Shown here piece after piece: positions 1 through 64,000 of a DNA stretch of 64,000 nucleotides. A model generated the notes under the pieces. The model did no database searches. It was not told the DNA's origin and was given only the letters and a program-made list of their open reading frames with translations. Each line of letters begins with the position of its first letter. Within the stretch, counting starts at the first letter, position 1. Made by a program: the position numbers and the translations under genes. The DNA is taken from positions 1 to 64,000 of the forward strand of contig JAAYFL010000055.1 in NCBI GenBank assembly GCA_012728235.1. The letters are read 5' to 3'. The DNA is from Synergistaceae bacterium (lineage in GTDB: Bacteria; Synergistota; Synergistia; Synergistales; Synergistaceae).

Positions 1-133
1 GTTACTCACCCGTTCGCCACTAGAATATTTAAAGTCCACTACAAGTAGCTTCTTCTAAATATCCCCGTTCGACTTGCATGTGTTAAGCACGCCGCCAGCG
101 TTCGTCCTGAGCCAGGATCAAACTCTCCGTTTG
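1..133 (-). rRNA. rrs: 16S ribosomal RNA, 5' end only (runs off the window)
   Basis: The minus strand carries the universal 16S 5' signature AGAGTTTGATCCTGGCTCAG (107-126), followed by the GACGAACGCTGGCGGCGTGC stretch and the conserved AACACATGCAAGTCGAACG block. The segment ends in the GTGGCGAACGGGTGAGTAAC region near helix 6-8. By analogy with E. coli numbering, mature position 1 falls near 133. Only about the first 130 nucleotides are present; the rest lies before the window. The variable V1 stem is short and AT-rich. Transcription runs leftward, away from the divergent mrcA. Confidence 0.97.
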
Positions 134-202
134 ATTCTGGTGCTCATTTGCTAGCTTTTAAATAGTTTCCTTACGTACTGTATTCTATTGGCAAGGTGCA
201 TA

Positions 203-239
203 CGTCGTTATTATTTAATGTGTTTTTTTTATAACGACG
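203..239 (-). repeat. Inverted repeat in the 16S rRNA leader
   Basis: A perfect 9-bp inverted repeat (CGTCGTTAT at 203-211 and ATAACGACG at 231-239) is separated by a 19-nt AT-rich loop with a T8 run. Seen on the minus strand, the first arm begins almost exactly at the predicted rRNA transcription start. The 5' end of the precursor RNA could therefore fold at once. Such leader structures take part in pre-rRNA processing or antitermination in known systems; that role here is inference. Confidence 0.5.
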
Positions 240-245
240 GGATGT

Positions 246-274
246 AATATACTATGCATTTGATAAAAAAGCAA
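246..274 (-). promoter_or_regulatory. Probable sigma-70-type promoter of the rRNA operon
   Basis: On the minus strand there is a -35 element TTGCTT (269-274), a 17-bp spacer and a -10 element TATATT (246-251). A GC-richer discriminator follows (ACATCCCGTCG), as is common for stringently controlled rRNA promoters. The predicted start is near 239, about 105 nt before mature 16S. Upstream of the -35 lies an A/T-rich tract that could act as an UP element. The call is by motif and position only. Confidence 0.65.
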
Positions 275-421
275 GTAGTTTTTATTTTTAGATTTTTATT
301 TTTTCTTTTAACAAAGTATAAATACCCTTTGTATATATAAGTTGTATTTTATATATTAATAATCTAGAATTAACATAGAAATAAAACTGTTGTTGCCTTA
401 AGTTTAGGGGGAGTCATAATA

Positions 422-2713
422 ATGAATATTGATAAAAATAAAAAAGATTTTTCAACTAACAAGCAAAGGAAAGAAAAATCTTTTTTAAATCGGTTATCTT
501 CAAATATCTTTCTCATGTTTATAGTGTCAATTGCTATTTTAGCTATTGTTCTGACTTTATTTATAAAAGATATATCAAGCAGCTTACCTACATCACAAGA
601 AATCTTAGATCATGAACCTAATCTCGCTACTGTTTTGTATGATAGAAACGGACAAATTATCACACACCTATTTCAAGAAAATAGAAGGTGGGTCAAGCTT
701 GATGATGTGTCCATTTGGATGGTTAAATCAATATTGGCAGCAGAAGATGACAAGTTTTATGAACACTCGGGAATAAGACCTACAGCAATTCTTCGAGCAG
801 CATTAGTAGACTTTTTTTTCAGGGGAGCTTTACAAGGAGGAAGCACGATAACACAACAATTAGCAAGAAACCTCTTCTTGAGTAAAGAAAAAACAATTAT
901 AAGAAAAGCAAAAGAAGCAGTTTTAGCGATACGACTAGAAAAAATATACTCTAAAGACCAGATACTAGAGATGTACTTAAATACTATATATATGGGGCAT
1001 GGAGCATATGGAATTGATTCAGCAGCTCAAATATATTTCCAAAAAAAGCCAAAGGACTTAAATGTGACGGAATCAGCCATATTGGCTGGATTAGTAGCTG
1101 CTCCAGAGAAATATTCTCCATATAAAAGCACAAATAACTCACAGATTCGCCGACAATATGTTCTTAAACGCATGTTAGATCTTAATTGGATGTCAAAAAC
1201 TGATTATGACAAAAGTGTGTCAGAAGTAGTAACCCCCGCTAAAAGAGACACGTCAAAACAATCTCTATTCCTCACTGATGCACCACATTTTGTTTCATAT
1301 ATTTTGTTTAAAAAACTATTTCCTGAATATGGAGCGGATATGGTTTATAGGGGTGGAATGAAAATATTTACAACTATTGATTTTGATTTACAAAAAAAAG
1401 CAGAAGAACTAATTTCTGCAATGCCTAATGAGGGTGCTTTGGTCGCTCTAGATCCAAATACTGGTGAAATTTTAGCTTTGGTTGGCGGTAGAAACTTTGA
1501 TGAAAGCAAGTTCAATCGTGCAACTCAAGCTTATAGACAGCCAGGTTCAGCATTTAAACCAATCATATACGCTACTGCTTTAGAAAACGGTTTTCGTTCA
1601 ATAGAACATATACTTGATGCTCCTTTAGTTTTTCCTAATGGATGGGAACCTAAAAATTATTCTTCGCAATATGCGGGAGAAGTTACCATCATGGATGCTG
1701 TTGCCAGATCATTAAACACTGCTGCCGTTAGAGTCGCACAAATTAGCGGAGTCAGCAAAATAGTTGATTTCTCAAGAAGAATAGGGATTACTACTCCTCA
1801 TTTGCCGGAGGATTTATCTTTGTCTTTAGGTACTGCGAGCGTAACACCTTTAGAAATGGCAGTAGCTTATTCAACTTTTGCAAATAACGGTTATAGGGTA
1901 GAGCCGTATGGGATAAAAGAAATAAAATCAAATAAAGGTGTTTCTATTGAGCAAAATGGGCCAAAGTTGACAAATGCAATCTCTGTTACAACCGCAGTTA
2001 CAACACGATCACTTTTAGAACAAGTAACAACATGGGGAACTGGTGCAAATGCACATATTAAAGGATTTCAATCTTTTGGAAAAACAGGAACAACTAATGA
2101 CTGGACTGATGCTTGGTTCATAGGAGGGGTCTCCGGTTTGGTTGTGGCAGTTTATGTTGGTAATGATGATCATAGTCCTCTTGGTGGTAAAAAAACAGGA
2201 GCAGTAGCTGCTCTACCTGTATGGAAAGCATTTGTTAGTTATGCTACAGAGAAATTAAAGTTGCCTACAACCTTTATTTTACCCCCAGATGCGGGGGTGG
2301 AGTCGGTTGAAGTCTGTAAAAAAACCGGATTTATTGCTGCCGACGGCTGTCCTAAAGCTAACATTCTACTCCCATCGGGACACGCTCCAACAGCAACCTG
2401 CCCTTGGCATGGAGGGAATATAACTGAAGCTAAATCTGATCCTAATGCGCCACAACTGCTTCTTGCTCCTATAGATGATGAAGCTACATATTATACCTAC
2501 GTACTTAGAATTCCTAACGAAAATAAATCTACAGAAAGTACTATGGCTGAAGCAGACAGAACTGCGAGTAACATTAAAAGAACAACATCCCAAGAACAAG
2601 ATAAAGTTCCTAACAAAGATGTCAAAGCATATAAAGATCCACATTCTAATGAAGAGAAAGAAATGGAAGCAAAATATCAAGAACTATTAAAAAAATATAA
2701 GATTATTGATTAG
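422..2713 (+). CDS. mrcA: Penicillin-binding protein 1A, bifunctional transglycosylase/transpeptidase
   Basis: Class A penicillin-binding protein that polymerises lipid II glycan strands and cross-links the stem peptides outside the cytoplasmic membrane. A short basic cytoplasmic head is followed by one membrane anchor (about residues 29-48). The glycosyltransferase 51 domain shows EDDKFYEHSG (108-117, catalytic Glu) and GGSTITQQLARN (139-150). The transpeptidase domain shows the three active-site motifs SAFK (376-379), SLN (430-432) and KTGT (554-557). The Cys-containing segment near 635-665 is typical of PBP1A C-termini. A GGGGGAG ribosome site (406-412) precedes the ATG. It is divergent from the rRNA operon, and its stop codon overlaps that of dgt. 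The length of 763 residues is normal. Confidence 0.95.
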   Translation: MNIDKNKKDFSTNKQRKEKSFLNRLSSNIFLMFIVSIAILAIVLTLFIKDISSSLPTSQEILDHEPNLATVLYDRNGQIITHLFQENRRWVKLDDVSIWMVKSILAAEDDKFYEHSGIRPTAILRAALVDFFFRGALQGGSTITQQLARNLFLSKEKTIIRKAKEAVLAIRLEKIYSKDQILEMYLNTIYMGHGAYGIDSAAQIYFQKKPKDLNVTESAILAGLVAAPEKYSPYKSTNNSQIRRQYVLKRMLDLNWMSKTDYDKSVSEVVTPAKRDTSKQSLFLTDAPHFVSYILFKKLFPEYGADMVYRGGMKIFTTIDFDLQKKAEELISAMPNEGALVALDPNTGEILALVGGRNFDESKFNRATQAYRQPGSAFKPIIYATALENGFRSIEHILDAPLVFPNGWEPKNYSSQYAGEVTIMDAVARSLNTAAVRVAQISGVSKIVDFSRRIGITTPHLPEDLSLSLGTASVTPLEMAVAYSTFANNGYRVEPYGIKEIKSNKGVSIEQNGPKLTNAISVTTAVTTRSLLEQVTTWGTGANAHIKGFQSFGKTGTTNDWTDAWFIGGVSGLVVAVYVGNDDHSPLGGKKTGAVAALPVWKAFVSYATEKLKLPTTFILPPDAGVESVEVCKKTGFIAADGCPKANILLPSGHAPTATCPWHGGNITEAKSDPNAPQLLLAPIDDEATYYTYVLRIPNENKSTESTMAEADRTASNIKRTTSQEQDKVPNKDVKAYKDPHSNEEKEMEAKYQELLKKYKIID

Positions 2714-3738
2714 TCTATTAACTGGTTTATATGCTTGTTTTGTGGCCATGGTGACGGCACAAAGCGTTCTTGAAAAAGCTGGAGAGCATATCTATCTGTC
2801 ATACCAGATATAAAATCAACTGTTTCTTGAACACTCTTCTGCTCTTTTTGTACTTCATATTCAAAAAGAGCAGTTAGCACGTGTTCTACTCTTGAGTCTT
2901 CTATTAAAGCATTCGCTCTACTATAAACATTTAAATAAAGGAATTCTCTTAATTTTTCTATGACAGAAAGCATTTCTGGATTAAATTGCAACGTATTCCG
3001 GCAGCTATTTTTAATTATATCTTTAACTAATGAATCTATTCTTTCAGCATGAGTTTCTCCCATTATTTTTAAAACATCTTTTGGGAGATCTTTTTCTTGA
3101 ATCATACCTGCTCTTATAGCATCATCTAGATCATGGTTTAAATATGCGATTGAATCTGATATCCTAACAACCCATGCTTCCATGCTTGATGGATTTTTCA
3201 AATCATAGCCAACTTTAACATCTACTTGCCCTTTAGAATGCTGTAATATCCCCATTCTTACTTCCCATGTTAAATTTAGGCCTCTTCCATTCTTCTCTAT
3301 AAAGTCAACAACCCTAAGGCTTTGATTTGCATGATGGAACCCATTTAATTTATATTTTTTTGCAAGCCCATCCAACACTTTTTCTCCCATATGACCAAAG
3401 GGAGTATGCCCTAAATCATGCCCTAAAGCTATAGCCTCTGTTAAATCTTCATTTAATGAAAGGGATCTAGATATTGTTCTTGCTATTTGAGAGACTTCAA
3501 GTGTATGAGTCAACCTTGTTCTATAGTGATCACCTTCTGGTAATAATAGAACTTGGGTTTTATATTTTAACCTTCTAAAAGAATTAGAATGTATTATTTT
3601 ATCTCTATCACGTTGGAAACAGGTTCTTATTTCACAATCACTCTCTTCGTGTAAGCGCCCTTTACTCTTTGACGCCAACGCCGCATAAGGAGATAATATT
3701 TTTTCTTCGATCTCTTCCCAGTGCATTCTTATGTTCAC
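2710..3738 (-). CDS. dgt: Deoxyguanosinetriphosphate triphosphohydrolase-like HD protein
   Basis: HD-superfamily dNTP triphosphohydrolase family, expected to hydrolyse dNTPs to nucleoside and triphosphate and so trim dNTP pools. The metal-binding signature is visible: RTRLTHTLEVSQIAR (His near 78), then GHDLGHTPFGH with the HD pair at 107-108, and a downstream SDSIAYLNHDLDDA segment. The N-terminal SDCEIRTCFQRDRDKIIHS block is typical of this family. The start is GTG at 3736-3738, preceded by AGGAG (3746-3750). It lies 80 nt downstream of ppdK. The 342-residue length fits the shorter dGTPase-like type rather than the 505-residue E. coli Dgt, so the exact substrate range is uncertain. Confidence 0.88.
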   Translation of the reverse strand: MNIRMHWEEIEEKILSPYAALASKSKGRLHEESDCEIRTCFQRDRDKIIHSNSFRRLKYKTQVLLLPEGDHYRTRLTHTLEVSQIARTISRSLSLNEDLTEAIALGHDLGHTPFGHMGEKVLDGLAKKYKLNGFHHANQSLRVVDFIEKNGRGLNLTWEVRMGILQHSKGQVDVKVGYDLKNPSSMEAWVVRISDSIAYLNHDLDDAIRAGMIQEKDLPKDVLKIMGETHAERIDSLVKDIIKNSCRNTLQFNPEMLSVIEKLREFLYLNVYSRANALIEDSRVEHVLTALFEYEVQKEQKSVQETVDFISGMTDRYALQLFQERFVPSPWPQNKHINQLID

Positions 3739-3818
3739 ATTTTATCTCCTCTGTTCATATAACCGTACGCAAAGTAAAAAACAAATTATATTTAACGTCT
3801 CTTATAAATTTTCTTTCA

Positions 3819-6455
3819 TTAATCAAGTAAACCAAGTGCGACGTGCGCAGCAGAAATTCTGGCAACCGGAATCCTAAAAGGAGAACAGCTAACATAATTT
3901 AAACCTAAATGATGGCAAAATGCGACGCTTGAAGGCTCTCCCCCATGTTCTCCGCAGATTCCTATCTTTATTTCTGGATTTGTGGCTCTTCCTGAAGATA
4001 CGGCCATTCTCATAAGAGTTCCAACGCCTTCTCTGTCCAATATCGCAAATGGATTGTGTTTTAGGATACCTTGATCAATGTATTGAGCCAAGAATTTTCC
4101 TTCTGCATCATCTCTTGAAAAACCAAACGTAGTTTGCGTTAAATCGTTTGTGCCAAAGCTGAAAAATTGAGCATATTCTGCAATTTTGTCTGCTACCATG
4201 GCAGCCCTAGGCAATTCAATCATAGTGCCTATATAGTAATTTAATGAACAATTATTCTTTTTTATAATATTATCTCCTATTTCTTTTACTGTGTTAAAGA
4301 GTCTTTTGGTTTCTTCTTGCGTGGAAACAAGGGGTATCATTATATTAGGAATAACGGTAATCTTTCTTTTTGCTAATTTACAAGCCGCATTAAATATGGC
4401 TCTTATTTGCATTTCATAAATTTCAGGATAAACCAATCCTAAACGACAACCTCTAAAACCTAACATTGGATTTTGTTCGCTTAATTCTATTGCTCTTTTT
4501 ATAGTGTTTTTTATTTTTTTAGCTTCTTCACTATTAGAATTTGTTTTTTTAAGTTTTTCTTCCAGAACATTAAGTTTGGGTAAAAACTCATGCAGAGGTG
4601 GATCTAGAAGCCTAATGGTAACGGGTAATCCGTCCATTGCTTCTAAAATTCCTAAGAAATCACCTTCTTGCATTTTCTCTAATTTATTTAGTTGCTCTAT
4701 TCTCTCTTCTGTGGTAGTCGAAACAACCATTTCTTCCATAACACTTATTCTTTCAGGAGCCATAAACATGTGCTCAGTTCTACAGAGGCCTATGCCTTTA
4801 GCACCAAAAACGCGTGCTCTCTCTGCATCTTCAGGAGTGTCCGCATTGCCCCAAACTTCTAGAGTCGCAACTTTATCTGCCATGTCAAGTATTATCTGGA
4901 AGTTTTCATCGAAAAGTGGATCAACTAAAGTGAGCTTTCCTAAGGCCACCTCTCCTGTATTGCCATTTAAAGTAAGATAGTCACCTTTGTTGACGATAAC
5001 TCCATTCACAACAAAGTTTTCTTCCTTAAGGTTAATCTTAATTTCTTCACATCCAGAAACACAAGGTTTTCCCAAACCTCTTGCCACTACAGCAGCGTGA
5101 CTTGTCATTCCTCCGTGTGTTGTAAGAACTCCTTGAGAAGCAAAAAGACCATGAATATCATCAGGTGTCGTTTCAGGTCTAACCAAAATAATCTTCTCTC
5201 CGTTAGAACCGCGTTCAGCTGCTTCATCTGCGTTGAATACTACTATTCCTACAGCTGCTCCAGGTGAGGCTGGAAGACCCTTTGCTAACCTTTGATAATC
5301 TACGTTGGGATCAATTTGAGGATGCAAGAGCTGTTCAATTTGCTCTGGAGAAACTCTTGATATTGCAGTTCTTTCATCTATTAATTTTTCTTTAAACATA
5401 TCCACTGCTATTTTTACGGCAGCAGAAGCAGTTCTTTTGCCATTTCGGGTTTGCAAAATATATAGCTTGCCCTTTTCTATTGTAAATTCTATGTCTTGTG
5501 CATCTTTGTAATGCTGTTCTAAGAGCCTTACTATTCTAGAAAACTCTATAAAAACTTCAGGCATTTCTGTTTCAAGCTCTTCTATTGGAACAGGGGTTCT
5601 TATACCGGAAACAACATCTTCTCCTTGAGCATTAACTAAATATTCACCGTAAAGACGATTCTCTCCAGTAGAAGGACTTCTTGAAAAGCAAACCCCAGTA
5701 GCACAATCATCACCTAGATTTCCAAACACCATTGCCACAACGCTAACTGCGGTGCCATAGGAATCTGAAATGTTATTTATTTTTCTATAGGTTATAGCTC
5801 TTGGTGTATTCCAGCTTCTAAAAACTGCTTCTATAGCAAGCTTGAGTTGCTCCCACGGATCAACCGGGAACTCTAGCCCTTCACTTTTTACTATATCTTT
5901 GTATTCTTTAGTTAGTTCTTTTAATGATTCGGCAGATAATTTATGATCTTTTGATACTCCAGTTTTAATTTTTAAGGCATGCAATTTCTCTTCAAATTTA
6001 TCCATTTTTACTCCTAAAACCACATTGGAGAACATTTGTATAAATCTCCGATAACTGTCATATGCAAACCTTTCATCTTTTGCTTCTTCTGCAAGAGCCA
6101 CAACTGTTTTATCATTAAGCCCAAGATTTAAAATCGTGTCCATCATCCCTGGCATAGATACGGGGGCTCCAGAGCGGACGGAAACTAACAGGGGGTTTTT
6201 ATCGCCTCCAAAATTTTTACCCGAAAGTGTTTCCACTTTTGATATGGCTTCTGTTACATTCGACCATATACTTGATACAAAATCCTCTTCTTTCCAATAT
6301 TCATGACATGCCTCGGTTGTTATTATAAATCCTGGAGGAACAGGTAGCCCTATTTTCCACATTTGTGCAAGATTTGCTCCCTTGCCTCCTAAAAGCCCTC
6401 GCATAGACTCGTCACCTTCAGAAAAATCATATACATACTTTTTTGCCAAATCCAT
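3819..6455 (-). CDS. ppdK: Pyruvate, phosphate dikinase
   Basis: Interconverts pyruvate, ATP and phosphate with phosphoenolpyruvate, AMP and pyrophosphate; in anaerobes it often runs in the glycolytic or gluconeogenic direction with PPi. The N-terminal nucleotide-binding domain opens with GGKGANLAQM. The phosphohistidine domain carries TTHGGMTSHAAVVARGLGKP with the catalytic His near residue 450. The C-terminal PEP/pyruvate barrel contains GTNDLTQTTFGFSRDD and the GICGEHGGEP active-site Cys near 830. The 878-residue length is standard. A strong AGGGGGAAG ribosome site precedes the ATG. It follows glyS by 86 nt; glyQ-glyS-ppdK order is familiar from Clostridia. Confidence 0.97.
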   Translation of the reverse strand: MDLAKKYVYDFSEGDESMRGLLGGKGANLAQMWKIGLPVPPGFIITTEACHEYWKEEDFVSSIWSNVTEAISKVETLSGKNFGGDKNPLLVSVRSGAPVSMPGMMDTILNLGLNDKTVVALAEEAKDERFAYDSYRRFIQMFSNVVLGVKMDKFEEKLHALKIKTGVSKDHKLSAESLKELTKEYKDIVKSEGLEFPVDPWEQLKLAIEAVFRSWNTPRAITYRKINNISDSYGTAVSVVAMVFGNLGDDCATGVCFSRSPSTGENRLYGEYLVNAQGEDVVSGIRTPVPIEELETEMPEVFIEFSRIVRLLEQHYKDAQDIEFTIEKGKLYILQTRNGKRTASAAVKIAVDMFKEKLIDERTAISRVSPEQIEQLLHPQIDPNVDYQRLAKGLPASPGAAVGIVVFNADEAAERGSNGEKIILVRPETTPDDIHGLFASQGVLTTHGGMTSHAAVVARGLGKPCVSGCEEIKINLKEENFVVNGVIVNKGDYLTLNGNTGEVALGKLTLVDPLFDENFQIILDMADKVATLEVWGNADTPEDAERARVFGAKGIGLCRTEHMFMAPERISVMEEMVVSTTTEERIEQLNKLEKMQEGDFLGILEAMDGLPVTIRLLDPPLHEFLPKLNVLEEKLKKTNSNSEEAKKIKNTIKRAIELSEQNPMLGFRGCRLGLVYPEIYEMQIRAIFNAACKLAKRKITVIPNIMIPLVSTQEETKRLFNTVKEIGDNIIKKNNCSLNYYIGTMIELPRAAMVADKIAEYAQFFSFGTNDLTQTTFGFSRDDAEGKFLAQYIDQGILKHNPFAILDREGVGTLMRMAVSSGRATNPEIKIGICGEHGGEPSSVAFCHHLGLNYVSCSPFRIPVARISAAHVALGLLD

Positions 6456-6541
6456 AATACTTCCCCCTAATAAATTAAACTTATTTAAATTATCTAAATT
6501 AAAAAGGCATTGTATAAATTATTTTTTACTTCTTAATAATA

Positions 6542-8602
6542 CTACTTTAACAAACTAAAATCCCCAATTTGCATAAAAAACAACTCGCATTTCGCAAGTA
6601 AGGCTAGGCGGTTATTTCTAATTTCCAGATTTTTGTCCATTACTAATACGTCTTCAAAAAAACGTGATATTAGTGGGGCGAGCTTAGCTAACGTCAAAGA
6701 AAGCTTTTCCCAGTCGGAAGCTTTTATTGCATCTTTTGCAATGGTCGTTAAATATTCTAACTCATCATTAAGCTTCTTTTCAGAATCGTTAAGAAATTTC
6801 TGTGGGTCAACTTCGTTAAATTCTCTTGTAGCTTTTGTGAGTAAGTTTTTAACTCTGACCGCTGCAATAATTAAATCAGCAAACCAATCTTCTTTGCATA
6901 CCTTTTGTAATGTTTCAGCCAAGCGCAGTATCTGTAATGGTCTATATGGTACCGTTTGTAAAGCTAAAAGGACAACATTTCTATCAAAGTTTCTTTCAAG
7001 TAATTGTACTTCAATACGTGTATTCAAAAAAGATAAAACTTGCTCAATCCTTTTACTTTCTAAAACAAACAGTGCGGCTGACGTCTCAACTAAATATCTT
7101 AAATCAATATCATAAAAAAGGCCCCAGATTATTTCGTTGATACAGCGGGCAGCCCTCCTAAGTGCATATGGATCTTGGGTTGAAGTCGGCTCTTGCCCTA
7201 TTTTAAATATCGAAGTAATGGTGTCTATTCGTTCTGCCAAGCCAATTATTGCTCCTATATCATCAGTTGGAATTTCATCACCTGAAAATCTTGGCAAATA
7301 TTGTTCATACATAGCTAGAGATACTCTCTTATCTTCTCCGGCTTTTTTTGCGTATTCTCTTCCCATAATGCCTTGTACTTCAGGGAATTCATATACCATA
7401 CTTGATGATATATCTGCTTTTGATATTGATGCTGCTCTATCAATCATAGGTAATATTTTATTTTTCCCCAGCTTTTCTGTTAAAACTGATGAAAGCTTTC
7501 TTATCCTTTGAACTTTTTCATATAAAGATCCCAATTGCTCTTGATAAATTATATTTTTTAAATCATTAGTCATTTCTTCCAAAGTTCTTTTTCTGTCTTC
7601 GTTCCAGAAAAACGCTGCATCATATAGTCTAGCACTTAATACTCGTTCATTTCCTTCCTTCACTACATCCATATTCACGGCCAAATTGTTGCTTACACCT
7701 ACAAAATATGGTAAGAGGTTTCCATCAAAGTCTCTTACAGGAAAATATCTTTGATTTTTTGCCATTGTTAATATCAATACTTCTTCTGGAATCTCTAAGA
7801 ATGTCTTATTAAAACTACCGTAAAAAGCTATTGGATATTCGTTCAAGTGTATAACTTCTTTTAGTAAGTTTTCTTCTATATCTACCTTTACATCCAATTC
7901 TTTTTCTATGCTCTTAATTCCAGTAAAAATCTTTCTCTTTCTTTCCTCTGGATCAATTATGACAAAGTTTCTTTTAAGTTCATCAAAATATTCGTCCGTT
8001 GTAAAAATTTCAATTTTGGAACTTCCCATAAAGCGATGGCCTCTTGTTATTCTGTTGCTGAGTACGTTACCAAACCTAATATTAATGATATCTGATCCAA
8101 ATAGGGCTAATAACCACCTTACAGGTCGTGCAAACCGAACATTGTTGTTTTCCCAATACATACTTTTGGGAAAAGAAAGGCTTTTTATTATTCTCTCTAA
8201 TATTTCCGGAAGAATTTCTTTAGTTTCTAACCCCGACTGGCTCGTTACTGCCATTAAATATTCTGTGTTGTTAATTAATTCAACCTTTAAATCACATACA
8301 TGCAGGCCTTGACTTTTAGCAAAACCTTCAGCAGCCTTTGTCGCGTTTCCATTTACGTCGAATGACTTTGATTTTGCAGGACCTTTTACTCTCTCTTCTC
8401 TGTCTTTTTGAATTATAGCAACATCCTTGATATATATTAAAAATCTTCTTGGTGTACCTTGTACTTTAATTTCTTCATGTTCTATATATGCCCGCTCAAA
8501 TTCCTGTTTTGTATAGAGGTACAAGTCTTCAAGTGCTTTCTGTATAAAGCGAGCTGGAATTTCTTCTGTACCTATTTCAAGAATTAAATCTTTAGTATCC
8601 AT
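6542..8602 (-). CDS. glyS: Glycine--tRNA ligase beta subunit
   Basis: Beta subunit of the bacterial alpha2beta2 glycyl-tRNA synthetase, which supplies tRNA recognition and anticodon binding. The opening LILEIGTEEIPARF and the internal KGPAKSKSF and TRGHRFMG segments are typical GlyS signatures. QDPYALRRAARCINEI near residue 475 belongs to the catalytically dead HD-like region, and the C-terminus is a DALR-type anticodon-binding helical domain. The 686-residue length is normal. Its ATG overlaps the glyQ stop by one base (TAATG), which implies translational coupling with the alpha subunit. Confidence 0.96.
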   Translation of the reverse strand: MDTKDLILEIGTEEIPARFIQKALEDLYLYTKQEFERAYIEHEEIKVQGTPRRFLIYIKDVAIIQKDREERVKGPAKSKSFDVNGNATKAAEGFAKSQGLHVCDLKVELINNTEYLMAVTSQSGLETKEILPEILERIIKSLSFPKSMYWENNNVRFARPVRWLLALFGSDIINIRFGNVLSNRITRGHRFMGSSKIEIFTTDEYFDELKRNFVIIDPEERKRKIFTGIKSIEKELDVKVDIEENLLKEVIHLNEYPIAFYGSFNKTFLEIPEEVLILTMAKNQRYFPVRDFDGNLLPYFVGVSNNLAVNMDVVKEGNERVLSARLYDAAFFWNEDRKRTLEEMTNDLKNIIYQEQLGSLYEKVQRIRKLSSVLTEKLGKNKILPMIDRAASISKADISSSMVYEFPEVQGIMGREYAKKAGEDKRVSLAMYEQYLPRFSGDEIPTDDIGAIIGLAERIDTITSIFKIGQEPTSTQDPYALRRAARCINEIIWGLFYDIDLRYLVETSAALFVLESKRIEQVLSFLNTRIEVQLLERNFDRNVVLLALQTVPYRPLQILRLAETLQKVCKEDWFADLIIAAVRVKNLLTKATREFNEVDPQKFLNDSEKKLNDELEYLTTIAKDAIKASDWEKLSLTLAKLAPLISRFFEDVLVMDKNLEIRNNRLALLAKCELFFMQIGDFSLLK

Positions 8603-9507
8603 TAAAATTCCACCTCCTTATAATTTTCATGTTTTTGGAATTTATTTAAAAGAGGAAATCCCATTACTTCTCTTTGTTTTATGTATAATTGGCAGCAAAT
8701 ACTGGCTAAAGCCCTTACTCTTCCAATATAGCCAGTTCTCTCTGTTACACTTATTGCATTTCTCGCGTCTAATAGATTAAAAGTATGAGAGCATTTTAAA
8801 ACATAGTCATATGCAGGTAATACTATTTTGCGTTCTAATATTTTTCTTGCTTCAGACTCGTACATATTAAAAAGTTGAAAAAGCATTTCTGTACTTGCTA
8901 TTTCGAAGTTATACATAGAATGCTCTACTTCGCTTTTATGGTGTATATCACCATATTTGACATTATCGGTCCAAATTAAATCATAAACAGAATCAACTTT
9001 TTGAACAAACATTGCAATTCTCTCTAATCCATATGTAATTTCTGAAGGCACAACATCCATATCTATAGCACCCATTTGTTGAAAATAAGTAAATTGCGTT
9101 ATTTCCATTCCATCCAACCAAACTTCCCATCCAAGACCGGATGCACCAGTTGTCGGATTTTCCCAATCATCCTCAACAAAACGAATGTCATGCTCTTTTG
9201 GATTTATTCCAATAGCCTTTAAACTTTCAATATATATCTCCTGTATATTTGAGGGTGCAGGTTGAATTATAACTTGATATTGATAATAATGTTGTAATCG
9301 GTTAGGGTTTTCACCATAGCGGCCATCTGTTGGTCTTCTAGAAGGTTCTACGTAAGCGACTCGCCAAGGCTCAGGGCCCAATACTCTAAGGGTTGTTGCT
9401 GGATTCATAGTTCCTGCTCCTACTTCCATATCATACGGGTGCTGTATAATACACCCCTCTGATGACCAGAATTTTTCTAGCCTAAATATTATCTCTTGAA
9501 AATTCAA
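8602..9507 (-). CDS. glyQ: Glycine--tRNA ligase alpha subunit
   Basis: Catalytic alpha subunit of heterotetrameric glycyl-tRNA synthetase, a class II enzyme that forms glycyl-adenylate and charges tRNA-Gly. The highly conserved [19 protein letters not shown] (about 18-36) and the motif 2 region [20 protein letters not shown] (58-77) are intact. The 301-residue length is standard. The start codon follows a GAGG ribosome site. It sits 28 nt after recO and overlaps glyS by one base. Alpha and beta are separate genes here, not fused as in some lineages. Confidence 0.97.
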
Positions 9508-9535
9508 CTCTTGTTGCCTCCTTTAAAAATGACTA

Positions 9536-10249
9536 TCACTGAGAAGATAAAAACTTTTTTAGTTTAACAGAAAAATCATTAAAAATATCGATATCAATAT
9601 TATTTTCGGACCAGGTGATAAAATCCTCTTGTTTCAACATCGCAGCACAGCGCATATCTTTGAGTTGGCTTATATTTACTAAAATATCACTCGTGCAATT
9701 TGAGCAACAAAAACCATCATCGCACCAAAACGAGCTTTCGTTTATTAGCGAACCACACAACACACATTGTTTAAAAGAAGGAGCGAGTCCCATTAAATTT
9801 AGTAATCTCCATGTAAAACGAAACTCCACTAGCTCTGAAGTACAACCATCTTTTAAAAGCAACATTGAACTCCATAATAAATTTAAGATATCATTACTTT
9901 CGTGAGTAGTAAAAATTACTCTACTAACAGTTTTATAAAGTCGAAGAGCTGTATGTAAGTGCTTAGAACACCTTCTTAATAACAAGAAATCTTCTTTAAT
10001 TTCAGAGGATTTCAAATAAAGTCCAGATGGACTTTGATAGATATTATAGAGACCCCATACCATCGGCTCTATAGCACCACCAAATCTACTTTTACTTGAT
10101 CCTGTTGGTGCTATAACCCACCTTGGCCCTAAATCACGTAAAAAAAGTAACAGAGTAAGACCGTTTTTAAGCGAGTCTTTTCTTTGTATAACTGTACCTG
10201 CTTGCTCATAATACCCCTGTTCTAGTTTCTCAAAATTGCTATACTGCAT
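9536..10249 (-). CDS. recO: DNA repair protein RecO
   Basis: Recombination mediator that works with RecF/RecR to load RecA on SSB-coated DNA and anneals single strands. The N-terminus has the OB-fold pattern of RecO (GTVIQRKDS...LRDLGPRWVIAPTGSSKSRFG). The C-terminal helical domain has the zinc-binding cysteines CVLCG (about 162-165) followed by CDDGFCCSNC (176-185). A TTG lies one codon upstream, but the ATG at 10249 fits better because it makes a TGATG overlap with the era stop codon. Length is 237 residues. The era-recO-glyQ-glyS order matches many Firmicutes. Confidence 0.9.
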   Translation of the reverse strand: MQYSNFEKLEQGYYEQAGTVIQRKDSLKNGLTLLLFLRDLGPRWVIAPTGSSKSRFGGAIEPMVWGLYNIYQSPSGLYLKSSEIKEDFLLLRRCSKHLHTALRLYKTVSRVIFTTHESNDILNLLWSSMLLLKDGCTSELVEFRFTWRLLNLMGLAPSFKQCVLCGSLINESSFWCDDGFCCSNCTSDILVNISQLKDMRCAAMLKQEDFITWSENNIDIDIFNDFSVKLKKFLSSQ

Positions 10250-11187
10250 CAACTGCTATAACCCAATCTTCGAAGCTCGTCAACTGATTTCTTCCATCCT
10301 GGTTTCACTTTAACCCATAGCTCAAGATAAATGGGATATCCAAATTTCTCAACTAAATCTATTCTTGCCGCACATCCAATTTCTTTTAATTTTAACCCTT
10401 TTTTACCTATTATTATTCCCCTTTGACCGACTCGGTCGACAATAATAGTTGCTCTTATCTTTGCCACCTTTAGTTCCGGATATTCATCAGGATTCTTGAA
10501 TTCTTCAATCAAAACAGCTACGCTATGCGGCACTTCTTCTTCTGTATGCAATAAAATTTTTTCTCTTATAATTTCTGCTGCTAAAAATCGTTCTGTAACG
10601 TCCATTAACATATCTTTATCATATATATAAGGTTGAGTTGGAAGGAATACGCTAATCTTCTCTATTAATTTTTTAAGATTAATATTTTCTAAAGCCGAAA
10701 TGGGAACTACATCTTTAAAACAAAACCTATTACAGTATAAACTTGCAACCCTATCATATAAATCTATGTTTTTTAGTTTATCAATTTTATTAATAATTAA
10801 AATTACTGGAACAGTAACCGAAGAAAGTGTTTCTAAGATCATTTCTTCCCTCTCGTTTATCTTAGAACTTAATGCGTCAACTACAAAACATATTAAATCT
10901 ACTTGGTTCAAAGTGTCTAATGCTTCTTGTAGCATATACTTGCCTAAATTATGTTCTGGGGTATGAACTCCTGGAGTATCAACAAAAATAATCTGCTCTT
11001 TATCTGATGTGTAAATACACCTAATTGCGTTCCTCGTTGTTTGTGGTTTATGAGAAACTGCCACAGCTTTTTCTTCAAGCATAGCATTTATTATTGAGGA
11101 TTTCCCAACATTTGGCATCCCAATTAAGGCAACAAAACCTGTTTTAATCTTTTTATTTTCTTGAACATCGTTGTCGTTCAAATGCAA
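10249..11187 (-). CDS. era: Ribosome-assembly GTPase Era
   Basis: Essential GTPase that binds the 3' end of 16S rRNA and helps mature the 30S subunit. The G-domain motifs are all present: G1 GMPNVGKS (23-30), G2 region PQTTRN, G3 DTPGVHTPE (from 70) and G4 NKID (133-136), followed by a SALE-like G5 segment. The C-terminal KH domain has VGQRGIIIGKKGLKLKEIG around 254-272. The 312-residue length includes about 15 extra N-terminal residues. The likely start is TTG at 11187, with AAGGG placed about 6 nt upstream. It sits directly downstream of ybeY and overlaps recO by one base. Confidence 0.96.
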   Translation of the reverse strand: MHLNDNDVQENKKIKTGFVALIGMPNVGKSSIINAMLEEKAVAVSHKPQTTRNAIRCIYTSDKEQIIFVDTPGVHTPEHNLGKYMLQEALDTLNQVDLICFVVDALSSKINEREEMILETLSSVTVPVILIINKIDKLKNIDLYDRVASLYCNRFCFKDVVPISALENINLKKLIEKISVFLPTQPYIYDKDMLMDVTERFLAAEIIREKILLHTEEEVPHSVAVLIEEFKNPDEYPELKVAKIRATIIVDRVGQRGIIIGKKGLKLKEIGCAARIDLVEKFGYPIYLELWVKVKPGWKKSVDELRRLGYSS

Positions 11188-11204
11188 AAACTTCCCTTCA
11201 TTAC

Positions 11205-11693
11205 TTATGTATTAGAAGTGAAATACTCCAATAGCAAATCGTTTTGTTCTTTCCACATTTGTTGTTTCCGTTCATTGTTATCATGGTCATATCCGATAAG
11301 GTGTAATAGCCCATGAAATATAACTAATACCATTTCATTTATTACTTCTTTTTTTTGTTCTATTGCATTTTGTTTAATTATTTCCGGACAAATAATTATG
11401 TCCCCTAGTGGAAGAAATCTCCAGTCCAGAGGAGGACTAAAAAAACTGTCCTCTGTCTCCCAAAATGGAAAAGACAGGACATCTGTCCCTTCTGACATAT
11501 GCCTATACTCGTTATTTAAAATAGTCATATTTGATAAATCCATAAAAGTGAGAGAGACATTTACATAAGAAACAGCCTCTGGAATAACATTTTTTTTTAG
11601 TAAAAAAGAAGTGTATATATTTTCTATTTTTTTAATGTTCTCATGACTAATATCACTTTTTTCTTTTAAGTCGAATGTAAATTCAAATGTCAT
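11205..11693 (-). CDS. ybeY: Endoribonuclease YbeY, rRNA maturation factor
   Basis: Metal-dependent RNase involved in 16S rRNA 3'-end maturation and ribosome quality control. The hallmark zinc motif H-x3-H-x5-H is intact as HGLLHLIGYDH (residues 127-137), preceded by GTDVLSFPFW (69-78), another conserved block. Length is 162 residues, with a slightly extended N-terminus. It begins six bases after the pgpH stop with no obvious ribosome site of its own, so it is probably translated by coupling. Its place between pgpH and era is the usual one. Confidence 0.95.
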   Translation of the reverse strand: MTFEFTFDLKEKSDISHENIKKIENIYTSFLLKKNVIPEAVSYVNVSLTFMDLSNMTILNNEYRHMSEGTDVLSFPFWETEDSFFSPPLDWRFLPLGDIIICPEIIKQNAIEQKKEVINEMVLVIFHGLLHLIGYDHDNNERKQQMWKEQNDLLLEYFTSNT

Positions 11694-11699
11694 TTTCGT

Positions 11700-13772
11700 T
11701 TAAACGTTTTCTTTCTCTATTGATGTTTTAAGTTGCTTCTCTTTTATAACATCTTTTATATCACGTACTTCTCTAGTATGGTATCCCGACATTAATATTT
11801 CAATAAAACTTGCTTTAATTCTTGATATATCTTTAAATGTGAAGTCTACGTTTTCTAACTGCTTGTCTTTAATTTTCGAATCTACTACAGCGTCAACTAA
11901 AAGTGTCAAATCTCTTAAAGTTGTAAGTGGTTTGTTAGAACCTTTTACTGCCGCTTCAACAGAATCTGCAAGCATAACCAGTGCAGTTTCCCTGGTTTGT
12001 GGTTTGGGACCTGGATATCTAAATTGTTCTTCTGTAACATTATCTTCTAAGGCTTGGGCTTTCTCATAAAAATATTTCTGCAACGTTGTACCGTGATGTT
12101 CGGATATAAAGCGCCTTAAGACCTTCGGTAGTTTATTCTCATCTGCTATTTCAAGTCCATCCTTAACGTGAGATATTATTACTAGTTCAGAAAGTGAAGG
12201 AGAGAGATTGTCGTGCACATTCTCTCCTTTTTTTTGATTCTCAACAAAATACATTGGGTTTTTTAATTTGCCTATATCATGGTAATATGCACCGGCTTTA
12301 ACTAATAAGCCATTCATTTTCAACTCATCGGCAGCTGCTTCCGCTAACGTTCCCACCATAAGTGTGTGGTGATAAGTACCTGGTGCCTCAATTTGGAGGC
12401 GTTTCATTAGAGGTTGGGAAGGGTGACTAAGTTCAAGTAGTCTTAGAGGAGATATTACATCAAATAAATTTTCCCAAAGGGGGAGAAGAGCAACGACAAC
12501 AGCACCCCAAACTGCACTAAAAACCAAGGATGAAACAACAAGTTTTTTAGTTATTGACAGACTAAGCCCCCAGTGTATTAATATTGAAAGTGTGCCCAAA
12601 CATATACCTAAAAAGAACAAGTTTTTCCAAATAGTCATTCTATGATTGGGCGGATCTAAAAATAAAACTCTTCCTATCCCGGCAGAAAAAGAGGCCAATA
12701 TAAACCCTATCGTAATAATGCCTGGTGATAAGCCATATGCAATCATGACACTTATTATTCCTCCACCAAAAATGATGTGGTATGAAAGAGAAAGAGGAAT
12801 CGTTAGGCACAACCATCCAGTCATACCTAAAACCGCCATTGAATAGCTGCCCATACGAGCAAAAATTAGTTCCAATGCCCAAACCAGAGAAAGTACGATA
12901 GAAACATATAACCACTCTTTTTCAGACAACTTTTCCTTCAATCCGCTCTCGATCCAAACAGGCCAAAAACTCCATGCAAAGATAACAAAAAGAATAACTA
13001 ACAGGTTTTTCCATGGATATTTTGCATCAGGGTATCCTTGGCTCCTTAATAACTTTGCCAACTCTACTGTTATAAGCTGTCCTTTTTGCACTAATACTGA
13101 ACCAGGACGAATTTCCCTAATTACAGCGGGGATTTGGTGTGAAATATCCTCTCGTAGTCTGGCAGTCATTTCAAAGTCTGAATGTAATGTTGGGCTCATT
13201 ACTACATCGAGTATTTGAAAAGCAACGTTCTTTTCACTTTGTTTAAGTTCTGTCAAATTTAATTGTTTCCATATTAGCTTTGCTTGTTGCTCTCTGGTAT
13301 GTGTCTTATCTGTAATTTTATTTCCAATTTGTATTACAGCTCTTATAATCTTTTCTTTTGTGTCTTTTGGAATTTTTAATAACAGTTTAGTTAATTCCCT
13401 GTTAAGTACTATTTCATATTTACCACTCTCTATATAACTTAGTCTTTCAGCGAGTTGTTTTGTTTCTTCTTCGTCACGAACCATAACATCTACGATACGG
13501 TTGGCAGCTCGCTGACGAAGCTCAAGTGTAGCCATTTTATCTTCATAACGTGAAGTTATGAGTGCAAAATATGTTTTTTTAGACGGGTAACCAACACTGT
13601 AATTGTCTTTTCTATCTGATATATACCAGTTTAAAGAAATGAGAAGTGCAGCAAAAAACAATAGATAAAAGCGCAAAAATAGATATTGTTTATTTTCTGG
13701 CTTAAATTTACATTTATCTATCGTGTGTATCACAAATTTATCAAGTGATGTTTTTTTCTTTTTCTCTGTCAT
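11700..13772 (-). CDS. pgpH: Membrane HD-domain c-di-AMP phosphodiesterase, PgpH/YqfF family
   Basis: Seven-helix membrane receptor with a cytoplasmic HD hydrolase domain; characterised PgpH proteins cut c-di-AMP to pApA. The order is an N-terminal membrane helix, a large extracytoplasmic 7TMR-HDED domain (about 50-250), a block of hydrophobic helices (about 260-440), then the HD domain. The HD residues are visible in [20 protein letters not shown] (about 467-486) and [17 protein letters not shown] (about 491-507). A longer reading frame starts at 13796. I chose the ATG at 13772 (MTEKKKK), just after GAGGAA; a neighbouring ATG at 13775 is equally possible. It overlaps the end of phoH by 32 nt. 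Confidence 0.9.
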
Positions 13773-14751
13773 CATATTCCTCATAGGCCCGCACAATACG
13801 CTGAACTATTTCATGCCTTACCACGTCTCGTGTTGTCAAATTTATAAATTTGATGCCTTCTATATTTTTTAATACGTGAGTTACTTCAATTAGTCCTGAT
13901 TTTTTTCTATGTCCCAATAAATCTATTTGTGTGATATCGCCAGTAATCACAGCTTTAGATCTAAAGCCGAGGCGAGTCAAAAACATTTTCATTTGTTCTT
14001 GTGTTGAGTTTTGAGCTTCATCTAGAATAATAAAACTGTCATTTAAAGTACGTCCCCTCATATATGCAAGCGGAGCCAACTCAATTATTCCCTTAGATAA
14101 ATATCGATTAAACTTGTCTGGTGGTATTAGGTCATAAAACGCATCATACAAAGGCCTTAGATATGGCTCAATTTTATCAGACATATCTCCCGGTAAAAAA
14201 CCCAAACTTTCTCCTGCTTCAACTACAGGCCGCACTAGAATAATCCTCTTAACCAAACTCTCTTTTAGATATGCAAATGCTTGTGCTACCGCCAAATAAG
14301 TCTTTCCCGTACCGGCTGGACCAATTCCAAAAGTGATGTCATTTTCTTTTATTGCTTTTACGTATTATATTTGCCCTGTTGTATATGGGCAAATAGGCTT
14401 CCCTTGGTTATTCAGACATATTACTTCTTCACGGAGATCTCTTAAATCTGCTGCCCCCTCAGAAACCATTTGATTAAAAAACATACGGATTTCTTCACTA
14501 GAAATTTCTTTGTTAAAAGAAGTAAACTCTGCAATCTGCTTCAAAACCCTATTTAGTTTTTTTATATTATGGCTATCATCTGATTTTCCTTTTATAGATA
14601 TTTTTTCACCGCGTATATATATTTTTACATTAAAATAATTCTCTGCCATTTTGTGTATTTCTGAATAATGCGAGAGTAAGTGGATTACTTGCTCATCTAT
14701 ATAAGTTGCAGAAATTGTGTTTGTATTAATATTTTTTTCTTTGTTTGTCAT
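13741..14751 (-). pseudogene. phoH: PhoH family ATPase interrupted by one in-frame TAA
   Basis: PhoH-like P-loop ATPase, a phosphate-starvation and RNA-metabolism family normally found beside ybeY. Reading from ATG 14751, 128 codons run to TTGQI, then TAA at 14365-14367, then the same frame continues [13 protein letters not shown], Walker A GPAGTGKT (144-151), [19 protein letters not shown], and Walker [11 protein letters not shown] to a normal stop at 13741. In relatives the stop position is usually Lys, Glu or Arg (for example GQKEYV), so one base change would explain it. Everything else is well conserved, so the event is recent, a sequencing error, or tolerated. A product restarting after the stop would have to begin upstream of Walker A to be active, and no such start is evident. 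Confidence 0.9.
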
Positions 14752-14857
14752 TTGTAATAGTCTTTCCAATTGTTTTAGTATTTTAAAGCAAATAAGTAAG
14801 ATTCACATAACAACTTTTCTAAAATTATCTCTATCGATCCAAGCTTTTTCATTATAT

Positions 14858-15682
14858 CTAATTTTTTATTTTTTTGTCGTTCTCTTTTAATTTTGCTATT
14901 ATCCAAAACGCTTCAAGTTCTTCTAGTGAAAAGTCTGACCACGTTTTTTTGCTGTTAGATATCGTTTCTTCTATATGTTGAAACCTAAGTGCAAACTTTC
15001 TAGATGCATTATTTAGTGACTCTTCCGGATCAATTTCAAGATGTCTGCATAAATTCACTATTGAAAAAAAAGAGTCTCCTATTTCATCTTCAATTCTATG
15101 CTTATTTTTTGTTTTTATGGCATCTTTAACTTCAGATATTTCTTCGTCTATTTTCTGTAAAACAGTTGCTATCGCTCCTTTAGGCCAATCAAAACCAACG
15201 TTTGCTGCCCTTTCCTGCATTCTATATGCTTTTAATAATGAAGGGAGTGTTTTGGGTATTCCTTCTAGAATAGAATGATTATTTTGTTCTTGCTTACGCT
15301 CTCTTGATTTTATTTTTTCCCAAGTATTTAAAACTTCTGATTTATCATTTAGTTTAAGATCTCCAAATACATGTGGATGTCGTCTTTTAAGTTTATCAGA
15401 TATGCCATCAATTACATTTGATAAATTAAAAAAATTCTGCTCATCAGCAATGATTGATACAAAAACAACCTGTAACAAAAGATCTCCTGCTTCTTCACAT
15501 ATATTTGCATTATCTTCATTTTCTATTGCCTCTATTAATTCATAAGCCTCTTCTATAATATAGCGTTTTAATGAAGAAAGGGTTTGTTCTTTATCCCAAG
15601 GACAACCATCTGGAGCTCTAAGACGCCTCATTATTTCTATAAGGTGATTAAACTTGTCTGTTACGGATGTATTTTTAGTCAT
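14858..15682 (-). CDS. mazG: Nucleoside triphosphate pyrophosphohydrolase MazG
   Basis: House-cleaning enzyme that hydrolyses NTPs to NMP and pyrophosphate. It has two tandem MazG domains. The first carries DGCPWDKEQT (25-34) with the metal-binding EEAYE (44-48) and EEAGD (63-67); the second has IDEEISEVKDAI and EDEIGD. Length is 274 residues, standard for the two-domain type. It lies between mfd and phoH. A GAGGGAG stretch is about 13 nt before the ATG, a longer spacing than usual. Confidence 0.95.
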   Translation of the reverse strand: MTKNTSVTDKFNHLIEIMRRLRAPDGCPWDKEQTLSSLKRYIIEEAYELIEAIENEDNANICEEAGDLLLQVVFVSIIADEQNFFNLSNVIDGISDKLKRRHPHVFGDLKLNDKSEVLNTWEKIKSRERKQEQNNHSILEGIPKTLPSLLKAYRMQERAANVGFDWPKGAIATVLQKIDEEISEVKDAIKTKNKHRIEDEIGDSFFSIVNLCRHLEIDPEESLNNASRKFALRFQHIEETISNSKKTWSDFSLEELEAFWIIAKLKENDKKIKN

Positions 15683-15735
15683 AGTAATATAAATTCTCCC
15701 TCATCTTTCGTTAAACATATGGAGTTTTTATCCCA

Positions 15736-18700
15736 TTAAATTTCATCGCTCTTTATTATCTCACATAGAGAAGTAATTCCTACATATCCCCCTATTGAAA
15801 TAACTCCATTTAGCCTTTTAGACCACTTACCTGTATATCTCAATTTTTCCCATTTTCCTTCTGGCTCTCCATAAATTATTGTTTCTTCACGCGAGCATAG
15901 TATTTTAGTAATTCCATATTCTTTCGCAAAACAACGTACAAATGCTAGATCAAAAAGAAACTTCAAACTATTCGGTAAATTCCCAAATCTATCTTCCGTT
16001 TCTTTCTTGAGTTCTACAACTTCATTAGGATCTTTTATTTTTATTAGCCTTCTGTAGAGTGTCACTCTTTGAGCTTCTTGTGGCAAATAAAATGTTGGAA
16101 TTGTCGCGGGAAACAATATTTTAACTTCTACTTGTGATGTATATATCCCTTGAATTTTTTCTATTTCATCCGATAATAAATCATAATATTTTTGATGACT
16201 TATTTTTATCGCATTACCATGCTGTGCGACTCCTAACAAATCACCAGCACCCCTTATTTGCAAATCCCGTTGAGCCAAACTATACCCTGCTCCAAGCTCA
16301 TCTAATTCTGCAATTGCCTCTAACCTCTCTTTTGCATTTGTAGAAAGTGCTGTTTCTACGGGATAAAATAGAAAAGCAAAAGCTTGCTCTTCTCGCCTTC
16401 CCACACGCCCGCGAAGCTGATAAATCTGTGCCAATCCAAGTTCGTGAGTATCATCAATTATCAGAGTATTCGCATTAGGTATATCCAAACCACTTTCAAC
16501 AATCGTAGTACAAACCAATATATCAATTTCTCCTGAAGAAAATAAAGACATTGTTTTTTCTAATGCAACTTCTGGCGTTTTGCTATGAGCAATTCCAATC
16601 TTTAGTTTTGGAAAAAGTTTTTTTAGTTTTGCAGCTTTTTCATGAATATCATTTATTCTATTATGTACATAAAAAACTTGACCACCTCTGTTTTTTTCTC
16701 GCAACACAGCATTTATTAACAAATTTTCAGACCAGGGCCTAACTACAGTAATAATAGGTAATCTCCTTTGTGGGGGGGTTTGAAGGAGCGAAATATCTCT
16801 TAACCCACTTAATGAAAGCGAAAGAGAACGCGGGATAGGAGTCGCAGAAAGCATTAAAATGTCTACATAAGGTGCTGTTTTTTTTAAATGTTCCTTGTGC
16901 TTTACACCAAATCGATGCTCTTCATCAATGACTACAAGTCCAAGGTCTTTGAATTTTATGTCCTCACTCAACAAACGGTGAGTACCAATAATAACGTCCA
17001 CCTTACCTTTTTTTAAATCATTTATAATCTCTCTCTGTTCAGGTAAGGGTACAAAACGAGAAATAACTCTTACTATTACCGGTAAATTACTGAATCTGGA
17101 TGAAATTGTTTCGTAGTGTTGCTGTGCTAAAAGTGTAGTAGGTGTCATTAAAACGGCCTGTTTCCCATCAAATACAGATATTGCTATTGCTCTTATTGCC
17201 AACTCTGTTTTACCAAAACCTACGTCTCCAACTATTAAACGATCCATAGGGTACGAAGCTTGCATATCTATAGTAACTGCTTCAATGGCTTTCCTTTGGT
17301 CAACTGTTTCTTCATATGGAAAACTTCCTTCAATTTCTTTCATAAGTTCGGTATTAATCGAAAAAGAGTGTCCTTTTATAATTTCCCGCTCAGCGTACAC
17401 TTTTAATAGGTCTGCAGCTGTTTTTTTTGCCAACTCAAATGTTTTTTCTGAACTCCTTTTCCAACGTGAACCCTTTAAACTATTTAGTACCGGCTCTTGT
17501 CCAGGCAAAGGAGACCATGCAGATATTTTATAAGAATACAAAACTGGCACTAGCAATCTTTGTTCTTCTGCATATTCAAGAACTAAATATTCCTGTTCTC
17601 CATCTACAGTTGTCACAATTTTTGAGCCAATGTATTTTGCTACACCATAGTCATCGTGTATAACCCATTGTCCAGGCTCTAATCCCGCTCCCCAATCTCT
17701 TGGAGCATTAATATAATCCGTATTTTCTATTAAATTAAAACCGAAAAGCTCATAATCTGATATCAAGACTATCTTTTCAATAGGATCAATAAAACCTTCT
17801 GAAATGCTCTTACTTATATGCTCATACACTTTATCTTGCGTCCAGTCTTTACTTAGTTCAGAACGAGTAAAAAAACTAATTTTATACCCTTCATAAACGA
17901 ATGAGTCTATAAGCTTATCTAAATCTTTCAACTTGCCCTTATGTAAAGGAAATTGTTTGATTGGCATTTTATATGAAATGGTGTTAGTGTCGTGCACAAC
18001 CCTTATTCTCTTATACTTTGAAAGTTTTTTAGATAAAAAACTCCACTCCAAATAAGGTAAGGCCTTCTGTAAATTACTATCAAGGTTTTTCCATAACCAT
18101 AATGTGTTTTCTGCACTATCTTCAATTTCTTTAGGGTCAAAGTAAATAATGTGCATATTAGATGCAAAATTTTTTTCTAAAGAGACTCTATTTATCTCTG
18201 GAATTAAACTACGTATATAAAAATTTTCCAAATAAAATATACTTTTTTGGGTTTCTGGCAGGAATTGTCTAAGAGATACTATTTCATCATCAAAATATTC
18301 TACTCTGAGAGGATAGTCTTCAGATGGGCTATAAATATCTACAATACTTCCTCTAACAACATATTGGCCTGGAGACCAGACAAGATCATTCTGCACATAC
18401 ATATTTTTTATTAACCATTCAATAAGAGTATCTCTAGGTATATTTTGTCCTACAGACAATTGAAAAGAATAATCCGTGTTTTCAAAGGGAGCAAGAAGTG
18501 AGGTAGGAGTTGCTATAAGCATTCCATTCGTGTTTCTAAAACGGCTTAATATTCCGCCTCTTGACATCCTAATCGCATGAATTTTAAATTTGTCTTCTAT
18601 AAAGGGAATTTCAGGAAGATAATATATTGATTCTTTTATGTTTAAACTTTTTGCATCGTTATAAAACTCTTTAGCTTGTCGTTGGTCGGGTAATATGACC

Positions 18701-18831
18701 AACAGTTGTGTATTACAATCTTTACATAGCCAAGAACGCATTGCACCTTTTGTTGGGACAAATACGGCTTTATTCCTATTCCAAAAATCCACACTTAAAG
18801 TGAAAAAATTATTTGATTTAGATTTGTTCAT
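15736..18831 (-). CDS. mfd: Transcription-repair coupling factor
   Basis: ATP-driven translocase that removes RNA polymerase stalled at lesions and recruits UvrA. The N-terminal UvrB-like module contains LPEIPFIEDKF. The RNA-polymerase-interacting CarD-like domain follows (EPGQWVIHDDYGVAKYIGSK, about 375-395). The RecG-like helicase core has Walker A GDVGFGKTEL near 539 and DEEHRFG near 632, and the TRCF C-terminal domain ends the protein. At 1031 residues it is somewhat shorter than the 1150-1180 typical of the family, mainly in the N-terminal UvrA-binding half. There is only a weak ribosome site. A strong terminator lies 25 nt upstream, so it probably relies on readthrough or a promoter inside pth. 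Confidence 0.96.
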   Translation of the reverse strand: MNKSKSNNFFTLSVDFWNRNKAVFVPTKGAMRSWLCKDCNTQLLVILPDQRQAKEFYNDAKSLNIKESIYYLPEIPFIEDKFKIHAIRMSRGGILSRFRNTNGMLIATPTSLLAPFENTDYSFQLSVGQNIPRDTLIEWLIKNMYVQNDLVWSPGQYVVRGSIVDIYSPSEDYPLRVEYFDDEIVSLRQFLPETQKSIFYLENFYIRSLIPEINRVSLEKNFASNMHIIYFDPKEIEDSAENTLWLWKNLDSNLQKALPYLEWSFLSKKLSKYKRIRVVHDTNTISYKMPIKQFPLHKGKLKDLDKLIDSFVYEGYKISFFTRSELSKDWTQDKVYEHISKSISEGFIDPIEKIVLISDYELFGFNLIENTDYINAPRDWGAGLEPGQWVIHDDYGVAKYIGSKIVTTVDGEQEYLVLEYAEEQRLLVPVLYSYKISAWSPLPGQEPVLNSLKGSRWKRSSEKTFELAKKTAADLLKVYAEREIIKGHSFSINTELMKEIEGSFPYEETVDQRKAIEAVTIDMQASYPMDRLIVGDVGFGKTELAIRAIAISVFDGKQAVLMTPTTLLAQQHYETISSRFSNLPVIVRVISRFVPLPEQREIINDLKKGKVDVIIGTHRLLSEDIKFKDLGLVVIDEEHRFGVKHKEHLKKTAPYVDILMLSATPIPRSLSLSLSGLRDISLLQTPPQRRLPIITVVRPWSENLLINAVLREKNRGGQVFYVHNRINDIHEKAAKLKKLFPKLKIGIAHSKTPEVALEKTMSLFSSGEIDILVCTTIVESGLDIPNANTLIIDDTHELGLAQIYQLRGRVGRREEQAFAFLFYPVETALSTNAKERLEAIAELDELGAGYSLAQRDLQIRGAGDLLGVAQHGNAIKISHQKYYDLLSDEIEKIQGIYTSQVEVKILFPATIPTFYLPQEAQRVTLYRRLIKIKDPNEVVELKKETEDRFGNLPNSLKFLFDLAFVRCFAKEYGITKILCSREETIIYGEPEGKWEKLRYTGKWSKRLNGVISIGGYVGITSLCEIIKSDEI

Positions 18832-18855
18832 TTTGACACCATTTTTTTCTTAAAA

Positions 18856-18895
18856 AACCAGAAGAGGCGTGATATGTTTCACGCCTCTTCTGGTT
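18856..18895 (-). terminator. Intrinsic terminator containing the end of pth
   Basis: A perfect 17-bp inverted repeat (18856-18872 with 18879-18895) has a 6-nt loop. On the minus strand it is followed directly by T6. The last five codons of pth and its stop are the 5' arm of the hairpin, so the terminator is partly coding. It should end most transcripts coming from glmU-prs-rplY-pth just before mfd. Confidence 0.85.
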
Positions 18896-19466
18896 CAAAA
18901 TTAAGACCATTAATTTTACACATTGCCACTTCGATACCATTAAAAAGCCACAAATCAAGAGCTTTTATCGAAACATCTTTCAGTTTATCAAAGCTTTCCC
19001 GCTGTTCTGCTGGGATTTTCCCTAGAACCCAAGCATCTAATGCAATCTTCTCACTAGGTGTCCCTATTCCTATTCTTAACCGCGGAACATCCGTCGTTTT
19101 AAGAAGAGATAATATGGAACTCATGCCCTTGTGTCCGCCTGCAGAACCGTTTTTTTTAAGCCTTATTTTCCCCCAGGGTAGATCTACATCATCATACACT
19201 ACAAGAATATCTTTTGTAGATAAGTTCATATATGTTACAGCTTGTAAGACAGATTCTCCACTTAAATTCATATAGGTTTTAGGTTTCAAAAATGTGACCT
19301 TTTGCCCTTTTATAAGAGTTGGCCCCCAAAAATATCCTTTAAATTTTATACTAGACCTATCTAAAGAAAAGTTTTTTACGTATGAATCAAGAACATGCCA
19401 ACCAATATTATGCCGCGTCCAAATATACTCTGCTCCAGGATTGCCTAATCCTACAATTAGCTTCAT
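18879..19466 (-). CDS. pth: Peptidyl-tRNA hydrolase
   Basis: Releases peptides from peptidyl-tRNAs that drop off ribosomes. Signature residues are visible: VGLGNPG (5-11), RHNIGWHV with catalytic His19, KPKTYMNLSG, and DDVDLPWGKIRLKKNGSAGG HKG, where the Asp near 93 assists catalysis. The 195-residue length is typical. The ribosome site is poor, and the gene starts 20 nt after rplY, the usual partner. The final codons lie inside the terminator hairpin. Confidence 0.96.
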   Translation of the reverse strand: MKLIVGLGNPGAEYIWTRHNIGWHVLDSYVKNFSLDRSSIKFKGYFWGPTLIKGQKVTFLKPKTYMNLSGESVLQAVTYMNLSTKDILVVYDDVDLPWGKIRLKKNGSAGGHKGMSSILSLLKTTDVPRLRIGIGTPSEKIALDAWVLGKIPAEQRESFDKLKDVSIKALDLWLFNGIEVAMCKINGLNFEPEEA

Positions 19467-19486
19467 GTATAAACGCTATCTTTGTA

Positions 19487-20173
19487 CTACTCCGAAGCTT
19501 TCTCTTCGTTTTCTTCTTTGCCTTTTGATATAACTTCTACTTCTTGAGTTGAATGCGTATCATCGCCTAGTTCAGCCTCTTCGTCCTCAACCTGTACTTT
19601 GGGTAGAGCTATATGCAAAACAAGTATTTCTGGATCGGTCAACAATTCACTTTCACCTGGGATAGGAATATCTCTGACATATATATCAGAACCAACCTCT
19701 AGGTCTTTTATGTCACAATCTATTTGTTCTGGAATGTCACTTGGTTGAATTTCTACGCTTATAAATCTGGTCTCAAAAATTAACATTCCACCATCTTTAA
19801 TTCCTTGACAAATATCCTCATTTATAACGTTTATAGGAATATCTACTTTGATTTTGTGTCCCTTAAGAACTTGATAAAGATCAACATGTCTAAGTTGCTG
19901 TGTTATTGGATGTCTTTGAACATCTCTAATGAGAGAGGAAACCACGCTGCCATCCTCTAAAACCAAATCAATAATCGTTGTTTCCTTATTTTTACTGTTT
20001 GCTACTGATATAATGCTCTTCATTGGCACAATGCCAGCAAATCCTTGTTTATATTCCGGTCCATATAAAACAACAGGACACATATTTTTACTTCTTATTT
20101 TTCTGCAAGCTCCTGTTCCCTTAGCTTCTCTTTTTGTAAATTCAATTTTTAAATTTTCTTTTTTTACAGCCAT
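19487..20173 (-). CDS. rplY: 50S ribosomal protein L25, general stress (Ctc) type
   Basis: Binds 5S rRNA in the large subunit. The N-terminal L25 domain (about 1-95) includes the VVLYGPEYKQG and RDVQRHPITQQLRHVDLYQV segments, and the C-terminal TL5/Ctc beta domain includes IPINVINEDICQGIKDGGML. An acidic, low-complexity tail (from about 200) follows. Start chosen at ATG 20173 (MAVKKENLK) because GGGAGG sits 8-9 nt upstream; the frame remains open six codons further. Length is 228 residues. It lies between prs and pth, a common arrangement. Confidence 0.94.
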   Translation of the reverse strand: MAVKKENLKIEFTKREAKGTGACRKIRSKNMCPVVLYGPEYKQGFAGIVPMKSIISVANSKNKETTIIDLVLEDGSVVSSLIRDVQRHPITQQLRHVDLYQVLKGHKIKVDIPINVINEDICQGIKDGGMLIFETRFISVEIQPSDIPEQIDCDIKDLEVGSDIYVRDIPIPGESELLTDPEILVLHIALPKVQVEDEEAELGDDTHSTQEVEVISKGKEENEEKASE

Positions 20174-20234
20174 TATAAAAATTCCTCCCAAATTATTTAA
20201 ATCTCTAATAAATTAATTATATTTTTGTTTAAAT

Positions 20235-21206
20235 TTAACGAAATAGGATGCTTACTGAATGTTCTGAATGTATTCTTCTCAATGCCTCTGCAAAAAGTGG
20301 TGCAATTGAGAGAACATTAATTTTTTCTATTTTCTTTTCATCTGAAAGTGGAATTGTATCTGTTAATATAAGTTGTTTAATGCATGACTCCTTCAGTCTA
20401 TCTATTGCGGGACCTGAGAGAACACCATGTGTAGCGCACGCATATATTGCAGTTGCTCCTCTTCTTTTTAGTGCTTCAGCCGCTTTTACTATTGTTCCTG
20501 CGGTATCTATTATGTCATCTACAAGGATTGCGATCTTACCTTCTACATTCCCTATTATTTCCATAACCTCACAACTATTGACAACCTCATGAGAACGTCT
20601 TTTATCAACAATTGCCAGGTCTGTTCCGCCTATTTTCTCTGCAAATTTTCTTGCACGCACTACGCCTCCTATATCAGGAGATACGACCGTTATCATCCCG
20701 TTAAGAACTTCTTGTTTTAACTCTTTTTGAAAGTAACTAGCTAAAAGTGAAGCCCCTGTTAAGTGATCAACAGGAATATCAAAAAAACCTTGTATTTGGC
20801 CGGCATGTAAATCTGCTGCCACCACCCTATTTGCACCTGCTTTTTCGAGCAAATTAGCTATTAGTTTTGCTGTTATAGGCTCTCTGGATCGAGTTTTTCT
20901 GTCCTGTCTTGCATACCCAAAATATGGGATAACAAGATTAACCCGATATGCAGACGCTCTCTTAAGGGCATCCACTATTATGAATAGCTCCATTAGATTT
21001 TCATTTGTGGGTTCACACGTGGGTTGTACAACAAAAACGTCTGCGCCACGGACGCTTTCTTCAATTGATACTCCTATTTCTCCGTCTGAAAACCTGAAGA
21101 TTTTTGAAGCAGAGAGAGAGCATCCTAAACTTAGACAAACATTTTCTGCAAACTTTGGATGTGCACTTCCTGAAAAAACCTTTACTTCTCTAAGACCCGA
21201 CGACAT
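20235..21206 (-). CDS. prs: Ribose-phosphate pyrophosphokinase
   Basis: Makes PRPP from ribose 5-phosphate and ATP for nucleotide, His and Trp synthesis. It has the ATP-binding flexible loop YARQDRK (98-104), catalytic DLHAGQIQGFFD (132-143) and the PRPP-binding loop VDDIIDTAGT (229-238). The frame opens 16 codons upstream inside glmU. I chose ATG 21206 (MSSGLREVK) because GGAGG, formed by the last glmU codons, sits 8 nt before it. That leaves one base between the glmU stop and this start. Length is 323 residues. Confidence 0.96.
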   Translation of the reverse strand: MSSGLREVKVFSGSAHPKFAENVCLSLGCSLSASKIFRFSDGEIGVSIEESVRGADVFVVQPTCEPTNENLMELFIIVDALKRASAYRVNLVIPYFGYARQDRKTRSREPITAKLIANLLEKAGANRVVAADLHAGQIQGFFDIPVDHLTGASLLASYFQKELKQEVLNGMITVVSPDIGGVVRARKFAEKIGGTDLAIVDKRRSHEVVNSCEVMEIIGNVEGKIAILVDDIIDTAGTIVKAAEALKRRGATAIYACATHGVLSGPAIDRLKESCIKQLILTDTIPLSDEKKIEKINVLSIAPLFAEALRRIHSEHSVSILFR

Positions 21207-21207
21207 T

Positions 21208-22605
21208 TTATTTTCCTCCATCTTTTTCTCTTTTGCGTGAATACCAGTTTTCAATTATCTTTTGTTTCTCTCTACTAATAGCAAGAGAAGATTCTGGCAC
21301 ATTTTTCGTAATAGTCGAGCCTGCTGCCGTAGTCGCCTTATTACCAATATTTATTGGCGCAACTATTATAGTATTGCTTCCTATAAAACAATCATCACCT
21401 ATTATTGTACTATGTTTTTTCTGGCCATCATAATTACATGTTATTGTTCCGGCTCCTATGTTCGTATTTTCGCCAATTTTAGAATCACCTATATATGATA
21501 GGTGTGGAATTTTTGTTTTTTTAGATATGCTACTTTTTTTAATTTCTACAAAACGACCAACCAAAACTTCCTCTAATAATTCAGAGTTTTCTCTTATAAA
21601 AACAAACGGTCCAATTATAGAATTGCTCTTTACTATGCTATCATTTATTCTTGTTGATCCAACTATCGTAACATTTTCTTCAATTTTTGCATTTTTAAGG
21701 ATAGAAAAACTTCCAATTCTTGAACCAGTGCCTATAGTGCTATTACCATAAAGTTGAACATTAGGTTCTATTAGTATATCCTTTTTAAATTTAACCTCTG
21801 GGCCCACCCATGTCGTGCTTGGATCCATAAAGCGAACGCCAGACAACATCCATTTTTTCAAAATATTTTCTCTCATTAACGACGTTGATTCTGCTAGTTG
21901 TAACGGATTATTAACACCAAAAAACTCTGAAGAATAAGGAGACTTTATTGCTTTTATCCTTCCACTTTGTTTCTGTATTAAAGTAAGCACTTCTGTTAGA
22001 TAATATTCATTTTGTTTATTTATGCAAGTAAGTTCATTGATTATTTGTGCCAGCGTTTTTGTTTTAAAAATATACATCCCACTATTGACTTCTTTACACA
22101 TACGTTCTTCTTCAGACGCTTCTTTTTCTTCTACAATTTTAATATTAGATTGATTCCTTATTACCCTTCCATAGCCAGTGGGATCGGAAGTTTCAAAACT
22201 TAAAAAACTACAATCACATTTAGATTCAACGTGTTGTTCTATAAGATTTTTCAATGTTTCATGCGTTATATGAGGAGTATCTCCCGGAAGTACAAGAATA
22301 TTTTCAAAATCACTCCACCACTCTTGGGCCAGCCTTACTGCGTGCCCAGTTCCTCTTTGCTCTTTTTGCCAGAGTATATCAACATCGGCTCGTTCGTTTT
22401 TTAACCATTCTTCAACTTTTTCTCCAGAAAATCCTAACATAACAGCGGTATTACCAATTTCAGATTTTTTAATTGCTTGCAATATATAATAAATAAGTGG
22501 TTTATCAAGTATGGGTTGGAGAACTTTAGGGGTGTCACTAAACATACGAGTCCCTTTTCCTGCCGCTAAAATTAAAGCACAAAAAGAAGTTTTTTTATTA
22601 GCCAT
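21208..22605 (-). CDS. glmU: Bifunctional UDP-GlcNAc pyrophosphorylase / glucosamine-1-P acetyltransferase
   Basis: Catalyses the last two steps to UDP-GlcNAc for peptidoglycan and surface glycans. The N-terminal nucleotidyltransferase domain has LAAGKGTRMFSDTPKVL (about 13-29) and QRGTGHAVRLAQ. The C-terminal half is a left-handed beta helix of hexapeptide repeats (about 250-440) with the acetyltransferase stretch HLSYIGDSKIGENTNIGAGT and NYDGQKKHSTIIGD. Length is 465 residues. An AGGAG ribosome site precedes the ATG. It follows tRNA-Gln closely and shares the unit with prs. Its substrate comes from GlmM, encoded at 25062-26447. Confidence 0.97.
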   Translation of the reverse strand: MANKKTSFCALILAAGKGTRMFSDTPKVLQPILDKPLIYYILQAIKKSEIGNTAVMLGFSGEKVEEWLKNERADVDILWQKEQRGTGHAVRLAQEWWSDFENILVLPGDTPHITHETLKNLIEQHVESKCDCSFLSFETSDPTGYGRVIRNQSNIKIVEEKEASEEERMCKEVNSGMYIFKTKTLAQIINELTCINKQNEYYLTEVLTLIQKQSGRIKAIKSPYSSEFFGVNNPLQLAESTSLMRENILKKWMLSGVRFMDPSTTWVGPEVKFKKDILIEPNVQLYGNSTIGTGSRIGSFSILKNAKIEENVTIVGSTRINDSIVKSNSIIGPFVFIRENSELLEEVLVGRFVEIKKSSISKKTKIPHLSYIGDSKIGENTNIGAGTITCNYDGQKKHSTIIGDDCFIGSNTIIVAPINIGNKATTAAGSTITKNVPESSLAISREKQKIIENWYSRKREKDGGK

Positions 22606-22667
22606 TCTTTAGCTCTCCTTTTTATAAAATTAAATCTGTAATCTGTGTTTTTAATATGTAATTTGTT

Positions 22668-22742
22668 TGGCTGGGGCGGATGGATTCGAACCATCGGTGC
22701 CGGAGTCAAAGTCCGGTGCCTTAACCGCTTGGCTACGCCCCA
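22668..22742 (-). tRNA. tRNA-Gln (anticodon UUG)
   Basis: The minus strand folds into a complete cloverleaf of 75 nt. The acceptor TGGGGCG pairs with CGCCCCA, with discriminator G and an encoded CCA (22668-22670). The anticodon stem CCGGA/TCCGG encloses loop CTTTGAC, giving anticodon TTG. The T arm contains GGTTCGAATCC. The weak first pair (U1-A72) is a glutamine-tRNA feature that glutaminyl-tRNA synthetase recognises, in line with glnS being present in this window. Confidence 0.98.
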
Positions 22743-23076
22743 TTATAGGCACTTATATTTAAATAATTCAAAACTAAATATTTATAATTATATAAATTAT
22801 TTTATGAAGGCTTGGAGCTCTGTTTTAACAACCTATATTTTATACAAGTATATTACTATTATAATAAATATATGTGTTTCTGCACAATTGATTATTCTAT
22901 CTGCTACTTTTAATTTTGTCCATTATTTATTGAATTTAAATTAACCTAGCCTTTCTTTCTCTGCCCGTTATTTTATTTCCTCATAGTGATATAATTGTGC
23001 TTTGAACACAGTATTTATTGGATTAGTTGTAGATATAACACTTAACATAAATATTTGATATAAAAAGGACAAGTTG
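22743..23076. other. AT-rich intergenic stretch between tRNA-Gln and an exported-protein gene
   Basis: This 334-nt gap is the longest in the window and separates divergent transcripts. It contains an extended -10 element for the rightward gene (22987-22995) and AT-rich sequence upstream of tRNA-Gln. I see no convincing coding frame, hairpin terminator or repeat in it. Confidence 0.6.
22987..22995 (+). promoter_or_regulatory. Extended -10 promoter element
   Basis: TGATATAAT at 22987-22995 is a perfect extended -10 (TGnTATAAT). No good -35 lies 17 bp upstream, which is acceptable for extended -10 promoters. It points at the exported-protein gene starting at 23077 and would give a leader of about 75 nt. 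Confidence 0.5.
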
Positions 23077-24159
23077 ATGAAAAAATTAATCAATGTTTTG
23101 TATATTTTATTCTTTTTTTCTTTATTTTTAGTGCAATCGGCGTGTTCAGAAGTTGTGACGCAGTTGGATTATTTTGATATTAAAATTCCATTCATAATTG
23201 GTGAAGAAGTTATAGCAATCTATAAAAACGAACAATACTCTATTGGTAAAGTACACGCACTTCCCACAACAACTAGATATCCAAGCTACACAGCAAGTGC
23301 ATGGGGCACTCCGGGGCATGTCTGCGCAACAGCAGTAAACGCCATACACATGTTGGTTTCAATTGAAAATGACAGGGGACGTACATTAAGTATTATCCCT
23401 CGAGAAACTATTGCACCGGCGGCAGGTGCCGGGGCTTCTATTATTGTAACTTCAAAAGCAGGCTATGGCCCTTTTGGTTCATGGGCCCCAAAAGTTGGCA
23501 CTCAAGTTTTAATACAGAAAAAAGGCTCAACTTCAGAAAAGATTTTGTCATTAAACACTATTCCACAAGAAGGAGACATTTTGATACTACGTACAAAAAA
23601 TGTCCCTCTCCCATACATGGCTGAGATAGAAAACCATCCGGGTGGACGTGTATTTCTTTGGGATAAAGATGGGTATACCGTAGTAGCTAAAGTTATAAAA
23701 CCTGTAGGGGGTGTAGGAAGATTTGAAGGCACATTATTTCAAAGAATATGTGCATTACGTGCCAATCATTCAGGTGTAATTGATGTCAGTACTTCTAATT
23801 ACGGAGATATTGGTGGATTTCAAATTATACCTTGGGAGCATGCAATTTCCTCGAAAGAAATGCAATCTGTTTGGGATTTGACTCAGTGGTTAGTTATTGG
23901 ACATAAAGATGGTAAATCGAAACTTGGTGGGACATACCCTCTTTTTAAATTGGGCTTCACAACAGGTCCTTCATCTGACGAACGTCTGTGGGATATATGG
24001 TCAACGTATGGGAGAAAATCTCTTATACTTTTTCGTTTTAACGGAGGAAAATGGCAAAAGACTTCTAGTATTACTGGCAGAAATGATAAGGCACTAAAAA
24101 ACGTAACTCACATTAGATTATACTTCCCGTTCCAAGAGGAAATACAAAAAACGAGATAG
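23077..24159 (+). CDS. Exported protein of unknown function
   Basis: I do not recognise a named family. An N-terminal basic segment and hydrophobic stretch (about 1-24) look like a signal peptide ending near QSACSE. The Cys might make it a lipoprotein, but the lipobox is poor. The mature part is beta-rich with many Gly, including SAWGTPGHVCATAVNAIHML, ETIAPAAGAGASIIVTSKAG, GPFGSWAPKVGTQV and FEGTLFQRICALRANHSGVI. Start chosen at ATG 23077 with AAAGGA (23064-23069) upstream; an in-frame TTG immediately precedes it. It is a plus-strand island among minus-strand operons, with its own promoter. SpoIVB-type peptidase was considered, but no matching catalytic motif is visible. Length is 360 residues. 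Confidence 0.8.
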   Translation: MKKLINVLYILFFFSLFLVQSACSEVVTQLDYFDIKIPFIIGEEVIAIYKNEQYSIGKVHALPTTTRYPSYTASAWGTPGHVCATAVNAIHMLVSIENDRGRTLSIIPRETIAPAAGAGASIIVTSKAGYGPFGSWAPKVGTQVLIQKKGSTSEKILSLNTIPQEGDILILRTKNVPLPYMAEIENHPGGRVFLWDKDGYTVVAKVIKPVGGVGRFEGTLFQRICALRANHSGVIDVSTSNYGDIGGFQIIPWEHAISSKEMQSVWDLTQWLVIGHKDGKSKLGGTYPLFKLGFTTGPSSDERLWDIWSTYGRKSLILFRFNGGKWQKTSSITGRNDKALKNVTHIRLYFPFQEEIQKTR

Positions 24160-24196
24160 ATTCTTTCCGGTTCCTGCATTAAATTACTATAAATTT

Positions 24197-25075
24197 TTAT
24201 ATTATTTTTTCTTCTTTTAGCGTTTCTAAAACGATTTCTCTTAATTTTTTATCTTGAAGAGATTTAATTATTGTTGCCTTTATCCAACCCTCTCTAACCC
24301 CACAATCTAATCTGCGCCCGTTATATATATAGCCATAAACAGGTTCAGTTTTTAACATAGAATCAATAGCATCGGTTAATTGATATTCTTTACCCTTCCC
24401 GGGTTTTATCTGTTTTAGATGTTTAAAAATCGAAGAGGATAATATATACCTACCCATAATTGCTAAGTTGGACGGTGCATTTTTAGGTTCTGGTTTCTCT
24501 ACCAAAGCATTTATTTTGTAAATCCCTGTCTCAATTTCTTCCGCATCTACAATTCCGTACCTTGATGTTTCATTGGGGTTAACTTTTTCAAGGCATAATA
24601 TTGAACCACCATATTTACTTCTAACAATGTCTAGTTGCGTTAGCACAGCGGGGTTAGAGATCATTACATCATCAGGAAGAATCAAAGCAAAACTTGAGTC
24701 TTTACAGTACTTCTCAGCGCACAGCACAGCATGCCCCAACCCTAATGGCTTCTCCTGAAATGCATAATGAAATTCCGCAAGTTCTGGGATTCTACTTATA
24801 ATACGAACCAAGTCATCTTTTTTTTGATTTAGTAAGTGCTTTTCAAGGTTTTCCGAATGGTTAAAATATTTTTTTATTGATTCTTTTCCGCTACCTGTAA
24901 CAAAGATAATATCACTACAGCCAGACGCAACAGCCTCATCAACTCCATGGTGAATCAAGGGCCTATCAATCAACGGCAGCATTTCTTTTGGGATATCCTT
25001 TGTCGCAGGCAAAAATCTTGTCCCCAATCCGGCCACGGGAAAGACTGCTTGCCTTACTTTCTCAAATACTTTCAC
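24197..25075 (-). CDS. galU: UTP--glucose-1-phosphate uridylyltransferase
   Basis: Forms UDP-glucose from UTP and glucose 1-phosphate for glycan synthesis. The family signature FPVAGLGTRFLPATKDIPKE (about 12-31) opens the Rossmann-like domain. ALILPDDVMI, LVEKPEPKNAPSNLAIMGRY and the C-terminal LDCGVREGWIKA blocks follow. The 292-residue length is normal. Its start overlaps the end of glmM by 14 nt, and it closes a nine-gene run that begins with the M48 protease gene. No terminator hairpin is evident between it and the converging gene ending at 24159. Confidence 0.96.
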   Translation of the reverse strand: MKVFEKVRQAVFPVAGLGTRFLPATKDIPKEMLPLIDRPLIHHGVDEAVASGCSDIIFVTGSGKESIKKYFNHSENLEKHLLNQKKDDLVRIISRIPELAEFHYAFQEKPLGLGHAVLCAEKYCKDSSFALILPDDVMISNPAVLTQLDIVRSKYGGSILCLEKVNPNETSRYGIVDAEEIETGIYKINALVEKPEPKNAPSNLAIMGRYILSSSIFKHLKQIKPGKGKEYQLTDAIDSMLKTEPVYGYIYNGRRLDCGVREGWIKATIIKSLQDKKLREIVLETLKEEKII

Positions 25076-26447
25076 TATTATTCTCCATAGAAATTGCCTC
25101 TATTGTTTCTTTTAACATTGAGGCTATTTTGTTATTTAGCTCTTCAGATCTAGACTCGACAAAGATGCGAATTAAAGGTTCTGTACCAGAAGGTCGTAGT
25201 AGTACTCTACCCTTTCCTAAAAGCATATTTTCTGCTTTTTCTAATTGGACTTTTAGTTTCGAGCTGTCCATTATCGTTTTTTTATTTTTTATCTCGACAT
25301 TAGCCAGTATTTGCGGGTATCTATCAAACCTATCTACAAGCGTAGATATATCTTCATCAAGGTCTTCTATCGCTTTAAGAAACAAAATTCCAGAAGATAA
25401 TCCATCTCCCGTATTGGCGTAATCTTGTGCTATTAGGTGTCCTGATTGCTCTCCACCTAATCTTGATTTTGTTCTACGCATTTCTTCCATTACATATCTA
25501 TCACCAACACCACATCTAAAAACCTTAATATTCTCTTCTTTAAGCAGGTCTTCTAAAATCATGTTGCTCATAACTGTCGCGACGACTCCGCTTCCTAATT
25601 TTTTTTCAGATGCAAGCCATCTCGCTAAAATCCAAAGCATGATATCGCCATCAATTATTCTTCCTTTACAATCACACATAAGAACTCTATCCGTGTCACC
25701 ATCATATGCTATGCCGAGTTTTGAGGCGTTTTTTATTGTCGCTTCACATATAAAGTTCATATGCGTAACCCCCACTCCGTCATTTATATTTAGCCCATTC
25801 GGATTATTAGCTAATAAGCAAACATTGGCCTTCCAATTTTCAAATATTGGTCCTACAAAATAAGAGGCAGCTCCGTTTGCTGCGTCAACTGTTATCTTGA
25901 AATCTTGTTTATTTACGATACTTAGGAGGGTAATAAGCATTTTCTGATAATCTTCACAATGATGAAGTCCGCTAATAATTACTCCTATTTTCTCTCTAAT
26001 TGGACGATTTTCCGAATGTTCGAAATTAAGCATCTCTTCAACTAAGAGTTCATCTTCATCTGTTAACTTATAACCATTAGAGTTAAATAATTTTATACCG
26101 TTATATTCAGCAGGATTGTGTGATGCACTTATTATGACTCCTCCGGAATAACTATTGTTTGACAAAGTATAACTAACTCCGGGAGTAGGTACTACGCCCA
26201 TATCTGTAACATTTGCACCCGCAGAATTAATTCCAGAAACTAATGCTGCTTGAATCATTGCTCCAGAATACCTTGTGTCTCTTCCTACAAGTATATTTAT
26301 GTTTTTATAACCTAATTTTTTAAGAGAAGATACAAAAGCTCGCCCTACTTTTAGTGCGAACTCAGGAGTCATGTTATTTCTATTTGCTATATCTCTTATT
26401 CCATCTGTGCCAAAATATCTTCTGTTTTTATTTTCTGATATTGACAT
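25062..26447 (-). CDS. glmM: Phosphoglucosamine mutase
   Basis: Converts glucosamine 6-phosphate to glucosamine 1-phosphate, the substrate of GlmU. It has FGTDGIRD (12-19), the phosphoserine loop VIISASHNPAEYNGIKLF with the catalytic Ser near 109, the metal-binding DGDTDR and the sugar-binding GGEQSGH, then the phosphate-binding RPSGTEPLIRIFVE near the C-terminus. ATG 26447 was chosen because AGAGGGG is correctly placed upstream; the frame is open nine codons further. Length is 461 residues. It is third in the conserved cdaA-cdaR-glmM cluster, where GlmM is known to bind and inhibit CdaA in Firmicutes. Confidence 0.97.
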   Translation of the reverse strand: MSISENKNRRYFGTDGIRDIANRNNMTPEFALKVGRAFVSSLKKLGYKNINILVGRDTRYSGAMIQAALVSGINSAGANVTDMGVVPTPGVSYTLSNNSYSGGVIISASHNPAEYNGIKLFNSNGYKLTDEDELLVEEMLNFEHSENRPIREKIGVIISGLHHCEDYQKMLITLLSIVNKQDFKITVDAANGAASYFVGPIFENWKANVCLLANNPNGLNINDGVGVTHMNFICEATIKNASKLGIAYDGDTDRVLMCDCKGRIIDGDIMLWILARWLASEKKLGSGVVATVMSNMILEDLLKEENIKVFRCGVGDRYVMEEMRRTKSRLGGEQSGHLIAQDYANTGDGLSSGILFLKAIEDLDEDISTLVDRFDRYPQILANVEIKNKKTIMDSSKLKVQLEKAENMLLGKGRVLLRPSGTEPLIRIFVESRSEELNNKIASMLKETIEAISMENNSESI

Positions 26448-26488
26448 AAAGGTATCCCCTCTCATAATTCCCACTCGTTTATCTTTAT

Positions 26489-27784
26489 CTAAAAACTTAA
26501 ATTTGTGACCTCAACTTCTTCAGGACTTATAGTTTTTATATCTACTCCATATTTTAGATTCTTAATTAAAATAGGAAGAGATATTTGTTTAGATACGACA
26601 TTAGAAACATCGACATATAAACTAAACGGCACTGAATTATTTAGTGTGTTCATTGTGGATTGTGAAGCTTCTATAGTTACAGTAGCCACCTTAGGCTCAA
26701 GCTTAAATTGAGTTAAGTTCGCCCCTACCAACGCAATGTTAATGTTAGTAAAAGTTGTAGTCGTTATCTTATTCCGTAAAGTTATTTCAACTCTCACTCT
26801 ATCTGGCCCTCTTAGTTCTATTTCGGATTCTAAGTCTATTGGCCGTATCGGAACCATTAGCTGTATATTTTGCTCCAATCCAGTTATATCAATTGGAGGC
26901 AAAATTAATTCTTTCATTTTATCTATTGCACTCTTTTTACCATAAATGGAAACCATGTCAGGTATAATTTTCACCGTATTAATTTCAAGCCCATCATAAG
27001 GACTGCCAGTTATAGATACTTTTACGGGGATTTTATCGACTTGGATCTCATCCTCCAGCTTTATTTTTACGTTCGCAAACTTAGACGAGATAGAAATACG
27101 ATCTCTATTTTGTTTATTCTCTACTCCTATGATTTCTATTTTTGCTTTTATGTCATTGCCAGTGTATTGCTTTAAATCTGGCAAAATGGCGTTAACTGCT
27201 TGAATACTTAATATATCAGACTCAGCACCTCCGACAGTTACCTCTTTAGGTGATATATTAACAGAAGAGACTACTTTCCCTTCAGGCAAATCACCTTCTA
27301 TTCTCCATGAGAGTGGGATTTTGCGTTCAATATATCTTGAAAGCTCTACTGGAACTGTTGTTTTATTCCAACTTCTTAATCTTACTGTTGCTGGCACTTC
27401 AACTTTTATTGGAAGATTATATGTTCCTACGGAAAGATTTTCTAAATCAACTGTCGCCTTAATATCAGCATGCTCAACACGTGTTATCGTGCTAACTTTT
27501 CCTGAAATTTTTACCTCTATGTTTTTTGTTGGAGCATATATTATGTGTCCCTTTGGAAGGTTTTCATATTCTAGATTAACAGCAATATTTTTAGTTCCCT
27601 CATTATTGCCGTTCCAAGCAATAAAAACCCAAAATAATAGTGATATAAAAAGGGAAATGGCTGCTAAAACAATCCTTTTTTTCAATGATGTATCTGTTCT
27701 TGAGTAGGTTTCATTATTTATTCTTAGAATTATTTTTTTTAACTTTAATATTCTAGTTTTTAAATAACTTAATAAGCTATTCAT
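26489..27784 (-). CDS. cdaR: YbbR-domain protein, CdaA regulator
   Basis: Single-pass membrane protein whose extracytoplasmic YbbR repeats regulate the diadenylate cyclase CdaA in characterised Firmicutes. An N-terminal cytoplasmic stretch is followed by one transmembrane helix (about 38-58, IVLAAISLFISLLFWVFIAW) and then roughly four beta-rich repeats with the recurrent pattern of KIPV...G, PxxVTVxG and ILPPIDI-like segments. ATG 27784 was chosen with GGAGG 8 nt upstream, giving an 8-nt overlap with cdaA and 431 residues; a longer frame would overlap cdaA by 86 nt. The neighbours on both sides (cdaA, glmM) support the call. Confidence 0.9.
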   Translation of the reverse strand: MNSLLSYLKTRILKLKKIILRINNETYSRTDTSLKKRIVLAAISLFISLLFWVFIAWNGNNEGTKNIAVNLEYENLPKGHIIYAPTKNIEVKISGKVSTITRVEHADIKATVDLENLSVGTYNLPIKVEVPATVRLRSWNKTTVPVELSRYIERKIPLSWRIEGDLPEGKVVSSVNISPKEVTVGGAESDILSIQAVNAILPDLKQYTGNDIKAKIEIIGVENKQNRDRISISSKFANVKIKLEDEIQVDKIPVKVSITGSPYDGLEINTVKIIPDMVSIYGKKSAIDKMKELILPPIDITGLEQNIQLMVPIRPIDLESEIELRGPDRVRVEITLRNKITTTTFTNINIALVGANLTQFKLEPKVATVTIEASQSTMNTLNNSVPFSLYVDVSNVVSKQISLPILIKNLKYGVDIKTISPEEVEVTNLSF

Positions 27785-28607
27785 TAGTGTTACCTCCAGG
27801 CCACTTATGCTGAATTTCTTCACGCAACCGTGACATAAAGTTTGATTCTTTTTTCCCCTCAAAGCTAAAATAATGATTACATATACTTCTTACTTGATTA
27901 TCAGTAAGAGGTTTGGAGAGTACTCCACCAACCGCAATTGTAATTTCCCCCCGCTCTTCTGAAACAACAAACGCATACGCATCTGTCATCTCAGTAACTC
28001 CTAGAGCCGCTCTATGCCGTGTCCCATACCATCTAGATATATCGGCTTTTTCTGTTAAAGGAAGATAGCAGCTGGCAGCGAGTATACTTTCCTGGTCTAA
28101 AACCACTGCACCATCATGAAGTGGAGTGCCTGGCCAAAAAATTGATATTAACAGCTCTTCTGTTATATCTGACTTTAAAGGAATTGCTGTTCTCCATACT
28201 TCCTTAAGGCTAGTATTACGTTGAAGAACGCATAATGCTCCTATTCTCTGATTCTTGCAGTAGATTAAACTTTTTGTTAAATGTTCTGCTCTTATATCTG
28301 CTGATTTATTTTCTGTATCAGATCTCCAGAGATGCCCCTTACCTAATTCTTCTAACATATGTCTTAACTCAGGTTGAAATAAAATAGGTATTACTATAAT
28401 AAAAGCTCCGAGCACTTTACCAATAATCCAAGACAACGTTCTTAATTCTAAAATATTTGCAATAGCTCCTATAAATCCGATAATAAGCAATCCTCTTAGT
28501 AGTTGCATAGCACGAGTACCAACAAGCAACATAAGCACTCGATATATAACAAATGCGACTATAAAAATGTCTGGTATATCTTGCCAACGCAAACTTATAA
28601 AAGGCAA
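27777..28607 (-). CDS. cdaA: Diadenylate cyclase CdaA
   Basis: Makes the second messenger c-di-AMP from two ATP. Three N-terminal membrane helices (about 12-32, 36-54, 60-78) precede the DisA_N/DAC domain. The catalytic motifs DGA (165-167) and RHR (197-199) are both intact, within PLHDGAVVLD and RHRAALGVTE. The 276-residue length is standard for the CdaA class. It lies between nfo and cdaR and overlaps cdaR. Together with pgpH (11700-13772) and nrnA (55709-56698) it makes a full synthesis and breakdown route in this window. Confidence 0.96.
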   Translation of the reverse strand: MPFISLRWQDIPDIFIVAFVIYRVLMLLVGTRAMQLLRGLLIIGFIGAIANILELRTLSWIIGKVLGAFIIVIPILFQPELRHMLEELGKGHLWRSDTENKSADIRAEHLTKSLIYCKNQRIGALCVLQRNTSLKEVWRTAIPLKSDITEELLISIFWPGTPLHDGAVVLDQESILAASCYLPLTEKADISRWYGTRHRAALGVTEMTDAYAFVVSEERGEITIAVGGVLSKPLTDNQVRSICNHYFSFEGKKESNFMSRLREEIQHKWPGGNTNE

Positions 28608-28627
28608 TAGATTTCCTCCTTAAGAGA

Positions 28628-29476
28628 CTATTTTTTAATAAATTTAGATTTTCTTAGAATAGCAAGGTTTCTAATATCACCGTTATTTTCTTTTGGCGTC
28701 TCTAATATGGCTGGTAATGAATTAAATCGCTTATCTTGCATAAGAATTTCAAATGGAGTTAGTCCTATTTTCCCTACACCCAAGCTTGCGTGCCTATCTT
28801 TGCCAGAACCTAGTTCATTCAAGCTATCATTCAGATGCCAGCATTTTATGTTTTCTAGTCCAAGCTTGCTAATTAAAAGAGATGTTACATCATTATATCC
28901 AGTTACAGTTCTTATGTCGTAACCCGCAGCAAAAATATGACATGTATCAATACAAAACCCTATTCTTGGGCTAAAATTTAGCAATCTATGTATGCTTGCT
29001 AATTCAGAAAAATCAGATCCTATAACAGAGCCTTGTCCTGACGTAGTCTCCAATAAAATCGTAATATTGGTATTCTTAAATGTATCAATTATTCTCTGAA
29101 GAGACTCGGCTATTTTATTAATTGCAATAGTTTTAGGTAGCCCTAGCGCAAAACCAGGATGTAAAACTACTTCATTTATTCCAAGTAATTCACACCTAAG
29201 AATCTCCTGTTCAAGTGCATGTTCACTTTTAATCCTTATGTTTTTTTCTCCGGATAAATTTATAAGGTACGAAGCGTGAGATATTACCTTTGATACTGTC
29301 GATATCATAAAGGCATCTTTAAAGTTTTTTATTTCTTCGGATGATAATTCTTTGCTGTTCCATTGCAATTGATTACGCGTGAAAATTTGAATTGCTTCAC
29401 ACTTTAATAACTCGGCTCTTTTAAAAACCTTATGCAACCCACCAGCAGTTGATATGTGCGTTCCAATTAATAACAT
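28628..29476 (-). CDS. nfo: Deoxyribonuclease IV (AP endonuclease)
   Basis: Zinc-dependent apurinic/apyrimidinic endonuclease of base excision repair. The TIM-barrel metal ligands are carried by HASYLINLSG (about 67-76), LLETTSGQGSVIGSDF, IGFCIDTCHIFAAGYD and HLNDSLNELGSGKDRHASLG, all conserved. Length is 282 residues. It has no clear ribosome site; AGAGAA lies a little far upstream of the ATG. It sits between mtrB and cdaA in the dnaX-dnaE run. Confidence 0.95.
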   Translation of the reverse strand: MLLIGTHISTAGGLHKVFKRAELLKCEAIQIFTRNQLQWNSKELSSEEIKNFKDAFMISTVSKVISHASYLINLSGEKNIRIKSEHALEQEILRCELLGINEVVLHPGFALGLPKTIAINKIAESLQRIIDTFKNTNITILLETTSGQGSVIGSDFSELASIHRLLNFSPRIGFCIDTCHIFAAGYDIRTVTGYNDVTSLLISKLGLENIKCWHLNDSLNELGSGKDRHASLGVGKIGLTPFEILMQDKRFNSLPAILETPKENNGDIRNLAILRKSKFIKK

Positions 29477-29531
29477 TATTAACAGTTTTCTCTATTTTTA
29501 TGTTTTTGTTTCTTTAAAAAAAACATTTCAC

Positions 29532-29783
29532 TTACTTACTGCTCTCTACTACACCATATTTTGTATGAACTTTTGCAAGTCCTCGAATTTTCATAGCAGA
29601 AATATGTTCTGTAAATTGTGCTATCCATACTTCTCCTTTTTTCAAGTTTTCTGTATGTAATATTTTGTTATCTGATCCCCTTGTAACTCCTATAACAGTT
29701 ACACCATCTTCTAGTGCTTCAACAACTACAGATTCTGTAGCTCCGTAAATCGGACTGAGTTCATTAAATGTTTTATTTCCCAT
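29532..29783 (-). CDS. mtrB: Trp RNA-binding attenuation protein (TRAP) homologue
   Basis: The protein resembles TRAP, the 11-subunit ring that binds GAG/UAG repeats in trp leader RNA when loaded with tryptophan. The core EALEDGVTVIGVTRGSDNKI followed by LKKGEVWIAQFTEH (47-60) and SAMKIRG aligns by eye with the Bacillus protein. It keeps the RNA-contacting basic residues (Lys of LKKGEV, Lys and Arg of MKIRG) and the Trp-pocket TRG, QFTEH segments. It is 83 residues, with about 13 extra at the N-terminus. A strong TTGGAGGA ribosome site precedes the ATG. It lies 24 nt after dnaE, an unusual place; no trp gene is in this window. Confidence 0.85.
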   Translation of the reverse strand: MGNKTFNELSPIYGATESVVVEALEDGVTVIGVTRGSDNKILHTENLKKGEVWIAQFTEHISAMKIRGLAKVHTKYGVVESSK

Positions 29784-29807
29784 CTTATTTTTCCTCCAAT
29801 CAATAAC

Positions 29808-32800
29808 TCATTCAAGTATAGCCTTTTCCTTAGCATATTCATTAAATTCTTTTGTAAGTTTCTCGGATAAATCTATTTTCTGCCCCTTAAGTTCAGAAAC
29901 TATAGTTTTATCAAAAGAAAATATTTTTAGCAATATTTTTTTGTTCCCTTTATGTTTTTTAAAAATATTGAAAAGGCCTATAAAAAACTCTTCTGTACAA
30001 AATTCTGCATTTATCGATAAAACCGAGTGCTCTTCAAGATTAGAAGCATAATTATCTTCAAAATAAACTTCATCTGCTAAAATCGAAATACCCCTGTCAA
30101 ACCTAGGTTGACCTTTTATAAAAACAAGATCTCCAATATTTAGTAAAGGCTTGTATTTAGCCCATTGTTTCACAAATAAGACGACCTCAACAGTAGTATC
30201 AGCATCTTCAATAACTATAATACCCATTGGGTCTCCTCTTTTGGTATATTTTTCAGAAACGGAAGATAAAAGCCCGGCTGTGATAACTGGATACTTTTGC
30301 GACTGCCACTTTTCTAATTCTATTAATGGACAGTTGGCATATCTCTTAACAACGGAAGAATGTTGATTAAATGGGTGTCCTGATATATATAGGCCCATAC
30401 TTTCTTTCTCAAAAGTTAATTTTTCTCTTTCACTAAAATCTTCGCAACAAGGCATTTCGGGACACATTACGGCGTCCTCTTCAGCAAAAAGAGATGATTG
30501 ATTTTTACAAGAAACATTTCTTGAAGCTGCATCTATAAAAAGGGGCAAAGAGTTAAAAAGCTTTGCTCTATTTTTTTCTATACTGTCAAATGCACCAGCT
30601 TTTATTAAGTTCTCTAAAACACCTTTATTTACAACTCTTGTGTCTACTCTACTTATAAAATCCCATAATGAATCAAATTTGCCGTATTCTTCACGATTCT
30701 TAATAATATTTTCAATTGCAGCATGTCCAGCTTTAGCTACGGCAGAAAGCCCGAGTCTAATAACATCACCCACTACAGTAAAATCTTCCTTTGATTCATT
30801 AATGTTCGGAGGTAAAACAGGATATCCTGCATCTCTTACGCTCCTTATATACTGCCCCAATACATCCATTTTTGAGCCGACTATACTTGATAAATAAGAG
30901 GCTAAAAATTCAGGTCCATAGTTTGCTTTTAACCATGCTGTTCTATAACTTATCAAGGCATATGCTGCACTATGTGATTTATTAAACCCATAACCTGCAA
31001 ACTTTTCAATCTTGTCAAATATTTCCCCTGCTTGCGTTGCTTCTACTCCTCTTTCGACTGCCCCCTTAATAAATTTTATTCTTTGTTCTGCCATAACATC
31101 CATTTTCTTTTTACCCATTGCTTTACGAAGCAAATCTGCTTCGGCTAGAGTAAATCCTGCTAGATCATACGCACTTTGCATAACTTGCTCCTGGTACAAA
31201 ATAACCCCGTACGTTTCTTTCAGCGTCTCTTCAAGTTTTGGATGTAGATAGTGTATAGGCTCTTCCTTGTGTTTGTACTTGATGTATAAATCTGCCATTC
31301 CGCTTTCAAGCGGACCTGGTCTATAAAGAGCGACAAGTGCAATCATATCTTCAAAACAGTCTGGTTTCATTCGACGAACTAATGATGTCATCCCAGTTGA
31401 TTCAAGTTGAAATACTCCGAGTGTCTCCCCCTTTTGAAGCATTTCGTATGTTTTTGTATCATCCAAGGGAATTTCGTCTAAATTTATATACCCCTTACCT
31501 CCAGACTGGATATTGTAAAGAGCACCTTCAATAACAGAAAGAGTTTTTAATCCAAGAATATCCATTTTTACTAGGCCTAATGCTTCAACTGGATCCATAG
31601 AATATTGAGTTACATTTTGTTTTTCACCAAATTTTCTTACAGGTAACATGTCAATAAGAGGGCTAGGTGTGATCACGATTCCTGCCGGATGTTGAGAACA
31701 ATGTCGTGAAATACCCTCAATCTTTTGTGCGATGTCAAGAAGTTCTTTTATTCTAGGTTCGGTTTTATATAGATGTGCTAAATCTTGAATTCCTTCAATT
31801 GCCTCAGGTATTGAAGCTATACCAGACTTATTAGAATCAGCAGGAATAAGTGTTGTGACTTTCCTCACTTCTGGTATAGGTATACCAAGTGCTCTTCCTA
31901 CGTCGGTGATGGCTCCTCTGCTTTTCATACAACCAAAAGTTATTATCTGAGCAACTTTATCACTTCCATATTTCTCCACAATGTATTCAATAAGTTCGTC
32001 TCTTCGCTTATCTGATACATCTGTATCGATATCAGGCATACTTAGTCTATCTGGATTTAAAAAACGCTCAAATAAAAGATTATATTTTATTGGATCCAAA
32101 TCTGTTATACCCAAAGACCACGCTGTGATGGAACCTGCCGCTGAGCCCCTGCCTGGACCTATAGGAATATTACGTTCTTTAGCTGCATTTACGATGTCTG
32201 CTACTATACAAAAATATCCAGAAAATCCCATGGTTTCTATAACATTTAATTCGTAATCTAATCTATTTTTGTATCTTTCCGGAATTACATCGGATTTTAC
32301 TCTCTTTTCTAACCCTTCCTCTGCATTCCGTCTTAAATAAGATTTAAGAGTTTCTCCCTCTGGAATAGGAAATTCAGGTAAATAGTATTTATCTTTTTTT
32401 AGCTCCACCTTACATCTATCCGCTATTTTTTGTGTGTTTATGAGTGAATCTGGGAGTTCTGCTCCGAAGATATCCCACATTTCTTCAGGCGACCTAAAAT
32501 AATAGTCGTCGCCTTGAAATCTTAATCTGTTAGTATCACTTCTCAAACTATTGGTTTGAATACATAGAAGAACATCGTGCCATTGAGCATCTTCTTGTTT
32601 TAAATAATGAGCGTCATTGGTCGCTATAAGTTCAAAACTAGATCTTCTTGCAATATCTACCAAAGCCTTATTTACCAAAGCTTGTTCCGGAATACTATTA
32701 TGCTGTATTTCTAAAAAGAAGTTGTCTTTTCCTAGAATATCTCTGTACATCTCTGCTCTTGCTGTGGCTCCAACGATATCTCCTTGCATTATAAAAGTTG

Positions 32801-33224
32801 GAATCTCTCCACCTAAACATGCGGAAGATGCTATTATTCCTTTGCCATATTTTGCTAACAAGTCATGATCTATTCTTGGTTTATAGTAAAATCCTTCCGT
32901 ACTTCCTATTGAAACAAGACGAGTTAGATTGTGATACCCCTCTTCATTCTCCGCAAGAAGTATCAAATGATACTGATTCTTACTATCACGGCAAGTATGT
33001 CCATTAGGTTCAACATAAACCTCACAACCTAAAATTGGATTTACTCCAATGACCTTACATTTTGAATAAAACTCATAACAGCCATACATAACACCATGAT
33101 CAGTGATAGCAACCGAATTCATGCCCATTTTTTTCGTTGTTATCGCTAATTCTTCACATCTATTAGCTCCATCCAAAAGGCTATACTCTGTATGAACATG
33201 TAAGTGAACAAAAGGTTTATTCAT
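29808..33224 (-). CDS. dnaE: DNA polymerase III alpha subunit
   Basis: Replicative polymerase of the C family, DnaE type. The N-terminal PHP domain starts HLHVHTEYSLLDG (about 6-18). The palm carries MPDIDTDVSDKRRDELIEYI with catalytic aspartates near 398-402, and the fingers include GPGRGSAAGS. HhH and OB-fold domains follow (VVEVVLFVKQWAKYKPLL and GQPRFDRGISILAD). There is no inserted exonuclease, unlike PolC. The frame opens at GTG 33239. I prefer ATG 33224, since AGGAG then has a 6-nt spacing, leaving an 8-nt overlap with dnaX. Length is 1138 residues. Confidence 0.96.
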   Translation of the reverse strand: MNKPFVHLHVHTEYSLLDGANRCEELAITTKKMGMNSVAITDHGVMYGCYEFYSKCKVIGVNPILGCEVYVEPNGHTCRDSKNQYHLILLAENEEGYHNLTRLVSIGSTEGFYYKPRIDHDLLAKYGKGIIASSACLGGEIPTFIMQGDIVGATARAEMYRDILGKDNFFLEIQHNSIPEQALVNKALVDIARRSSFELIATNDAHYLKQEDAQWHDVLLCIQTNSLRSDTNRLRFQGDDYYFRSPEEMWDIFGAELPDSLINTQKIADRCKVELKKDKYYLPEFPIPEGETLKSYLRRNAEEGLEKRVKSDVIPERYKNRLDYELNVIETMGFSGYFCIVADIVNAAKERNIPIGPGRGSAAGSITAWSLGITDLDPIKYNLLFERFLNPDRLSMPDIDTDVSDKRRDELIEYIVEKYGSDKVAQIITFGCMKSRGAITDVGRALGIPIPEVRKVTTLIPADSNKSGIASIPEAIEGIQDLAHLYKTEPRIKELLDIAQKIEGISRHCSQHPAGIVITPSPLIDMLPVRKFGEKQNVTQYSMDPVEALGLVKMDILGLKTLSVIEGALYNIQSGGKGYINLDEIPLDDTKTYEMLQKGETLGVFQLESTGMTSLVRRMKPDCFEDMIALVALYRPGPLESGMADLYIKYKHKEEPIHYLHPKLEETLKETYGVILYQEQVMQSAYDLAGFTLAEADLLRKAMGKKKMDVMAEQRIKFIKGAVERGVEATQAGEIFDKIEKFAGYGFNKSHSAAYALISYRTAWLKANYGPEFLASYLSSIVGSKMDVLGQYIRSVRDAGYPVLPPNINESKEDFTVVGDVIRLGLSAVAKAGHAAIENIIKNREEYGKFDSLWDFISRVDTRVVNKGVLENLIKAGAFDSIEKNRAKLFNSLPLFIDAASRNVSCKNQSSLFAEEDAVMCPEMPCCEDFSEREKLTFEKESMGLYISGHPFNQHSSVVKRYANCPLIELEKWQSQKYPVITAGLLSSVSEKYTKRGDPMGIIVIEDADTTVEVVLFVKQWAKYKPLLNIGDLVFIKGQPRFDRGISILADEVYFEDNYASNLEEHSVLSINAEFCTEEFFIGLFNIFKKHKGNKKILLKIFSFDKTIVSELKGQKIDLSEKLTKEFNEYAKEKAILE

Positions 33225-35016
33225 CATTGTCTCCTTCACAATTCAATGGTTCCATTTCGTCATATTTATCTGTTTCTTGTACGTACAATATTTCAGCACC
33301 CAATAATTTAAGGATTCTATCCGGAGATGCCAATGCTTTCGTTGAAATTTTCTTGTTATTTAAAACGTCTTGGCTATCTGACATGGCCATCCTATGTTTT
33401 TCTACCTTATTTTCTATAGAGGGTGCTAGGGGTGCTAAAACCTCAACTTCCTTTTTTTCTATTACATTTACAGAATAAACATCTTTTATTATCTTAATTA
33501 GCAGCTTTTTGTTTGATGGAAGAGAAATAATTGTCTTTGATAGACCACTACTGGGGAACTCAAATTGAAGTTCGTTGTTTTTTAACTTTATTATTACATT
33601 AAGCAAAGCAGATATAATCAGCAAGTCTTTCGGTTGTGTTTTACATATTATTTTTGTGAGGACATCAATACCTAATTCACTACACAACTCATTAATATCT
33701 AATGTATTATCTGCGCCAGAGGTTATTCTTACACTCGTTGTATTTGGTGACAAGATATTTTCATCAGGGTTCTTATTTTTTTCAAGAAGAGTCTTACTTG
33801 TATCCTGTTTTGTCATAGTTACCTGCGATATCTTTTTTGCGATTGGGATATTTTTTTCTGGCACATTTACTTGAGCTTGATAGTTTGTCTTTTCATCTAT
33901 CTCTTTTTTTTCTTTTACCTCTTCATTAGTAAGAAGTTCATACAACTTGAGCATGATAATTCCAGAAAAAACTTCCTTTTTCATTCCATACCTTGTTCTA
34001 GGTAGCAAAGAGTTACAAAAATCACAAACGCTCTTTAGTTTTTTAGAACTCCAACTTGCTGACTCGTTTTTTAAAAACGTTCTTCCATCTTCAGAAATTT
34101 CTAAGACTTCAAAAATACTGTCTCCCCAAAGGCGATACAACCAAAGATCTCTAAATATAATAAAAAGTGCTTCACAAAAACTTTCTGGAGACACTCCAGA
34201 AGAAAGCATATCATCAAGATTAAGAACAGCTTTACTCTGATCATTTCGAAAATCAAGAATCCAATTTTCAAGTTCAGCTCTCGTTCCTCCCCCTGTTAAT
34301 TCTTTTACACTAGCAAGAGACAATTCCCCTTTCCCTAAAACTATAGCTTGTTCTGAAAGAGAAAGAGCATCCCTAAGTGCTCCATCAGACAACCTTCCTA
34401 TTTCCCAAATAGCTTCTTTTTCGAAAGATACTTTTTCACATTCGCATACATATGTTATTCTTTCTACTAATCCTTTTATAGATATCCTATGAAAGGGTAT
34501 ATGCTGACACCTTGACCTTATTGTCACAGGAACTTTATGTGGCTCAGTTGTTGCTAAGACAAAAAAAACATTTAAAGGAGGCTCTTCTAATGTTTTTAAT
34601 AAGGCATTAAAGGACTCTTCTGTAAGCATATGTACTTCGTCTATTATATATACCTTATATAAGGAGCTTAGGGGCTTTAAATCAATGTGAGTTTTAAGCT
34701 CCCTAATTTCGCTGATACGTCTATTTGATGCTCCGTCAATCTCAATTACGTCTAAATGTTCTCCCGAAGTAATACTTTTACAATTTATACATTCTCCACA
34801 TGGTTCTTTGTCTTCAGTAGGTGCTAAACAGTTTAAGGCTTTTGCAAGTAAACGTGCGGCAGATGTCTTTCCGCATCCCCTTGGACCAGAGAAAAGATAG
34901 GCATGACCTAATTTTTTATTTTTTAGTGAATTTTGTAGAATGCAAACTGCTGCATCTTGTTCTACCATATCAGAAAATGTTTGTGGTCTATATTTACGAT
35001 AAAGTGAAATATACAT
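33217..35016 (-). CDS. dnaX: DNA polymerase III subunit gamma/tau
   Basis: Clamp-loader ATPase subunit. It has Walker A GPRGCGKT (44-51), a zinc module with Cys at 63, 73, 76 and 79, DEVH (126-129) and the SRC arginine-finger motif (168-170). Domain III ends near residue 365, after which a low-complexity linker and a C-terminal tau-type region run to 599. At the domain III/linker junction there is an A8 slippery run whose -1 frame stops after three codons, which would give a gamma product of about 374 residues. It overlaps dnaE by 8 nt and follows the M48 gene. Confidence 0.96.
   Translation of the reverse strand: MYISLYRKYRPQTFSDMVEQDAAVCILQNSLKNKKLGHAYLFSGPRGCGKTSAARLLAKALNCLAPTEDKEPCGECINCKSITSGEHLDVIEIDGASNRRISEIRELKTHIDLKPLSSLYKVYIIDEVHMLTEESFNALLKTLEEPPLNVFFVLATTEPHKVPVTIRSRCQHIPFHRISIKGLVERITYVCECEKVSFEKEAIWEIGRLSDGALRDALSLSEQAIVLGKGELSLASVKELTGGGTRAELENWILDFRNDQSKAVLNLDDMLSSGVSPESFCEALFIIFRDLWLYRLWGDSIFEVLEISEDGRTFLKNESASWSSKKLKSVCDFCNSLLPRTRYGMKKEVFSGIIMLKLYELLTNEEVKEKKEIDEKTNYQAQVNVPEKNIPIAKKISQVTMTKQDTSKTLLEKNKNPDENILSPNTTSVRITSGADNTLDINELCSELGIDVLTKIICKTQPKDLLIISALLNVIIKLKNNELQFEFPSSGLSKTIISLPSNKKLLIKIIKDVYSVNVIEKKEVEVLAPLAPSIENKVEKHRMAMSDSQDVLNNKKISTKALASPDRILKLLGAEILYVQETDKYDEMEPLNCEGDNDE
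33893..33920 (-). other. Possible programmed frameshift or slippage site in dnaX
   Basis: On the minus strand, eight consecutive A (33904-33911) read GAA AAA AAA GAG in the main frame (codons 369-372). A -1 slip reads AGA GAT AGA TGA, stopping at 33893-33895. A GAGGT sequence lies about 6 nt upstream of the run, where E. coli dnaX has its Shine-Dalgarno-like stimulator. Downstream only a weak GATAG/CTATC pairing is seen. Both ribosomal -1 shifting (E. coli) and transcriptional slippage (Thermus) are known for dnaX. Confidence 0.55.
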
Positions 35017-35067
35017 TGCTTCCTCCTTGTCGGCTAGGTGAGCTGAATTCTTATTCTCATATAAGTT

Positions 35068-36171
35068 CTATTGGAAATAGTTAGAAATAGGATTTTCTCT
35101 TCTTGCCTCATTGATTATATCGTTTATTTTTGTTCGTAAGGTAGAAAATTTAGGGATTCCTGGGATAGAGTCACTTTCTTTAATTATGACATTACCTTTT
35201 ATATATAGAGCTTCCTCTCCATTGGACGTTCCTACCTGAATATCATAAGGTGCCAGCTCTAACTCTAAATATCTATTAAGCTTTTCTGCTAGTTCTGTTA
35301 ACAACAATGTTGATTTTTTTGACTCTTTAATAGATATATGCGTGATACCATCAATAGTCAGAGATATATCACCAGAAATTAAGACTACCTCTGGATTTAG
35401 TTTTTTTACTACGTCTCTTCTACTTACAGGAATTCCTTTATCCTTCATATATTTTAAAGCAGCCTCAACTCTCTCTTTATCATCTGGATGTGTTTGATAG
35501 ATTCCTGGATTAATATATGCACGCTTTAATCTTTCAACCTTCAAACGCTCCATAGTTGTGAGCATCGCGGTTGGATTAAATCCGGCTTTAAATAAAATAT
35601 CTATACCTATAGCATCCGCTTCCTTTTCCATTTCAATACTATATGAATTAATTATAGCAGTCTGAACAGCACTAGAAACTAACATTGCCGGTGCCCCAGC
35701 ACCCTGTGTTGCTGCTAAAATGCCTAATAAAGTAATCAAGTTTAATTTACTACTCTTTTTATTTTGTTTTATTACGTGCGCTTTATCTGCATGCACAAAC
35801 TCGTGTGCTAAAATTGCAGCTATTTCTGCATCGCTCTTTAAAAATGATAGCATCCCTGTGGTTATGTATGTTGTCCCTCCAGGCAATGAAAAAGCATTTG
35901 GTTCTTTCATTTCTAAAATACGAACATTATAATCTAAATCTCTTTCTAAAAATGGTATCAACCTGCTTGTTATCAATGATAGATGTGCTTCTTTATTCGG
36001 ATCTAACAATCTAGGTATGTGTTTTTCTAATTCTAAGGCAGCCTTCTTACCAAATTCAGTTTCCTTCTTTATGGTTTTTGCGGCAGAATCAAGAGTATTT
36101 TTGGCTTCTAGGGAAGTCGTAAATGCACAATAAAACATTATAATTAAAGAAAGTAATGCGACTTTCTTCAA
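35068..36171 (-). CDS. Exported M48-family zinc metalloprotease
   Basis: Periplasmic or extracytoplasmic peptidase, resembling the BepA/YfgC and Oma1-like group. A signal peptide (about 1-23, ending SLEA) precedes the domain. The zinc site is visible as HEFVH (123-127) inside AAILAHEFVHADKAHV, with the third ligand in SIEMEKEADAIGIDIL (Glu near 184). The substrate-cleft segment PNAFSLPGGTTYITTGML (91-108) is a family hallmark. After residue 240 a C-terminal domain of unknown type follows instead of TPR repeats. Start is TTG 36171 with GGAG 7 nt upstream. It heads the dnaX-dnaE run. The likely job, turnover of misfolded envelope proteins, is inference. Confidence 0.9.
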   Translation of the reverse strand: MKKVALLSLIIMFYCAFTTSLEAKNTLDSAAKTIKKETEFGKKAALELEKHIPRLLDPNKEAHLSLITSRLIPFLERDLDYNVRILEMKEPNAFSLPGGTTYITTGMLSFLKSDAEIAAILAHEFVHADKAHVIKQNKKSSKLNLITLLGILAATQGAGAPAMLVSSAVQTAIINSYSIEMEKEADAIGIDILFKAGFNPTAMLTTMERLKVERLKRAYINPGIYQTHPDDKERVEAALKYMKDKGIPVSRRDVVKKLNPEVVLISGDISLTIDGITHISIKESKKSTLLLTELAEKLNRYLELELAPYDIQVGTSNGEEALYIKGNVIIKESDSIPGIPKFSTLRTKINDIINEARRENPISNYFQ

Positions 36172-36250
36172 GAAACCACTCCTTTCTTAACTTTACATAT
36201 TATATAATATTACTGTCCTTTTAATTACTCACAAGGGCATTTTTACTGTT

Positions 36251-36304
36251 ATAAAACAAACAAAGCAGGAAGCGTACATGCTCTCCCTGCTTTGTTTGTT
36301 TTAT
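36251..36304 (-). terminator. Intrinsic terminator after trxB
   Basis: A perfect 19-bp inverted repeat (36251-36269 with 36286-36304) has a 16-nt loop. On the minus strand the 3' arm ends in a T-rich stretch, GTTTGTTTTAT. It lies 16 nt past the trxB stop codon and separates that operon from the M48-dnaX run. The A/T arms make it potentially bidirectional. Confidence 0.85.
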
Positions 36305-36319
36305 GATATTTGTGAATTA

Positions 36320-37516
36320 CTATTCCATGAAAAATTTTACAGCTGCAATTTCTTTGGGTTCAATATTGCGTATTAGTTTCCCATCTTTTATTTCTAATAA
36401 TGCAGGCAAAGATTTTATTCCTAATTTTTCAAGAATTCTTTTATTTTTGTATCCATCTATAAAAGAAACTTTTTTGCCGCTTTCTCTTGAATACTTTTCG
36501 GTTTCAACTTGCAATGAAACTTGTGCTTTATCAATACTTGAAGTAATTAATGCATACACATGGGCCGGCTTAAATAATAACGACTCAATATGTAATTGTT
36601 CTGTGATATAAGAATGTGCAGACATCGCCGAAGTTGCCCCATCTCCAGCAGCTGTTACCACTTGACGTAACGATTTATCAAGCATATCTCCCGCAGCAAA
36701 TATCCCCTCCGTTGAAGTTTCCATCTTTTCGTTGGTTATTATCCATCCATTCTCGGCTTGATTGACTATAGAGTTTTTTGCTCCAAGATATGACACATTA
36801 GGCTCTGTACCAACAAAAATGAATACTCCTGCTACAGCTAACTCCTGCAGGTTATCATTTTTTACGTTTCTTACCGTTATTTTCTCTACAAAAGTATCAC
36901 CATCAATAGATTCTACGACAGTATTCCATATTGGCTGTATTTTGGGGTTGGATAATGCTTGTTCTACTGCAAGCTTGTCTGCTCTAAATTCATCTCTTCT
37001 ATGAATTATATAAACTTTTTTCGCAAATCTTGTCAAATAATTTGCTTCTTCCACTGCCACATTGCCACCACCAACAACCGCTATAACTTCATCTTGAAAG
37101 AAAGCTCCATCACAGACTGCACAAAAACTAACACCTGCTCCTATCTTTTCTGCTTCACCCTTACATCCTAACTTTCTAAAACTTGCTCCTGATGATAGAA
37201 TTATTGCGTCTGCTTCTACTTCGTTTTTATCTGTTACTACTATTTTTGTTCCATTTCTTATTTCAATTTTTTCAACTATACTTTCTCTTATCTCTGCTTT
37301 AAAATGTTCAGCATGTTCCCTAAATTTCTTTGCAAGCTCCATACCACCTGCGTGGATAGTTCCAGGCCAGTTCTCTATTTCATTAGTATTATTAATCTGC
37401 CCTCCAGGGGTTGCTTTTTCTAAAACGAGAACGTCTAATCCTGCTCTTTTTCCATAAATAGCTGCAGTAAGACCAGCAGGACCAGCTCCAATAATTACTA
37501 GTTCCCTTTTCTCCAT
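36320..37516 (-). CDS. trxB: Thioredoxin reductase with a C-terminal thioredoxin-like domain lacking CxxC
   Basis: NADPH-dependent flavoprotein that reduces thioredoxin. The FAD motif GAGPAGLTAA (10-19), redox-active CAVC (132-135), NADPH motif GGGNVAVEEA (149-158) with HRRDEFRA (172-179), and C-terminal FAD motif GIFAAGDMLDKSLRQVVTAAGDG (271-293) are intact. Ordinary TrxB ends near 310. Here about 85 more residues follow that look like a thioredoxin fold: FIDGYKNKRILEKLGIKSLP with the cis-Pro at 371, then ALLEIKDGKLIR. The place of the CxxC is taken by SSID (326-329), so this domain cannot itself cycle disulfides. It is downstream of prmC by 54 nt and closed by a terminator. Confidence 0.93.
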   Translation of the reverse strand: MEKRELVIIGAGPAGLTAAIYGKRAGLDVLVLEKATPGGQINNTNEIENWPGTIHAGGMELAKKFREHAEHFKAEIRESIVEKIEIRNGTKIVVTDKNEVEADAIILSSGASFRKLGCKGEAEKIGAGVSFCAVCDGAFFQDEVIAVVGGGNVAVEEANYLTRFAKKVYIIHRRDEFRADKLAVEQALSNPKIQPIWNTVVESIDGDTFVEKITVRNVKNDNLQELAVAGVFIFVGTEPNVSYLGAKNSIVNQAENGWIITNEKMETSTEGIFAAGDMLDKSLRQVVTAAGDGATSAMSAHSYITEQLHIESLLFKPAHVYALITSSIDKAQVSLQVETEKYSRESGKKVSFIDGYKNKRILEKLGIKSLPALLEIKDGKLIRNIEPKEIAAVKFFME

Positions 37517-37570
37517 TTTGGGGCACCTCCATATTATTATTTTATAAAAAATATTTTAACATCTTTTTAT

Positions 37571-38416
37571 CTACTTTAACTGACATACAAGATGCCGCAT
37601 TATGTTGTTATAATCATAAATTTTTTTTATTATTTTAAAATCTGCAGAGATACACTCAATAATTTTTTCTATTTGTTCATCTCCATCAGTTTCAAGAGCT
37701 ATGTAACCAGCAGGTTTTAACAATCTAGGAGCATTATTAACTATTTTTAGTAGTACATCTATGCCCTCCTCCCCTCCGTCTAACGCTTCTCTCGGCTCGT
37801 AATCCCTAACATCTTTCATAAGACCTTCTATTTTTGATGTCGGAATATATGGAGGATTCGAAATAATAAAGTCTAAAGAGTTTTCTTTAATTGTACACTT
37901 TGAAGGTGATTGCTCACAAATAAAAGTAATTCTTTCATTTAAAGAGTATAAGTTTGCATTTTTTTGTGCCCACTTTAATGCTGCATCAGAAGAATCTATT
38001 CCGTATCCCTTATATTTTGGATTTTCTAATAATAGAGTAATCCCAATACAAGCACTTCCTGTACACCAATCAGCAAATAGCTCCGCATTAGGAGCCAAAG
38101 ACAACAATGCTTCAATAAGCAACTCCGTCTCTGGACGAGGGATGAAACACCCTTCACCGACCTTAAATATCCTTCCGTAAAACTCTGACTCACCTAAAAT
38201 ATATGATAATGGTCTTTTCTGTAATCTTTCTTCTGACATTAAAAATATATTTTTAATGTTCTGTTCTGACAACTCATCTTGCATTTTTGTTATAAGCTTC
38301 GCTCTTGATATTGATAACACATTAGATATAATTATATCTGCCGTATAATTAGGTCTTTCTATGCCCGCTTTTAAAAAACAATTAATTAGTGTTTCTCTTA
38401 TACTTATTATTTTCAA
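37571..38416 (-). CDS. prmC: Release factor glutamine methyltransferase
   Basis: Methylates the Gln of the GGQ motif in release factors RF1 and RF2. It has the catalytic NPPY (187-190) within DFIISNPPYIPTSK, the SAM-binding FADWCTGSACIGI (114-126, slightly divergent from the usual DLGTGSG), and the N-terminal ISRAKL and RRPLSYILGE-like substrate-binding segment with FIPRPETELL. Length is 281 residues. It follows prfA, its substrate gene, by 10 nt, which supports the specific name. Confidence 0.95.
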   Translation of the reverse strand: MKIISIRETLINCFLKAGIERPNYTADIIISNVLSISRAKLITKMQDELSEQNIKNIFLMSEERLQKRPLSYILGESEFYGRIFKVGEGCFIPRPETELLIEALLSLAPNAELFADWCTGSACIGITLLLENPKYKGYGIDSSDAALKWAQKNANLYSLNERITFICEQSPSKCTIKENSLDFIISNPPYIPTSKIEGLMKDVRDYEPREALDGGEEGIDVLLKIVNNAPRLLKPAGYIALETDGDEQIEKIIECISADFKIIKKIYDYNNIMRHLVCQLK

Positions 38417-38426
38417 ATCAGGCAGG

Positions 38427-39500
38427 TTACACTGATAAAGCCTTTAACTTTTCTGCCTGATCTGCTTCTGTTAGAAAAGTTATTAGCTCATACATATCTC
38501 CGTCTAAAATTTGCTCAAGCTTGTGAAGAGTAAGGTTAATTCTATGATCTGATATCCTATTTTGTGGGAAGTTGTATGTCCGAATTCGTTCGGATCTATC
38601 TCCTGTGCCTACCTGTCCCTTACGATCTGCAGCCATTTTCTCGTTTTGCTTCTGTAATTCTGCATCGTAAAGTTTCGTTCTCAATAGTTGCATTGCTTTC
38701 GCACGATTTTTTATCTGTGAACGCTCATCTTGACAAGTACATACTATACCGGATGGTAGATGTGTTATCCTTACGGCTGAATCTGTCATATTAACATGCT
38801 GTCCACCCGCTCCACTGGCACGATATGTATCTATTTTTAAGTCTTCTGGTCTTATATCTATATCAACAGCTTCAGCCTCAGGTAAAACTGCAACCGTTGC
38901 TGTCGACGTATGTACCCTGCCACTTGATTCTGTCTCAGGAACACGCTGAACTCTATGAACACCACTTTCAAACTTCAGCATACTATAAGCTCCCATGCCA
39001 TAAACGCTAAATACGATTTCTTTAAAGCCCCCAATGCCAGTCTCATTTTGAGATATAATCTCTGTTTTCCAGTTTTGTCTTTCAGCAAAATGAGCGTACA
39101 TTCTATATAACACCGCTGCAAAAAGGGCAGCTTCTTCTCCTCCTGCACCGGCTCTTATCTCAATAATTACGTTTTTCTCGTCATTTGCGTCTTCAGGAAT
39201 AAGCAAAATCTGAATATGTTGTTCTAATTCAGGTATTTGTTTTTCAAGCATAGCAAGCTCTTCCTTCGCAAGTTCAGCAAAATCTTTGTCTTCACTTGTC
39301 AGCATCTCTTTTGCATCGGCTATTCCTTGTATCACAGCTTCATATTCGGCCAAAGCTTCTACAATAGGAGCCATTTTTGAATGTTTGCGAGCTAATGACT
39401 CCATTTCTTTTGGATTATTCGCAGTTTCCGAATCCCCCATTTTTAATTCTAATTCTTTAAAGTTTTCTTCTATTTCTTGCAATTTAGCTATGAAATCCAT
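38427..39500 (-). CDS. prfA: Peptide chain release factor 1
   Basis: Recognises UAA and UAG stop codons and triggers peptide release. It has the P-x-T tripeptide region [14 protein letters not shown] near 190 and the catalytic GGQ in [19 protein letters not shown] near 233. The preceding [12 protein letters not shown] segment is the RF1/RF2 hallmark. The 357-residue length is standard. Its start overlaps the DUF1385 gene by 17 nt. Because RF1 reads UAA, it bears directly on how the stop in phoH would be treated. Confidence 0.97.
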
Positions 39501-40440
39501 CTGTTATACCATTTATACCTTTCATTAAAAGTTCACTTTTAGAATTCAATGCCAAATCAAGAGCAACAAGAGCTATCTCAATTTGTTCAAGCGTTGGTTC
39601 TCTAGTCGTTATATACTGAAGTGAGAGTGCAGGCATGATGCAAAAACTGCCCCATGTTTCTGATTTTGAAGCTGATTTTATAAATTCATAAGAAATCCCG
39701 ATAACTAGCGGAAGGAGTAAAACTCTACTTAATACACGCCAAACGAATGAAATTTCACCTATAAAAGAAAATATTACAATACTTATAAATATAACTACAA
39801 TTAGAAAAGAAGTGCCGCATCGTCTATGTATTCTTGAGTATTTTTCAACCACAATAGGCACAAGGTCAGCTCCTGCTTCAAAAGCATTTATTGCTTTATG
39901 TTCAGCTCCGTGATAACAAAAAACTTGCCTCATATCTTTCCAAATACCGATAATTGCGATATAACCTATAAAAATAATTCCACGTAAAAGTCCTTCAAGT
40001 ATATTCTTAGTAAAATTAGAGAATAAAAACTGTGAAGTCATATATTCAGAAGCGTACATTGGTAATGCCACAAAAAAGATCAATACGGCTACAAGTGCAA
40101 AAAGAATTGCCACTACCATCTCAAAAGGCGATAGTTCCTCTTTTTCTCCCAAATTTACGTCTGCTGAAATAGAAAGAGCTTTCATTCCTACTCGCAGCAT
40201 TTCAACCATGCTTGCAAAACCTCGGAATATAGGTAATTTCCAAACTCCCTTTTTATACCAATCAGAACATTTCCATGATTTTTTCCATACATTCCCAGTT
40301 GGTTCTCTTAATGCCAACCCCCAATGTGAAGGCCCCTTCATAAGAACCCCTTCTATCACTGCTTGTCCTCCAACATCTTTTTTTAAAGCAATATTTAGAA
40401 GCATGTTTATAAGAGCTTTGATTCGAAAAATCATCTTCAT
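39484..40440 (-). CDS. DUF1385 family membrane protein
   Basis: Conserved membrane protein of unknown function, usually next to prfA, prmC or rpmE in Firmicutes and relatives. The family opening [19 protein letters not shown] (about 24-42) is clear. Several membrane helices follow (about 108-130, 145-165, 200-225, 235-255), and between them [20 protein letters not shown] with conserved His and Glu, and [12 protein letters not shown]. The ATG overlaps the thyX stop as ATGA. Length is 318 residues. The conserved polar motifs could bind metal or a ligand, but nothing here shows a function. Confidence 0.92.
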
Positions 40441-41129
40441 TTTATTAACATACTTTCCATATCTTTATAAGGATCTCCACACGGGTGAACCTCTTTACAT
40501 TGTCCATACACAATACAAGATGGTCCTCCCAACTTAAAAAGTTCAGGAGAAGCCTCTCTTACCAAAACATACATTTGCCGAGCTAATTCCCTTATTTCCC
40601 ACTGTGATCTTTTACAAAGTCGTATAGAGAAAAAATGATGCAACTCTCTCGCATTCATTGAAATTACAATTCTTGTCTCTGCTCCATGTGGCAAAATAAA
40701 CCTTGCATCCTCTTTTGTTATTCCTATTGATAAAAGTTTTTCATAACAATCCCAAGCAGAAGCAACTTGTTTTTTAAATATTGATTTTGCATCAGTATTG
40801 TTTTGTATTGCTGGGGGCATAATGCACTCGCGGGAAGACATCTCGACATATCTTTGGCTTTGTTGAGAATAGCTTGCAAGCCTATGTCTCACAAGCTGAT
40901 GTGTTGCAACTCTACTGATACCCTCCACGGCAAATGTAAAAGAAACGTGCTCGAATGGAGACATATGCCCTGATTCGTTGAGCTTCTTTAAAAAAGATTC
41001 TATTTTATTATTATCTAGTTCATTAAATAAGTCGGCTGCTCCTGAAGAACTATAGCACAGCTTCGCTGCTGCAGCCACAACTTTTGCGGCATCAGGAGTA
41101 AAAGTGAGAAGCTTCACATCAATTGTCAT
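40437..41129 (-). CDS. thyX: Flavin-dependent thymidylate synthase
   Basis: Makes dTMP from dUMP using methylene-tetrahydrofolate and FAD/NADPH, the alternative to ThyA. The ThyX motif appears as RHRLASYSQQSQRY (about 82-95), close to the RHR-x7-S consensus. The FAD-binding HMSPFEHVSFTF segment (about 55-66) and the C-terminal MNARELHHFFSIRLCKRSQW dUMP-binding region are also present. Length is 230 residues. A GAGAGGAG ribosome site precedes the ATG. It lies between the rpmE terminator and the DUF1385 gene. Confidence 0.95.
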   Translation of the reverse strand: MTIDVKLLTFTPDAAKVVAAAAKLCYSSSGAADLFNELDNNKIESFLKKLNESGHMSPFEHVSFTFAVEGISRVATHQLVRHRLASYSQQSQRYVEMSSRECIMPPAIQNNTDAKSIFKKQVASAWDCYEKLLSIGITKEDARFILPHGAETRIVISMNARELHHFFSIRLCKRSQWEIRELARQMYVLVREASPELFKLGGPSCIVYGQCKEVHPCGDPYKDMESMLIK

Positions 41130-41167
41130 AATAAATCTCCTCTCTATATACGCACAAAAATAATAAA

Positions 41168-41191
41168 GGAGGGAGCTGACTTGCCCCCCCC
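41168..41191 (-). terminator. Probable terminator after rpmE
   Basis: On the minus strand, G8C pairs with GCTCCCTCC through seven Watson-Crick pairs and two G-U wobbles around a 6-nt loop, followed by TTTATTATTTTT. It sits 13 nt past the rpmE stop and before thyX. The homopolymeric G run makes the exact base count slightly uncertain. Confidence 0.65.
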
Positions 41192-41204
41192 TTATACTTA
41201 AAAG

Positions 41205-41447
41205 CTATTCAGCTGCGGTGTTTTCTTCTACTTTTTTTTGCCCGTAATTCATTCCGGCATATTTCTGGCGGAATTTCTCAAGACGTCCCTCTTCAATTAC
41301 TCTTCCCTTTTTCCCCGTATAAAAGGGGTGACATTCATTGCAAATTGAAACTCTCATATCACCGGTAGTTGACTTAGTTTCAAATGTATTTCCACAAGCA
41401 CAAACCACCTTGCAATCTTCATATTTCGGATCAATATCTTTCTTCAA
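41205..41447 (-). CDS. rpmE: 50S ribosomal protein L31, zinc-binding type
   Basis: Small protein bridging the ribosomal subunits. The C+ form is shown by the zinc cysteines CACG (near 15-18) and CNECHPFYTGKKG (near 36-48). The frame is open well upstream, but family alignment and GGAGG about 10 nt before it point to TTG 41447 (LKKDIDPKY), giving 80 residues. A promoter lies at 41509-41537 and a terminator at 41168-41191, so it may be largely a single-gene unit. The C+ type needs zinc and is normally replaced by a zinc-free paralogue in starvation; none is seen here. Confidence 0.94.
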   Translation of the reverse strand: MKKDIDPKYEDCKVVCACGNTFETKSTTGDMRVSICNECHPFYTGKKGRVIEEGRLEKFRQKYAGMNYGQKKVEENTAAE

Positions 41448-41508
41448 TATATAAGCACCTCCAAAGATTCTTATAAAATAATAATTTTGCCATAACATAC
41501 AGCAATAC

Positions 41509-41537
41509 ATTGTATTCTAGGATTGCAAAAGACGCAA
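41509..41537 (-). promoter_or_regulatory. Sigma-70-type promoter of rpmE
   Basis: On the minus strand TTGCGT (41532-41537), a 17-bp spacer and TACAAT (41509-41514). It would start transcription near 41502, leaving about 55 nt of leader before the TTG start of rpmE. Confidence 0.6.
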
Positions 41538-41568
41538 TAGGTATTTAAAAATTCTTTTGTTTTATATT

Positions 41569-44172
41569 TTATACTTCTGCTAAAGAATGTCCTCTTTTTG
41601 GAACTGCTTTTAATGGGATTGACAAGACACTTATATTTTCCATTACTTCAAGAAGTCTTTTCTCTACACTATCTGCATCTTCTTCTTTGCACTCACAAAC
41701 AATAGAATCATGTACCTGTAAAATAATTTTTACTCCTTTAAATTCGGTATCTGTTAACTTTTTAAATCTTATCAAAGCCAACTTTGCTATGTCAGAAGCA
41801 GAGCTTTGTATAGGGGTATTAATTGCGACCATATTTAACGAATTTTTATCCCTACCTCCTATTGTTGATACCTCGTCTAAAGGCCTAATCCTATTAAATA
41901 TTGATTCCGTATAACTTTTTTCTTTTGATATTTTAATGCTCTCATTTAAATACGTTTTTACCTTTGGTAAGGCCTCGAAATACCTTTCAACTATTTTTGA
42001 AGCTTCAGGCCTTCCTATACCAAGTCTTTGAGCCAGCCCATAAGAACCCATTCCATACAGCAATCCAAAGTTAACTACTTTTGCAAATCGTCTTTGTTCA
42101 TCAGTTATTTTTTCTTGTAGCATCGAAAAAATCCATGATGCTGTTTCCAAGTGGATATCTTTGTTTTCAGAGAATGAATTTAGAAGTTTTTCCTCATTTG
42201 ACAAATGTGCTAGAACTCTAAGCTCTATTTGAGAATAGTCAGCTGAAACAAAAATATTTCCATCATCAGGTACAAAGCATCTTCTAAATTTCATTGCACA
42301 TTCGCCAAATTGGGGCAAATTTTGTACATTCGGATCTTTACTGGAAAGGCGCCCTGTGCCAGTTGATAGGTGATCAAAAATCGAGTGAATTTTAGAATCA
42401 CCCTCTTCTGCTAATTTCAAAAATGGCTCTACGAAACCAGAATATATTTTCGATTTCTCTCTATACTTTATTAGTTTTGTAGGGACATAAGAATAAGGCT
42501 CAGGCAAACGTGACAGTTCTTCTAAAACTGTCATATCTGTAGAGAATCCTGTTGCCGTTTTTTTAATAGGAGGCAATTTCAGTTTTTCAAATAATAGCGT
42601 AGCCACCTGTTTGGGTGAATTTAAATTTATTTTTTCTGGAGACACTTCAGCGATACTGTCCTCTATTATTTTTATTTCGTTTTCTAGGTCAAATTTTAAT
42701 TGATTCAGTTTTTTTACATCTACTAAAATTCCGTTTTTATGTAAGTCTGCTAAAACAGGACAAAGAGGCAGATCTATCTCAGCTATAATCTTTTTTATTT
42801 TAGGATGATGCTCTTCTATCTCAGAATTGAAAGCGTTCCATAGTTTGAAAAGAGAGTTAGCTAATTCTGCACCCTGGGGCATTTTTGTTTTTATTGTTTC
42901 TTCTATCCCTACCCCTGCCCTGTCGGGATGCAATACATAGTGCACTATTTCCACATCTTCGATTCTTTCTAATTTAGGAAGAGGGAAAGAATCTTTCTCT
43001 AACATTTTTTTATATCCGTATAAAATAGCTGCCACGTTTTTTGTCCACTCTGTATAATAATTTAACTCTTCATTATTGTTATAACGCACATATGATATTT
43101 TCCCATTTCCATCAGCAAGAACAAGGGCTTTTACACCATCTTTAACACACTCTGCAAGAGCTAACTTATGTTTTTTTAACATTTCTGTTAATTCTATCTC
43201 TTCCGGCACAACATTATTCAGAAAAATACTACTGCAAAATGATTCTTTTGTTTGATTTGCTTCAATTGTTTCTTTTATTTTTTTCACAGGCCCGTTAGGC
43301 TTTTTACTTTCTTTCAAATTATCATATAGCCTTTTTAATCCTAACCTTTGAGTTATTTCTTTAAGCAAAGAAAAATCAACGTTTCGTTTATTTAACTCAT
43401 CCAAAGGCACACTATCTGTCTCTATTGGTATTATCAGGCTTTTACTGATATAGGCCATTTCTTTACCCAATTCAAGCTTTGTTCTTCTTGCCTTTGGGAT
43501 ACTGTCTAAATTAGCGTATATCTCATCTAACCCACTAAACTGTGCAATTAAGTCTTTTGCTCCTTTTTCTCCGATGCCCTTTACCCCAATAATATTATCA
43601 GCACTGTCTCCAACTAGTGCCAAGTAGTCTGACATTTTCTCGGGTGTAAACCCAAACTCATCGCAAAAATAAAACTTATCGTAAATTTTAAATTTTGAAA
43701 CCCCTTTTATAGGACGCATTATTTGTATATCTTTCGATATGATTTGGAATAAATCTTTGTCTGCTGTTAGAATTGTAACTTGAATTCCACTCTCTGAGGC
43801 CGCTTTAGCAGTGGACACGATATAATCATCTGCTTCAATATTGTCTCTTACAAAAACAGGAAATCCCATCGCAGTGCATATTTCAATTATAAGAGGTATT
43901 TGAACTTTTAGTTTATCTGGGGTAGGCTTCCTACCATCCTTATACTCTTTATAAAGTTCATGTCGACGAGTCGGCCCTTTTGGATCAAAGAAAATGCCTA
44001 TATAATTCGGATTAATATCCTTAACACATTTTAATAACATATTTGTAAATCCAACTATTGCATTTGTTGGTACCCCGTCTGGGGCTGTTAAAGTATCAGG
44101 CAGTGCATAGTATCCCCTGTAAACAAGGCCATGTCCATCTATTAAAAGCATTCTAGGGGTGTCTTCTATCAT
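41569..44172 (-). CDS. polA: DNA polymerase I, apparently without proofreading activity
   Basis: Gap-filling and Okazaki-fragment polymerase. The N-terminal 5'-3' exonuclease (about 1-290) has LLIDGHGLVYRGYYAL and DNIEADDYI and GDSADNIIGVKGIGEKGA. The polymerase domain (about 450-867) has motif A DYSQIELRVLAH, motif B RRFAKVVNFGLLYGMGSYGLA and motif C QVHDSIVCEC. The middle region (about 310-450), where the 3'-5' exonuclease should carry a DxE pair, reads LAECVKDGVKALVLADGNG and lacks it, as in Bacillus or Thermus enzymes. Length is 867 residues. It is divergent from gltX, with 139 nt between the start codons. Confidence 0.96.
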   Translation of the reverse strand: MIEDTPRMLLIDGHGLVYRGYYALPDTLTAPDGVPTNAIVGFTNMLLKCVKDINPNYIGIFFDPKGPTRRHELYKEYKDGRKPTPDKLKVQIPLIIEICTAMGFPVFVRDNIEADDYIVSTAKAASESGIQVTILTADKDLFQIISKDIQIMRPIKGVSKFKIYDKFYFCDEFGFTPEKMSDYLALVGDSADNIIGVKGIGEKGAKDLIAQFSGLDEIYANLDSIPKARRTKLELGKEMAYISKSLIIPIETDSVPLDELNKRNVDFSLLKEITQRLGLKRLYDNLKESKKPNGPVKKIKETIEANQTKESFCSSIFLNNVVPEEIELTEMLKKHKLALAECVKDGVKALVLADGNGKISYVRYNNNEELNYYTEWTKNVAAILYGYKKMLEKDSFPLPKLERIEDVEIVHYVLHPDRAGVGIEETIKTKMPQGAELANSLFKLWNAFNSEIEEHHPKIKKIIAEIDLPLCPVLADLHKNGILVDVKKLNQLKFDLENEIKIIEDSIAEVSPEKINLNSPKQVATLLFEKLKLPPIKKTATGFSTDMTVLEELSRLPEPYSYVPTKLIKYREKSKIYSGFVEPFLKLAEEGDSKIHSIFDHLSTGTGRLSSKDPNVQNLPQFGECAMKFRRCFVPDDGNIFVSADYSQIELRVLAHLSNEEKLLNSFSENKDIHLETASWIFSMLQEKITDEQRRFAKVVNFGLLYGMGSYGLAQRLGIGRPEASKIVERYFEALPKVKTYLNESIKISKEKSYTESIFNRIRPLDEVSTIGGRDKNSLNMVAINTPIQSSASDIAKLALIRFKKLTDTEFKGVKIILQVHDSIVCECKEEDADSVEKRLLEVMENISVLSIPLKAVPKRGHSLAEV

Positions 44173-44311
44173 TTTTTAAAATTTCCCTTCAAAACAATGG
44201 CAATATTTGTCTTTTCGATATAATATTACTATCGTTAAAGATGATTAATTTCATTATACGAAATTATTTTGTCTGCTCATTAGTTTATTATAACCTATTG
44301 GAGGAAGATAG

Positions 44312-45652
44312 ATGTCAGAAAAAGTAAGAGTTAGATTTGCCCCTAGCCCTACCGGTGCTTTGCATATTGGTGGAGCACACACAGCGCTTTTTAATTGGCT
44401 TTGGGCCAGACACACAGAAGGAACCTTTGTATTGCGCATAGAAGACACCGATATAGAGCGTTCAACAGCAGAATTTGAACAGTCTATTATGGACGGGTTG
44501 GATTGGCTAGGACTATCCTGGGATGAAGGGCCTAATAAAGGCGGAGATTTTGGTCCTTATAGGCAATCAGAAAGAAAAGATCTTTATTTAAAATATGCAG
44601 AACAACTACTCAACACCGGACAAGCATATAAAAAAGATGAGGCTATATTTTTTAAAGTCCCTAGCAACAAAAAGGTTATTTTGAACGATATGGTTTATGG
44701 AACTATAAACGTCATGAGTGAGAAAACTTCTGTTAATCAAGATGGTTCAATAAAAGATATAGTAATTATTAAAAGAGATGGATTACCAACCTATAACTTC
44801 GCGGTAGTGATTGATGACTACACAATGAATATAAATACTGTAATTAGAGGAGAAGACCATCTCATAAATACTCCAAAACAAATTCTTATTTATGAAGCAT
44901 TAGGCTTTGAAACTCCCATTTTTGCTCATCTTCCAATGATTTTAGGTAAAAATAAGAAAAAACTTTCCAAAAGAGAGGGAGCAACAAGTGTTTTTGAATA
45001 TAAAGATTTAGGATATTTGCCTGATGGTGTTTTTAATTTCCTTGCCTTGCTTGGATGGTCTCCTAAAAATGATCAAGAAATATTTACGAGGCAAGAAGCA
45101 ATAAATAAGTTTGACCTATCAAATATAACCAAAAAACCAGCTGTTCTAAATATTGATAAGCTAAAACATATTAATCAAGAACAAATAAAAATAATGAAAC
45201 CAAATGAACTTCTAGAAACAATAAAACCTTTCTGGATTGAATTAGGACTGAATATTTCTAACCTGTCTGACAAATACCTTTCTGATGTTTTACAAACAAT
45301 GGGTGGACGCGGGCAAACTACTATTGAGTTAGCCGAATACAGTGACTATTTTATTTCTTTTGATGTCGTAAAAAGACGATACAATGCCGCTGAAATTACG
45401 GAGGAACACAGGCAGTTACTCAAGGCTTTTTTTAACAATCTTTTCTCCTTAGAAAAATGGACTTATGAAGAACTGCATAACTATACAACAAACTGGGTGA
45501 ATGAAAATAATTCTAGTATGAAAGAAGTTGCTAATCCCTTACGTTGGGCCTTAACTGGACGCAAAGTAAGCCCTGGAATCTTTGAAGTTGCAGAGCAACT
45601 TGGGAAAGAAGAGTGTAAAATAAGATTAAAATATTATAATTTTATAAATTAG
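44312..45652 (+). CDS. gltX: Glutamate--tRNA ligase
   Basis: Class I synthetase charging tRNA-Glu. The HIGH motif reads PSPTGALHIGGAHTALFN (11-28) and the KMSKS motif reads KKLSKREGA (about 217). RGEDHLINTPKQILIYEALG is the conserved pre-KMSKS block. The 446-residue length is slightly short for the family, mostly in the anticodon-binding C-terminal half. A GGAGGAAG ribosome site precedes the ATG. Because the window also encodes glnS, this enzyme is expected to be discriminating, charging only tRNA-Glu. It converges on glnS with a shared terminator. Confidence 0.96.
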   Translation: MSEKVRVRFAPSPTGALHIGGAHTALFNWLWARHTEGTFVLRIEDTDIERSTAEFEQSIMDGLDWLGLSWDEGPNKGGDFGPYRQSERKDLYLKYAEQLLNTGQAYKKDEAIFFKVPSNKKVILNDMVYGTINVMSEKTSVNQDGSIKDIVIIKRDGLPTYNFAVVIDDYTMNINTVIRGEDHLINTPKQILIYEALGFETPIFAHLPMILGKNKKKLSKREGATSVFEYKDLGYLPDGVFNFLALLGWSPKNDQEIFTRQEAINKFDLSNITKKPAVLNIDKLKHINQEQIKIMKPNELLETIKPFWIELGLNISNLSDKYLSDVLQTMGGRGQTTIELAEYSDYFISFDVVKRRYNAAEITEEHRQLLKAFFNNLFSLEKWTYEELHNYTTNWVNENNSSMKEVANPLRWALTGRKVSPGIFEVAEQLGKEECKIRLKYYNFIN

Positions 45653-45764
45653 CAAAATGTCGTAATATATTTTTAGTTCCTAATTTAATTAATAAAAATG
45701 GAGTAACAATTCTTGATTTATTAAACCTATAAACTGTCAGACGATTCAAACCCCATATAAACAC

Positions 45765-45804
45765 ACAACAACTACTGCTTAAAAAACAAAGCAGTAGTTG
45801 TTGT
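45765..45804. terminator. Bidirectional terminator between gltX and glnS
   Basis: A perfect 16-bp inverted repeat (45765-45780 with 45789-45804) with an 8-nt A-rich loop lies midway in the 189-nt convergent gap. It lacks a long T tract, so efficiency is uncertain, but the position between two converging stop codons fits. The rest of the gap shows nothing recognisable. Confidence 0.7.
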
Positions 45805-45841
45805 ATAAGCGCACTTAAATAAATCTGTACTTTTTATTCTG

Positions 45842-47515
45842 TTACTTATTTTGTTCTTTTTTCCAAGAATCTTTTAGAGCAACAGTTAAATTAAATACTG
45901 GAGCTTCTTTTGTTGTTGTCTTATCCGCACAAAAATAACCTTGTCGTAAAAATTGGAATCTTTCGAAGGGGACAGCATTGGCCAAACAAGGCTCAACCAA
46001 AACGTTTTCCAGCACTACAAGAGAGTTTGGATTTAGATAATACGAAAGATCTTTCCCTTCTTCAACCATACTCATATCACGAAGTGTAAAGAGGTGATCA
46101 TATAAATTTACTTTTGACCTTACAGCATTACCTTCCCAAACCCAATGTAGAGTACCTCTAACCCTCCGTCCATCTGGGGCGGCTCCTCCACGACTCTCCA
46201 TATCCACCGTACAATGTAGTTCTATTATTTTGCCAGATTCATCTTTTATAACATCGTGACAACTTATTAAATAAGCATGTTTTAGTCTCACTTCTTTCCC
46301 AGGAGAAAGTCTAAAAAAGTTTTTAACTGGGGATTCCATAAAATCTGACTGTTCTATATAAATTATTTTACCTATTTTAATTTCTCTGCTGCCAGCCATA
46401 TGATTTTCAGGATTATTTTCTGCTTCAACGGTATCTATAAAATTTTCGGGCCAGTTTGTGAGAACCACTTTCAGTGGTTGAAGGACAGCCATGCATCTAT
46501 CAGACTCTTTATTCAGCTCTTCTCTTATACAGTGTTGTAGAAAGTCAACGTCTATTAAGCTCTCTGATTTTGCAACCCCTATCTCATTGCAAAATCTCCT
46601 AATGGAAGAGGGAGTATACCCCCTAGCCCTAAATCCTGAGATGGTTGGCATTCTCGGGTCATCCCATCCATTTACAATTTTCCTTGTAACCAGTTCTGAT
46701 AATTTCCTTTTGCTCATTAGTGTATAAGTTAAATTCAAACGAGCAAATTCAAACTGGCGAGGGACACTTGGCACGCCAACGTTTTCTATAAACCAATTAT
46801 AAAGCGGCATATGGTCTTGAAATTCTAAGGTGCAAATAGAGTGAGTAATGCCCTCTATTGCATCTTCGTATCCGTGTGCGAAGTCATACATTGGATATAT
46901 ACACCATTTATTACCAGTTCTAAGATGGTCACTCTTTAAAATTCGATACATAACCGGATCTCTCATATTTAAGTTACTACTAGACATATCTATTTTTGCT
47001 CTTAGTACACAGGAACCTTCATCAAAATCACCATTTTTCATTCGCTCGAATAGCAATAGATTTTCTTCTATGCTTCTAGAACGATATGGAGAATCAACCC
47101 CACCCTTTGTTAACGTACCTCTATTTTCTTTAATTTCATCGCCAGTTTGATCGTCTACATAGGCTTTACCAGCTTTGATAAGCTCTATTGCCCATTCATA
47201 AAATTGGTCGAAATAATCAGAAGCAAAACAAAGCTTATCCCATTCAAAACCCAGCCACTTTACATCTTGTATTATAGATTCTACGAACTCGCCTTCCTCT
47301 TTTACGGGATTCGTATCATCAAATCTCCAGTTGCATTTACCATTAAATGTTTCAGCCAACCCGAAGTTTAAACAAATAGATTTCGCATGTCCGATGTGTA
47401 AATAACCATTTGGTTCTGGGGGGAATCGAGTTATTAGTGATTTAGTTACACCACTTTCTAAATCTTTTTCGATTATTTCTTCCAAAAAATTATTGTTTTT
47501 TTCTTTATCTGACAT
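45842..47515 (-). CDS. glnS: Glutamine--tRNA ligase
   Basis: Class I synthetase charging tRNA-Gln directly. It has the HIGH motif [20 protein letters not shown] (about 27-46), DDTNPVKEE typical of GlnRS, and the KMSKS-like LMSKRKL near 268, with a C-terminal beta-barrel anticodon-binding domain. The 557-residue length is normal. GlnRS entered bacteria from eukaryotes and is absent from most Firmicutes but frequent in Proteobacteria and some other phyla, which bears on taxonomy. An GGAGGG ribosome site precedes the ATG. Its substrate tRNA is at 22668-22742. Confidence 0.97.
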
Positions 47516-47583
47516 TGTATTCCCTCCGATATTATTTACAAAAATAACGAGTAAAAAGATATGCTAATTTATATATAGCTGCA

Positions 47584-48603
47584 TTAAAGCAAACCCAGAA
47601 TTAAATTCGGGTTAGAATTCAATAAAAAAATAAAACATATTATAAAAATAATAATTAAATGAATTAGTATTAGCGACAATAATCTGGGCAATATATGTTT
47701 TAACTTATCTCTTATTTCCCAAAAAATAGGAATAACAAATGACCTCGTTAATATGATTGTAATAAAATAAACAAAGAAGTTGATTGTTTTAATAAACCAA
47801 GGAATATTTATATTTTGAGAATTACTAGGTATATTTATAAAAGGTAGCAACGTTACCAAAATGATTGATATTATCAAAAAAGAACGCAACAATGACCATA
47901 AAGAGATTATAACTCTTGGAGCGCCTTGGAATTCGACTAACACATTATTATTTGTCAAATATTTAGAATTTTTACGAGTTTCGTGAGGTAATAATGCGAA
48001 GATAATCGCAGAGATAAATAGTAAAACAGCATAAACCAGAAAATTTTTCGTGCTCAACAATCCTGATACAGCAAGAGAACTCAATTTAAAAGTATCTGTA
48101 ATACTAGAAGTTTTGTCTATATAGACAGCTATCAATGTAAAAAAAGCAATTATAAAAAAGCATGAATAAGCGAATTCTTTTATCATTTCTTTGGCTATTA
48201 GCCTTGAAACTTTTGTTCCTAAAGCATAGATAGCTAGTGTAGCAAAAACTTCTGAAAATAATAAAAACTGTACTATCTGTAATAAATCAGTGTTTTTTTG
48301 TATATAAGGAATAAAGGAAAAGTATGGAATAGTTGTACAAATAGGCATCAAGGCTGAAAGAGCGAGAACTGGTGCAGAAATGACAATTGCAACGGAAGCT
48401 GTTTCAGGCAAAACGACCTTACTAAGAAACTGTTTTTTGATAAGAACAAAGCTATATTCTTCACTTTTTTTCTTTAGCCAACTAATAAATATTTTTTTAA
48501 AATAAATAGCCGAGTATTCAATAAATACCGCCATAAAAAGAACAAACAGGAAAGCAATACCTGCTAACAAAAATTTTAGGAGAGAGATGATTAGATTAAA
48601 CAA
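47584..48603 (-). CDS. NuoH/EchB-like membrane subunit, divergent
   Basis: Very hydrophobic protein with about eight predicted membrane helices, resembling the subunit-1 family of complex I and group 4 hydrogenases (NuoH, EchB, HyfC). The best local similarity is VLVEFQGAPRVIISLWSLLR (about 221-240), which matches the EYSGp...all stretch of that family. The acidic loop normally preceding it (PEAExEL type) appears lost, replaced by KNSKYLTNN. Start is TTG 48603 with GGAG about 6-7 nt upstream. Length is 339 residues. It is the third gene of a membrane-only cluster and is followed by glnS, with no catalytic hydrogenase or NADH-dehydrogenase gene nearby. Confidence 0.65.
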   Translation of the reverse strand: MFNLIISLLKFLLAGIAFLFVLFMAVFIEYSAIYFKKIFISWLKKKSEEYSFVLIKKQFLSKVVLPETASVAIVISAPVLALSALMPICTTIPYFSFIPYIQKNTDLLQIVQFLLFSEVFATLAIYALGTKVSRLIAKEMIKEFAYSCFFIIAFFTLIAVYIDKTSSITDTFKLSSLAVSGLLSTKNFLVYAVLLFISAIIFALLPHETRKNSKYLTNNNVLVEFQGAPRVIISLWSLLRSFLIISIILVTLLPFINIPSNSQNINIPWFIKTINFFVYFITIILTRSFVIPIFWEIRDKLKHILPRLLSLILIHLIIIFIICFIFLLNSNPNLILGLL

Positions 48604-48617
48604 AATTTTCTCCTTTC

Positions 48618-48926
48618 TTAACGAAAAAATATTGCCACAGCAAAAAAGAAAAATAACATTAGGATTGCTATTAAATCGCTGGATGGATTATTAAACCATA
48701 TGTCTATACAATTATTATGTAATATATATAAAAAGCTTTTTTCTTCATTTAAATCACTATCTATTATAACTTTGTCTACTATACTCTCTTTATAAATCAA
48801 TCCGTTAGATGTATTTTTTATAATTAGAAACTGTATAATCCCTAAAATTATAACTGTAAGAAGAAAAAGAACACTCCAAGAAAATACGCCCCAAGTAAAA
48901 TAGTCAGTTACAATTTTAGTTACCAT
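48618..48926 (-). CDS. Small two-helix membrane protein of unknown function
   Basis: 102-residue protein with one hydrophobic helix near 14-36 and another near 83-101. Between them lies a hydrophilic stretch with DSDLNEEKS. I do not recognise a family. Its ATG overlaps the stop of the preceding antiporter-like gene (TAATG), and it ends 15 nt before the NuoH-like gene, so the three are translated together. It occupies the place of a small extra subunit between EchA-like and EchB-like proteins. Confidence 0.75.
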   Translation of the reverse strand: MVTKIVTDYFTWGVFSWSVLFLLTVIILGIIQFLIIKNTSNGLIYKESIVDKVIIDSDLNEEKSFLYILHNNCIDIWFNNPSSDLIAILMLFFFFAVAIFFR

Positions 48927-50530
48927 TATTCTTCTCCATCTCTATTTAATAATCTAAAAACTTCCTTGTTTGCTAAAAGAGAGTCTACCGAAGGTGAAAG
49001 ATATTTATTAAAAAATATGCCAGAGTAAAAAGTTGCAAACATAAAAAACAGTAATAACATGCTCAAATATATTTTAATAGCAATAGGCGTTTTATATTTT
49101 TCATTATTTATTAATATTCTCCTACTGATAAAAATATGAACAAAAAAACGCAGGGAATATATTAACATAATCAGCAATGATATGAACAAAAACAGCATAA
49201 GAATTGGATTATAATTGAATGCTGCCCTATACAAAAACTGTTTTGTCGCAAATCCTACAAATGGTGGCAATCCTGCCATTACACAGATCGACAAGAAAAA
49301 AGCTGCTGTGTGAATTGGGATTATATTAAACAAACCTCCGTACTGCCATAATTCTATATTGTTATATTTCTTTTTTAAATTAATAGAAATTATTGAAAGA
49401 ATCGCTGAAAAAGGTAAATATAATATCCAAGTGGAAAGCATTCCATCCATTGCTATAAACCCGTATCGTACCAATTTATCTGCACTGAAAACTCCTTCCA
49501 TTGCGACACTTAACATTATAAGCATCAGTGCCTTTAAATACTGCTCCATATTTTGAGTAAATTCTGTCGGATTAAAACTTCTGCCCATTACAACTATTAC
49601 CAAAAATATGTCAATTAATCCCAAGAAAATAAATAAAATAGGAATCTTGTCTAGCCCCGGAATCGGCCTGTATAACAAAAAAACAACTCGAATAATAATG
49701 AAAAAGGATGCTTGTGACATCATTCTAAAAAATGTTCTACTTGTGACGTCTTCTACGTAAGGGAAGTGATTTATAAACATAAAGAAGGTGGGAACTAACA
49801 GGAATATAAAAGCATACAACTCACTTCTATTACCAGTAATTAAACTTGAAAGAAGTGCAACGTTGTCAGTTTTAAAAACCTTATAAAAAAAGAATGAAGC
49901 AATAAAAAACATAATTATAAGCAAGAACCTGGAGGAATAGTACCATATGGAATCAATAAATTCCTTTGAGTTAGACGGAATTGCCTTATAGAGTCCAATA
50001 ATACCAACTTGAGTAATAAATAAAAATATTGCCATGGCAATAAGACCATCAGAATAAAACACACCTTGAACACCACAAAGGGTTAGAAGGAAAAAACCAG
50101 CTTTAGTCGGGGATAATTGTTTTTCCTTATCTATCAATGTAGAAAGTATTGATCCTAATGATATAAATGCTGTTACTGCAGCCGAAAAAGCCCCTAAGGT
50201 ATCAACTTGTATTAAAGCGTGAATTCTTTGGTTTTCACCAATCAAAGTTCTAACCCATCCACTACTACTTAATATATAGTAAGAAGTTCCTCCCGTACGA
50301 ACGTGCGATAATATCATTAAAGTTAAAAAAAAGTTTAGCAGGAAAATTCCAAACAATAAAAAATTAATGATTCCCCTTTCATTTTTAGCTATTAAGCCTT
50401 CTTCCAAAACTACAAGTCGTCGATAAATTCTCTGTATAAAAATTAACATTGACGCAATAAAAGGTATTACTAGGCTTATGAATGGCATTGGTGCCGAAAA
50501 TAAATAATTTGCAAGTTTTATAAAAAACAC
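48926..50530 (-). CDS. NuoL/M/EchA-like antiporter-type membrane subunit, divergent
   Basis: Hydrophobic protein of 534 residues with about 14 predicted helices, related to proton-translocating subunits of complex I, Mrp antiporters and Ech/Hyf hydrogenases. The clearest signature is AGLPPFVGFATKQFLYRAAF (about 429-448), matching the GLPPxxGFxxK motif with its conserved Lys. By eye the helix 5 position that usually holds a key Glu reads MAIFLFITQVGIIGLY, and the usual Lys in helix 7-8 is replaced in NHFPYVEDVTSRTFFRMMSQ. Start is GTG 50530 with AGGAGG 9 nt upstream. It is first of three genes and divergent from the symporter. Confidence 0.75.
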   Translation of the reverse strand: MFFIKLANYLFSAPMPFISLVIPFIASMLIFIQRIYRRLVVLEEGLIAKNERGIINFLLFGIFLLNFFLTLMILSHVRTGGTSYYILSSSGWVRTLIGENQRIHALIQVDTLGAFSAAVTAFISLGSILSTLIDKEKQLSPTKAGFFLLTLCGVQGVFYSDGLIAMAIFLFITQVGIIGLYKAIPSNSKEFIDSIWYYSSRFLLIIMFFIASFFFYKVFKTDNVALLSSLITGNRSELYAFIFLLVPTFFMFINHFPYVEDVTSRTFFRMMSQASFFIIIRVVFLLYRPIPGLDKIPILFIFLGLIDIFLVIVVMGRSFNPTEFTQNMEQYLKALMLIMLSVAMEGVFSADKLVRYGFIAMDGMLSTWILYLPFSAILSIISINLKKKYNNIELWQYGGLFNIIPIHTAAFFLSICVMAGLPPFVGFATKQFLYRAAFNYNPILMLFLFISLLIMLIYSLRFFVHIFISRRILINNEKYKTPIAIKIYLSMLLLFFMFATFYSGIFFNKYLSPSVDSLLANKEVFRLLNRDGEE

Positions 50531-50597
50531 TTTGTTATTCCTCCTAAGAAATTAGGCAATATTCTAACACTATTTATTGATCCAGTTATAAATTTAA

Positions 50598-50606
50598 ATT
50601 ATATCA
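50598..50606 (-). promoter_or_regulatory. Extended -10 promoter element for the membrane cluster
   Basis: On the minus strand TGATATAAT (TGnTATAAT) at 50598-50606, about 60 nt before the GTG start of the antiporter-like gene, counted from the predicted start site near 50591. No good -35 is seen. It shares a 221-nt divergent region with the symporter gene. Confidence 0.45.
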
Positions 50607-50655
50607 GACTAGAATAAAATATTTAATTTATAACTAACTATTATTTATTATTAAA

Positions 50656-50684
50656 TTTAAATAACATGTTAATTGTGATAAAAT
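50656..50684 (+). promoter_or_regulatory. Possible promoter of the symporter gene
   Basis: TTTAAA (50656-50661), a 17-bp spacer ending in TGA, and TAAAAT (50679-50684), an extended -10 form. The surroundings are very AT-rich, so chance matches are likely. Confidence 0.35.
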
Positions 50685-50751
50685 ATCCATATTGGTAAGA
50701 CTAACAGATGCAATTTGTAGAATAACAAAACTTATTAAGGGAGTGGTACAT

Positions 50752-51981
50752 GTGAGTGAGCGTAAAAAAATGTCTCTTATCGGGAAAATAACGATAGGAT
50801 TCATAATCGGTATCGTGCTAGGATTTATAATTGGTCCCATTGCTCCAAAATACACATTAATTTCGGCCTATATTTTGCCAATTCTAGATTTAATAGGAAG
50901 AATTTTTATTGCATTGCTGAAAATGCTCATTGTGCCCCTAGTATTTACAAGCATTATTATGGGAGCAGCTTCTGTTGGTGATCCTAAAGCGTTAGGGCGC
51001 ATTGGCATTAAAACTCTTATTTTATACTCAGTCACAACCTGTATTGCAATAATTTTTGGTCTGCTGCTTGCCAATCTTGTTCAGCCCGGAATCGGACTTT
51101 CTTTGGAAGGAGCCGCTGGTGAAGCTAAAGCTGCAATGAGTATGTTTGAAGTAATAGAGAATATCTTCCCAGCTAACCCACTTGAAGCATTAGTATCTGG
51201 AAAAATGTTACAGGTCATTGTATTTGCTCTTTTCCTAGGAATTGCTGCCTCTCTAATTGGCAAAAAGGGGCAAAGCTTTCTTGAGGTAAATGAGTCTATC
51301 GCTGAAACTATGTATAAAATTACTAATATTGTTATGCAAACGGCACCACTTGGTGTTTTCGCACTTATTGCAACAACTGCGGCTAAGTACGGCCCTGCCG
51401 TGTTGGCTCCTTTCGCTAAAGTTATTTTTGCTGTGTACTTGGGATGTTTTTTACATGCGATAATAGCATATTCAGGCTTAGTTGTTCTATTTACAAAAAA
51501 ATCCCCGATCTGGTTTTTTGGCGGCATAAAAGAAACCATGTTAGCTGCATTTGTTACTCGCTCCAGTTCTGCGGTCTTACCTATATCGTTGAAAAATGCA
51601 CAGGAGAACCTTAAGATATCAGAACGAGTCTCTTCTTTTGTGTTACCCTTGGGGGCGACAATCAACATGGATGGAACTGCACTTTACCAGGGTGTTTGTG
51701 CCTTGTTTATAGCACAAGCTTTCGGTATACACCTTGATTTAGCTGCACAAGTTACTATCGTACTAACAGCAACCCTTGCCTCCATTGGAACAGCCGGTGT
51801 TCCCGGAGCCGGTCTCATAATGCTATCTATGGTTCTGGCATCTGTAGGCCTTCCTATTGAAGGGATTGGATTAGTTGCTGGAATAGACCCAGTTCTAGAT
51901 ATGGCAAGAACGTGTATAAATGTAACTGGAGATATCAGCGTTGCGTCAGTGGTAGCAAAATCTGAAGGCGAAGTACTATAG
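50752..51981 (+). CDS. gltP: Dicarboxylate/amino acid:cation symporter (aspartate/glutamate type)
   Basis: Secondary transporter of the DAACS family that imports glutamate, aspartate or C4-dicarboxylates with Na+ or H+. Hairpin 1 carries TRSSSAVLP, helix 7 carries GATINMDGTA (the NMD motif), hairpin 2 carries GTAGVPGAG, and helix 8 carries IDPVLDMARTCINVTGD. In the last, Asp, Arg and Asn occupy the positions of GltPh D394, R397 and N401, and the flanking Asp match D390 and D405. This supports acidic amino acids as substrates and Na+ coupling. The frame is open to 50692; GTG 50752 was chosen for its GGGAG at 8 nt. Length is 409 residues. Confidence 0.93.
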   Translation: MSERKKMSLIGKITIGFIIGIVLGFIIGPIAPKYTLISAYILPILDLIGRIFIALLKMLIVPLVFTSIIMGAASVGDPKALGRIGIKTLILYSVTTCIAIIFGLLLANLVQPGIGLSLEGAAGEAKAAMSMFEVIENIFPANPLEALVSGKMLQVIVFALFLGIAASLIGKKGQSFLEVNESIAETMYKITNIVMQTAPLGVFALIATTAAKYGPAVLAPFAKVIFAVYLGCFLHAIIAYSGLVVLFTKKSPIWFFGGIKETMLAAFVTRSSSAVLPISLKNAQENLKISERVSSFVLPLGATINMDGTALYQGVCALFIAQAFGIHLDLAAQVTIVLTATLASIGTAGVPGAGLIMLSMVLASVGLPIEGIGLVAGIDPVLDMARTCINVTGDISVASVVAKSEGEVL

Positions 51982-52014
51982 TTTTATTTTAGTTTGCTTT
52001 TAGTTTTTTATAAA

Positions 52015-52059
52015 CATAAAAAGGACGTCACTTCAAATCGAAGTGACGTCCTTTTTATG
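52015..52059. terminator. Bidirectional intrinsic terminator
   Basis: A perfect 20-bp inverted repeat (52015-52034 with 52040-52059) has a 5-nt loop, with A/T-rich outer arms giving T tracts on both strands. It lies between the converging symporter and rubrerythrin genes, 34 nt and 5 nt from their stops. Confidence 0.92.
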
Positions 52060-52063
52060 TTTT

Positions 52064-52597
52064 TTATTCTTCTTTTGGCTTTACTTCAAAATATGCCTGA
52101 GGATGTTTACAAACTAAGCAAATTTGAGGTGCTTTGCTTAATTCGAAAATTGCTCCACAGTTACGACATTTCCATGAAACTTTTCCGTCTCTTATAAAAA
52201 CTCTGCCTTCTGCAATATCATTTGCTAGTTTTTTATATCTTGCTTCGTGTTCCATTTCTACCTTAGCAATATTTTCGAACATTGCTGCTAATTCATTAAA
52301 TCCTTCTTCTCTAGCTTCCTTAGCCATTCGAGGATACATTTCTGTCCATTCATCGTTCTCACCTTGGGCGGCCGAATGTAGGTTTGCCAAAGTATCAGAT
52401 ATTCCAGAAAGTGCTTTAAATTGTAATTTAGCGTGTTCTCTTTCATTTTCTGCCGTTTCTAAGAAAATTGCTGCTATTTGCTCATAACCTTCTTTTTTTG
52501 CCACTGAAGCAAAATACGTATATTTATTGCGTGCCATAGATTCTCCGGCAAAAGCTTCCCAAAGGTTCTTCTCTGTTTTAGTTCCCTTAAGATTCAT
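52064..52597 (-). CDS. rbr: Rubrerythrin
   Basis: Non-haem diiron peroxidase protecting anaerobes from hydrogen peroxide. The four-helix domain has the iron ligands in EAFAGESMARNKY and ETAENEREHAKLQF, and again in the second half in EVEMEHEARYKK. The C-terminal rubredoxin-like FeS4 site is CRNCG (near 147) and CLVCKHPQAYFE (near 162). ATG 52597 was chosen for its AGGAGG site; the frame is open 23 codons further. Length is 177 residues. It suggests an anaerobic or microaerobic lifestyle. Confidence 0.96.
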   Translation of the reverse strand: MNLKGTKTEKNLWEAFAGESMARNKYTYFASVAKKEGYEQIAAIFLETAENEREHAKLQFKALSGISDTLANLHSAAQGENDEWTEMYPRMAKEAREEGFNELAAMFENIAKVEMEHEARYKKLANDIAEGRVFIRDGKVSWKCRNCGAIFELSKAPQICLVCKHPQAYFEVKPKEE

Positions 52598-52723
52598 GTA
52601 GATATTCCTCCTATACTGAGATTTAATTTTCATTTTTATCACAAACAAACAAATGAAAACCATCATTGAAAATTATATATTTTACTTTGTAAATCCACTA
52701 TATTGATGTGGCATTTTTTTTAT

Positions 52724-52800
52724 TGGCGCGCCGGACAAGATTTGAACTCGTAACCTTTGGATCCGTAGTCCAATGCTCTATCCAGTTGAGCTACCGGCGC
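52724..52800 (-). tRNA. tRNA-Arg (anticodon ACG)
   Basis: The minus strand folds as a 77-nt cloverleaf. Acceptor GCGCCGG pairs with CCGGCGC, followed by discriminator G and an encoded CCA. The anticodon stem TTGGA/TCCAA encloses loop CTACGGA, giving ACG, whose first base is expected to be edited to inosine by TadA to read CGN codons. It lies 19 nt downstream of tRNA-Ser and is probably co-transcribed with it. Confidence 0.98.
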
Positions 52801-52819
52801 ACTTATTAAAGGGGGAAAA

Positions 52820-52915
52820 TGGCGGTGAGGCAGGGATTCGAACCCTGGAGGGAGGTTTCTGCCCCCCTACCCGCTTAGCAGGCGAGCGCCTTCAACCTAG
52901 CTCGGCCACCTCACC
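52820..52915 (-). tRNA. tRNA-Ser (anticodon GCU)
   Basis: The minus strand folds as a 96-nt class II tRNA. Acceptor GGTGAGG pairs with CCTCACC, followed by G and an encoded CCA. The anticodon loop CTGCTAA gives GCT, reading AGC and AGU. A long variable arm (GTAGGGGGGCAGAAACCTCCCT) supports serine identity. It has a strong promoter just upstream. Confidence 0.98.
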
Positions 52916-52925
52916 AACGGAAATC

Positions 52926-52954
52926 ATTCTATGCTGTGTTGTGTGCTTTGTCAA
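52926..52954 (-). promoter_or_regulatory. Strong sigma-70-type promoter of the tRNA-Ser/tRNA-Arg pair
   Basis: On the minus strand TTGACA (52949-52954), a 17-bp spacer and TAGAAT (52926-52931). Transcription would start about 4 nt before mature tRNA-Ser. The -35 is a perfect consensus. Confidence 0.85.
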
Positions 52955-53004
52955 CAGCTTAGTAAAATGCACATAACAAACATATGTTTATTTAAAAATA
53001 GTAA

Positions 53005-53778
53005 CTACTCTTCAATATCAAACAAAGCTTCGTCTAGCACCTTAACATCTACTTTGTTTAGTATTTTTTTCTCAAACAACTTTTCTTTGCTTTCTTCTTT
53101 ATCTTTTCGCACATCTTTAAAAACATCGGCACTAACTTCTTCAAAATCTTTCCCTTCGTACCGCCACTCTGCATATCTTTTATAGAAAGCTCTTGCATCT
53201 TCCTCTGTTACTGAAACTTCTGATTTTATATCATCTAATAGCTTTTCTCTTAATAAGTTTTGTCTAATATCGTCTTTTACTTGTTTCTCTGTTACTCCCA
53301 TACTCTCTATTCTTAAGTCAAACTCTTCTCTGGTTGGGAATGTCTCCGTTAATTTAAGAAATTCCTTATCTATGTCTTCATCCCTTACTTCGACTTTTCT
53401 TAGTTTAGCCTCATGTTTGATTTCTTTACGAATAAATTCACCCTCTCTTTGAGCTATTAAAATAGAAAGGGCCTCTCTTCTATAAGCGACGATGTCCTTT
53501 GAGGTTACTTCAAATGCAGTATCTATTTTGCCTTGATTAACTAATTGGTGGTGCTCTTGTTCATCACGCTGTATTAAATTATATGCCACGTGTTCTAATT
53601 CAGATCTCATTATTTTCATTTTATCTACATTGGCAACGGGATAGTCTTTCTCACCTTTAGATGTTGATCCCGTTCCAGTATAAAGTCCGTATCCTGCAAA
53701 ACATGATAATACAAAAAAAACAACTACAACTATCATAATTGCCTTTGTTTTATTTCTCAAAAAATTTAACAACAACAT
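53005..53778 (-). CDS. Membrane-anchored SurA-N-like protein without a PPIase domain
   Basis: An N-terminal membrane anchor (about 12-36, IMIVVVVFFVLSCFAGYGLY) is followed by a charged helical domain resembling the SurA/PpiD/PrsA chaperone N-terminus (SELEHVAYNLIQRDEQ, then the helical ALSILIAQREGEFIRKEI and RKVEVRDEDIDKEF). The VTEKQVKDDIRQNLLREKLL and VTEEDARAFYKRY segments are typical of SurA_N. The parvulin domain that should follow is absent; instead there is a short charged tail. ATG 53778 follows GAGGAGG. Length is 257 residues. It has its own consensus promoter. Likely an extracytoplasmic holdase, by inference. Confidence 0.8.
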   Translation of the reverse strand: MLLLNFLRNKTKAIMIVVVVFFVLSCFAGYGLYTGTGSTSKGEKDYPVANVDKMKIMRSELEHVAYNLIQRDEQEHHQLVNQGKIDTAFEVTSKDIVAYRREALSILIAQREGEFIRKEIKHEAKLRKVEVRDEDIDKEFLKLTETFPTREEFDLRIESMGVTEKQVKDDIRQNLLREKLLDDIKSEVSVTEEDARAFYKRYAEWRYEGKDFEEVSADVFKDVRKDKEESKEKLFEKKILNKVDVKVLDEALFDIEE

Positions 53779-53827
53779 CGTCCTCCTCAATTGGTAAAAA
53801 CAAGTAATAGATTAAATCAACCTTGAT

Positions 53828-53856
53828 ATAATACGATAGAGCCTGTTACATGTCAA
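53828..53856 (-). promoter_or_regulatory. Sigma-70-type promoter of the SurA-N-like gene
   Basis: On the minus strand TTGACA (53851-53856), a 17-bp spacer and TATTAT (53828-53833). The -35 lies inside the final codons of ribF, so the SurA-N-like gene can be expressed apart from the translation operon. Confidence 0.78.
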
Positions 53857-54778
53857 AACAATTATGCGTAAATTTTTGGAAAATAGTTAAATTTTTTTTA
53901 AAATAACTTGTAAATACTGACCTTACATATTTTATATCTTCTTCTAGTTGTTTTTTGAAGTTTTCTTTACTATCAAATTTTATTTCATTCCTAAACTTAT
54001 TTATTAAAAAGATTATAATATTTTTACCATACAAATTTTCATTAAAATCAAGTATATGAGCTTCACAAGAGAGTATTTGATTATCAACAAAAGTCGTGTT
54101 ATAACCCAAATTAAGTGCTACAGGATGCCATTTATTCTTTATAAATGTTAAGGCTGCATAACTTCCTCGGGTAGGATATGCTTTATTTGGGTTTATTTTT
54201 ATGTTTGCTGTTGGGAACCCCAATGACTTTCCCCTAGAGTCTCCTTTTTTTACCGCTCCGCTAAGAAAGAAGGGAATTCCAAGCATTGTTTTTGCTTCGT
54301 CCAACAATCCCAATAATACATATTCTCTGATGGCAGTACTGCTTACTATTTTATTTTCTATTCTAACGTTTTTAACAACATCAAGAGACCAATTTCTTTC
54401 TTTGCACAGACGATTCAACTCAATGGAACCACCTGTTCTGTCTTTACCAAACCTGAAGTTCTCTCCTATGACAAGTCCTTCTATTTTTTCTTTAATACTT
54501 AGAAAATCTAAAAAATCATCTGGTGATAGATTCGCAATAGTCCTTGTAAATGGGATTTTTACTACTGTAGGTATCTCAAAATATTGAGACAACAAATCTT
54601 TTTCCTCATCTGAAAACAGTTGAGGTAGTTTTGATTTATTAAGAAATTGCTGTGGATTGCCGTCAAAAGTTAAGACTCCCCATTTAATTTTTTTTTCTTC
54701 TGCTCTTAAGCGGGCTTTTTCTAAAAGCTTTTGATGCCCTATATGAAACCCGTCAAAAGCTCCTAATGCAAATATCAT
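53846..54778 (-). CDS. ribF: Bifunctional riboflavin kinase/FAD synthetase
   Basis: Converts riboflavin to FMN and then FAD. The N-terminal nucleotidyltransferase domain has GAFDGFHIGHQKLL (6-19), GENFRFGKDRTG and VSSTAIREYVLLG. The C-terminal flavokinase domain has KKGDSRGKSLGFPTANI with the PTAN motif, RGSYAALT and EAHILDFNENLYGKNI. The start is one base after the truB stop, behind AGAGGGG. This makes the N-terminus about ten residues shorter than usual, since most family members have a short beta strand before the GxFDGxHxGH motif. Length is 310 residues. Confidence 0.95.
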   Translation of the reverse strand: MIFALGAFDGFHIGHQKLLEKARLRAEEKKIKWGVLTFDGNPQQFLNKSKLPQLFSDEEKDLLSQYFEIPTVVKIPFTRTIANLSPDDFLDFLSIKEKIEGLVIGENFRFGKDRTGGSIELNRLCKERNWSLDVVKNVRIENKIVSSTAIREYVLLGLLDEAKTMLGIPFFLSGAVKKGDSRGKSLGFPTANIKINPNKAYPTRGSYAALTFIKNKWHPVALNLGYNTTFVDNQILSCEAHILDFNENLYGKNIIIFLINKFRNEIKFDSKENFKKQLEEDIKYVRSVFTSYFKKNLTIFQKFTHNCFDM

Positions 54779-54779
54779 T

Positions 54780-55718
54780 TTATAGCCCCTCTTTATCTAA
54801 TATATTTATGGAAGGAGAGAAGATAAAAGAGTTTTTTATCTTCTCTACCCTGCATATAGATATACTATTTTTATAGTGTACTGTGGTGTATTTTAATCCA
54901 TCTGCAGATGATATAGGAAGTTGTATTCGCTTAACCTGAGAAATATGAATAGGAAGACCATTAGACAGATTTTGAAATTCTTCTTCATTAGCACTATATG
55001 AAGCATGGGAAGAGAAAAAAGAGCTTAACGGTATAACTTTCCTTCTAAGGTCTTGCACAGAATCCAATTCTTTTAATTGAGCAAAATTGAAACTCTCTTT
55101 AAGGTTAAACATTCCTACATTAAGGCGTTTTAAGGAAGAAACATGTGCTCGAGAAGCTAATACTCTGCCCAAATCACGTACTAAGCTTCTAATATATGTG
55201 CCTCGATTACAGAAGACTGTAAGTGAAACAGCACCATCTTTATTTAATTTATTAATTCGTTTTATTCTTAAAATAAAGACTTGTCTTGAATGGAGGGTTA
55301 CTTCAGCCCCTGCTCGTGCAAGTTTATGAGCTCTTTGGCCATCAACACGCACTGCAGATATATTGGGAGGAGTTTGAAGTCTTGATCCTAAAAACCCACA
55401 AAGAGCTGAGTCTATTAAATCATCATTAATATGATTCCATCTTTCCCTTGCTATTACTTCTCCCGTTGCATCATCAGTAGATGTTTCGCTCCCGAATTGG
55501 ATTGTTACTTCATAACATTTGGGCATATCCATAACAAAATTACTCAGCCTGGTAGCCTGTCCCAGTAAAAGAACCAAAACACCTGAAGCGGAGCTATCAA
55601 GTGTGCCTCCGTGACCAACTTTGATGTTTCCGCCCAATAACTTTCTTATCTCTTGGACGCAATGTGTACTTCTAATTGAAGGGGGTTTAATTATAGAGAG
55701 AACGCCAGTTAAAGACAT
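54780..55718 (-). CDS. truB: tRNA pseudouridine-55 synthase
   Basis: Forms pseudouridine 55 in the T loop of tRNAs. The catalytic Asp41 lies in GHGGTLDSSASGVLVLLLG (36-54), and the KPPSIRSTHCV opening (11-21) and GTYIRSLVRDLG RNA-contact segment are conserved. A C-terminal PUA-like tail follows. Length is 312 residues. It overlaps nrnA by 10 nt. The rbfA-nrnA-truB-ribF order is a widespread bacterial arrangement. Confidence 0.95.
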   Translation of the reverse strand: MSLTGVLSIIKPPSIRSTHCVQEIRKLLGGNIKVGHGGTLDSSASGVLVLLLGQATRLSNFVMDMPKCYEVTIQFGSETSTDDATGEVIARERWNHINDDLIDSALCGFLGSRLQTPPNISAVRVDGQRAHKLARAGAEVTLHSRQVFILRIKRINKLNKDGAVSLTVFCNRGTYIRSLVRDLGRVLASRAHVSSLKRLNVGMFNLKESFNFAQLKELDSVQDLRRKVIPLSSFFSSHASYSANEEEFQNLSNGLPIHISQVKRIQLPISSADGLKYTTVHYKNSISICRVEKIKNSFIFSPSINILDKEGL

Positions 55719-56698
55719 TTCTGATTTAATATAGACCTTAATTTTGAAAGAACTTCTGAGAGATTCCCTGTTACTTTTGCACCCGCTGCTTCTATATGAC
55801 CGCCTCCACCAAAAACAGAGGCTATTTCTCTGGCATTGTAAGGTGTCCTTGTTCTAATGCTTAATTTAACGCTACAATCATATTCGCACGCTAAAACGGC
55901 TACATCTACACCCTTAATTCTCAATAAAGTATTTACAAGTCCGTCTACTGAACTTAAGTTTTCTTCTATTTCTTTAAAATCTTTATCTTCAAGCCAAAAA
56001 ATAGCAGCCTTATCATTAGCGAGTATTTCTGCTCTGGAAAAGGCTTTGCCCCATAGCTTCAAAACTGGCATTGTTAAATTCTGCATCATTATTGTGTCTA
56101 CCTCAGCAGGCCTTGCTCCCATTTTGATCAAATATGCAGCACATTCATGGCTACTAGGAGTAGTTGAGCTGAATCTAAAATTTCCATTATCTGTTACTAA
56201 CCCAACGTAAAGAGCAGTCGCTTCCTTACTAATCATATCAAAGTTACCCGCTATAAAAAGGTTAGTAATAATCTCTGCTGTTGCAGAAACTCTTGGTATC
56301 ACTAGATTTAAAGAGCAAAAGTTCTCATTATCACCATGATGGTCAATATTTATTGTTAGTAATTCTAAATCTTTTAATTTGGAGAATTGATCTATAGACC
56401 TTGCTTCATTACTTATATCAACACATATTATCACTTCATCTTTAAGAAAATTCGGGATTTTATCACACTGTTTATAGTCATTCGCATAGGGTAAAAAGCG
56501 ATATGTCTCTGGTAAGGGATCTCGGCCTATTATTGAAGCTTTTTTATTAAGCCTTAGAGCCAAAGAATAAAGAGCAAGCCCCGACCCAAGTGTGTCTCCA
56601 TCAGGATTCTCATGACAAATAATAGTCCATGCTGATTTTTCTTTTAAAGCTTTTATTATTTTTTTTACAGTATTATTATGTTTAAAGTTTTTCATCAT
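55709..56698 (-). CDS. nrnA: DHH-DHHA1 phosphoesterase, NrnA-type oligoribonuclease/pAp phosphatase
   Basis: Degrades short oligoribonucleotides; related proteins hydrolyse pApA and pAp. The DHH domain has CHENPDGDTLGSGLAL (29-44) and IDHHGDN (118-124), and the DHHA1 domain has FGGGGHIEAAG near 300. Length is 329 residues. It overlaps rbfA upstream by 17 nt. Because CdaA and PgpH are encoded here, this protein is the natural candidate for turning pApA into AMP and completing c-di-AMP breakdown; that link is inference. Confidence 0.92.
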   Translation of the reverse strand: MMKNFKHNNTVKKIIKALKEKSAWTIICHENPDGDTLGSGLALYSLALRLNKKASIIGRDPLPETYRFLPYANDYKQCDKIPNFLKDEVIICVDISNEARSIDQFSKLKDLELLTINIDHHGDNENFCSLNLVIPRVSATAEIITNLFIAGNFDMISKEATALYVGLVTDNGNFRFSSTTPSSHECAAYLIKMGARPAEVDTIMMQNLTMPVLKLWGKAFSRAEILANDKAAIFWLEDKDFKEIEENLSSVDGLVNTLLRIKGVDVAVLACEYDCSVKLSIRTRTPYNAREIASVFGGGGHIEAAGAKVTGNLSEVLSKLRSILNQKCL

Positions 56699-57068
56699 TT
56701 TCTTTTAAGCCAACAGCCTTTTGGGCTTCAATGGCGGCCACTCTATCTAACAACCTATCCATTTCTCTAGCTTTAACTTCAGTATCATCATATATAAAGT
56801 TGAGCTCGGGAATTTTACGAAGCTTCATTTCCTTCCCCAATATTGAACGTAATTGTCCTGATACTAAATCAAGCTGTGATTGCAATGTTTCTTTAGATGA
56901 AACATCAAGCAAAGTATAATAAACTCTAGCATAGCTTAAATCTTTTGAGACAGAAACTTTTGTTAATATTGCATCTTTCACGATATCATTTTTTATTCTG
57001 CATTGCAGCATTACTGAAATTAATCGTAGAAACTCCTTATTTATTCTCTTCATTCTCAGAGTAACCAT
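56682..57068 (-). CDS. rbfA: Ribosome-binding factor A
   Basis: KH-like protein assisting late 30S maturation. It has the family patterns MKRINKEFLRLISVMLQ, VSVSKDLSYARVYYTLLD and LRKIPELNFIYDDTEVKAREMDRLLD. Length is 128 residues. GGGAGG lies 9 nt before the ATG at 57068. It is separated from infB by a 247-nt AT-rich gap in which I see no gene, clear terminator or convincing promoter, although a gap of this size is unusual in this operon. Confidence 0.93.
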   Translation of the reverse strand: MVTLRMKRINKEFLRLISVMLQCRIKNDIVKDAILTKVSVSKDLSYARVYYTLLDVSSKETLQSQLDLVSGQLRSILGKEMKLRKIPELNFIYDDTEVKAREMDRLLDRVAAIEAQKAVGLKENDEKL

Positions 57069-57315
57069 GCGATCTTACCTCCCGGCCGGAAATACTAATC
57101 TCACAAACCAGCTTACTATAACTATCTGTATGCAACATTAAAAAAATTAAATTATTAAAAATCTGCTAGAATACATACTGTCACTTGTAATACTAGTTAA
57201 AAAAACAGAATTAGGCATTAATAAAACATATATTCATTAATCTATTATTGATTTATCCTTTAAAAAACATAAACGATAATAAAATCTTAAGTAAAAGGTA
57301 TAACTAACTTAGAAA

Positions 57316-59358
57316 CTAATCTAATGTTCTCTTCTTTTTCAAGATTTCATAAGCTTCAATTACGTCTCCTACACGAAAATCTTGGAATTTTTCAAAGCTT
57401 AATCCGCACTCGTTTCCAATTTTTATCTCTCTTACATCATCCTTAAAATGTTTCAAACTGGAAAGTTCCCCGTTCCAATAAACGACGCCATCACGGATAA
57501 GACGAACCTTGGCGTTCCTACGAATAATTCCTTCCATAACACGGCATCCTGCAATATTTCCTATTTTAGGAACTCTAAAAATATCTCTTATTTCTGCATT
57601 ACCAAGTGTGTTTTCTCTCAATTCTGGCTCCAGCATACCCTCCATAGCTGCTTTGACATCATCTAGCATGTCATATATAACTTGATAAAACCTTATCTGT
57701 ACTCCCTCAGATTCTGCAATCTTCTTAGCGTTGCCATCCGGCCGAACATTAAACCCAATTATGATTGCATTAGAAGCAGAGGCTAACATAACATCCGACT
57801 CTGATATTCGTCCTACTCCATCATGTACAATATTTATCATTACTGCCTCTGAACTCATTTTCATAAGTGAAGATTCAAAGGCTTCTATAGACCCCTGAAC
57901 ATCAGCTTTTAAGAGTAGATTCAACTGTGGAACTTCTTTCGTTTGCATTTTTTCATATAACTCTTCTAAGGTGAGACGCTTGGTTTTATTGTTATCAATT
58001 TCTCTTCGCTCAATTTCATTCTTAGCCATAATATCTCTAGCTTCTCTCTCAGTTGACAGAGTTGTAAACTTTTCCCCCGGCATCGGTACTGCTTCCAGAC
58101 CTAGTATCTCCACGGGCGTGCTTGGTAATGCCTCTTTTATCATTTTGCCCGAGTCATCCAGCATAGCGCGTATTTTTCCCCAAGCAGTTTTAGTGTTAAC
58201 AATATCTCCTTTACGCAAAATGCCCTGCTGTACAATAACTGTTGCCACAGGCCCCTTACCTTTGTCAAGGTTTGCTTCAACAACTGTTCCTGTAGGCTTT
58301 GCATTGTAATCTGCTTTTAGCTCTTGCATTTCAGCAACAAGTAGCAACATCTCTAACAGAGCATCAATGTTTTCTCCCGTTTTAGCAGCAACCTCAACCA
58401 TTATAGTATCCCCACCCCACTCTTCGGGAACAAGTCCATAATCGGAAAGTTGTTGTCTAACCCTTTCAGGCTTTGCATCTGGTTTATCAATTTTATTGAT
58501 TGCAACAACTATTGGTACACCCGCAGCTTTCGCATGATTAATTGCCTCTATGGTCTGAGGCATAACCCCGTCATCTGCTGCAACTACTAAGACTGCTATG
58601 TCGGTAACTTGAGCACCTCTAGCTCTCATTAGAGTAAAAGCCTCATGACCAGGAGTATCCAAAAAAATTAATGAATTTCCATTATAGTCAACAACAGCAG
58701 CTCCAATATGTTGAGTAATTCCACCAGCTTCTTTTGCCGTTACTCTTGTATTTCTAATAAAATCAAGCAGAGATGTTTTGCCATGGTCAACATGTCCCAT
58801 AACGGTTATTATGGGAGGCCTAGAAAGAATCCTTGTATTCTCTTTTATGCTGTCTATTTTCTTATCTTTTACAGTTCCCTTTACAATTTTCTTCTCTACA
58901 CGTTTTTTAGCTTTCTCTTCTGTGAGAGAGGCTTTAACCTCTTGTGCTTTAGCTTCTTCTTCTGTATAAAAGATAAAATTTCTTTTAAATCCTTCGCTTA
59001 AAACACTCAATATTTTTTCATCAACTTCTGCAGAAGCTGGAATCATTAAGCCTGCTGCCATCAGCAACTTGACTGCATTTCCCGGTTTTTCTCCTATTAT
59101 TAAAGCAACGTCAGATACAGAGTCTCCTATACGTACTTTTTGTTCCTTATACTTTGCGAGGATATCCTCTGTTGTTTCTTCTTTTTCTTGAGCTTTCGTC
59201 CCATCTTTAACCGTTTTAATTACAAGATCTGCGGCTTCACTGTCAATTGAGCTCATGTGAGATTTTACTTTTAATCCAAGATTAACTAAGATTTCTAATA
59301 TTTCCGGATTACTTTTATTAAGGGTCTTTGCAAGCTCATATACTCTAATTTTACTCAT
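57316..59358 (-). CDS. infB: Translation initiation factor IF-2
   Basis: GTPase that brings initiator tRNA to the 30S subunit. The N-terminal IF2N domain (SKIRVYELAKTL) is followed by a short linker, then the G domain with G1 GHVDHGKTSLLD near 190, DTPGHEAF and NKID. The beta-barrel and C-terminal domains follow (KADVQGSIEAFESSL and GNIAGCRVMEG). At 680 residues it is of the short type, without the long N-terminal extension of E. coli IF2-alpha. ATG 59358 was chosen with AGGAG 8 nt upstream; other in-frame starts lie at 59364 and 59367. Confidence 0.97.
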   Translation of the reverse strand: MSKIRVYELAKTLNKSNPEILEILVNLGLKVKSHMSSIDSEAADLVIKTVKDGTKAQEKEETTEDILAKYKEQKVRIGDSVSDVALIIGEKPGNAVKLLMAAGLMIPASAEVDEKILSVLSEGFKRNFIFYTEEEAKAQEVKASLTEEKAKKRVEKKIVKGTVKDKKIDSIKENTRILSRPPIITVMGHVDHGKTSLLDFIRNTRVTAKEAGGITQHIGAAVVDYNGNSLIFLDTPGHEAFTLMRARGAQVTDIAVLVVAADDGVMPQTIEAINHAKAAGVPIVVAINKIDKPDAKPERVRQQLSDYGLVPEEWGGDTIMVEVAAKTGENIDALLEMLLLVAEMQELKADYNAKPTGTVVEANLDKGKGPVATVIVQQGILRKGDIVNTKTAWGKIRAMLDDSGKMIKEALPSTPVEILGLEAVPMPGEKFTTLSTEREARDIMAKNEIERREIDNNKTKRLTLEELYEKMQTKEVPQLNLLLKADVQGSIEAFESSLMKMSSEAVMINIVHDGVGRISESDVMLASASNAIIIGFNVRPDGNAKKIAESEGVQIRFYQVIYDMLDDVKAAMEGMLEPELRENTLGNAEIRDIFRVPKIGNIAGCRVMEGIIRRNAKVRLIRDGVVYWNGELSSLKHFKDDVREIKIGNECGLSFEKFQDFRVGDVIEAYEILKKKRTLD

Positions 59359-59686
59359 CGACATCACTCCTATCGTATAAAATTAATATTTTTTTAGCAA
59401 GACCGCCATCCGCAGGCAGAGCTGCTATTTGCACTTCTTTTATCCCTAACCGTTCACCTATTATTTTTCTGCCGGTGTTTTGCAGTGCGATATATGTTAA
59501 GTTATTACGCTCTGATACTGTAACAACTTTTCTTTGAATTATTTTGGAAGCATTATTCGCTAATAAGATAAAAAGCTTTTTACCTTTTCTTATTTGTGCA
59601 AAGACATCATCTTGTCCTATTATAAGCTCACCTGCACGTCTGGCGAGTCCCAACATATTTAGAATTTCATTCTCACTATTAATCAT
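59351..59686 (-). CDS. L7Ae/L30e-family ribosome-associated protein (YlxQ-like)
   Basis: Small RNA-binding protein of the L7Ae family that in Firmicutes binds kink-turn RNA. The core ILNMLGLARRAGELIIGQDD and KLFILLANNASKIIQRKV segments are typical. Length is 111 residues from ATG 59686; an in-frame GTG at 59695 is also possible. It overlaps ylxR upstream and infB downstream by about 8 nt each, the conserved nusA-ylxR-ylxQ-infB order. Confidence 0.9.
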   Translation of the reverse strand: MINSENEILNMLGLARRAGELIIGQDDVFAQIRKGKKLFILLANNASKIIQRKVVTVSERNNLTYIALQNTGRKIIGERLGIKEVQIAALPADGGLAKKILILYDRSDVDE

Positions 59687-59990
59687 TTTTTCCACAATCT
59701 TGTTCTTTACTACAAATTTCTTCTAGAAGAATATATATGCTATCGTCTATAGGAACCTTTAAGGCTCGAGAAAAAGCTCTCTTCTTTTTTGCTTGTTTTA
59801 TACATTCAGCACGAGCACACACATATACCCCTCTCCCATTGGCCCTTCCTGTCGGGTCATATAAAACTTCTTTTTCAGGGGTCCTTACTATGCGTAATAA
59901 TGTACGCTTTGGAGATTCTTCCATACAACCAACACAAGTACGCGGTTTATTTTTCTTGAATACAGGTTGATTTGTGGTATTTTTTTTCAT
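59679..59990 (-). CDS. ylxR: YlxR (DUF448) family protein
   Basis: Small basic protein of the nusA-infB operon, thought to bind RNA or regulate RNase P in some bacteria. The signature RTCVGCMEESPKRTLLRIVR and DPTGRANGRGVYVCAR are intact, with a Cys pair near 20-23. Length is 103 residues. It starts six bases after nusA and overlaps the L7Ae-like gene. Confidence 0.92.
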   Translation of the reverse strand: MKKNTTNQPVFKKNKPRTCVGCMEESPKRTLLRIVRTPEKEVLYDPTGRANGRGVYVCARAECIKQAKKKRAFSRALKVPIDDSIYILLEEICSKEQDCGKND

Positions 59991-59995
59991 TAGAT

Positions 59996-61102
59996 TTACT
60001 CATTTTCTTCGGACACTTCAGATATATCTACAAAAAGATCCTTCATCGTTGGCAGTTTCTCGTCCTCACTGACTTTTATGTCTATTTTCCATCCTGTTAA
60101 TCTAGCTGCCAAACGAACATTTTGTCCCGTTTTTCCAATAGCAAGCGAAAGTTGTTCGGATCGCACATAAGCAACTACAGAACGGTCTTGGTCCAAAAGT
60201 GGTTCTATTTTTAAGACTTTTGCCGGAGAAAGAGAATTTTTTATGTATGTCAAAATATCCGGATTCCAAACTATAATATCTATTTTTTCACCATTTAGTT
60301 CTGACGATATAGACTTTATACGCCCACCTTGCTTCCCTACGCTTGCACCAAGAGGCTCAACATTTGCGTCTAAAGTCGCAACAGCGATTTTAGCTCTGGC
60401 TCCTGCCTCTCTCACTATGTTGCGTATTTCAACAATACCTTCCTGTATTTCCGGCACCTCTATTTCTAAAAGCTTTCGCAATAAACCAGGATGCGTCCTA
60501 GATACAATAATTCTTGGCCCTTTTGTAGTTTGTCTTACGTCTAGGAGGTAAAACTTCTTTCTTTCTACCGGTATATATTCTTCTCCTATTATTCTCTCTT
60601 CTTTAGGAATTATCGCCTCTGTTTTTTCGTTAAGATGTACTAGTATTTGATCATCTTCTGCTTTAAAAATTGTTCCTGTAACGATGTCGCCTATTTTGTC
60701 TGCAAATTCTTCGTATACAACCTGGCGTTCTGCATCTTTTAGGCGCTGTATTATAACCTGTCGGGCAGTTTGTGCGGCTATCCTACCAAAATTTTCGGGG
60801 AATAGTTCCTTACGAATTAAATCTCCAACCTCAACTTCTTTTTCGCCTCTTCTAATGGCTTCATCTAAACTTATTTCAGTGTCTGGGTTTTCTACGTGCT
60901 CAACTACAAGACGCACCTCATAAAGTGTAAACTCCCCATTCTCTGCATCAATGTAGACTTCAATTGTATGATTTCCGCCTTTAAACTTTTTATATGCTGA
61001 AATCATTGCTGCTTCAAGGCTAGACACTATGATTTCTTCAGAGAGCCCTTTTTCTTTCTCTATTTGCTGTAAATTTTTTTTAAAATCCTTTCCTAGTAGC
61101 AT
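59996..61102 (-). CDS. nusA: Transcription termination/antitermination factor NusA
   Basis: RNA polymerase-binding factor that modulates pausing, termination and rRNA antitermination. Domains are the N-terminal NusA domain (1-125), S1 (about 135-200, IVTGTIFKAEDDQILVHL) and two KH domains (about 230-345, including VGKQGGRIKSISSELNG and AIGKTGQNVRLAARLTG). It lacks the acidic repeats of E. coli NusA. At 368 residues it fits the Firmicutes/Synergistota size. A GGAAGAG ribosome site precedes the ATG, 38 nt after rimP. Confidence 0.96.
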   Translation of the reverse strand: MLLGKDFKKNLQQIEKEKGLSEEIIVSSLEAAMISAYKKFKGGNHTIEVYIDAENGEFTLYEVRLVVEHVENPDTEISLDEAIRRGEKEVEVGDLIRKELFPENFGRIAAQTARQVIIQRLKDAERQVVYEEFADKIGDIVTGTIFKAEDDQILVHLNEKTEAIIPKEERIIGEEYIPVERKKFYLLDVRQTTKGPRIIVSRTHPGLLRKLLEIEVPEIQEGIVEIRNIVREAGARAKIAVATLDANVEPLGASVGKQGGRIKSISSELNGEKIDIIVWNPDILTYIKNSLSPAKVLKIEPLLDQDRSVVAYVRSEQLSLAIGKTGQNVRLAARLTGWKIDIKVSEDEKLPTMKDLFVDISEVSEENE

Positions 61103-61140
61103 CTATCTCTTCCTTTCTAAAGCTTTTGTAATGTTAATTG

Positions 61141-61647
61141 TTATTTTCGTTTTTTCTTGGACGCTATTTTCTTAAAAGTTTTTTTCTGACCAGGTTCTCT
61201 TATAAATAATAGCTTCCCTCTAACTATCTCGCTGTACAAGTAGACCTTTTCTTCATTTTTATGTAACAATTTTATCTCACTTAAATCTGACACTGATAAC
61301 AGGGTTCCTGAGACTTTTTTGTTGCCTTTAAGAGTAAGTTCAATTTCTTTTTCTACAAATCTTTTATAATCGTCTATTGTAAAAAGTGGACGTTCTATAC
61401 CGGGAGAGCTGACTTCTAAAAGATAATTGTTTGGCAACAGAGATTCTACACTATCCAAATATTCCGTAATTTCCCTTGTGACTTTTTCACAATCAAGAAT
61501 ATCTATACCATTTTGCTTATCTAAATAGACTCGTAACACATCCATTTCGTTTTCTTTTATAAATTCAGATCCTATACATTCATAGCCTAAAGATTCTATT
61601 GTAGATTTTAACTCAGCAAAAATTTTAGAATAACCCTCTTTAGCCAT
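61141..61647 (-). CDS. rimP: Ribosome maturation factor RimP
   Basis: Helps assemble 30S subunits. The conserved pattern EFIKENEMDVLRVYLDKQNG, the SLLPNNYLLEVSSPGIERPL segment (YxLEVSSPGxxRPL) and VSGTLLSVSDL are clear. ATG 61647 (MAKEGYSK) was chosen because AGGAGG lies 8 nt upstream; the frame is open further into the leader. Length is 168 residues. It is the first gene of the nusA-infB operon, behind a strong promoter and a hairpin. Confidence 0.94.
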   Translation of the reverse strand: MAKEGYSKIFAELKSTIESLGYECIGSEFIKENEMDVLRVYLDKQNGIDILDCEKVTREITEYLDSVESLLPNNYLLEVSSPGIERPLFTIDDYKRFVEKEIELTLKGNKKVSGTLLSVSDLSEIKLLHKNEEKVYLYSEIVRGKLLFIREPGQKKTFKKIASKKKRK

Positions 61648-61670
61648 AAACCACACCTCCTGTAACAAAA

Positions 61671-61694
61671 GAAGAGTGGGCAAGCCCACTCTTC
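61671..61694 (-). promoter_or_regulatory. Leader hairpin (terminator-like) before rimP
   Basis: On the minus strand, an 11-bp perfect stem (61671-61681 with 61684-61694), in effect a 10-bp stem with a CAAG tetraloop, is followed by TTTTG. It starts about 20 nt downstream of the predicted transcription start and ends 12-13 nt before the AGGAGG site of rimP. It could be an attenuator of the translation operon or the terminator of rlmB; the strong promoter just upstream favours attenuation or a combined role. Confidence 0.6.
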
Positions 61695-61719
61695 AAACAT
61701 TTTTCCTCTCTTGACCCAC

Positions 61720-61748
61720 ATACTATCACCTTTTGAAGTCACCGTCAA
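61720..61748 (-). promoter_or_regulatory. Strong sigma-70-type promoter of the rimP-nusA-infB operon
   Basis: On the minus strand TTGACG (61743-61748), a 17-bp spacer and TAGTAT (61720-61725). Transcription would start near 61713, about 65 nt before rimP. Confidence 0.82.
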
Positions 61749-61781
61749 GCTTTATACTTTAACCCTTTAACTTGCTTAACA

Positions 61782-62537
61782 TTAAGACCTTCTCCACTCA
61801 AACATTGCAAGTGCTGCTGCTACTGACACATTTAAGGAGCCAACACTTCCTTTTATTGGTATTTTTCTTAATTCATCACATGTATTGGCAACTGATTTAC
61901 CCAATCCATTCCCTTCAGCACCTACGACAAAAACCGTGCGAGGGCTCATGTCTGATTTAAAAAGAGTTTCTTCTGCGTCCATAGAAAGACCGACAACCCA
62001 GAATCCCTCTTCTTGCAAAGTCTTGATAAGCTGAGTTAAATTGCCTACTTTTATTATCGGCAAACGCAATGCAGCCCCAGAACTTGTCTTAACAACTGTC
62101 CCTGATGGCAAGCATGAACCATGTTTAGGAATCATAACTGCAGATGCGCCGGCAGCTTCAGCACTTCTAATGATTGCCCCTAGGTTATGGGGGTCTTGTA
62201 CATGATCACAGAGTAACATCATTACATGAGCCGGTCTTTCAGGTATCGTTTTCAAAAAATCATCAACCGACCAAAGTTTCATTGGCGTTATATGTGCCAC
62301 CAATCCCTGATGATTGGCTTTATCTGTTATTCTATTTAATACAAGTGAGTCAACTGCTTGATACACGACATTACTCTTGCGACAAAGAGCGTGTATTTTT
62401 GATCTTACGTGATTCTGAATGTTAGTAGATATTAGTATTTTTGCACACTTTTCAGGAGACTCCTCTAGCAAAGAAAAGACAGGATTCCTTCCCCAGCAAA
62501 TATCTTCATTCATCCCCTTAAAATTTCCCTCAGTCAT
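61782..62537 (-). CDS. rlmB: TrmH/RlmB-family rRNA 2'-O-methyltransferase
   Basis: SPOUT-fold methyltransferase, probably modifying G2251 (E. coli numbering) of 23S rRNA. An N-terminal substrate-binding domain opens [12 protein letters not shown]. The knotted SPOUT core has [40 protein letters not shown] and the C-terminal [21 protein letters not shown], which forms the SAM pocket. Length is 251 residues. ATG 62537 has AAAGGA 7 nt upstream and overlaps uvrA by 8 nt. RlmB versus another 2'-O-methyltransferase of the family cannot be settled here. Confidence 0.9.
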
Positions 62538-64000
62538 TTGTATGTCCTTTCTTTATATCTTTAAGAAATGCTTTCAAATGCAACCCTGTGAAAGTTTTTT
62601 TCAAGGCAACCTCTTCTGGTGTACCTCTTGCTACAACTCTGCCGCCCTCTGTTCCTCCATCAGGGCCTAGGTCTATTATATAATCAGAGGATGCCAGCAC
62701 ATCAAGATTATGTTCTATAACAAGTATTGAATTTCCCTGCTCTATTAATTTGTTAAGTAATTTTAAAAGTTTTTTGACATCTGAAAAATGTAATCCGGTC
62801 GTAGGCTCATCAAGTAAATACAAGGTGTTCCCTCTAAATTTTTTACTTAGATGTGTTGCCAACTTAACTCGCTGTGCCTCTCCCCCACTTAATGTAGTAG
62901 AAGACTGCCCTAATTTTATATAACCCAATCCTGCCTCTTGTATAGTCTTAAGCTTATTAAGAATACGTGGGATATTTCTGAAATGCTCTGCTGCCTGATC
63001 GATAGTTAGGTTAAGCACATCTGAAATGGTTAGTCCCTTATGTCTAACTTCTAACGTCTCACTATTATATCTTTTGCCTTTACACACATCGCATTCAACA
63101 TAAACATCTTGTAGAAACAGCATCGATATCTTTAGTACGCCGTCTCCCTTACAGGCTTCACACCTTCCTCCTTTGATATTAAAACTAAAGCGACCCGGTG
63201 TATATCCTCTAAGTTTTGATTCTGGTAATTGTGAATAAAATTCTCGTATCGAAGTAAATACCCCTGTATATGTTGCGGGGTTTGACCTTGGCGTTCTCCC
63301 AATAGGACTTTGGTCAATAAGAACAATATTTTTTAACTTTTGATAACCTTTTATTTCTTTATCTTTTACCAAGCGAGACCTAGACTCTTTGTCAAATTTG
63401 CTACACAACCCTTTATACAATATTTCATAAAGAAGAGTACTTTTACCTGAACCAGAAACTCCACTTAATGTAGCGAATACTCCTAAGGGAATATCAACAT
63501 TTATATTTTTTAAGTTATTTTCGGAGCAGCCTATTAGAGAGATTGAAGCCGTAGGGATTCTTCTTTTTTTATGTGGTATATAAGCTCCATTTACTTCTCC
63601 TCTTAAATAAACAGCGGTAGAAGAATTTCCCGCTATAATTTCTTCCATGCTGCCACTTGCAATCAATTCTCCTCCTTGCTCGCCGGCTCCTGGCCCCAAC
63701 TCTAATATATAATTAGCAGCTTTCATTGTATCCCTGTCGTGCTCCACTACAATTACACTGTTGCCTAAGTCTTTTATAGAACAAAGGGTCTTTAATAGTC
63801 TTTCAGTGTCTCTAGGATGCAATCCTATTGTAGGTTCATCAAGGACATAAAGAACGCCTGTGAGCTGAGAACCTATTTGTGTTGCTAAGCGAATGCGCTG
63901 GCTTTCTCCTCCGCTCAGTGTATCTGCTCTTCTAGATAAACTTAGATAACCCGCACCAACATCATTTAAAAAAGATAACCTTTTCTTAACTTCAGAAATA
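62530..64000 (-). CDS. uvrA: UvrABC excinuclease subunit A, C-terminal part (gene continues past the window)
   Basis: DNA damage recognition ATPase of nucleotide excision repair. The frame is open to the right-hand edge of the window; only about the last 490 residues are present. In order there is the signature of the first ATPase half ([13 protein letters not shown] and [16 protein letters not shown]), the Walker A of the second half [13 protein letters not shown], the second zinc module CEACKGDG...CDVCKGKRY, and the second signature [17 protein letters not shown] with [11 protein letters not shown]. It ends KKGHTND at the rlmB start. The 5' end lies beyond 64000. Confidence 0.97.

Follow-up and report, generated by a model that had tools for sequence, protein, structure and literature searches.

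A hydrogenase-like H-I-M membrane core without catalytic subunits is conserved in Synergistaceae and has probably been repurposed

Three genes lie at 47584-50530 of the window, i.e., the whole stretch of 64,000 nucleotides analysed here, which belongs to a draft Synergistaceae genome (1.57 Mb, 163 contigs, 96% complete). They share one strand; the reading frames of the first two, H and I, overlap by 1 bp, a gap of 14 bp separates I from M, and glnS is the next gene (Table 1). The open reading frames are as the initial annotation gave them, and its description of three coupled genes with glnS behind them stands. A Pfam search of the three proteins returned nothing meaningful for any of them, and the NCBIfam models matched H alone (MrpD/NuoL-M, 1e-19), with none for I or M. 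Because the NuoH profile (PF00146) does not recognize M of the trio, an annotation that relies on Pfam only would overlook this subunit.

Table 1. Positions of the trio, its selected codons and neighbours in the window, and of the M2 genes at other loci
Feature	Coordinates	Strand	Remarks
Trio subunit H	48926..50530	(-)	MbhH/MrpD/NuoL-type antiporter-like protein, 534 aa, GTG start
Trio subunit I	48618..48926	(-)	MbhI homologue, 102 aa; N-terminal membrane helix TGFFxWDVxxW retained, MbhI Loop-1 motif absent
Trio subunit M	47584..48603	(-)	MbhM/NuoH-like, 339 aa, TTG start; PMDIxEAKTEI and GPPLLQPFYD motifs absent
Codon F171 of H	50018..50020	(-)	Site of the pumping helix-5 Glu in intact MbhH
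Codon R201 of H	49928..49930	(-)	New intramembrane Arg, 19/19 trio; Ser in 10/10 intact MbhH
Codon K333 of H	49532..49534	(-)	New Lys, 19/19 trio; Thr/Val/Ile in intact; 5 residues from the lost His
Codon K430 of H	49241..49243	(-)	Lys of GLPPxxGFxxK, broken helix 12, retained
M region with the lost acidic TM5-6 loop (Loop 3, PMDIxEAKTEI)	47941..47991	(-)	Residue comparison; loop role, PMC11228991, PMC7684303
glnS	45842..47515	(-)	Downstream neighbour of the trio in Synergistaceae (ansA between in many genera); synteny anchor
gltX	44312..45652	(+)	Synteny anchor common to intact hydrogenase loci of other families
polA	41569..44172	(-)	Synteny anchor common to intact hydrogenase loci
gltP-like Na+:dicarboxylate/amino-acid symporter (PF00375)	50692..51981	(+)	Divergent neighbour of the trio, several genera
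M2	L088:6464-7390		Conserved TRAP-QM/TAXI/DUF1850 cluster
M2	L089:5915-6826		Same conserved cluster
M2	L090:6639-7550		Same conserved cluster
M2	L091:2490-3413		Same conserved cluster
M2	L092:6503-7426		Same conserved cluster
M2	L093:6125-7042		Same conserved cluster
M2	L094:6243-7160		Same conserved cluster
M2	L095:5637-6611		Same conserved cluster
M2	L096:6417-7343		Same conserved cluster
M2	L097:6121-7032		Same conserved cluster

The trio consists, with near certainty, of homologues of subunits H, I and M of the membrane-bound [NiFe] hydrogenase (MBH), in the MBH order, and is not specifically related to Ech. Profiles of the trio proteins match those of the corresponding subunits in intact clusters of relatives, at 1e-39 for H, 2e-20 for M and 2e-9 for I (29 columns, covering the first helix), and the trio M also matches Pyrococcus furiosus MbhM directly (6cfw_M, 5e-13). 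The intact-cluster profiles are in turn tied to P. furiosus MBH, H to 6cfw_H at 6e-136, I to 6cfw_I at 3e-10 and M to 6cfw_M at 1e-70. AlphaFold models of the window proteins agree with this assignment: H (pLDDT 81) keeps the antiporter fold and aligns with 6cfw_H at a TM-score of 0.77, and the best PDB fold for M (pLDDT 76) is 6cfw_M (TM-score 0.67). The origin from Ech, read earlier from an EchA-then-EchB order, gives way to MBH H-I-M on both gene order and homology. Likewise, the middle protein, at first thought to be of no recognized family, is a homologue of MbhI, because the 112-aa gene of intact relatives in the same place matches 6cfw_I. The C-terminal part of NuoL bears a lateral helix, and a fusion of H with I resembles NuoL; such fusions, in a single reading frame, are present at two loci of genus g13, Candidatus Caccocola (L048:6752-8659 and L049:9060-11069).

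Elsewhere in this Synergistota order, in families other than Synergistaceae, the locus of the trio is occupied by a complete cluster (Mrp-like genes and H-I-J-K-L-M-N). These intact clusters run from small Mrp-like genes through H, the 112-aa gene and NuoB/NuoC/NuoD-like genes to a NuoH-like gene, which in several of them is followed by a NuoI-like ferredoxin, and their NuoD-like protein carries the CGIC and CISC motifs (Ni-binding CxxC) of the [NiFe] hydrogenase large subunit. Downstream of the intact clusters lie gltX and polA in most cases and ansA in several; downstream of the trio come ansA or glnS, gltX and polA. The flanks are shared, and the two therefore represent one locus, in which H-I-M is H-I-JKL-M minus JKL. 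As ansA already trails M in the intact hydrogenase loci, it is an inherited neighbour, and ansA and glnS were rejected as functional operon partners of the trio. Among Synergistaceae, a complete MBH cluster is present in a single genome (G005, locus L058), which has Rnf as well; H and M of this genome group with their counterparts in a genome from another family (G041), by retention or transfer.

The antiporter-like subunits of MBH and MBS have a helix-5 Glu, a central Lys/His axis, and charged residues where helices 7 and 12 are broken; Loop 1 (MbhI), Loop 2 (MbhL) and Loop 3 (TM5-6 of MbhM) link the redox reaction to pumping (PMC7684303, PMC11228991). We compared these positions in 19 trio members and 10 intact relatives. 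The helix-5 position of H is Glu in all ten intact relatives and Leu, Ile, Met, Ala or Phe in all 19 trio members, with neither Glu nor Asp in any of them. The LAMKCGAVP segment, which holds the helix-7 Lys, is deleted from H in 19/19, and the His of 'AYHSVSQ' is missing from the same 19. In addition, I no longer has its Loop 1 motif, nor M that of Loop 3 (PMDIxEAKTEI), and Loop 2 has gone together with MbhL. The GLPPxxGFxxK Lys on helix 12 of H, present in the window, is Lys in 15, Arg in two and lost in two members, i.e., Lys or Arg in 17/19. Four features first noted by eye, the missing helix-5 Glu, the missing helix 7-8 Lys, the missing acidic loop of the NuoH-like protein and the surviving GLPPxxGFxxK motif, are thus all borne out. 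Other polar residues have become invariant in the trio, namely Q174, R201, K333, Q431 and R435 of H, and Q109, D170 and R230 of M. Judged from the sequences, the polar interior of the trio is altered rather than erased.

This pattern bears on the proposal that the trio is a proton- or sodium-conducting antiporter-like complex, working with a different, unrelated partner (redox or decarboxylase) whose gene lies elsewhere, which we consider unlikely. The mostly retained helix-12 Lys and the antiporter fold of the H model would suit such a complex, and R201 and K333, as new charges in the buried interior, could make another axis. However, the helix-5 Glu, the helix-7 Lys segment and the central His have disappeared from 19/19 members, the three coupling loops are altered or missing, no perfectly co-occurring partner was found, and the distribution of Rnf is mismatched with that of the trio.

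Homologues of H occur in 38 of 61 related genomes. A profile search finds trio-type H in 24 of 53 Synergistaceae genomes, a 25th match being the full cluster of G005, so the same trio, whose presence in relatives had been left to be checked, recurs in 12 genera. At each of the 19 Synergistaceae loci examined in these 12 genera, H is followed by I and then M, a conservation of the same genes in the same order that is far beyond chance. A scan of public genomes with a single peptide pattern, of limited sensitivity, returned only Synergistaceae relatives, and no paper was found in the open-access literature that describes either a module of this kind in Synergistetes/Synergistota or a complex I core free of catalytic subunits. 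The trio is dispensable, since several Synergistaceae genera are without it.

Within four within-genus pairs taken from genera other than the window's own, dN/dS (NG86) is 0.05-0.14 for H, 0.08-0.19 for I and 0.07-0.17 for M, next to 0.01-0.07 for glnS. These values show purifying selection on all three genes. The three proteins evolve several-fold faster than glnS. Their pairwise distances correlate beyond what glnS accounts for (partial r 0.70-0.86; H-M 0.73, H-I 0.86). From gene order, the H-I fusions and these correlated rates, we infer that the three proteins are still assembled into a single complex. Evolution is accelerated in the genus to which the window belongs (34% GC), clearly so for the NuoH-like M, in which 24 of 48 otherwise conserved residues are changed; a local slide toward loss of the trio is possible in this genus.

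Slow decay, in which the trio is a non-functional hydrogenase remnant awaiting deletion, is improbable for the family at large. It would explain why the proton path and coupling loops are gone, why the genes evolve fast relative to glnS and are wholly missing from several genera, and why M of the window is without half of the family-conserved residues. Against it, H, I and M have uninterrupted frames at the 19 loci in 12 genera, dN/dS lies far under 1 in the four pairs, new residues have become invariant, and unconstrained genes would have vanished along the stem of the trio, which measures 2.7 changes per site. The dN/dS of about 0.05-0.19 in close pairs speaks against plain decay across the family. 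Between the two outcomes that the initial annotation had left side by side, decay of the membrane part or its reuse, the dN/dS values, the single clade spanning 12 genera and the new invariant residues favour reuse and make decay the less probable account for the family as a whole. Functional reuse is the likely reading across Synergistaceae.

The trio forms a single clade (support 100/100). With P. furiosus MBH as the root of the tree, its place is among the intact clusters, beside those of family f5 (98/95, with long branches); an alternative tree with all intact clusters in one clade stands unrejected (AU p 0.086), which leaves the nested position insecure. That alternative would fit a trio that is an ancestral Mrp-like module predating the hydrogenase genes and not a reduced MBH, an explanation that is very unlikely: the order H-I-J-K-L-M is found both in archaeal MBH and in the intact Synergistota clusters, so that H-I-M results from deletion of J-K-L, and the shared locus and flanks, as well as the nesting in the rooted tree, point the same way. 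In family f5 itself, two loci (L034 of G040 and L039 of G057) hold full MBH-type clusters with intact [NiFe] cysteine motifs, from which the helix-5 Glu, the helix-7 Lys and the acidic loop of MbhM have all been lost. The f5 enzyme is possibly an uncoupled hydrogenase, intermediate toward the trio.

The catalytic genes are absent not only from the locus. No match to NuoH (PF00146), NuoD (PF00346), NuoB (PF01058) or MnhB (PF04039) was found in the window genome, and the only PF00361 match there is H, with no second antiporter-like subunit. Among Synergistaceae genomes, NuoD is absent from 52 of 53, and NuoB and MnhB from 36 of the 37 searched for each, G005 being the exception every time. Loss of the J, K, L and Mrp genes from Synergistaceae genomes, and with them of the enzyme, is near certain, and the description of the trio as an orphan membrane module without catalytic subunits holds in this 96%-complete genome, which lacks NuoB and NuoD. 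An ordinary split hydrogenase, with its catalytic subunits elsewhere or in an assembly gap, is conceivable for a draft in 163 contigs and yet scarcely credible: as far as the Pfam profiles used can detect them, NuoB and NuoD are absent from the trio genomes searched, including the single-contig, 99%-complete G015 and G029, which refutes such a split. Both findings named at the outset as pointing to such an enzyme came out negative, i.e., no catalytic genes turned up elsewhere in the window genome or in the trio genomes searched, and the catalytic Glu and Lys are absent from the alignment in 19/19.

Rnf (PF03116) and NuoD are almost mutually exclusive in this order: 35 of the 61 have Rnf only, 15 NuoD only, four both and seven neither, counts taken without correction for relatedness; three of the four genomes with both belong to f5. 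It is plausible that Rnf replaced MBH. The trio is not a part of Rnf, because G006 carries the trio without Rnf, and several genera have Rnf without the trio; a role as Rnf accessory was rejected on these grounds. In genus g6, the genomes G006 and G024, both near-complete, lack Rnf as well as MBH; the trio of G006 is very divergent, and G024 has none.

In sum, we consider it probable that an MBH-type hydrogenase lost its catalytic part and that its H-I-M core, the trio, was rebuilt and reused in the membrane. The ancestor at this locus would have been an MBH-type, Mrp-linked [NiFe] hydrogenase, from which the Mrp genes, J-K-L and N were deleted in Synergistaceae, probably after Rnf had taken over ferredoxin-linked ion pumping. 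H, I and M would have stayed together, giving up the loops for redox coupling along with the first half-channel for protons, and acquiring other buried polar residues that became invariant. As far as its sequences tell, the product is probably a repurposed, redox-free membrane complex with a new job in the membrane.

A search with the trio M profile uncovered a second orphan derived from MbhM/NuoH, M2 (~305 aa), in ten genomes of about eight genera, nine of which carry the trio, the tenth being the incomplete G009; the window genome gave no M2 match. M2 matches the MbhM profile at 6e-38 and 6cfw_M at 5e-7, has no Pfam or NCBIfam match, and is the sister of the trio M (99/99, long branches). 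Like the trio M, it belongs to the NuoH-type fold family and has no catalytic partners; unlike it, M2 stands alone, without H or I, and keeps more MbhM-like motifs. In most of the ten loci M2 follows a TRAP fused permease (TRAP-QM) and a TAXI binding protein, and at 9/10 its gene and a DUF1850 gene are convergent. Some TAXI proteins bind glutamate (PMC11574862, PMC12344293).

The leading guess for the job of the trio is that of a transport accessory or an altered ion path. The Na+:dicarboxylate (SDF) symporter gene that adjoins it in several genera, and the place of M2 beside TAXI-TRAP, hint that the trio assists the uptake of anions or amino acids, as an accessory or an ion-conducting scaffold, a guess that may be right but is doubtful. 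Since neighbourhood is weak functional evidence, a transport role is offered here as a reading and not as a result. The wider proposal, that H-I-M and, separately, M2 represent a new class of the complex I superfamily, performing neither redox chemistry nor classical proton pumping and serving as accessories (ion-conducting or scaffolding) of secondary transporters for glutamate-like anions in amino-acid fermenting Synergistaceae, is speculative and rather unlikely to hold in full.

The usual account of complex I and its relatives is one of growth by added modules. The trio seems to be the reverse case, a membrane core that was stripped of its redox engine and pump residues, kept, and rebuilt under selection. 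If it is a complex that works, it would show what an antiporter-like and NuoH-like core is capable of without electron transfer, and would bear on how such subunits move ions. The family offers natural intermediates, i.e., an intact hydrogenase site without pump residues (f5), the trio only, and none.

Compared with known systems, the trio differs from respiratory complex I in that the window genome has no NuoB, no NuoD and no set of three antiporter-like subunits. It shares with Ech hydrogenase (EchA-F) an antiporter-like protein followed by a NuoH-like protein, but its closest solved homologues are those of MBH, a separate MbhI-type gene lies in between, and EchC-F are missing. H has the fold of MrpD of the Mrp antiporter (MrpA-G), whereas MrpA, B, C, E, F and G are absent, as are MnhB from the window genome and the pumping residues, and the trio includes a NuoH-type subunit, which Mrp does not have. 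With respect to MBH of P. furiosus (PDB 6CFW; MbhA-N), the trio is without MbhJ, K, L and N, the Mrp subunits, the pumping Glu, Lys and His, and the Loop 1 and Loop 3 motifs. By themselves, the three proteins are incapable of redox chemistry, and ferredoxin-dependent H2 evolution coupled to ion pumping would not be expected of them without MbhL. It is nevertheless MBH to whose H, I and M the three subunits are homologous, in equal order, and full MBH-type clusters that relatives carry at the locus of the trio.
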